This document shows, piece by piece, positions 1 through 26,859 of a DNA stretch of 26,859 nucleotides. Position numbers and translations under genes: made by a program. The DNA lies in the NCBI GenBank assembly GCA_014730295.1, contig WJIN01000257.1, positions 1 through 26,859 on the forward strand, given 5' to 3'. The notes under the pieces were generated by a model that worked only from the letters and a program-made list of their open reading frames with translations, searched no databases and had not been told where the DNA came from. Each line of letters begins with the position of its first letter. Position 1 is the stretch's first letter. The DNA comes from Promethearchaeota archaeon (GTDB lineage: Archaea; Asgardarchaeota; Lokiarchaeia; Sigynarchaeales; SOKP01).

Positions 1-227
1 AGAATAAGAAGTCGCACTGTCGATGTAATGTATATTTTGGATATTTTTTTTATAGGATATGAAAATCTACTCCCTTCTTTTCTATAGTTCACTATCTAAC
101 AAAACTACCAAAGAGATATTAAAATCTACCGCTCATAGAATTCATAGAATATGTAGATCTCCATAATCTATATATTGATGGTTGGTGGCTGGATATCATT
201 CTTTTAACAAATTCATACTTATTAGGC

Positions 228-746
228 TTATCGCAATTCTCCTTTTTTATCTCGAAATAAATTAAGTAATCGAGAAAAGAATCCGCTGTCTTTTTCAATC
301 TTTTGATAGTACTCATCTATTTGCTTCTTCAACAATTTTTTAAATTTATCAAATATATCCAAATTAACGCAGGTCTTATCAAAATCTTCTAACTCATTTT
401 TAAACATTTCATAGAATAAATCTAAAGCCTCTTCGGCTTCTACAGCGATTTTTACTTTTTTCATGTTCTTATCCATCAGAGCTATTAAAATAAGCCCATG
501 TTTTTTTACGATTAAAGTTTCCACCTTACCGCCTTTGATTAAAGTCTCGTTTAGTGAGGCTAAATTTTCTTCTGAATATGTGCTTAGCGCACTGAAAAAG
601 GGTGCAATCAAATGTTCATTAATTTTTTCGTCTTTCTCATCGACTTTCACGGAGACTAGGGGAACTCCATTTAAAGTTGCAATGATTACTCCTAAAACTT
701 TTTTTTCAGGTATATTCTGTTCTAATTTTTCGTTTGTTTCGGTCAT
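228..746 (-). CDS. Roadblock/LC7- or longin-like small protein
   Basis: This is a 172-residue protein with no signal peptide or membrane segment. Residues 16-110 alternate short hydrophobic strands and helices (VLGVIIATLNGVPLVSV, then a helix with SALSTYSEE, then VETLIVKKHGLILIALMD, then an acidic helix). That order is typical of Roadblock/LC7 and longin-like domains, which in Asgard archaea are numerous and thought to act as regulators or partners of small GTPases. Residues 115-172 form a charged, probably helical tail. No catalytic motif is visible and no GTPase gene lies in the window, so the partner is unknown. The ATG at 746 lies about 25 nt downstream of a TATA-like box (771-779) with no Shine-Dalgarno sequence, which fits a leaderless or near-leaderless mRNA. 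The fold assignment rests on the sequence pattern only. Confidence 0.6.
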   Translation of the reverse strand: MTETNEKLEQNIPEKKVLGVIIATLNGVPLVSVKVDEKDEKINEHLIAPFFSALSTYSEENLASLNETLIKGGKVETLIVKKHGLILIALMDKNMKKVKIAVEAEEALDLFYEMFKNELEDFDKTCVNLDIFDKFKKLLKKQIDEYYQKIEKDSGFFSRLLNLFRDKKGELR

Positions 747-770
747 CTACAACACATTTCGATCAAATTG

Positions 771-779
771 TTTATATCA
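771..779 (-). promoter_or_regulatory. TATA box of the Roadblock-like gene
   Basis: The minus strand reads GATATAAA here, about 24 nt before the ATG at 746. Archaeal transcription starts roughly 25 nt downstream of the box centre, so the message would have almost no 5' leader. Confidence 0.45.
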
Positions 780-824
780 TTCTGTAATTATCCCAATACC
801 TACCAATTAAATAGAGTAAGTTCT

Positions 825-836
825 AGCTTTAAAGCT
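825..836. repeat. 12-bp perfect palindrome AGCTTTAAAGCT
   Basis: A perfect palindrome lies in the 119-bp gap between the MFS gene end (866) and the Roadblock-like gene start (746). It sits upstream of the TATA box of the latter and could be a regulator site or simply an AT-rich chance palindrome. Confidence 0.3.
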
Positions 837-865
837 TTAGTAGTTTTATATATGTCATTACTTCC

Positions 866-2080
866 TTACATATCCTTAGGATATTCAAATTTTAAGGCAA
901 AAATTGAAATTGACCCGAAAAAAATCGCCGCGAAAGTATAGCCCAGCATGTAAGAATAGGTATTGATGAGGGGAGTAATTATGAAAGGTAAAATCGCAAA
1001 ACCCCCAATTTGAAGTAGAACATTAACTAATGCAGCTCCTCCTCCGACATGTTCTTCTCTTATCGGGTCAGAATTTACTGAGGACATTAGAACGGGAATT
1101 TCTAAAAGGATAGCTGGGAGAGCTCCTCCACCAATTCCCGCGATTATCACACCAATCCACAAAGCTAATAAAGTCAGCGGGGCTAAAAACCAAGAGAAAA
1201 ATATTCCTGATGCGGTGCTTAATCCGATTATAACTAAGAGCTTTTTTCTCCCAATTTTTTTAGTTAATGCGGGTAATGATAAGGCACCTACGACTCCGAG
1301 AAGATTTACTAGGGCCGCTAAAAATCCTCCTTGTGCCTCTGGTAAACCATACACGATGTTTGAGGCCAATGGGAGTGTTGACATAAAGGAAACCATACCC
1401 CCAAATGCTAAAAATCCTCCGAAGCCAGCTAACCATATAGTTTTGCTTTTTATTGCGGTTTGAACGCCTTCAATCAGTTTAATGCTTTTTAACTCTTTTC
1501 CTGGGGGGGCGTCCTTAGCCAATATAAAAAATATTCCACATAAAATTAACACCATTATTCCCATTATACTTGTGGTTATGATCCATTCTGGGAAATAAGG
1601 GGAGGCTGCCATCCCTATAGAAAGACCAATAAACATTCCCGTAGTAAAAATACCGCTTGAAAGTGCTGTTTCTTCAGGTGGAAACCACGCACTTATCATC
1701 TTAGGTGCATTCGGAAATAATAATCCCCACGCAGTCCCTACAGATGCCATAGAAACTAATAAGACCACATAATTTCCCAACAAAGCGCGCCCAAGAAATC
1801 CGATTCCTCCAAACACCATTGCTAAGCTCACGGTTTTTCTTACACCCCATGAATCTGCCAATATCCCTCCTGGGATACTCAAGATTCCTGCAATAAGGAA
1901 GGGAAGTGTAAAGGCAAGATTAAATTGTGTGATGTTTATATTGTAAAGTATCATCAAAGAACTTTGTAATGTAGGCATCGAATACCAGCCTATAGACAGA
2001 GTAAATATGCAGAGCCAAGAAATTCCTAATACAACCCAACGATATGAATTGGATTCTCCACTATTCATTTTACTATTCAA
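866..2080 (-). CDS. MFS transporter (substrate unknown)
   Basis: This is a 404-residue polytopic membrane protein with about 12 predicted helices, the usual size for the major facilitator superfamily. The loop between helices 2 and 3 has the motif-A-like GGILADSWGVRKT (residues 71-83). The central loop near residues 190-200 is hydrophilic (KDAPPGKELK), separating two six-helix halves. The first half (GWYSMPTLQ, then a Gly/Ala-rich fourth helix with FPNAPKMISAWFP) resembles the nitrate/cyanate-like MFS branches, but that is not enough to name a substrate. Two in-frame Met codons (residues 1 and 5) make the exact start uncertain. It has no operon partner: its upstream flank is a 770-bp gene-poor stretch and its downstream neighbour has its own promoter. 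Confidence 0.85.
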   Translation of the reverse strand: MNSKMNSGESNSYRWVVLGISWLCIFTLSIGWYSMPTLQSSLMILYNINITQFNLAFTLPFLIAGILSIPGGILADSWGVRKTVSLAMVFGGIGFLGRALLGNYVVLLVSMASVGTAWGLLFPNAPKMISAWFPPEETALSSGIFTTGMFIGLSIGMAASPYFPEWIITTSIMGIMVLILCGIFFILAKDAPPGKELKSIKLIEGVQTAIKSKTIWLAGFGGFLAFGGMVSFMSTLPLASNIVYGLPEAQGGFLAALVNLLGVVGALSLPALTKKIGRKKLLVIIGLSTASGIFFSWFLAPLTLLALWIGVIIAGIGGGALPAILLEIPVLMSSVNSDPIREEHVGGGAALVNVLLQIGGFAILPFIITPLINTYSYMLGYTFAAIFFGSISIFALKFEYPKDM

Positions 2081-2260
2081 AGTTTTACTTGTTTTTTTTA
2101 GTATTGTTCTGGAGGTTTTAAAACTTTGTTTCTTTTAACTTATGTATTTGGATAATGAATTGCTTAATTTTCCTAATTATAAAAAAATATCTTATAAGGT
2201 GGTTTATTATTGATCATCATGGTTTAAGTACAAATTAAGACTTAGAATGATAAAAAAAAC

Positions 2261-2268
2261 TTTATAAA
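2261..2268 (+). promoter_or_regulatory. TATA box upstream of a structured stretch
   Basis: TTTATAAA, preceded by an A-rich run, is a good archaeal TATA box with no annotated gene after it. The predicted start, about 25 nt downstream, would fall at the first of a series of inverted repeats. Confidence 0.35.
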
Positions 2269-2296
2269 CCAGAAAGGTGTTTTGTGATAGTAAGAA

Positions 2297-2368
2297 GTGT
2301 CTATCATAGCGGAATACAAAATTCCTGAGGTATTGATACCTCTACCAGACGTGATTGAGGTTGTTTAG
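2297..2368 (+). pseudogene. possible N-terminal remnant of a HTH regulator, or structured RNA
   Basis: A GTG-initiated reading frame gives 23 residues starting VSIIAEYKIPEV before a TAG. The IAEY/F-x-IP opening resembles the N-terminus of bacterio-opsin-activator-like (HTH_10) archaeal regulators. The same frame stays readable past two stops to about 2470, but no helix-turn-helix is recognisable. The same DNA also contains two perfect inverted repeats: GGAAT-acaaa-ATTCC (2311-2325) and GAGGTAT-TG-ATACCTC (2327-2342). A small structured RNA is therefore equally possible. Neither reading is secure. Confidence 0.2.
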
Positions 2369-2811
2369 GACTAATTTTATGTAAAGGTTCAGACGTTGCT
2401 CGCCTTTATGATGGATACTTCTGATGTTCTTCTTGGTTTTTACACACTGTTGTTGGTTTGGTATTTTCCTCGATTTCTTCTTTTTTCAATCTGAAGCTTA
2501 TTGTTTTTTATCATTAAATTAAATTTTTTATTAGAATACAAGAAATTTTAGAAATCTAATCCTTTCCCTTCAGTTTATCGTTCTATTCCAACTGAATCTG
2601 TTGCATCTCCTTATGTATAATATCAGAGGATAAAACACATCCCATTTATCTTTATACTTGTCGCTATTTCATATGTTCTCGTGATTATCTTTTGGTAATC
2701 TTCACCCTTGTCAAATCCACTTAATACAACTAAGGTCTTAATCTAATCTGATTTGTGATAGTTAGATTTATATTTAGGAAGAAAAACTTGGTATTTTTGA
2801 GATTTTTAGAA

Positions 2812-2826
2812 ATAAAAAAAAGAAGT
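2812..2826 (-). terminator. T-rich terminator of the histone gene
   Basis: On the minus strand, about 25 nt past the histone stop codon, the sequence is TTCTTTTTTTATTTC. Oligo-T tracts without a hairpin are the usual archaeal termination signal. Confidence 0.45.
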
Positions 2827-2850
2827 TATTAAAAATACTTCAAATTAGAT

Positions 2851-3063
2851 TTAGAAGTATTTAATAGCCAGAAGGATGTCGTCACGAGTTATTTTCTTTC
2901 TATTTGCATGCTTGGTTAATCTAAGCGCAGTTTTAGTCAAGCCTTCTGCACTTGTTTCTAACCAATTAACTAACTCGTCTACGGCATCTCGGGCAACGAT
3001 TTCGGCTCCGTTATGCTTCATTAATCGCCTAATCGGAGACCAACTGATATATTCTCCCGCCAT
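2851..3063 (-). CDS. archaeal histone
   Basis: This 70-residue protein is a complete single histone fold, the normal size for HMf-type archaeal histones, which wrap DNA as dimers and longer multimers. Visible landmarks are the alpha1 segment PIRRLMKHNGAE (residues 10-21), equivalent to the conserved R-(I/L)-(I/M)-K-x-x-G-A motif; a long central helix (residues 25-53); and the end motif NRKKITRDDILLAIK (residues 54-68), equivalent to the K-T-I-K-x-x-D-I family motif. There is no extended N- or C-terminal tail. The ATG is fixed by a strong Shine-Dalgarno GGAGG (3073-3077 on the minus strand) nine nt upstream, one of the clearest ribosome binding sites in the window. The gene stands alone. Confidence 0.95.
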   Translation of the reverse strand: MAGEYISWSPIRRLMKHNGAEIVARDAVDELVNWLETSAEGLTKTALRLTKHANRKKITRDDILLAIKYF

Positions 3064-3072
3064 AATTCATTT

Positions 3073-3077
3073 CCTCC
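3073..3077 (-). promoter_or_regulatory. Shine-Dalgarno GGAGG of the histone gene
   Basis: GGAGG with 9-nt spacing to the ATG at 3063 decides the histone start. It contrasts with the leaderless-looking genes elsewhere in the window. Confidence 0.7.
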
Positions 3078-3110
3078 ACTTTAGTTTTTAAATTGATTTG
3101 AATTAATTTT

Positions 3111-3123
3111 TAATTATATATTT
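3111..3123 (-). promoter_or_regulatory. TATA box of the histone gene
   Basis: The minus strand reads AAATATATAATTA. Its position predicts a start near 3087-3090 and a leader of about 25 nt, long enough to contain the GGAGG. Further TATA-like stretches lie at 3143-3157. Confidence 0.4.
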
Positions 3124-3530
3124 GTTATAATAACATATATCTTACATATATTTAAAGATTATGGTTTATGCTCAATTTTAAGAGAAAAAAAACTAAAAAA
3201 AATGCACGACAAAATTCGAATATAGTGAGATGATCAATCTAATGGAAGCTGGGAAGAATCGTCGAGAAAGTGATTTTCTCCAGAATTTGAAAAGAAAATG
3301 CTATAATATCATCAATTCTCTCTTAATTTAATTTAAACTCAACCTTTAATAAAAAAAAATAAAAATCTAATCAAATTCCAAGAAGCTATAACCCAGCATT
3401 TTCGAGGTGAAAAATCATAAAAAAATTTTTAAATTTCGAATACTATTACCAAGAAAATCGTTCTCCAATCGCTTCAACCTCATTTATTTCGTGCTACTAT
3501 GCAATAGCAATCATTCTAAATAGTAAAACT

Positions 3531-3540
3531 TATTTTATAA
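3531..3540 (+). promoter_or_regulatory. TATA box of the MBL-fold hydrolase gene
   Basis: TATTTTATAA is centred about 24 nt before the ATG at 3560, so transcription should begin at or beside the start codon (leaderless mRNA). Confidence 0.5.
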
Positions 3541-3559
3541 CCAAAGCTAAATAGAAATA

Positions 3560-4564
3560 ATGAAAGAAGTATATCCCGGTATTTTTCTGATAAAAGAGAA
3601 GGGTACTATTGGTGCGGTCAAGCCACCCGAAAACATTTATGTAATAGCGGGAAAGGATGGACTTATTTTTGATGGAGGATATGGAAATAGAAAAACAGTT
3701 CGTCATGTGATAGAAGGGATAAATAAAATAAGAAGGGTCTATTTTAAAAAGAAGAAAACCTTTCAAGTCACTCGCGTCCTACCGAGCCATGTTCATCCCG
3801 ATCATTTTTCTGGTTTGAAAGCACTGAAACGATATCTCAATATAGATATTCTTCTTACCGAGAAAATGGCAGAAGTTATCCAATCAAGGCAAAATTTCTA
3901 CGATTATTATGAATCTAATAACTATTTCAAGCAAAATTTTATCAAGGATAATCTCGGGAATGTATTAAAATTTCAATTAAGGAAACCGCTGCTTCGCTTT
4001 TTTTATCAGATTATTTATGGTTTGTCGTTTATTCAAGAGCCAGACGAGATTATTGATGAGAAAACGAAAATCACCATTAATAATCAGGAATGGGAAATTT
4101 TTCCTTCCCCAGGGCATTCTTCAGACCATATTTCGCTGTATAATGAACCCGAAGGTGTTTTATTTTCGGGTGATAATATCCTTCGCACTGTCACCACCTG
4201 GCTTGGCCCTCCTAATTCCGATATAGAAGAATATATCCACACCATTAAGAGAATTAGAGCGCTCCCAAACCTCAAGCTAATCCTTCCTGCACACGGAAGT
4301 CCGATAACTCAGCCCTATGAAAGAATTGAAGAGATCTTAGAGCATCGAAAACATAGAACTCAGCAAGTATTAAAAATCGTCCAAAAACACTCTAATCACG
4401 GAATCACTCCCGAAGAGATTATTGAAATTCTCTACACTTCACAAGGACGAATGATGTATGGAGTTGCAAGGGGTTGGGTCGTGCTCACCTTACAGATGTT
4501 AGTAGAAAAAGGGCGGATCAAATACTTGATTAAGAACGAAGGAGTCAAATTTTATCCCGCATAG
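3560..4564 (+). CDS. LACTB2-like MBL-fold metallohydrolase
   Basis: The 334-residue soluble protein has the full zinc ligand set of the metallo-beta-lactamase fold: H77-x-H79-x-D81-H82 in PSHVHPDHFSG, H186 in PSPGHSSDH, D205 in FSGDNIL and H245 in LPAHGSP. Residues 262-334 form a winged-helix-like C-terminal domain beginning HRTQQVLKIV and containing GVARGWVVLTLQMLVEKGRIKY. This MBL plus C-terminal helix-turn-helix layout is that of LACTB2, a family that includes ssRNA endonucleases as well as uncharacterised hydrolases. An insertion (residues 105-160) is rich in aromatic residues and may cap the active site. The substrate cannot be told from sequence. The gene has its own promoter and no operon partner; a T8 run right after the stop probably ends the transcript. 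Confidence 0.85.
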   Translation: MKEVYPGIFLIKEKGTIGAVKPPENIYVIAGKDGLIFDGGYGNRKTVRHVIEGINKIRRVYFKKKKTFQVTRVLPSHVHPDHFSGLKALKRYLNIDILLTEKMAEVIQSRQNFYDYYESNNYFKQNFIKDNLGNVLKFQLRKPLLRFFYQIIYGLSFIQEPDEIIDEKTKITINNQEWEIFPSPGHSSDHISLYNEPEGVLFSGDNILRTVTTWLGPPNSDIEEYIHTIKRIRALPNLKLILPAHGSPITQPYERIEEILEHRKHRTQQVLKIVQKHSNHGITPEEIIEILYTSQGRMMYGVARGWVVLTLQMLVEKGRIKYLIKNEGVKFYPA

Positions 4565-4566
4565 GC

Positions 4567-4575
4567 ATTTTTTTT
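4567..4575 (+). terminator. oligo-T terminator after the MBL-fold gene
   Basis: A run of eight T begins four nt after the TAG stop, as expected for archaeal U-tract termination. Confidence 0.5.
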
Positions 4576-4618
4576 GGCAAGAAGGATGCTTATCTAATAT
4601 AAATGTTTCCATGACTTT

Positions 4619-4635
4619 GCTTACAAAATGTAAGC
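4619..4635. repeat. inverted repeat GCTTACA-aaa-TGTAAGC
   Basis: Perfect 7-bp arms flank a 3-nt spacer between the convergent MBL-fold and GPH transporter genes. It could be a dimeric regulator site or a small hairpin. A TATA-like AATATAAAT (4640-4648) follows immediately. Confidence 0.5.
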
Positions 4636-4703
4636 TCAAAATATAAATCCGTGGTGTTCCTTCAATAACTTGGATGCGATATCATATTATCTCAACTCTT
4701 TTT

Positions 4704-4767
4704 CCATAACTCGCGTAAAATGTAGGAGACTGTTTCTCATCAACCTTAATTTTACGCGTAGTTATGG
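4704..4767 (+). ncRNA. long hairpin followed by T run: candidate small RNA or terminator
   Basis: The left arm (4704-4721, CCATAACTCGCGTAAAAT) is complementary to the right arm (4749-4767, ATTTTACGCGTAGTTATGG), giving an 18-bp stem with one bulged base. The 27-nt loop contains a further GAGA/TCTC mini-stem. On the plus strand the stem is followed by TTTTTT, resembling a factor-independent terminator. A TATA-like box at 4640-4648 could drive a short transcript beginning near 4670 and ending here. The element lies between two convergent genes, so a terminator, a small RNA and a protein-binding palindrome are all possible. Confidence 0.4.
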
Positions 4768-4839
4768 TTTTTTCTTGAATTTTAAATATGTAGAATAATA
4801 AAGATAAAAAAATAAGATTAGAGTTAGATTTAAGCTATG

Positions 4840-6288
4840 TTATATTTTTCCTTCTCTTTTGAGTTCTTCAATGAATTCTTTTTCCTTTTGTTGATGTACC
4901 TCATGAAGCTGCTCCTTTTTCTCTCTCCATTCTTTTCCTTCAAGGGGATAAAAATACATGATTCCCGCAGCAATAAGTATAAGTATAGCGGGTATGAGCA
5001 TAAAACTGAGCATTACCCCCAATTGAACACTCGTTAATTGAGCTGGTGAATAACCACCCAAGGAAATATCTGGATCGAATCCAAAAGCACCAGCAGTAAG
5101 TAAAAGAATCATCGGACCTATTGAAACCGCAGGTTTTGTAATTAAAGCATTCATACCAGAATAACTTGTTTCTCTACGCTTACCTGTCAATAATTCATCA
5201 TGGTCAATAATATCCGCCATAACCATCTGGTTGGTAAGAAAATACCCCGAAAAACCAATTCCTATCATAACCATTGTTATAATGGAAAGTGGGAAGGTCC
5301 ATCCTACACCAGCGAATCCGATTAAGAAACTCATTCCCGTAAATGAGAGGGTAAATATGAATGCTTTTTTTAATCCAATTTTGTTAACTATTCTTTTATG
5401 GATCGGTAGAAAAAGAAACACAAATATAAAGAATATTAGCAGAGGTATTATTTTGTCTGTGAAGCTGTCTAAACCTAAAACATAGGTAAGATAGAAAAAT
5501 AAACCATTAGTCAATATGAATTGCGCGGTCAAATAGATAAAATTCCCTGCTTCAAAAATCAGAAATGGTTTATTATCAATAGTTTTTAGAAAGCTATCTT
5601 TGAAACTCAAAGGCTCTTCTTTGATTGCATATTTATTTTCCTTGATGAAATAGCTGCTCACAAAAAGAATAACCCCTCCAACTATTCCAATTACGATCAT
5701 AATTATTCTAAATAGATCGAAATTAGGATCGAGGTTATATGGTTCTTCATTAAGAAAGAATGGAAACACAAATGAAAGTAATAATGCAAGCGCTTGTGCA
5801 ATTGACCCGTAAACCATTAAGTCGCTTCTAGCATGTTCAGAGACCGTCATCTCAGCTGGGAGACTATAGGAGATCAATCCTACAGTTGTAAAAAGCGTGT
5901 CGAAAAGGTAAAGTAGTATCAACATGTGCAAAAAGACAACCAACCAACCTGTACCGAAAGGAAACCAACATATTATGAATAGTATTGCATATAAAGGTGC
6001 ACCATATCTGATATAAGGTTTTCTCCTACCGCGTTTTTCAGAACCGGTTCTTTCTTGAAAAAATCCAATTAGAGGATCATTAATTGTATTCCAAAAGATA
6101 AAAATTGTCCATACAATTGCTGCTAAATTGGGATCTAATCCGAATTTTTCAACATAAAATGTTGTAAATCCCACCGTAATTACCAAACCAGAAAATAGAC
6201 CACTTGTGAACGCGATTCCCGCAAATGAAAGCTTTGTTTTTAAGGGTAATCTATCCTCAATATAAGATTTTGAATCATTGTCTGACAT
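4840..6288 (-). CDS. GPH-family (MelB-like) sugar:cation symporter
   Basis: This is a 482-residue membrane protein with about 12 helices. The GPH (glycoside-pentoside-hexuronide:cation symporter, MFS_2) signature is clear: NTINDPLIGFFQERT (residues 67-81), where the Asp lines the cation site in MelB-type carriers, followed by the basic loop KRGRRKPYIRYGAPL (85-99). The C-terminal cytoplasmic tail (residues 445-482) is strongly charged and helical (EWREKKEQLHEVHQQKEKEF). Such carriers import oligosaccharides or glycosides with sodium or protons. The exact sugar cannot be read from sequence, though the nearby GH4 glycosidase remnant fits a carbohydrate context. It is divergent from the helicase gene with 135 bp between them and convergent with the MBL-fold gene. 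Confidence 0.85.
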   Translation of the reverse strand: MSDNDSKSYIEDRLPLKTKLSFAGIAFTSGLFSGLVITVGFTTFYVEKFGLDPNLAAIVWTIFIFWNTINDPLIGFFQERTGSEKRGRRKPYIRYGAPLYAILFIICWFPFGTGWLVVFLHMLILLYLFDTLFTTVGLISYSLPAEMTVSEHARSDLMVYGSIAQALALLLSFVFPFFLNEEPYNLDPNFDLFRIIMIVIGIVGGVILFVSSYFIKENKYAIKEEPLSFKDSFLKTIDNKPFLIFEAGNFIYLTAQFILTNGLFFYLTYVLGLDSFTDKIIPLLIFFIFVFLFLPIHKRIVNKIGLKKAFIFTLSFTGMSFLIGFAGVGWTFPLSIITMVMIGIGFSGYFLTNQMVMADIIDHDELLTGKRRETSYSGMNALITKPAVSIGPMILLLTAGAFGFDPDISLGGYSPAQLTSVQLGVMLSFMLIPAILILIAAGIMYFYPLEGKEWREKKEQLHEVHQQKEKEFIEELKREGKI

Positions 6289-6388
6289 ACTTTAAATCAG
6301 TTTTGTTTGTTTTTTTGTTAAGATTTTATTAAAATTATTTAATATGTAGAATTGGCTATAATAAAATAAAAATCTTTCACAGTTGTCC

Positions 6389-6398
6389 TATTTAAAAG
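6389..6398 (+). promoter_or_regulatory. TATA box of the Hef-like helicase gene
   Basis: TATTTAAAAG is centred about 30 nt before the ATG at 6424, predicting a leader of only a few nucleotides. Confidence 0.5.
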
Positions 6399-6423
6399 GG
6401 AAGATTTCCTACTTTTTACAAAT

Positions 6424-8589
6424 ATGGTGACAAATATCGATGAGTTTCCGGAGTATTTCGAAGATGAGTTTATAAAGGACAATAAGATCCACTTTCGTAA
6501 ATATCAAAATAATATTGTAAAAAGATGCAGCTATCGGAATTCTCTGGTAGTACTTCCCACAGGGTTGGGAAAAACGATTATTGGAGTATTGCTCATAGCA
6601 GACAGATTTCAAAAATATCCAGAACACGGGAAAATACTAGTATTAGCTCCAACACGACCATTAGTGGCACAACATCTTGATTCGTGTGAGAAATTTATTG
6701 ATATAGATGAAAACAAAATAAATGCCTTTACGGGCAAGATCTCACCCGAAAAAAGGCTGCTGTTATTCAATAAATCGCAAATTATTATATCAACACCTCA
6801 AGTAATTAAAAATGATGTGATGAGGGGGCGCTATGATTTAGGCTGTGTATCGTTGATAATTTTTGATGAGGCACACCGTACTAAGGGAAATTACGCCTAT
6901 AATTTTCTCTCTAAGGAGTATATGAAATCGTGCTCCGATCCGTTAATTTTAGGACTTACCGCTTCTCCCGGGAAGAATTACGAGACTATCCAGCAACTTT
7001 GTGATAATTTATTTATCGAGAATGTGATCTTTCGAACGTATGAAGATGAGGATGTGAGCGAATATATACAAGATATCGATATCTTTCTTGAACGGGTGGA
7101 TCTCCCAATTAAAATGTTAGAAATAAGCAAGATAGTCGAAAGTCTTTTTGAGAGATTTTTACGATTTTTCATCGAACGAGACTTAATTCAACCAAATAAA
7201 CGATATTATTCTAAATTAGATTTTTTAAGGATCGCCCAAGATTTAACCATTTCTTTGAAATACGGGGATTTAATTGAAGAAAGCAGGTATGACGGAAGTT
7301 TTAGGGAATTGGCTTTCACATCCCCCAAAATTATAGATATCGTGAGAGAAAATCGGTTAAACATTCATTCGATCTTTTCCTATTGCTCCAGTTGTATCTC
7401 CTTACTCCATGCAAAAGAATTATTGGAAACTCAAGATATTCGATTATTTCTAAATTTTTTCGAACGATTAAAATACAAATCTGACCGAGATAATCTATCT
7501 GCTAAACGCATAACTAATTCGGACCACTTTAGATTGATTGATTCCTTAGTAGAACACGGTTCCTTAGACGAGTTATCTCATCCAAAAATAGATAAGGTTT
7601 TAACTCTTCTTCATGAGGAGATTGATGAATATAATAATGGGAGAATACTTATTTTCACTCAATATAGAGAAATGGCGGACTTTTTAAAGGATAAAATCAA
7701 TTTGGTGTTTGAAGGGAAACTCTCCGCAGAAAAATTCATTGGGCAAACATCTAAAATGGATGATAAAGGTTTTACTCAAACAAAACAGATTGAAATTTTA
7801 CAAAAGTTTAGGAGAGGTGAAATTAATGTGCTAACAGCAACCAGCGTAGCAGAAGAGGGGTTAGATGTTCCCAATGTGGATGCTATAATTTTTTATGAGC
7901 CTGTTGCATCCGAGATCCGCCTAATTCAGAGGAGAGGGAGAACAGGACGGCATTCGAGTGGAAGATGTTATATTTTAATTGCAAATGATACCTTAGATGT
8001 TCCATTTTTTAGAGTTTCTAATCGTAAAGAAGAGACAATGAACTCGGTGCTATGTGGAGAGGGACATAATCTCGATTTAACCGAAAATATCAGTCGCTCA
8101 AATATCAATTTTAGTTCACTACCCAGATATCTTTCTGATCTACAAATTATCAAAAATTTCAGAAATCGACGAGAACGAGAAAAAGAACTTTTGGCAAATC
8201 GATCTATTGAGGAAATTTGCGAAGACTTTGATAAATTCTCTCAATCTGAACAGTATAATGAGTTAAAAAATTACGGCGTGAGCTTTTTTTCTGATGTCGC
8301 CAATATTAATAAAACTAAAATAAAACAAAGAGTCTTAAAAATGAAAGGAAAAATACCAAAAAAAGAAAACAAAAAAAGAAAACAATATATTAACAACAAC
8401 GTCAAAACCTTAATTCGATTGGTTGAAACCTATAATAAAAATAATCGGATTGGAGTAGAAAAATTACAAGAATTAGCCGAATTTGAAGAGATTGAGGGGA
8501 AAAAATTTTATATTCATCTCAATAGAGCATGTTATTTAGGGTATCTTAAAAAAGGAAATGATTTCATTACCTTACTTAAAGAGCTTTAA
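6424..8589 (+). CDS. Hef/FANCM-like DEAH helicase lacking the nuclease domain
   Basis: This 721-residue superfamily-2 helicase belongs to the Hef/FANCM/Mph1 branch. Motif I is LPTGLGKT (44-51), motif II FDEAH (147-151), motif III TAS (179-181), motif V ATSVAEEGLDVP (472-483) and motif VI QRRGRTGR (502-509). Residues 200-385 form the helical insertion between the two RecA lobes that is typical of Hef and helps bind forked DNA. FIGQTSKMDDKGFTQ (438-452) is also a Hef hallmark. Archaeal Hef normally ends in an XPF/ERCC4 nuclease with a GDxxxxERK centre; none is present. Residues 570-721 are instead Lys-rich (KKENKKRKQ) with a small helical, perhaps winged-helix, end. The role is probably remodelling of stalled forks or branched DNA. 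The gene ends 10 bp from the convergent coiled-coil gene. Confidence 0.88.
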   Translation: MVTNIDEFPEYFEDEFIKDNKIHFRKYQNNIVKRCSYRNSLVVLPTGLGKTIIGVLLIADRFQKYPEHGKILVLAPTRPLVAQHLDSCEKFIDIDENKINAFTGKISPEKRLLLFNKSQIIISTPQVIKNDVMRGRYDLGCVSLIIFDEAHRTKGNYAYNFLSKEYMKSCSDPLILGLTASPGKNYETIQQLCDNLFIENVIFRTYEDEDVSEYIQDIDIFLERVDLPIKMLEISKIVESLFERFLRFFIERDLIQPNKRYYSKLDFLRIAQDLTISLKYGDLIEESRYDGSFRELAFTSPKIIDIVRENRLNIHSIFSYCSSCISLLHAKELLETQDIRLFLNFFERLKYKSDRDNLSAKRITNSDHFRLIDSLVEHGSLDELSHPKIDKVLTLLHEEIDEYNNGRILIFTQYREMADFLKDKINLVFEGKLSAEKFIGQTSKMDDKGFTQTKQIEILQKFRRGEINVLTATSVAEEGLDVPNVDAIIFYEPVASEIRLIQRRGRTGRHSSGRCYILIANDTLDVPFFRVSNRKEETMNSVLCGEGHNLDLTENISRSNINFSSLPRYLSDLQIIKNFRNRREREKELLANRSIEEICEDFDKFSQSEQYNELKNYGVSFFSDVANINKTKIKQRVLKMKGKIPKKENKKRKQYINNNVKTLIRLVETYNKNNRIGVEKLQELAEFEEIEGKKFYIHLNRACYLGYLKKGNDFITLLKEL

Positions 8590-8599
8590 TTACCCCCTA

Positions 8600-11500
8600 T
8601 CACATTTCGATATCTTCCTCTTCTTGTCGTTTTTTAAACAGATAATACATCAATCCCAAAATTATAAATATGGGGATTATGAGGACGAAGAAGTTAAATC
8701 CACTTAATAACAGCAGATAATAGCTAAATGTGAGCATGGAAGCAAAAAATGCAATAATAGAACTATAATGACTAGTAAAATTCTTTAATCGATTCAAAAA
8801 TTGATAAAGTTTATAATTCATAGATTTTATGACTTGAAGCTCTTTTTCATCTATATTTTCTAACACTTCAGGGTCTTCGTAATAAATACTGATTCTTGGA
8901 TCATATTTTCCTTTTAGTTCCCCAGCACTTATTAAGGTAAGCATATGGTCTTGAATATTTTGTTTTTTGATCTTCAATTCTTTATGCAAAAATGAGATTG
9001 TCAGAAAGCGATTTGAAACAGCTTCAATTGCCATTTCAATGAAGTTTTTGAGAATCAAACGCTCAAGAGATTTTACTTTTTCGGTTAAAATCGAATCATA
9101 ATCATCCAGATATTTTTTAAAATCATCTAAAATGTATTTATTCTTTGTCTCGAAATCATTGGCTTTCCTGCCAAATTCTCTAACCATTCCTAAAACATTG
9201 TTGTTTATTTCCTTAACATTTTCTTCGATTTTCTCTACTCTCTTATCTATTCTAGAATATGCCCGTTTAAATTCTTTAATTTCAATATAGTCTTCTACTC
9301 GAGATTGGAGCATACCCAATAATTGACTCAACTTAATTTTACAATTGCTAATATATTGCATTAACTGACTCCGAAAGAGTTCATTTCGTTTGATCAGAAT
9401 TTTGTGATTAATGTTTTTAATTGTTTTATTGTAGTTTTCTAAGAATTTGTTTTTCTTTTTAACAAAATATTCTCGTAATTCTGGGGTTAGCTTTCTCATT
9501 TCTTCCTTTTCTTCCAATTCCTTTTGCAATTCCTCTTCAATATCATTCTGAACATCCGAGATATATTCCTCAAATTCCTCTTTTTTCCGATCAAAGTGTT
9601 CCCTTATTCGTTCATAGGATTCTGTATCATCTAGTAATTCATTGAGTTTTGATAATTCTTGTTCAATTTCGACAGCTAAGGAGTTATAATCCTTTTCAAT
9701 AGTATTCTGGAGTTTTCTAAATATTTCCAAACTAATTTTTATCTTTTTCAGTGCCGCTTTGGATTCCTGGATAATATTATTAAAGTATTCTTCAGTCTCC
9801 TTGTAGTCTTTTCTACTATTTAGATCGATATTTAATTCTTTTATTTTTTGTTCAAAACGCTCTCGAAGTAAGATCTCAAAATTGTCTAATTCTTCCAAGC
9901 GGCTAGTTAATTCTACAATATTAACACCAAGTGTTCTATTTTTTATACATGAATCATAGAGACTTAATGTTTTGCTAATTGTTTCATTATTGTACCGAAT
10001 TATTTTATTGTTGATAAAACTCCTGAGTTCTTTGTTTTTATAATATGAATCGGTATAGATGAGTATCTTTTTCTCGCTTTCATGAAGTTCTCCATTAAAT
10101 TTTGAGAATTCAATCATCTCTTTAATTCGAGTTTTTATCTCTTTACATTTGATATTTAATTTTTTTGAGAGATATTTTACATCAATTTGATTAGTACCTG
10201 TTTTTTCTGAGAGATAGTGGATATTTACAGCAACAATTTTATTGGTGTATTCTTCTTTAAGGTTTTTAATCTCATTCCTAAGATATTCATTGAATTTCTC
10301 CCATTGCATTATGCTTAATTTCGATTTTTCTTCAAAATTTTCTATGAGATCATCATTCTCCTCATAAAGGTCTGTGTAATCTTCATTTAAATCTTCGAAA
10401 AATTCTAAAATCTTTTCAAATTCTTCATTCAAATCCTTAATACTAAGTTTTTGAAGATATTCCTTCTTGTCGAGCTTTTGCTTGTAATCGACGAGCTTCT
10501 TTCTGCATTCTTGGATATTATCTGATATGAGCGTATCAAATTTCTCGATTTTTGCTCGATTTCTCTCTTTAATGACTTTCTCTTTTAAATCATGGTTTTT
10601 TTCAGCAACAATCTCTATGATATTTTCCTCTAATTTATCCAGTCCATCTTGAAGATATTGAAATAAAACATATAGTTTCTGTTTTTCTTTTATTTTCTTC
10701 TTTACTTTTTTATGGAGTTTTTTAATCTCATCAAGTTTTTTATCTAAAATAATATCCAATTCATCTTTTATCAAATCAAACGCAGCTTTAAAATCGCTTT
10801 CATTTACTTTAAGTTTAGCTTTCTTATCGATGGCGGCAATTTGCTCTTTTAAATCATCACGCTGATCTTGGATGTTTCCCATTGTAGCTTTGAAAAAGTC
10901 CAAACCTTCAGAATAATATCGAAATATTTTCTCTAATTCTTCTTTTATGCCAACCCAGTAAGCGATGAGTTGTTTATGCTTTTTTATTAACTTTTCTTCT
11001 TTAGACGTTATTTTTTGAGAAATATTGTAAACAACCTTATCAAACTTTTCCATATTAGAGGTAATTTTATTGAATTCATCGACAATCAAAGTGAAATCTT
11101 CATGACTATATCCATCCTCAAGCGTTTCACTCATGAATTTTCTAAAGTGGTTTATTTCCTTATTAAAATAACTATCTAAATTCTTAAGACGATTATCAAG
11201 CTCCTCTAAAATATTATCGAATTTTCTAATTTCCTCCCTTTCAGAAATTTTCTCTTTTAGTTGAGCATTAATTTCATTTAATTTCTGACTTAAAATGGAA
11301 TATAGATGATTCCATCTATTGATTTCTGTACCCAAGGTGGCTTTCAAGTTAAGATAATACAAATCTTCATTAAAGGAATTTTCTATATTTTCATTTAGAA
11401 AATCGGCTTCCATAAGTGCATTTCTAACAATAAAACTCAACCGTTCCTTAGCTATTTCTATTTCATTGATATACAAATAACTCTCAATTTCTTCCCTTAT

Positions 11501-13030
11501 CTGTTTAGTGATATTCTTTAATTTTAAAGTCATATTATAGATATCATTTTTAATTTCCCGTAATATCTTTTTCTCCTCAAACAGGCGCTCGCTGTTTATT
11601 TTTGTGTCAGATACAATAATATTTTCTAAGAAAAAATCCAAGTAAAAATAATATTTAGTGAAGAAGAGCATCTTTTTTTTTGTTTTGACCTGTCCATGGA
11701 AAAAATGTTGTGATTTCATATCATCTATTAAATTCTTGAACTCACCAATCTTAATTTGAGTGTTGGGATACTTTGTATTGAATTTATCCATGATTTCAGA
11801 TAACGAAATAACACTTTTATTTGAGAGCTGTTCATAAAGCTCTGAGGCCAAAATCTTTTCGCTGGGAGTTAAATTCCGTAAAAAGTTTTTAAATTCTACC
11901 TTATTATTCAGAATTTTAAGATTGAACGTATAATTCAAATTAATATAAGAGATTATTTCTTCTTCCACATTACTAAGTCCAAATAAGCTTTTTAATTGTT
12001 TTACTTCTATATAACCATTCTTTTCAATTTCTTTAAATAATGCTCTTTCTATTTCTTCGATAAATTTGTTCCATATAATTGATAAAATGATGATCAATTT
12101 AGAAATTTCAATGAGAGAGTTCAATTCCCATGTTGATTCATTAACGAGTACTTGGTTAAGTTTTAAATTTATAAAAGAATAGATTCCTGAAGGATTATAA
12201 TCTAAAAGCCAAGAATAGTTTTCTAAGGTATAACTTACCCAGAATGTCGTATTAATATTTCCTTTCTTTTCTTTGAAGCTATACCCTCCATCTTCTTGTT
12301 GGTATTCATGCAAGAATTGAATATATTCCTCCTTTACCCGAAGTTCTAAATCTAGAACCTTTTGACATAATAATTTAAACACTATATCAGGCTCTTCTTT
12401 TAGATCATCTAGGTATCCGTTAAATTTTGATTTATGATTTCTTACGTCGACACCTAACAATAGTAATAGTTCCAAAACGAAATATAGTGTTCTTGATGGT
12501 GAAGTACGTTTACATATCTCACAATTTTTATCTAAACAATGAATGAATTCATCATCTTTATCATGAGCGTTAATAAATTCCTTTAATTCTGTTAAAACTA
12601 CGCTCTCTCCCCTTGATTTAAGATAGATGCCAAGGTTTTCCATTATCTTCAAACTTGATAATGCATAATAAGTTGACCATATATCTGGTTTCTTCTGTTG
12701 AGAAAAAGGTGAATTGATAAAACCTAACATTCCGTCTTTTTCAATCTCACATTTCTCAATATAATTTACAATATGTTCTTTTATCTCATCAGCTAGTTCT
12801 TCTCTGAGGTACTTATTAAGTAGCAGAAACCAAAAAATGTGTCTGAGGGACACATCTTTAAAATCAAAAATATCTTTCTTATAGAAATCTAGAAATTGAA
12901 TTATTTTATCGTATTGGCTGAAGTAGAATGAGCCGATACCTTGCTTTTCAATTTGAACAAATGATTTGAATGGTTCTTTTTTAAAGACGGTAATGTAAGG
13001 ATACGCGCTATCCTTGGTCGTGAGGGTCAT
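8600..13030 (-). CDS. giant tail-anchored coiled-coil protein with alpha-toroid-like head
   Basis: The protein has 1476 residues and I know no exact family for it. Residues 95-290 contain two repeats resembling the alpha-toroid of prenyltransferases and terpenoid cyclases: LGFINSPFSQQKKPDIWST followed by a YYALSSLKIM helix, and EDGGYSF followed by TTFWVSYTLENY. A CxxxxCxxC cluster (C165, C170, C173) lies between them. Winged-helix-like segments occur at about 325-385, 405-465, 930-995 and 1335-1390. Residues 485-925 and 1000-1330 are almost pure charged coiled coil. Two hydrophobic helices at about 1424-1442 and 1446-1465, followed by the KKRQEEEDIEM tail, form a C-terminal membrane hairpin, so nearly all of the protein should face the cytoplasm. 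A role as membrane tether or scaffold is an inference from architecture. No toroid catalytic residues can be assigned. The winged-helix regulator gene lies 98 bp upstream on the same strand. Confidence 0.8.
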   Translation of the reverse strand: MTLTTKDSAYPYITVFKKEPFKSFVQIEKQGIGSFYFSQYDKIIQFLDFYKKDIFDFKDVSLRHIFWFLLLNKYLREELADEIKEHIVNYIEKCEIEKDGMLGFINSPFSQQKKPDIWSTYYALSSLKIMENLGIYLKSRGESVVLTELKEFINAHDKDDEFIHCLDKNCEICKRTSPSRTLYFVLELLLLLGVDVRNHKSKFNGYLDDLKEEPDIVFKLLCQKVLDLELRVKEEYIQFLHEYQQEDGGYSFKEKKGNINTTFWVSYTLENYSWLLDYNPSGIYSFINLKLNQVLVNESTWELNSLIEISKLIIILSIIWNKFIEEIERALFKEIEKNGYIEVKQLKSLFGLSNVEEEIISYINLNYTFNLKILNNKVEFKNFLRNLTPSEKILASELYEQLSNKSVISLSEIMDKFNTKYPNTQIKIGEFKNLIDDMKSQHFFHGQVKTKKKMLFFTKYYFYLDFFLENIIVSDTKINSERLFEEKKILREIKNDIYNMTLKLKNITKQIREEIESYLYINEIEIAKERLSFIVRNALMEADFLNENIENSFNEDLYYLNLKATLGTEINRWNHLYSILSQKLNEINAQLKEKISEREEIRKFDNILEELDNRLKNLDSYFNKEINHFRKFMSETLEDGYSHEDFTLIVDEFNKITSNMEKFDKVVYNISQKITSKEEKLIKKHKQLIAYWVGIKEELEKIFRYYSEGLDFFKATMGNIQDQRDDLKEQIAAIDKKAKLKVNESDFKAAFDLIKDELDIILDKKLDEIKKLHKKVKKKIKEKQKLYVLFQYLQDGLDKLEENIIEIVAEKNHDLKEKVIKERNRAKIEKFDTLISDNIQECRKKLVDYKQKLDKKEYLQKLSIKDLNEEFEKILEFFEDLNEDYTDLYEENDDLIENFEEKSKLSIMQWEKFNEYLRNEIKNLKEEYTNKIVAVNIHYLSEKTGTNQIDVKYLSKKLNIKCKEIKTRIKEMIEFSKFNGELHESEKKILIYTDSYYKNKELRSFINNKIIRYNNETISKTLSLYDSCIKNRTLGVNIVELTSRLEELDNFEILLRERFEQKIKELNIDLNSRKDYKETEEYFNNIIQESKAALKKIKISLEIFRKLQNTIEKDYNSLAVEIEQELSKLNELLDDTESYERIREHFDRKKEEFEEYISDVQNDIEEELQKELEEKEEMRKLTPELREYFVKKKNKFLENYNKTIKNINHKILIKRNELFRSQLMQYISNCKIKLSQLLGMLQSRVEDYIEIKEFKRAYSRIDKRVEKIEENVKEINNNVLGMVREFGRKANDFETKNKYILDDFKKYLDDYDSILTEKVKSLERLILKNFIEMAIEAVSNRFLTISFLHKELKIKKQNIQDHMLTLISAGELKGKYDPRISIYYEDPEVLENIDEKELQVIKSMNYKLYQFLNRLKNFTSHYSSIIAFFASMLTFSYYLLLLSGFNFFVLIIPIFIILGLMYYLFKKRQEEEDIEM

Positions 13031-13128
13031 TAGTTTCTCAATATCAATAAGACTTTTGTTATTAATACAAATTCATATTAATATTTTTATTGGAAATAGA
13101 ACTTAACGTAAAAATTCTCAATTTGTAT

Positions 13129-13770
13129 TTAATCTACAGTAATAGAAATATCTACATAGGATTCTTCCTTTTCATGAGAGATATTTATCTTTTCTACATT
13201 ACAGTTTATATTCCGGTTAAATAAGTCCGAGAATTGTTTTTCAATGATACCTGCTATGATGTAGAAATGGTATATAAATTCTTCGGAGTCTCTAATAAAT
13301 TCTGAATTTGTAAACCTATATACTGCTTTTTTACCCGAATTCTGAATATTGGGTTCCGAGATTTTAATATTCGGTTGCATTAAATCAAAGGAAGGATAAA
13401 ATTTCCTGAATGCCTCAAAATAGAGTTCTATAATTGGGGTCCCTCTCATTCCTTTTAATTGCTTCTTAGATTTTTCGCTTTGATCGAAATTAATATATTT
13501 TACGCTGTCTCTTCCAATTTGTTTTAATTTTTCTTTGTTATTGGAATAGTGTTTTTTCATACCCGCAATTATTGCCTTATAATAAGAAAGAGCGATGCGT
13601 TTCGGAAAAAATGCTTGTTTTTTACTGAAGTATAGATTATATGCTCCTACTTTTTTTTTGTAAATCTCATCATTATCTTCTAAGATTGAAATATATTTTG
13701 ACACGGTATTTCTTGAAAATCCCGTTCCTTCGGCGATATCGGTCTTAGTTAAACCGCTGGGATTATTCAT
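13129..13770 (-). CDS. winged-helix regulator with V4R-like C-terminal domain
   Basis: From the ATG at 13770 this is 213 residues. The N-terminus is a winged helix (LTKTDIAEGTGFSRNTVSKY recognition region, residues 7-26, wing to about residue 50). Residues 55-213 could be a ligand-binding domain. Its end (AGIIEKQFSDLFNRNINC followed by a beta hairpin) recalls the V4R/Bet3-like fold used by archaeal sensors, a weak resemblance. The start is doubtful: the frame stays open upstream to 13842 and encodes KKEILEYLMNNPSG, which would be the missing first helix of the winged helix, yet contains no ATG, GTG or TTG. An AAGGAG lies 15 nt before the ATG, a longer than usual spacing. The gene lies just upstream of the giant coiled-coil gene on the same strand and could regulate it. 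Confidence 0.7.
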   Translation of the reverse strand: MNNPSGLTKTDIAEGTGFSRNTVSKYISILEDNDEIYKKKVGAYNLYFSKKQAFFPKRIALSYYKAIIAGMKKHYSNNKEKLKQIGRDSVKYINFDQSEKSKKQLKGMRGTPIIELYFEAFRKFYPSFDLMQPNIKISEPNIQNSGKKAVYRFTNSEFIRDSEEFIYHFYIIAGIIEKQFSDLFNRNINCNVEKINISHEKEESYVDISITVD

Positions 13771-13859
13771 TAAGTATTCAAGTATCTCCTTTTTATAATC
13801 GGTGCCGTGCTTTTTATTATTAATTTTTATTACACCCGATAGTTAAAACGCAATAATAT

Positions 13860-13868
13860 GTTTATATC
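13860..13868 (-). promoter_or_regulatory. TATA box of the winged-helix regulator gene
   Basis: The minus strand reads GATATAAAC. Transcription would start near 13838, inside the open frame upstream of the only ATG, so the translated start may lie before 13770. Confidence 0.4.
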
Positions 13869-13972
13869 CGAATTTTGTTAGAAATTGATGATCTCAACTT
13901 GTTTAAGATCACGTATTCTCTATATTATCTTAATTGCCATAAAGGTTAAAAAACTTTTTTTAATTTTAGACT

Positions 13973-13989
13973 GAGAGTCTTTTACTCTC
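13973..13989. repeat. inverted repeat GAGAGT-ctttt-ACTCTC
   Basis: Perfect 6-bp arms lie in the 315-bp divergent gap (13771-14085) between the winged-helix regulator and the broken MFS gene. An operator for the divergent regulator is possible. Apart from promoters I see nothing else in that gap. Confidence 0.35.
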
Positions 13990-14054
13990 TTATCAAAGAT
14001 GTTAAAATCATTCATTCGTAAATTAAATACAAATTGAGTTAGATAAAGAAATAC

Positions 14055-14063
14055 TATTATATA
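14055..14063 (+). promoter_or_regulatory. TATA box of the broken MFS gene
   Basis: TATTATATA is centred 27 nt before the ATG at 14086, so the promoter of the pseudogene still looks intact. Confidence 0.4.
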
Positions 14064-14190
14064 CTTTAAGAAGGAAATAAAATATATGAAACAAAGGAAT
14101 AGGGATAGAACTAAAAGATCGAAATCTTATCTTATTTATCTAATCATCGTGCTAATGTTTTGTGAGATATTGGATACTTACACTACCAAT

Positions 14191-14282
14191 TATCCTAACG
14201 TGATACCTTCGAAATTTCTATTTTCTCCAAGTTCATTATCCTAACGTGATACCTTCGAAATTTCTATTTTCTCCAAGTTCAT
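14191..14282 (+). repeat. 46-bp tandem direct duplication
   Basis: Two identical 46-bp copies, each beginning TTATCCTAACGTGATACC and ending TCCAAGTTCA, lie back to back (about 14191-14236 and 14237-14282), followed by a partial TTATC. The first copy is in frame with the transporter fragment; the second brings the TAA stop at 14242-14244. Confidence 0.9.
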
Positions 14283-14445
14283 TATCAAGTCATTAAAGTC
14301 TATTTAAATACGTCTCTTTCCCTTTACAATATATAGAAAAAAATGGATATCTTCAAAATAAAAAAGAATAGATGGAAGATTTATTGAACTAAAAATCTGT
14401 TAGATAAAGATTTAAGTAACTTTTCATTTCGAAGTTATCACGTTA
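14242..14445. repeat. 204-bp segment bounded by 20-bp inverted repeats
   Basis: The left end TAACGTGATACCTTCGAAAT (second tandem copy) matches the reverse complement of the right end ATTTCGAAGTTATCACGTTA (14426-14445) with one mismatch. Together they bracket the non-coding insert in the transporter gene. This looks like a short non-autonomous element or a fold-back rearrangement. No transposase is encoded inside and no target-site duplication is evident. Confidence 0.55.
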
Positions 14446-15537
14446 GGGGCTCTGCTCCCTCTTATTAATCTTTTCGACTGGTATTATTCAATACACGATA
14501 TATCTTTTTCTGTTGTATTTATTCTTTAGCTCTGATATTTGGGTTATTTATATAAATGAAGAAAGTCCTTCAGATAAACGGGGTCGACTCACTAACTTAG
14601 TACTTATCGGAGGTGTGACAGGTTCTATATTATTACCCATTTTCAGATCTATTTTTATTACAGATACTTCTCCAGCAGGCGCATGGCGGGCAATGCCTAT
14701 ATTTTCAGTGATATTAGGTATTCCTCTAAGTATTATCATTTTTTTCACCTTAAAAGAAACCTCTAAATATGAGGAATATAAAATTGAAGAAATTACTATT
14801 GAAACTAATATTATAAAAAATAACCTTAAAACCATATTTTCTTCAGAAAGAAGAAAAGAATTCATAGCACTGATGTTAATTACTTTTCTGGTAGGTTTTA
14901 ATTACATATTTGTATCTATTGGCGAGCAATATATCAATAGCAGCCCAAATTTGACAGAGGGCGATATTAACATTATCGTGTTGGTAATGAGTCTCGCAGT
15001 TATTCTGGGGTATCTATTCACTGGGATATTTGCGGATAAAGTGGGTAGAAAACCGTTATTTTATATATATTCTATCCTATTTATTATATCAATTCTCACA
15101 GTGATTTTCGGAAGTCGTTTTGAGAATTTAGCTATAATTCCCGTAGCTATAGGCGCTGCTCTTGCTAATATCTCTTATTGGGGTATTGGAGTTGCGATTA
15201 GGTTGGTTGTGGTTGAGGTGGTGCCTACTGATGTTAGAGGAACGGGAAGTGGACTTAAATCTTTGGTAAGTGCATTTGGAATCACATTTGGTTTAGTGTT
15301 AAGTAGTGTTATAACCTATTTTTTCTCGTTAGAACTGTCTTTCATCGTGCTGAGTTTGCTATTAATTTTAAATCTTCCATTGATTTATAAATTCTTGAAA
15401 GAAACGAAGGGCGTCGAATTGAGTGAGATAAAATAGGAATCATATGTATGTTAACAGTACAAAAGCTGTTGTATTTTGATGACGTTTAAAGAGGATAAAT
15501 CATTTTGGTAAAATATTAAAAAATTGAGAAGATATAT

Positions 15538-16293
15538 ATGTGTCGAATGCTTATTTTTTACTCTCTTCAACCAAATAGTATTCCAATCACTATACTAAAA
15601 AAATTCATAAAAACATGCCATTGGGGATACCTTAACAAATATGATTTAATCGGTCATCATAATGCGGGTTGGGGATTTTCCTATCTACCCCAAAATTCCC
15701 AAAATCTGGTTATCAAAAGAACTTTATATCCCATTTACAACTCTCAATGGGAAGATCTGGGAAAGCTTAAAACGCGATTTCTTATAATTCATGCTCGAAA
15801 GACTCTTTTCGGTGAGAAAAAATTAGAGAATGTACATCCCATTAACATCGGTGATAAATATTGCATTACTCATAATGGTACGATTAAAATGGCGTCTTTC
15901 CCCGTTCTTGAAAATCCATCTCTTCAATATATCCAAGAAAATACTGATTTAGATACGAGGAGATATTTATGCACAATTTTAGATCATATGAAACAAGAGA
16001 AAACTCTTAAAAAAGCGATAGAGAGAACCTTAAACAAAATTCAGGTGAGTAGTGCTGCCAATGCATTTCTATTCAATGAAAATGAATGTCATATCATAAA
16101 ATATCAAAACGAGACCTATAATGGCCGGCATATTACTTTATTTATAGAAAAAACATCGGAAGGACTACTAATTAGTACAACTCCTTTAAGTTCCACTGCT
16201 TTAGAAATTCCGAACCATGTTTTATTATCTATTCCTAAAATACAGAGTAGGAAATTAAATGTTCAGCTACATAAACTCACTCTTTATAATTAA
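15538..16293 (+). CDS. class II glutamine amidotransferase (GATase_4/YafJ-like)
   Basis: This is a 251-residue N-terminal-nucleophile amidotransferase. After Met removal the Cys2 of MCRMLIFYS becomes the catalytic N-terminal cysteine. Further class II landmarks are IIHARKT (residues 83-89), H100-P and THNGTI (111-116), equivalent to the glutamine-binding HAR and HNG motifs; GHHNAGWGFSY (39-49) matches the N-H-D-G-W-G region of the YafJ-like subgroup. The domain fills the whole protein, so no fused synthetase or acceptor domain is present, and the ammonia acceptor is unknown. TATA-like boxes at about 15484 and 15511 precede it; the nearer gives a leaderless transcript. It stands 85 bp upstream of the aminotransferase gene on the same strand, so a link through amino-nitrogen metabolism is conceivable. 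Confidence 0.85.
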   Translation: MCRMLIFYSLQPNSIPITILKKFIKTCHWGYLNKYDLIGHHNAGWGFSYLPQNSQNLVIKRTLYPIYNSQWEDLGKLKTRFLIIHARKTLFGEKKLENVHPINIGDKYCITHNGTIKMASFPVLENPSLQYIQENTDLDTRRYLCTILDHMKQEKTLKKAIERTLNKIQVSSAANAFLFNENECHIIKYQNETYNGRHITLFIEKTSEGLLISTTPLSSTALEIPNHVLLSIPKIQSRKLNVQLHKLTLYN

Positions 16294-16378
16294 ATCGAAG
16301 TCTAATAATAATCTTATTTAGTTTTAGAATATTTTTCTAAACAATTAGTATTCTATTTAATTATTTTCGTGAATTGAA

Positions 16379-17563
16379 ATGGTTTCTAGGCGCTTGAAGG
16401 ATTTGGAATATGCCATTAGAGATATTGCTGTCGTGGCAAACGAGGTTCAAAAAACCGGTAAGAAAATTTATCATCTTAATATTGGGGATCCTGTTATATT
16501 CGATTTTAAAACACCTCAATATATCTCTCAAGCGTTAGCGGATGCTACATTCGCCGGTCAGAATTTTTATGTTGATTCTTTAGGAGTCCCAGAGTTGAGA
16601 AAGGAAGTATGTCGTTATGAAAAGTCAAAAAACTCTATTGAAATTACCCCAAATGATATATTGATTACCAGCGGTGTTACAGAAGGTATTTTTTTCCTTT
16701 TAGCAGGATTATTAGAAAATAATAATGAAATCCTTGTACCAGGTCCCACATATCCTATATACATAAATTACGCAAAATTTTTTGACGGAAATCCAATCGA
16801 ATATAAATTGAATGAAGAAAATGATTGGGAACCCGATATAGATGATTTAAGGAATAAAATAACTGAAAAAACCACTGCGATTCTCATCAGTTCTCCTAAT
16901 AACCCAACTGGTGTATTGTATGATACAAAAAAGATTAGTAAGATCATCGATTTAGCCGGAGAATATGATCTACCGATTATTTCTGATGAAATTTATGATC
17001 AGATCGTGTTTGAGAAGGAGTATACTTGTCCTGCAACTCTAAGTAAGGATGTGCCTATTATTGGACTAAATGGTTTTTCTAAGGCGCATCTAGCCACGGG
17101 TTGGCGATTAGGATATATGTATTTTAACGATCCTACGGGAAAATTGCAGCCTCTAAAGGAGGGTATAGAGAAGATGGCGAGAGCGAGACTCTGTGCGAAT
17201 TCCATAGCTCAATTTGCAGCAATAGAAGCGCTTAAAAACCCAGGACCTCATACCGGAAGTATGGTAGGAAAGTTAAGAGAAAGAAGAGACTATTCCTATA
17301 AACGCCTTCGACAGATAGAAGGTTTGGAGTGCCGGAATGCGGATGGGACTTTTTATTTGTTTCCTAAAATTCTTTTAGGAGAATTTCCAAAATGGAATAC
17401 AGATAAAGAGTTTGTAATTGAACTTTTAAAAGAGACGGGGATCTGTACGGTGTATGGTTCTGGTTTTGGGTCTTATGGAAAAGACCACTTCAGATTGACT
17501 TTCCTTCCAGAATTAGAAGTATTAGAAACGGTTTATAATCTTTTGGAAGATTTTATTCAATAA
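16379..17563 (+). CDS. PLP-dependent aminotransferase class I/II (alanine/aspartate type)
   Basis: This 394-residue fold-type I aminotransferase has the complete signature set: NIGDP (34-38), the tyrosine of FYVDSLGVPELR (63-74), PGPTYP (121-126), SPNNPTG (172-178), the PLP-phosphate and ring contact region SDEIYD (202-207), and the Schiff-base lysine K235 in GFSKAHLATGWRLGY. The C-terminal arginine in FRLTFLP binds the substrate carboxylate. Close relatives in archaea are annotated as alanine-glutamate (AlaT-like) or aspartate aminotransferases, and these cannot be told apart here. The ATG at 16379 places the RRLKDLEYAIRDI N-terminal arm as expected for the family. The next gene begins 35 nt downstream and may be co-transcribed. 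Confidence 0.9.
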   Translation: MVSRRLKDLEYAIRDIAVVANEVQKTGKKIYHLNIGDPVIFDFKTPQYISQALADATFAGQNFYVDSLGVPELRKEVCRYEKSKNSIEITPNDILITSGVTEGIFFLLAGLLENNNEILVPGPTYPIYINYAKFFDGNPIEYKLNEENDWEPDIDDLRNKITEKTTAILISSPNNPTGVLYDTKKISKIIDLAGEYDLPIISDEIYDQIVFEKEYTCPATLSKDVPIIGLNGFSKAHLATGWRLGYMYFNDPTGKLQPLKEGIEKMARARLCANSIAQFAAIEALKNPGPHTGSMVGKLRERRDYSYKRLRQIEGLECRNADGTFYLFPKILLGEFPKWNTDKEFVIELLKETGICTVYGSGFGSYGKDHFRLTFLPELEVLETVYNLLEDFIQ

Positions 17564-17598
17564 AGTATGTATTAACCTTTAAGAAACTAAATTTTAGA

Positions 17599-18480
17599 AT
17601 GAGAGATCGAAAACTAGAGCTTAAAATATTCATAATTATCATCTCATTATATATTCTCATCGTTATATGGGGGATTTTATTTGCAAATCGCCTGGAGACC
17701 TTATTTTATGATCCACCATTAACTCCAGAAGAATGGTGTCAAGAGCACCCTTGTTTGACTTTAAATATATTTGGAATTATTGTTACTTTAGCAGTACCCA
17801 CGTCTACTTTCTTTGTTTATCTTCTTAGTGTGGAAACAGCTATTGTTGGAATTTTCATAATAATTCGAAGCAATGAAAATAAATCACAATTATGGTGGGG
17901 AATTGCATTAATTTTATGGGGTTTAGGTACGCTATTTGCCGGTACGAGTTATCAAGCTTTCAGTTATGAACTAAAATGCGCAAACCGTACTTTTTGTATC
18001 TGGACAACATGGTTTGAAATTATGTATTTGATTTCGTCTGTTGGCAGTATCAATGCGATGGTTATTGCTCAGAAATATTCATGCCTTCCCGAAAAATACC
18101 ACCATATAGCAAACATTTATGCGATAGGAAATTTTTCGCTATATTCTATCATCACATTAATAGGTGCATATCTCCCAATCCGTTTTTTGATTTCCTTTGA
18201 ATTAATGATTCTTTTTTTAGCTCCAAACATTCTTATCTTTTTGATATTAAATAGTTGGAGATATGTGAGACACAAAAAGAGGATGGATAGAAACTTGATG
18301 GTTATTTGGTGTTCCTTAATCATTATTATTGGATTGTATTTTCTTTATTATTCATTAGGCATTACGGAATTTTTTTGGCAATTTGGATTCTGGTTTTCAG
18401 CAAATGATATTTTACATATAGGCTTAATAATCTGGATGGTCTCTATCTATTTCACTGTAAACACATTAATAGAAGATTAA
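17599..18480 (+). CDS. eight-helix integral membrane protein, unknown function
   Basis: The 293-residue protein has hydrophobic helices at about 9-29, 55-88 (long), 98-118, 137-158, 168-190, 196-218, 234-252 and 266-288. The basic N-terminus (MRDRKLELK) and the basic loop RYVRHKKRMDR (221-231) place both ends inside. In that topology the cysteines of WCQEHPC (47 and 52) and of CANRTFC (127 and 133) all lie in outer loops, where disulfides could form. Other noticeable residues are GTLFAGTSYQAFSYE (110-124) and the last-helix NDILHIG (269-275), whose polar residues inside the membrane hint at a binding or catalytic site. I do not recognise the family. The gene starts 35 nt after the aminotransferase stop and is probably in the same transcript. 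Confidence 0.75.
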   Translation: MRDRKLELKIFIIIISLYILIVIWGILFANRLETLFYDPPLTPEEWCQEHPCLTLNIFGIIVTLAVPTSTFFVYLLSVETAIVGIFIIIRSNENKSQLWWGIALILWGLGTLFAGTSYQAFSYELKCANRTFCIWTTWFEIMYLISSVGSINAMVIAQKYSCLPEKYHHIANIYAIGNFSLYSIITLIGAYLPIRFLISFELMILFLAPNILIFLILNSWRYVRHKKRMDRNLMVIWCSLIIIIGLYFLYYSLGITEFFWQFGFWFSANDILHIGLIIWMVSIYFTVNTLIED

Positions 18481-19131
18481 AATTTGATTATAATGATTTT
18501 CTCAGGTTATTAAAATGATACGATCTTCCTATAAACAAGAGTTGAATAAACTCACAAATTAAAAAAGCTTGTTTGAGATATTTAAAACCGAAATGAATTG
18601 TTTTTATCCTTAAATAATGATTAAATCTCTAAAATTTGTAAAAATTCTATCCAGAATCTTCGAAGATTAATAGATCTCCTGATATTCTTCTACTTTTTTA
18701 TTGTATTTTTCTCGATATGGAGCTTTCTCAAACTCTCTCAGCTGATCCCATATGCGACGATCAATTTTAAGAGGTTCTTCTTTGTTGCGAAACATTTCTA
18801 ATAACTCTTTTTTGTAATTTTTTTCGTTACTTCTTTAGTGGATAGTGTTAAATAAAATAATTAAGGAGCCCAATTTTTGAAAATATGATTTTTTTATCCG
18901 TCTTTACCTAATCACAAAAATTATGGGAATCGAACCTAAATGCCTATTTTGATGGATTTAATTCGGTGTTGAACAATATTCTGTATAAAGGAATTTCTAT
19001 AGAGATCTTTGAAAGTTTTTTATATATGAGAGTTCTTTGAAAATTCCTTCGAATTTTTTCGCTTTTCTTAATTGTTTTTAGGTCTTTTGGAATCTTTCAA
19101 AGTATGATATTATATGCTTTAGAATTTTTAG
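18481..19131. other. 651-bp region without a convincing gene
   Basis: This AT-rich DNA has many stops. It holds a short minus-strand frame (18667-18834), a small hairpin GAGTT-gaata-AACTC (18539-18553) and several CTTTGAAA/TTTCAAAG repeats (19005-19105). The N-terminal Rossmann part expected in front of the GH4 remnant at 19132 is not readable in any frame here. Confidence 0.5.
18667..18795 (-). CDS. short ORF or C-terminal gene remnant
   Basis: The frame encodes 42 residues from the ATG at 18795 and is open back to 18834, reading ELLEMFRNKEEPLKIDRRIW and then a basic-acidic amphipathic helix to EYQEIY. Composition is protein-like (a Trp, Pro at plausible turns) and unlike the surrounding non-coding DNA. 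No family is recognised. It may be the leftover C-terminus of a lost gene or a small protein. Confidence 0.25.
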   Translation of the reverse strand: MFRNKEEPLKIDRRIWDQLREFEKAPYREKYNKKVEEYQEIY

Positions 19132-20022
19132 TTATACTATAATGTTGAACTACCAGCACCTAAAGGAGCTGAATGTTTATCTCATGGCGTCCAAAGCACA
19201 GCGGACTTACTTCGAAAATGGGCAAAATTACAACTCGAAAATTTCAGTTTTTTTTGCGCTGGTATTAATCATATGGCATGGTTCCTTGAAGTTAGATATA
19301 GAGATCCACCAAATCCTGCCGGAATTTGGAAGGATGCATATCCATTATTTTATGAAACACTTGAAACAGAACCCACTAAAGGAGAAGCCGAAAAGATTCG
19401 AATTGATATGATGAAAGCCACAGGAGGGTATTTTATGACAGAATCATCTCGGCATTTGAGTGAATATGTCCCATATTACCGGTAATTGCCGAATTTTGAG
19501 GAAAAGTTCCAAGGAAAACTCACCGGAGTGATAGGATAAGCTGATGACTATTCAATGCAATTAATGCGTCAAGGGAGATTCGAAAGAAGATTAGAAAAAG
19601 AATTAAAACGACCGAAACTTACAGTTAAGAATAAACCATCGGATGAATATGGGGCCCAGATAATTAATGCTATGGAAGGAAATATTCCTTTTCGGTTTAA
19701 TGGAAATATTATGAATAGAGAAAAAAGCTTAATTACCAATCTTCCCATGGATTGTTGCGTTGAGGTGCCTATCTTTGCGGATAAGCACGGGTTCCACCCC
19801 CAAGGAGGGATTTCCCTACCAACTGTGTGCCAAGCATTATGTATATCAAATGTTATGGTTCAAAAAGCAGCGGTCGAAGGTGCTCTTGAGTGTAATAAGG
19901 AAAAAATCCATCAAGCGATATTACTAGATCCAAATAGCGCGAGTGTTTGTTCGACGACCGAGATTAATGAATTGGTAGAAGAAATGTTTGAAGCCCAAGC
20001 AAAGTGGAGTCCTCAATTCTAG
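19132..20022 (+). pseudogene. GH4 glycosidase remnant (alpha-galactosidase/glucuronidase-like)
   Basis: One reading frame runs from 19132 to the TAG at 20022 and is recognisably glycoside hydrolase family 4, the NAD- and metal-dependent glycosidases: CLSHGVQSTADLLRKW, then the catalytic-region CAGINHMAWFLE, then TESSRHLSEYVPYYR, then ITNLPMDCCVEVPIFAD and a normal C-terminus. The frame is broken only by TAA codons at 19483-19485 and 19537-19539. Both fall inside conserved-looking sequence (YYR-stop-LPNFEEKF and GVIG-stop-ADDYSMQLM). The N-terminal NAD-binding half (about 150 residues) is missing; upstream DNA is full of stops. The gene is therefore inactivated, though its decay looks recent. 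Full-length GH4 enzymes have about 430-480 residues; about 295 are readable here. Confidence 0.85.
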
Positions 20023-20127
20023 TAATATAAGAAACTCCTAATCTCTATTTGGTAACATCATTTTAATAGACAAAATGTTAAAAAAAATCAAATGAATAGA
20101 AAATCTATTCTTTTAAGCTTTCCAACT

Positions 20128-20135
20128 AAAAAAAA
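20128..20135 (-). terminator. oligo-T terminator after 2-isopropylmalate synthase
   Basis: Eight A on the plus strand give a T8 tract on the minus strand 10-20 nt past the stop of the synthase gene. Confidence 0.5.
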
Positions 20136-20145
20136 CAAAATTTAG

Positions 20146-21759
20146 TTATGCCGACTTTACTTTAACAATCTTGTTTAACCCCTTCAAAAGGGCTAAGACC
20201 GAGCTCATTACAATATCCTCATGAGTCGCGCTAGAACGGACAATATTATTGGTTTCCACATCCATAAGTTCGATGGAAACATGACCAAGAGCTTCTGTTC
20301 CGCCCGTGACCGCATCGATATTATAGTCAAGTAATTGGATTTTGTTCATCGGTTCGAAGCATTTTACTATCGCTTTAACGGACGCATCGACAGGACCAAC
20401 ACCAATGGAAGATGCCGTACGTGAAATAAAATCTCCATTATTTCTAATTCTTAGTCGAACAGTGGAAGTAGGAGTGACAGAACCTGTCAAAACTGTTAGC
20501 TCATCTAGAATGACGAACTGCTCTTCCTTAGGCAACTCCCCCATTACATCTTTCACGATGGCGAGGAAATCCTCTTCGCTGACTTCATGGCCCTTATCTC
20601 CGAAACTCTTCACATGTTCAAAAATGCTCTTAAATTGTTCTTCGGTTGTATATATCCCCAAGTCTTCCAACTTTGCCTTTAATGCGTGTCCTCCGGAGTG
20701 CTTACCCAATTTAATCGAACTCCGTACAATCTGCTCGACATCATCCGACCTTTTAATCCCTATTAATTCGGGGGTAATCGGTTCGTATGCACGGGCATTT
20801 TTGATCATGGCGTGGGCATGAATTCCCGATTCATGAGCAAAAGCATTTTGACCGATTAGGGGTTGAAGCCTCCCAATTTTTATTTTTCCACCGCAATAGC
20901 TTTCCACTAATTTCGCAGTAGGAAAAATCAGTCGTGTATTGATATTCATAGGAACTTGATAGAGCGCGTAAAGGGACATCGCAGTTTCCTCAAATGAAGC
21001 ATTTCCCGCGCGCTCTCCTAATCCCATGATAGTGGTTTGTGCTTCCGAAGCGCCATTCTCAAAACCCGCGATGGTGTTTGCCACAGCTAATCCAAAATCG
21101 TTATGACAATGGACTGCGATTCGGATATCTTTTGGAAGGGCTTCATAATTTTTTCTTATGATATATCCAAATGCGTGTGGACTGATAGTTCCAACTGTAT
21201 CTGGAATGTTTACCCGAGTTGCGCCATGGTCTACTGCGGTTTGGTTCGCTTCTATTAAGAAATCCAAATCGGATCGAGTTGCGTCTTCAGCCGAGAATAG
21301 AACTTGATTGTAATGATCTTTTGCATAAGAAACATTTTTCCGAATGCTCTCAATAACTTCATCTTTACTCATACATAATTTTTCTTTCATATGGAGATCG
21401 GACGTTGCAATAAATACATGTATACTGTCCATATCAGCCTCTATCACTTTATCGATGTCTAATTTTTTCATACGGGCTAATCCCATTACTTCAGAATCTA
21501 AACCTAATTGTGCAATATCTTTACAAGCCGTAAAATCTCCTTCAGAAATGACGGGAAACCCCGCTTCAATAATATCTATACCCAATTTATCAAGGGCTTG
21601 CGCTATTGAAAGCTTTTCTTCATGTGTAAAACTAATTCCCGGTGTCTGTTCCCCGTCCCGCAAGGTAGTATCAAAAAAATATGCCTTATCTGGAAGGTGG
21701 AGAGACTTCCGTAGCTTTCCCATCATCGTCGAAACACTTATTTCTTTTTTTTCTGTCAA
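20146..21759 (-). CDS. leuA: 2-isopropylmalate synthase
   Basis: The enzyme condenses acetyl-CoA with 2-oxoisovalerate, the first step of leucine synthesis. Of 537 residues, 25-300 form the DRE-TIM barrel: FDTTLRDGEQTPG (29-41), HCHNDFGLAVANT (217-229, metal-binding histidines) and GLGERAGN (246-253). After the linker subdomain, residues 390-535 are the LeuA dimer regulatory domain that binds leucine in the family. EAGFP (65-69) is the LeuA form; citramalate synthases typically have EAGSA there and homocitrate synthases a different sequence, so I prefer LeuA, but CimA activity cannot be excluded. The start is TTG at 21759, placed about 25-30 nt after a TATA box, so the mRNA is nearly leaderless. 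An internal ATGATG (residues 12-13) is the alternative. No other leucine genes are adjacent. Confidence 0.88.
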   Translation of the reverse strand: MTEKKEISVSTMMGKLRKSLHLPDKAYFFDTTLRDGEQTPGISFTHEEKLSIAQALDKLGIDIIEAGFPVISEGDFTACKDIAQLGLDSEVMGLARMKKLDIDKVIEADMDSIHVFIATSDLHMKEKLCMSKDEVIESIRKNVSYAKDHYNQVLFSAEDATRSDLDFLIEANQTAVDHGATRVNIPDTVGTISPHAFGYIIRKNYEALPKDIRIAVHCHNDFGLAVANTIAGFENGASEAQTTIMGLGERAGNASFEETAMSLYALYQVPMNINTRLIFPTAKLVESYCGGKIKIGRLQPLIGQNAFAHESGIHAHAMIKNARAYEPITPELIGIKRSDDVEQIVRSSIKLGKHSGGHALKAKLEDLGIYTTEEQFKSIFEHVKSFGDKGHEVSEEDFLAIVKDVMGELPKEEQFVILDELTVLTGSVTPTSTVRLRIRNNGDFISRTASSIGVGPVDASVKAIVKCFEPMNKIQLLDYNIDAVTGGTEALGHVSIELMDVETNNIVRSSATHEDIVMSSVLALLKGLNKIVKVKSA

Positions 21760-21780
21760 ACTAATTTACCTATTTGTGAT

Positions 21781-21794
21781 TATTTTATTTTATA
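21781..21794 (-). promoter_or_regulatory. TATA box of leuA
   Basis: The minus strand reads TATAAAATAAAATA. The predicted start near 21763 is only a few nt before the TTG at 21759, which supports that start. Apart from this promoter I see nothing in the 322 bp between 21760 and 22081. Confidence 0.45.
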
Positions 21795-22081
21795 CCCCCA
21801 TTATTCATAAGAGTTAAAGCCTCAGAGTCTTATAGAATAATTGAGGATTTTCTATAATAATAAAAGTAAGCTTAACAAACATAACAATAAACTTAAGGAT
21901 TCTAAATGCTCCAAATTAGAATAGAGAAAATCTTTCTTTGTTATATTTTGAAGCATTTTCATGATAAAATTCCTTTCCGTTTAGAGTATATCTATACCTA
22001 AAAATTCAGAATATCTTAAAAAATTTCCCGATTTTTTTTGAAGATATAAGAATCAATCAAGGGTATAAATACAATACGGAT

Positions 22082-22873
22082 TCATAGTTGAATAAGTTCA
22101 ATGTGAATGCCTTTTTTTTTGAGCTCTTCAATAAAATCAGTTGGTGCACCCTCATCAGTAATCAGAAAATCAATTTCATCAATCTTAAAAAAGGTGGTGA
22201 GTGAATGTTTACCAAATTTATTTGAATCAATAAGGACAATCACCTTTTTTGCTTTTTCACACATAATCCGTTTCACGTTCATATCTAAAGAGTTTGGATC
22301 CATTAATCCGTTATCTAAAGAGATTCCAAACGCACTTACAAAAGCAGTATCAACTTGATATTTTTGTATAAATTCCTCTGCATCAGGCCCTACAAAGGTG
22401 AAGGAGGGCTTTCTTAATATCCCACCAAAAGATATTACATTTAATTCCGGAATATAATTTGAAGCACGATTTAAGGTATATAACCCATTGGTCAATATTG
22501 TGATATTTTTGTATTTTTTTAAAAATGGAATCATTTCTAAAACTGTGGTCCCGCCATCCAAGAAGAGAATCTCATTATCATTCACATAATTATTTGCGGC
22601 ATAGCTGGCTATTGCTTCTTTTTCCTTTGAGGATGCCTTGCTTCGTAATTTAAATTCCTTCTCTTCTGGATTTAGTTTATCTAGCCGCATTGCACCTCCG
22701 TGAACTCTAGCGAGAAATCCTTTTTCCTCGAGAAGTTTTAAATCTTTCCAGATAGTAATTCTTGAGACATCAAACATAGTTGTCAGTTCTTCGATTGTGA
22801 CACTTCCTTGCTTTTTGACTAAGTTAGCGATTCTATTTCTTCTCTCTCTTGCCAACATAGATTCTAAAACCAC
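22082..22873 (-). CDS. DeoR-family transcriptional regulator
   Basis: The full frame is 263 residues from a GTG at 22873, but the ATG at 22858 (MLARERRNRIANLV) is the more likely start: it has GGTGG 11 nt upstream and matches the usual DeoR opening. The N-terminal helix-turn-helix covers SVTIEELTTMFDVSRITIWK, followed by DLKLLEEKGFLARVHGGA. The C-terminal DeoRC sugar-phosphate sensor has LDGGTTVLEM, a TNG turn, FGGILRKPSFTFVGPDAEEF and VLIDSNKFGK, all family hallmarks. These regulators usually repress sugar or polyol catabolic genes until a phosphorylated intermediate binds. The glycyl radical enzyme operon is the closest candidate target, 268 bp upstream on the same strand. A palindrome in that gap may be an operator. 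Confidence 0.92.
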   Translation of the reverse strand: MVLESMLARERRNRIANLVKKQGSVTIEELTTMFDVSRITIWKDLKLLEEKGFLARVHGGAMRLDKLNPEEKEFKLRSKASSKEKEAIASYAANNYVNDNEILFLDGGTTVLEMIPFLKKYKNITILTNGLYTLNRASNYIPELNVISFGGILRKPSFTFVGPDAEEFIQKYQVDTAFVSAFGISLDNGLMDPNSLDMNVKRIMCEKAKKVIVLIDSNKFGKHSLTTFFKIDEIDFLITDEGAPTDFIEELKKKGIHIELIQL

Positions 22874-22925
22874 CTTTTCTTTAGAAATTATAATATTTTC
22901 TGATTTTACCCGAATTTTTTAACAT

Positions 22926-22950
22926 ACCAAATTTTTGGTTAATATTGGTT
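22926..22950. promoter_or_regulatory. candidate DeoR operator: ACCAAA-TT-TTTGGT plus half-site
   Basis: A perfect 14-bp palindrome (22926-22939) is followed by a further TTGGTT (22945-22950). It lies just upstream of the TATA-like region of the DeoR gene (about 22888-22897). More ACCAA half-sites occur at about 23074-23083. The placement suits autoregulation; assignment to this regulator is an inference. Confidence 0.4.
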
Positions 22951-23120
22951 ACACGTATCTTTTTTTAGCACTTAGATATTCGCTTTTTTACAGAAAATTA
23001 TTCAATTCCTATCTAATCATTATTTCACATCAATTTTAATATTTCCTAAAAAGACAAAGATTTGCTCTCTTCACACCAACCAAACTAGATTTATTTTAAT
23101 ATTTTTTATATTTTCTTTTC

Positions 23121-23148
23121 ATAAAACAAACTCGAATTTTATTATTCG
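23121..23148 (-). terminator. hairpin and T-rich tract after the activase gene
   Basis: On the minus strand CGAAT-6nt-ATTCG (23133-23148) overlaps the stop codon and is followed by TTTGTTTTAT, a plausible end for the glycyl radical enzyme operon. Confidence 0.35.
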
Positions 23149-24050
23149 TTCACGACGACCTCAAATGATTGGCTTTTCAGCAGTTTCACGATCGTTTCTA
23201 TCTCATCCTCTCTTAATTCACCCATATCCCGATATTCATCCGCCTTCCCAATTTTTTCATATTTCGTCTTAGCCATACGATTATAGGGCATCAAATGAAC
23301 TAGACCAGTAAAACCGATACCTTTCAAAAAGTCAATTATTCCTTGAATCGTCTTTTGATCGGTATTGACATCGGGGATTAAGGGAATTCGACATATAATT
23401 CTCTCTGGACCCACCAGTTTATATATTTGATGAAAGTTATATAAAATATTCTCATTACTTACTCCGGTATAATATTCGTGTAATTCGGGATCTATGTGCT
23501 TAATATCGAATAAGAATAGATCAACAACAGAAACAAATTTTTCCACCATTTCTGGATTAAAACATCCACACGTTTCGATGGCAGTATGAATTCCCTTCTT
23601 TTTTATATTCTTAAGTAAATTAATAAGAAATTCAGTTTGCATTGTAGGCTCTCCCCCTGAAACGGTTATCCCTCCACCTGAGTTATCATAAAAAGGCTTA
23701 TCTCGGATAACAATCTCAATTATGTCTTTAATACTCTTTTCTTCCCCAATAATTTGCACTACATTTTCAGGGCAGATTTCAACACATTTTCCACATTTTT
23801 TACATATCTTCTTTTCTCTAATTATTCGATCATCTGAAAGAGTTATTGCATTTTCAGGGCAGATTTTAACACATTTTCCACATAATACACATTTTTCTTG
23901 AAAATAAGCCATTTGAGGCTCTAATTGTTGCGATTCTGGATTTTGACACCAAAAACAACTAAGAGGACAGCCTTTCAAGAAAATTAATGTTCGAATGCCT
24001 GGACCATCATATATGGCATATTGCTGGATATCAAAAATAATTCCTTTCAT
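23142..24050 (-). CDS. glycyl radical enzyme activase (radical SAM)
   Basis: Counting from the ATG at 24050 the protein has 302 residues. GIIFDIQQYAIYDGPGIRT leads into the radical-SAM cluster C28-x3-C32-x2-C35 (CPLSCFWC). It is followed by two ferredoxin-type 4Fe-4S motifs (CVLCGKCVKICP and CKKCGKCVEICP), the insertion typical of activases for the non-PFL glycyl radical enzymes, and by SGGEPTMQ, the SAM-binding GGE region. The enzyme abstracts a hydrogen from the glycine of its partner to install the radical. The frame extends 23 codons further upstream, but that stretch overlaps the partner gene in another frame and lacks family features. The ATG at 24050 lies four nt after the partner's stop, so translation is probably coupled. 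All cluster ligands are present. Confidence 0.93.
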   Translation of the reverse strand: MKGIIFDIQQYAIYDGPGIRTLIFLKGCPLSCFWCQNPESQQLEPQMAYFQEKCVLCGKCVKICPENAITLSDDRIIREKKICKKCGKCVEICPENVVQIIGEEKSIKDIIEIVIRDKPFYDNSGGGITVSGGEPTMQTEFLINLLKNIKKKGIHTAIETCGCFNPEMVEKFVSVVDLFLFDIKHIDPELHEYYTGVSNENILYNFHQIYKLVGPERIICRIPLIPDVNTDQKTIQGIIDFLKGIGFTGLVHLMPYNRMAKTKYEKIGKADEYRDMGELREDEIETIVKLLKSQSFEVVVNE

Positions 24051-24054
24051 ATTT

Positions 24055-26694
24055 CTATATTTTGGAATGTTCAGTTCTGGAGATAATCTCTTCTTGGACT
24101 TCTCTTCCCAGATCAACAAAATATGCAGAATATCCCCCTACTTTCACGATAATATTTCGAAATTCATCAGGAGTTTCTTGGGCTGCCCGTAACACCTCGG
24201 TTGACACTACTGTTGGTTGTAACTGCTCCCCACCCAAATCAAAATAGGTCTTAACTAAGGAGATCCATTTTCTTCTTGCATCGTCAGTCTTTCCAATACT
24301 TGAAGGATGCATACGAATATTCACTGCACATCCCATTACATGTTGAAAATCAAGAGCCGAGACCGATCGGAGGACTCCTGTTGGACCATTTGACTCCACA
24401 TTATATGGATTACAACTTGCCGCGAATGGTTTTCCTCCCAGTCGCCCATCTGCGGTCGCAATAGATATCCGACCGTCGTATGTATGTGTCGTCATACTAT
24501 TAATAAAAGGAGCATAAAATCCATCTTTATACGTTCTATATTTATATGTTTCTTCGAATATATGTGAAGTTACTCTTCTGGCCAATTCATCGCATTCGGG
24601 ATTTCCATTACCCCATTTCCCTTCAACATTCATAATCATCTCATGGATGTGTTCATATTCACCACTGTAATTATGATCAATTGCCTCAAGTAATTCTTTA
24701 AATGTGAGACTTTTTCTCTCAAAAATCAGTTTCTTAATAACATATAAAGAATCAACCGTATTCGCAATACTGGTCATAAAGAGGATTCCTTCGCAATCAT
24801 ATATGGCCCCCCCTTGAGTAATATCCTTTTTATTTTCAATACATCCTTGCATAAAAGCTGAAATAAATGGAGCGGGCAAATATTCTGCATATAATTTATC
24901 TCTTATTTTTGAAGTTTGTACGATTTTTTTAATCATATAATCGGCTTGAGTGAAAAATGCTTCCAAAAATTCATCAAAGCTATTAAATTCATCAGGATCT
25001 CCCGTTTTTAGTCCAGCATTTTTAATTGTACCAACTAAAGTTTTCGCATTTCCGTTTCGGAGGGCCAAATCCAGCGTTCTACATAATAATATGGAAGAAA
25101 AACCCTCTCCTCCTGTTTTCCCAGGTGCGCACATATCAACACAGCCTGTAATCGCATACGTTCGAGCATCTTCTTGGGTAAATCCTCTATTTAGTAATGC
25201 TTTCATAGCGATTTTGTCATTCATCAAAGAAACACTTGAAACCCCATGATAATATAAATCCGCTACTTTCAACAATAATGTTTCTGGGGTCTTATCGTGG
25301 ACTCTCACCACAAAATTAAGCGATGCTTTTGATTTGTCTGCGGCATCTAACATGACATAAGTTAAATCATTCGTTGCATCGTTTCCTTCCTCATCCAAAC
25401 CCCCCATCGTGATGGGTTCTGACCCTTCATAACGCTGGCTGAAATCACTGGATGCATTGGAATAGGGTCTCATGTTATGACTCATTATTTTTAAGAAGAG
25501 CTCCTCAAGCAATTCGCCAGCCTCCTCCTCTGTGATATCATTGTTTTGTAAATCTCTTTTGTAATAGGGATAAAAGATTTGGTCTAAACGACCTGGAGCA
25601 TGGACATTAAATGGTATGGCTAATTCTACTGCGGTTTTTACTATCCAGTATGATTGAACCGCTTCTCGAAAGGATTCAGCGGGATAGAGTGGGACTTTTT
25701 TACAAATGGTAAACATATCTTTGAAAATTTCTTTTCTTTCGATATCATCAGTAGAGTTAAGTTCTTGTTCAATCCAATCTGCTAGTCTTTCTGAATAAAT
25801 TATAACTCCTTCAAGAGAAATCTTTATTGATTCGAAAAAATTTTCCTCTTCTTGAGTAAGATTTCCCTTTTCTAATATATCTGCGACCTCTTTTTTCATC
25901 TGCAGTAATCCTTTTTTTATCGGTGTTTCATGATCCAATATTAAATGTCCCTGCCAGACACCTAATGCTGCTCCTATTGCGGTCACCATATCATTTTTCG
26001 CAGTTCCTCTGGGAAGCGACCTTATAAAATCTCCGAATTCTCCGTCATATATTTGCTCTTCAAGAAATTTTTGTTCAAGCTTCTCGGCTATTGTCTTTCC
26101 CTCCCAATAGGGGAGTAATTCTCTTAAAAGTTCTTTTTTATCGTCCTCGTTAATTTGATATGGATTAATATCCCTTTTATCTAAAGTCTCAGTCCCTAAA
26201 GAGGGCATCGCGACCCCAATTTCCTTACTTTCCTTAAGACTGTTCAGCAAACCTGAAATTCCGTCCCTTTTAATCTTTTTTATCGCGAATTTTAAATTTC
26301 CTTTCACACCAAAAAACCACATAGATCGTTTTTTAAGCTCAATTTCGAATACCTTATTAAAGAGACCGCGTTCTATATCTATTGGGATGCCTAAAAAGTT
26401 TTCTGTCCATGTACCCGCAATTCTGTCGTCGGGGTCGATATTAAAACGCATATTTTCAAATACATTTTTCATCGCCAAGGCGATTCTAACATTTCTCGGC
26501 AGATCGTGATTCTCAGTTTCTTGCCATTTTTCAGTATAATACTTGGCTCTTTCGATTGATATAAAGGGAATATCATCAAGAAATCTTTTCCGTATTCTTT
26601 TAATTCGTTCACTAGCAGTATCTTCCATATTAAAATTTTTAATCCCGCATGTATTTGAAATTATTCCTGGAGATTTCCCTTCTGTATCACTCAT
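24055..26694 (-). CDS. glycyl radical enzyme of unassigned specificity (PFL-like)
   Basis: The 879-residue protein is a full-length PFL-like enzyme. The radical site is Gly854 in VGGYSAYFVDL near the C-terminus, and the thiyl cysteine is Cys518 in ITGCVDMCAPGKTGGEG. Dehydratases and C-N, C-S or C-O lyases of the family carry G-C-V-E-P at this loop; here Glu is Asp and Pro-Gln is Met-Cys, adding a second cysteine (522). SIERAKYYTEKW (46-57) and NFVVRVHDKTP (460-470) are ordinary family segments. The start at 26694 gives a 22-residue extension before MEDTASERIKRIR; Met23 (26628) is a reasonable alternative. The activase follows four nt after the stop. No microcompartment shell genes or aldehyde dehydrogenase are adjacent in the window, so the substrate is unknown. 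The enzyme implies strictly anaerobic metabolism. Confidence 0.92.
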   Translation of the reverse strand: MSDTEGKSPGIISNTCGIKNFNMEDTASERIKRIRKRFLDDIPFISIERAKYYTEKWQETENHDLPRNVRIALAMKNVFENMRFNIDPDDRIAGTWTENFLGIPIDIERGLFNKVFEIELKKRSMWFFGVKGNLKFAIKKIKRDGISGLLNSLKESKEIGVAMPSLGTETLDKRDINPYQINEDDKKELLRELLPYWEGKTIAEKLEQKFLEEQIYDGEFGDFIRSLPRGTAKNDMVTAIGAALGVWQGHLILDHETPIKKGLLQMKKEVADILEKGNLTQEEENFFESIKISLEGVIIYSERLADWIEQELNSTDDIERKEIFKDMFTICKKVPLYPAESFREAVQSYWIVKTAVELAIPFNVHAPGRLDQIFYPYYKRDLQNNDITEEEAGELLEELFLKIMSHNMRPYSNASSDFSQRYEGSEPITMGGLDEEGNDATNDLTYVMLDAADKSKASLNFVVRVHDKTPETLLLKVADLYYHGVSSVSLMNDKIAMKALLNRGFTQEDARTYAITGCVDMCAPGKTGGEGFSSILLCRTLDLALRNGNAKTLVGTIKNAGLKTGDPDEFNSFDEFLEAFFTQADYMIKKIVQTSKIRDKLYAEYLPAPFISAFMQGCIENKKDITQGGAIYDCEGILFMTSIANTVDSLYVIKKLIFERKSLTFKELLEAIDHNYSGEYEHIHEMIMNVEGKWGNGNPECDELARRVTSHIFEETYKYRTYKDGFYAPFINSMTTHTYDGRISIATADGRLGGKPFAASCNPYNVESNGPTGVLRSVSALDFQHVMGCAVNIRMHPSSIGKTDDARRKWISLVKTYFDLGGEQLQPTVVSTEVLRAAQETPDEFRNIIVKVGGYSAYFVDLGREVQEEIISRTEHSKI

Positions 26695-26859
26695 CTTGAT
26701 AACTCATCTCTATCTTCTTTTTCATTTCTCTTAATTCATATAATTTGTATTTTAAATTGATTTAAACCTAGTTCTTATAAGAGATAATTCAAAAATCTCG
26801 GAATATTGTACATCTAATTTCACATCCTTCTCACATTGTATCCAAGTTAAATCAATTCC

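What the first reader, a model, noticed from the sequence alone, without database searches (positions are those of the whole stretch)
8600..13030. Giant tail-anchored coiled-coil protein with a toroid-like head
Seen: 1476 residues; two prenyltransferase/terpene-cyclase-like helical repeats and a Cys cluster near the N-terminus; about 850 residues of charged coiled coil; and a two-helix hydrophobic hairpin with a short basic-acidic tail at the C-terminus. Inference: a long rod anchored in the membrane by its C-terminus, with a globular head reaching into the cytoplasm. This is the geometry of eukaryotic golgin-type tethers and would be notable in an archaeon with Asgard traits. I do not recognise a described family.
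Basis: partly seen in the sequence, partly recalled or inferred. Interest (0 to 1): 0.75.

Follow-up and report, generated by a model that had tools for sequence, protein, structure and literature searches.

The report
Membrane-anchored rod with prenyltransferase-like head
A large protein found in many Lokiarchaeota-like archaea carries a ring-shaped head resembling the enzyme subunit that adds lipid anchors to eukaryotic trafficking proteins, but apparently without that enzyme's metal site, on a long jointed rod with a likely membrane anchor, so it is probably an undescribed scaffold or tether rather than an enzyme.

The parts
8600..13030 (-). whole ORF, 1476 aa
   Evidence: 135 full-length sequences, itself included, align nearly gapless
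12962..13012 (-). residues 7-23, conserved N-terminal peptide (consensus KxAYPYITxFKKEPFKS), predicted disordered; likely a short binding motif
   Evidence: conservation; pLDDT block means 34 and 51 over residues 1-20; binding role is inference
12065..12925 (-). residues 36-322, alpha-alpha toroid like protein prenyltransferase beta subunits
12749..12751 (-). C94, invariant in 135 of 135 Loki-type sequences, 10 of 16 in the diverse set; putative metal ligand
   Evidence: metal binding is inference
12512..12541 (-). residues 164-173, HCx4Cx2C knuckle inserted in the toroid; putative metal site
   Evidence: H164, C165, C170 135 of 135, C173 96 of 135; H, C, C and C kept in 11 of 11 heads of alignment A5; in A4 H164 16 of 16, C165 and C170 15 of 16
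11876..12055 (-). residues 326-385, winged-helix-like unit 1
   Evidence: secondary structure of two AF2 models; no Pfam match in P0001
11609..11866 (-). residues 389-474, winged-helix-like unit 2
   Evidence: AF2; weak profile similarity to winged helix 3; PCI above cut-off at residues 355-414 of the relative P0164
10610..11593 (-). residues 480-807, helical rod 1: helices of 41, 30, 73, 31, 65, 34 and 24 residues (plus a 4-residue one); contains the most conserved stretch 526-550
   Evidence: AF2 secondary structure; conservation; similar to rod 2
10055..10258 (-). residues 925-992, PCI-type winged helix 3
   Evidence: best PCI stretch at this place in P0005 and P0015, whole-protein score above cut-off; fold match to COP9, TREX-2 and DDRGK1 winged helices
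9020..10051 (-). residues 994-1337, helical rod 2, three spectrin-like bundles in the model
8870..9058 (-). residues 1325-1387, PCI-type winged helix 4 (overlaps the last helix of rod 2)
   Evidence: Pfam PCI 19.3 bits at 1313-1377, below the cut-off of 22; above cut-off with best stretch here in P0033 and P0040, L033, and L034, L035 (near-copies); profile match to winged helix 3
8630..8764 (-). residues 1423-1467, two-helix hydrophobic hairpin, putative membrane anchor
   Evidence: hydropathy; hydrophobic C-terminal segment in 134 of 135; helices in AF2 at pLDDT block means 47-72
8603..8629 (-). residues 1468-1476, end of the tail, acidic here after a KKR patch; mean net charge of the last 15 residues is +2.7 over the 135, so the tail is probably cytosolic
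   Evidence: topology is inference

Best explanation
A membrane-anchored cytosolic scaffold or tether. Supported by computation: an N-terminal toroid of the protein-prenyltransferase-beta fold, with no Cys/His where that enzyme holds zinc and with its own Cys/His cluster; two winged-helix-like units; two similar helical rods, each followed by a winged helix that looks PCI-type; and a C-terminal hydrophobic hairpin. Inferred: the hairpin sits in the cell membrane with both ends in the cytosol; the rods hold the head off the membrane (six spectrin-sized repeats would span roughly 30 nm; repeat length recalled); the PCI-type units bind partners or other copies of the protein, as PCI domains do in the proteasome lid, COP9 and eIF3; and the head is a binding module that captures a cytosolic ligand (a peptide, a small GTPase or an isoprenoid) rather than an enzyme.
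Against: No experiment and no tested partner. Length and membrane separation are not measured: the 1200-residue model has pTM 0.34 and Foldseek gives it no match at E up to 0.001, so a folded-back shape is open. The hairpin is modelled at low confidence. In a set chosen for diversity, not for PCI, Pfam finds PCI at E up to 0.001 in only 6 of 33 members, P0001 not among them. With Loki sequences alone the long-segment duplication is not beyond controls (38.3 against up to 38.6), and with the diverse alignment the long segment aligns in a shifted register (about 610-900 with 1001-1294) while rod against rod aligns about 492-807 with 1001-1314, so how the rods arose is unsettled. Pfam finds no toroid in L033, L034 or L035. 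Paralogs keep head and rods without the anchor. Gene neighbours point to no single pathway.
Confidence: 0.5

Rival explanations
1. Membrane-bound enzyme: the toroid still does isoprenoid or protein-modifying chemistry, using the relocated C94/H164/C165/C170 cluster (with D116) as its metal site.
For: D116 is present in 16 of 16 diverse sequences and 132 of 135 Loki-type ones (6 sequences are in both sets), 10 of 11 in A5 (L036 lacks it); the Cys/His cluster is invariant in the 135; the fold is that of enzymes.
Against: The usual C-terminal Cys/His zinc positions are empty; L033 has lost most of the knuckle yet keeps the rest of the protein; an HCx4Cx2C knuckle looks structural.
Confidence: 0.15
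2. Chromosome-to-membrane anchor: the winged helices bind DNA and the hairpin holds the nucleoid to the membrane.
For: Four winged-helix-like units; the relative L040 matches a DNA-binding HTH family at the third (HTH_24, E 4.9e-7, 29.7 bits over cut-off 21.9); winged helix 2 has net charge +7 or more in 12 of 16 diverse sequences.
Against: Winged helix 2 is only +1 in P0001; winged helices 1, 3 and 4 average -2.6, +2.0 and +0.1; best fold matches of units 3 and 4 include protein-binding PCI types; it does not explain the toroid.
Confidence: 0.12
3. Relative or forerunner of the UFL1/DDRGK1 ligase scaffold, whose origin has been placed in Asgard archaea.
Against: No DDRGK or UFL1 Pfam family appears at E up to 1 for P0001 or six relatives, while PCI does; COP9 and proteasome PCI units match equally well.
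Confidence: 0.08
4. Internal scaffold of the cell envelope or cytoskeleton, spectrin-like, that shapes the cell or its protrusions and has nothing to do with GTPases or trafficking.
Confidence: 0.15

Closest known systems
Protein prenyltransferase beta subunits (RabGGTase beta, GGTase-I beta, FTase beta)
   Same: Complete alpha-alpha toroid; best fold match. The profile of 11 family heads matches RabGGTase beta at E 5.8e-14, GGTase-I beta at 3.4e-7 and FTase beta at 0.0076.
   Different: No Cys/His in the C-terminal zinc region; a Cys/His knuckle elsewhere; fused to rods and a membrane hairpin. P0001 alone finds no PDB chain, the Loki-only profile reaches RabGGTase beta only at E 0.031, and a stand-alone Asgard toroid matches it better (4.4e-21), so the RabGGTase link is general for Asgard toroids.
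PCI-domain subunits (26S lid, COP9 signalosome, eIF3, TREX-2)
   Same: PCI-type winged helices at two places, Pfam PF01399 above cut-off in some relatives; fold matches.
   Different: Pfam sees PCI in only 6 of 33 Loki members; two units in one anchored chain; the helical parts before them are long rods.
DDRGK1 / UFL1
   Same: PCI-like winged helices, helical parts and membrane anchoring (DDRGK1 anchor recalled).
   Different: No family match by Pfam; anchor at the C-terminus; toroid head.
Spectrin, plectin and alpha-actinin rods
   Different: No sequence match; winged helices in the rod.
Golgins and other coiled-coil tethers
   Same: Long helical protein, C-terminal membrane anchor, distal head (golgin features recalled).
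   Different: Modelled as bundles broken by folded domains, not a continuous parallel coiled coil; no known partner.

Membership tests
Protein prenyltransferase beta subunit | alpha-alpha toroid fold | tested here: met
Protein prenyltransferase beta subunit | sequence family match | tested here: met
   Pfam Prenyltrans (a wider superfamily) 27.8 bits over cut-off 26.5; head profile to RabGGTase beta E 5.8e-14. P0001 alone: no PDB hit at 0.01
Protein prenyltransferase beta subunit | catalytic zinc ligands Asp, Cys, His in the C-terminal half of the toroid (identity recalled) | tested here: not met
   No Cys at 223-841 and no His at 242-441 in P0001; no Cys/His column over 20% at 224-330 in 135 sequences except 37% His at 241
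Protein prenyltransferase beta subunit | alpha subunit partner and transfer activity | not testable with these tools
   -
PCI domain | PCI family profile match | tested here: inconclusive
   P0001 19.3 bits, below cut-off 22; over cut-off in 10 of 24 relatives scanned singly, four of them pre-picked; 6 of 33 Loki members at E up to 0.001
PCI domain | winged-helix fold preceded by helical repeats | tested here: inconclusive
Golgin-type tether | long parallel dimeric coiled coil | tested here: inconclusive
   Monomer model shows bundles broken by winged helices; oligomers not modelled
Golgin-type tether | binding of small GTPases or vesicles | not testable with these tools
   -
UFL1/DDRGK1 | family profile match | tested here: not met
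   No such Pfam family up to E 1 in P0001 and six relatives
UFL1/DDRGK1 | winged-helix fold like DDRGK1 | tested here: inconclusive
Spectrin repeat | Pfam Spectrin match | tested here: not met
   Absent from the Pfam scans
Spectrin repeat | three-helix repeats joined by continuous helices | tested here: inconclusive
SMC-like ATPase | Walker A and signature motifs | tested here: not met
   Neither pattern found in P0001

The most novel reading that the evidence does not exclude
A pre-eukaryotic tether in which a catalytically dead prenyltransferase-type toroid, held on a PCI/spectrin-like rod at the membrane, captures small GTPases or their lipids: a membrane-recruitment device older than Rab prenylation, from whose fold family the eukaryotic lipidation enzyme was later drawn.
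Probability: 0.1. Interest if true: 0.92.

Novelty: new variant of a known kind. Interest (0 to 1): 0.6.

Why it matters
Asgard archaea have many Rab-like GTPases, but two papers report that those they examined lack prenylatable C-terminal cysteines; one found no RabGGTase homologue by BLAST, the other only insignificant BLAST hits, though it did find archaeal proteins of the beta-subunit fold (PMC10933270 and PMC4915359, passages). How such GTPases would reach the membrane is open. A widespread, probably membrane-anchored Lokiarchaeal protein with a toroid of the prenyltransferase fold is a concrete candidate to test. Even without GTPases, it would be a large, length-constrained, undescribed scaffold combining a toroid, PCI-like units, rods and a membrane anchor in a prokaryote.

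Tried and rejected
SMC-like protein: no Walker A or signature pattern. Canonical prenyltransferase: zinc region empty. A special RabGGTase tie: rejected as specific evidence after the control; L040's head alone also hits squalene-cyclase-like chains after RabGGTase beta (8.8e-5 against 2.8e-9), and Foldseek's fifth hit is a diterpene cyclase. DDRGK1 membership: only weak signals. Operon logic: in one Loki locus (L059) the neighbours are an FAD-linked oxidase, a CCG Fe-S protein, a C13 peptidase (Gpi8-like reading recalled) and a small protein with a C-terminal hydrophobic stretch and a sub-threshold Ig match; their clusters occur in 17, 21, 11 and 8 of 42 loci and a convergent helicase in 25 of 42 (L010 and L053 overlap, L001 is the BC3 locus). 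None of those four clusters occurs in the window. VIA-align lists do not exclude unlisted folds. The "longin-like" reading of the swapped C-terminal domain (L043, P0171) is from memory and sequence look; Pfam found there only a weak PCI end. An ATG17-like match in 1 of 33 members was taken as helical-bundle noise. No atomic coordinates were available, so the geometry of the Cys/His cluster was not checked.

Counts and dropped rows: the 135 are the sequences over 1380 aa among P0001-P0153 (153), P0001 included; 18 shorter ones were dropped. The tree used the first 560 residues of 33 sequences; partial proteins P0155, P0158, P0166 and P0170 were left out, as were loci repeating included ones; L036 holds masked stretches. 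L044's genome match runs a little past its stop, but four other members of the anchorless clade end alike. 71 of 227 is my count: 90 at 1e-6 less 19 weaker than 1e-40, which I did not examine. Literature searches: listings read by title and start of abstract; one search listed 15 of 136.
Full report
What was checked. The ORF at 8600-13030 on the minus strand encodes 1476 residues from an ATG, with no stop inside. Its one relative found in genome contigs is a Lokiarchaeota genome (isolate BC3, 93% identical over the whole length; only exact short patterns were scanned). Searching with the head alone gave 181 proteins at E up to 0.001, of which 120 were listed; with residues 1300-1476 alone, 86. 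Of those 86, 53 are among the 120 listed. Of the 153 proteins held from both, 135 (P0001 included) are longer than 1380 residues. These align almost without gaps, length 5th-95th percentile 1460-1489. A passive spacer would not be expected to keep its length so strictly.

Is the head an enzyme? In prenyltransferases the zinc ligands Asp, Cys and His lie in the last third of the beta subunit (recalled). P0001 has no Cys between 223 and 841 and no His between 242 and 441, and in 135 sequences no Cys or His column over residues 224-330 exceeds 20% except position 241 (His, 37%). The usual site is therefore absent whatever the exact register. Instead C94, H164, C165 and C170 are present in 135 of 135, and C173 in 96 of 135 with Asp in 32. 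Among 16 diverse sequences (6 shared with the 135) H164 is present in 16, C165 and C170 in 15, C173 in 13 and C94 in 10. D116 is present in 16 of these 16, in 132 of the 135, and in 10 of 11 heads of A5. A four-ligand metal knuckle is the simplest reading; I could not inspect coordinates.

Anchor. Hydropathy gives two adjacent segments at 1423-1467; 134 of 135 sequences have a hydrophobic segment in the last 120 residues, and the last 15 residues carry +2.7 net charge on average. Helices there are predicted at pLDDT block means 47-72. By the positive-inside rule (recalled) both ends are probably cytosolic.

Distribution and variants. With P0001, 75 of 225 genomes of the phylum match at E up to 0.001. 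With the head profile 90 of 227 match at 1e-6, of which 71 are stronger than 1e-40 (my count). One genome without a head match, G123, has a C-terminal piece directly after a run of 100 unknown bases and beside the same helicase neighbour. Distant relatives at 17-24% identity align over most of the length and end in a hydrophobic segment. Among 11 scanned, 7 pass Pfam's toroid cut-off, L041 is just below, and L033, L034 and L035 show no Pfam toroid, though the head profile, which includes L034, finds the genomes of L033 and L035 at 1e-42 and 1.8e-96. Two side branches differ: one (P0163, P0164, P0165, P0167, P0168) has no hydrophobic tail, and one (L043, P0171) ends in another domain, similar to the C-terminal part of a 1429-aa protein encoded near the family member in L040. 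On a tree of 33 sequences these are single events, with a warning there that long branches meet.

Literature. One paper could not find RabGGTase subunits by BLAST and saw no terminal cysteines on GTPases of strain MK-D1 (PMC10933270, passages). An earlier one reported archaeal proteins with the prenyltransferase-beta fold, without evidence of activity (PMC4915359, passages). An ESCRT survey mentions PCI units in archaeal proteins; the 12 of 21 passages I saw do not describe this protein (PMC10936438). UFL1 and DDRGK1 are reported to originate in Asgard archaea (PMC10183829, passages). Searches for Asgard with coiled-coil, prenyltransferase, prenylation, PCI, spectrin, RabGGTase, winged helix or tether listed no description of it by title or start of abstract; preprints and most subscription journals are not held.

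Verdict. I judge the anatomy about 80% likely to be right and the scaffold or tether function about 50%.

Noticed in passing
window 228-746 (-): 172-aa protein with a very weak match to a roadblock-like MAPKK1-interacting family (E 0.093, below cut-off); possibly a roadblock or longin-type GTPase platform.
   Followed up: partly
window 6424-8589 (+): DEAD/ResIII helicase (Hef/FANCM-like reading recalled), convergent with the finding's gene with 10 bases between them; the same neighbour cluster is found in 25 of 42 compared loci.
   Followed up: partly
window 13129-13770 (-): 213-aa protein with an N-terminal helix-turn-helix, sub-threshold in Pfam, upstream of and co-directional with the finding's gene.
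   Followed up: no
window 14513-15436 (+): MFS transporter fragment of 307 aa; by look no N-terminal half in the 730 bases before it, which hold stops in all three plus-strand frames: possibly a decayed gene.
   Followed up: partly
window 13780-14640: Short direct repeats are visible in the translated stretch (the string RDTFEISIFSKFI recurs in two frames).
   Followed up: no
window 24055-26694 and 23142-24119 (-): Glycyl-radical enzyme of the pyruvate formate lyase kind next to a radical-SAM activase-like ORF (by sequence look).
   Followed up: partly
L059 4908-6401; same cluster in 11 of 42 loci: Peptidase C13 protein with an N-terminal hydrophobic stretch (by look) near the family member; resembles the GPI transamidase catalytic subunit (recalled).
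   Followed up: partly
G083:C5 402661-403533 (L072): Stand-alone 313-aa Asgard toroid that matches RabGGTase beta at E 4.4e-21, the strongest such match seen here, without a DxC motif.
   Followed up: partly
L043 residues about 1140-1318; P0171: Membrane anchor replaced by an alpha/beta-looking domain similar to the C-terminal end of a 1429-aa ORF in L040 (E 8.5e-15).
   Followed up: partly
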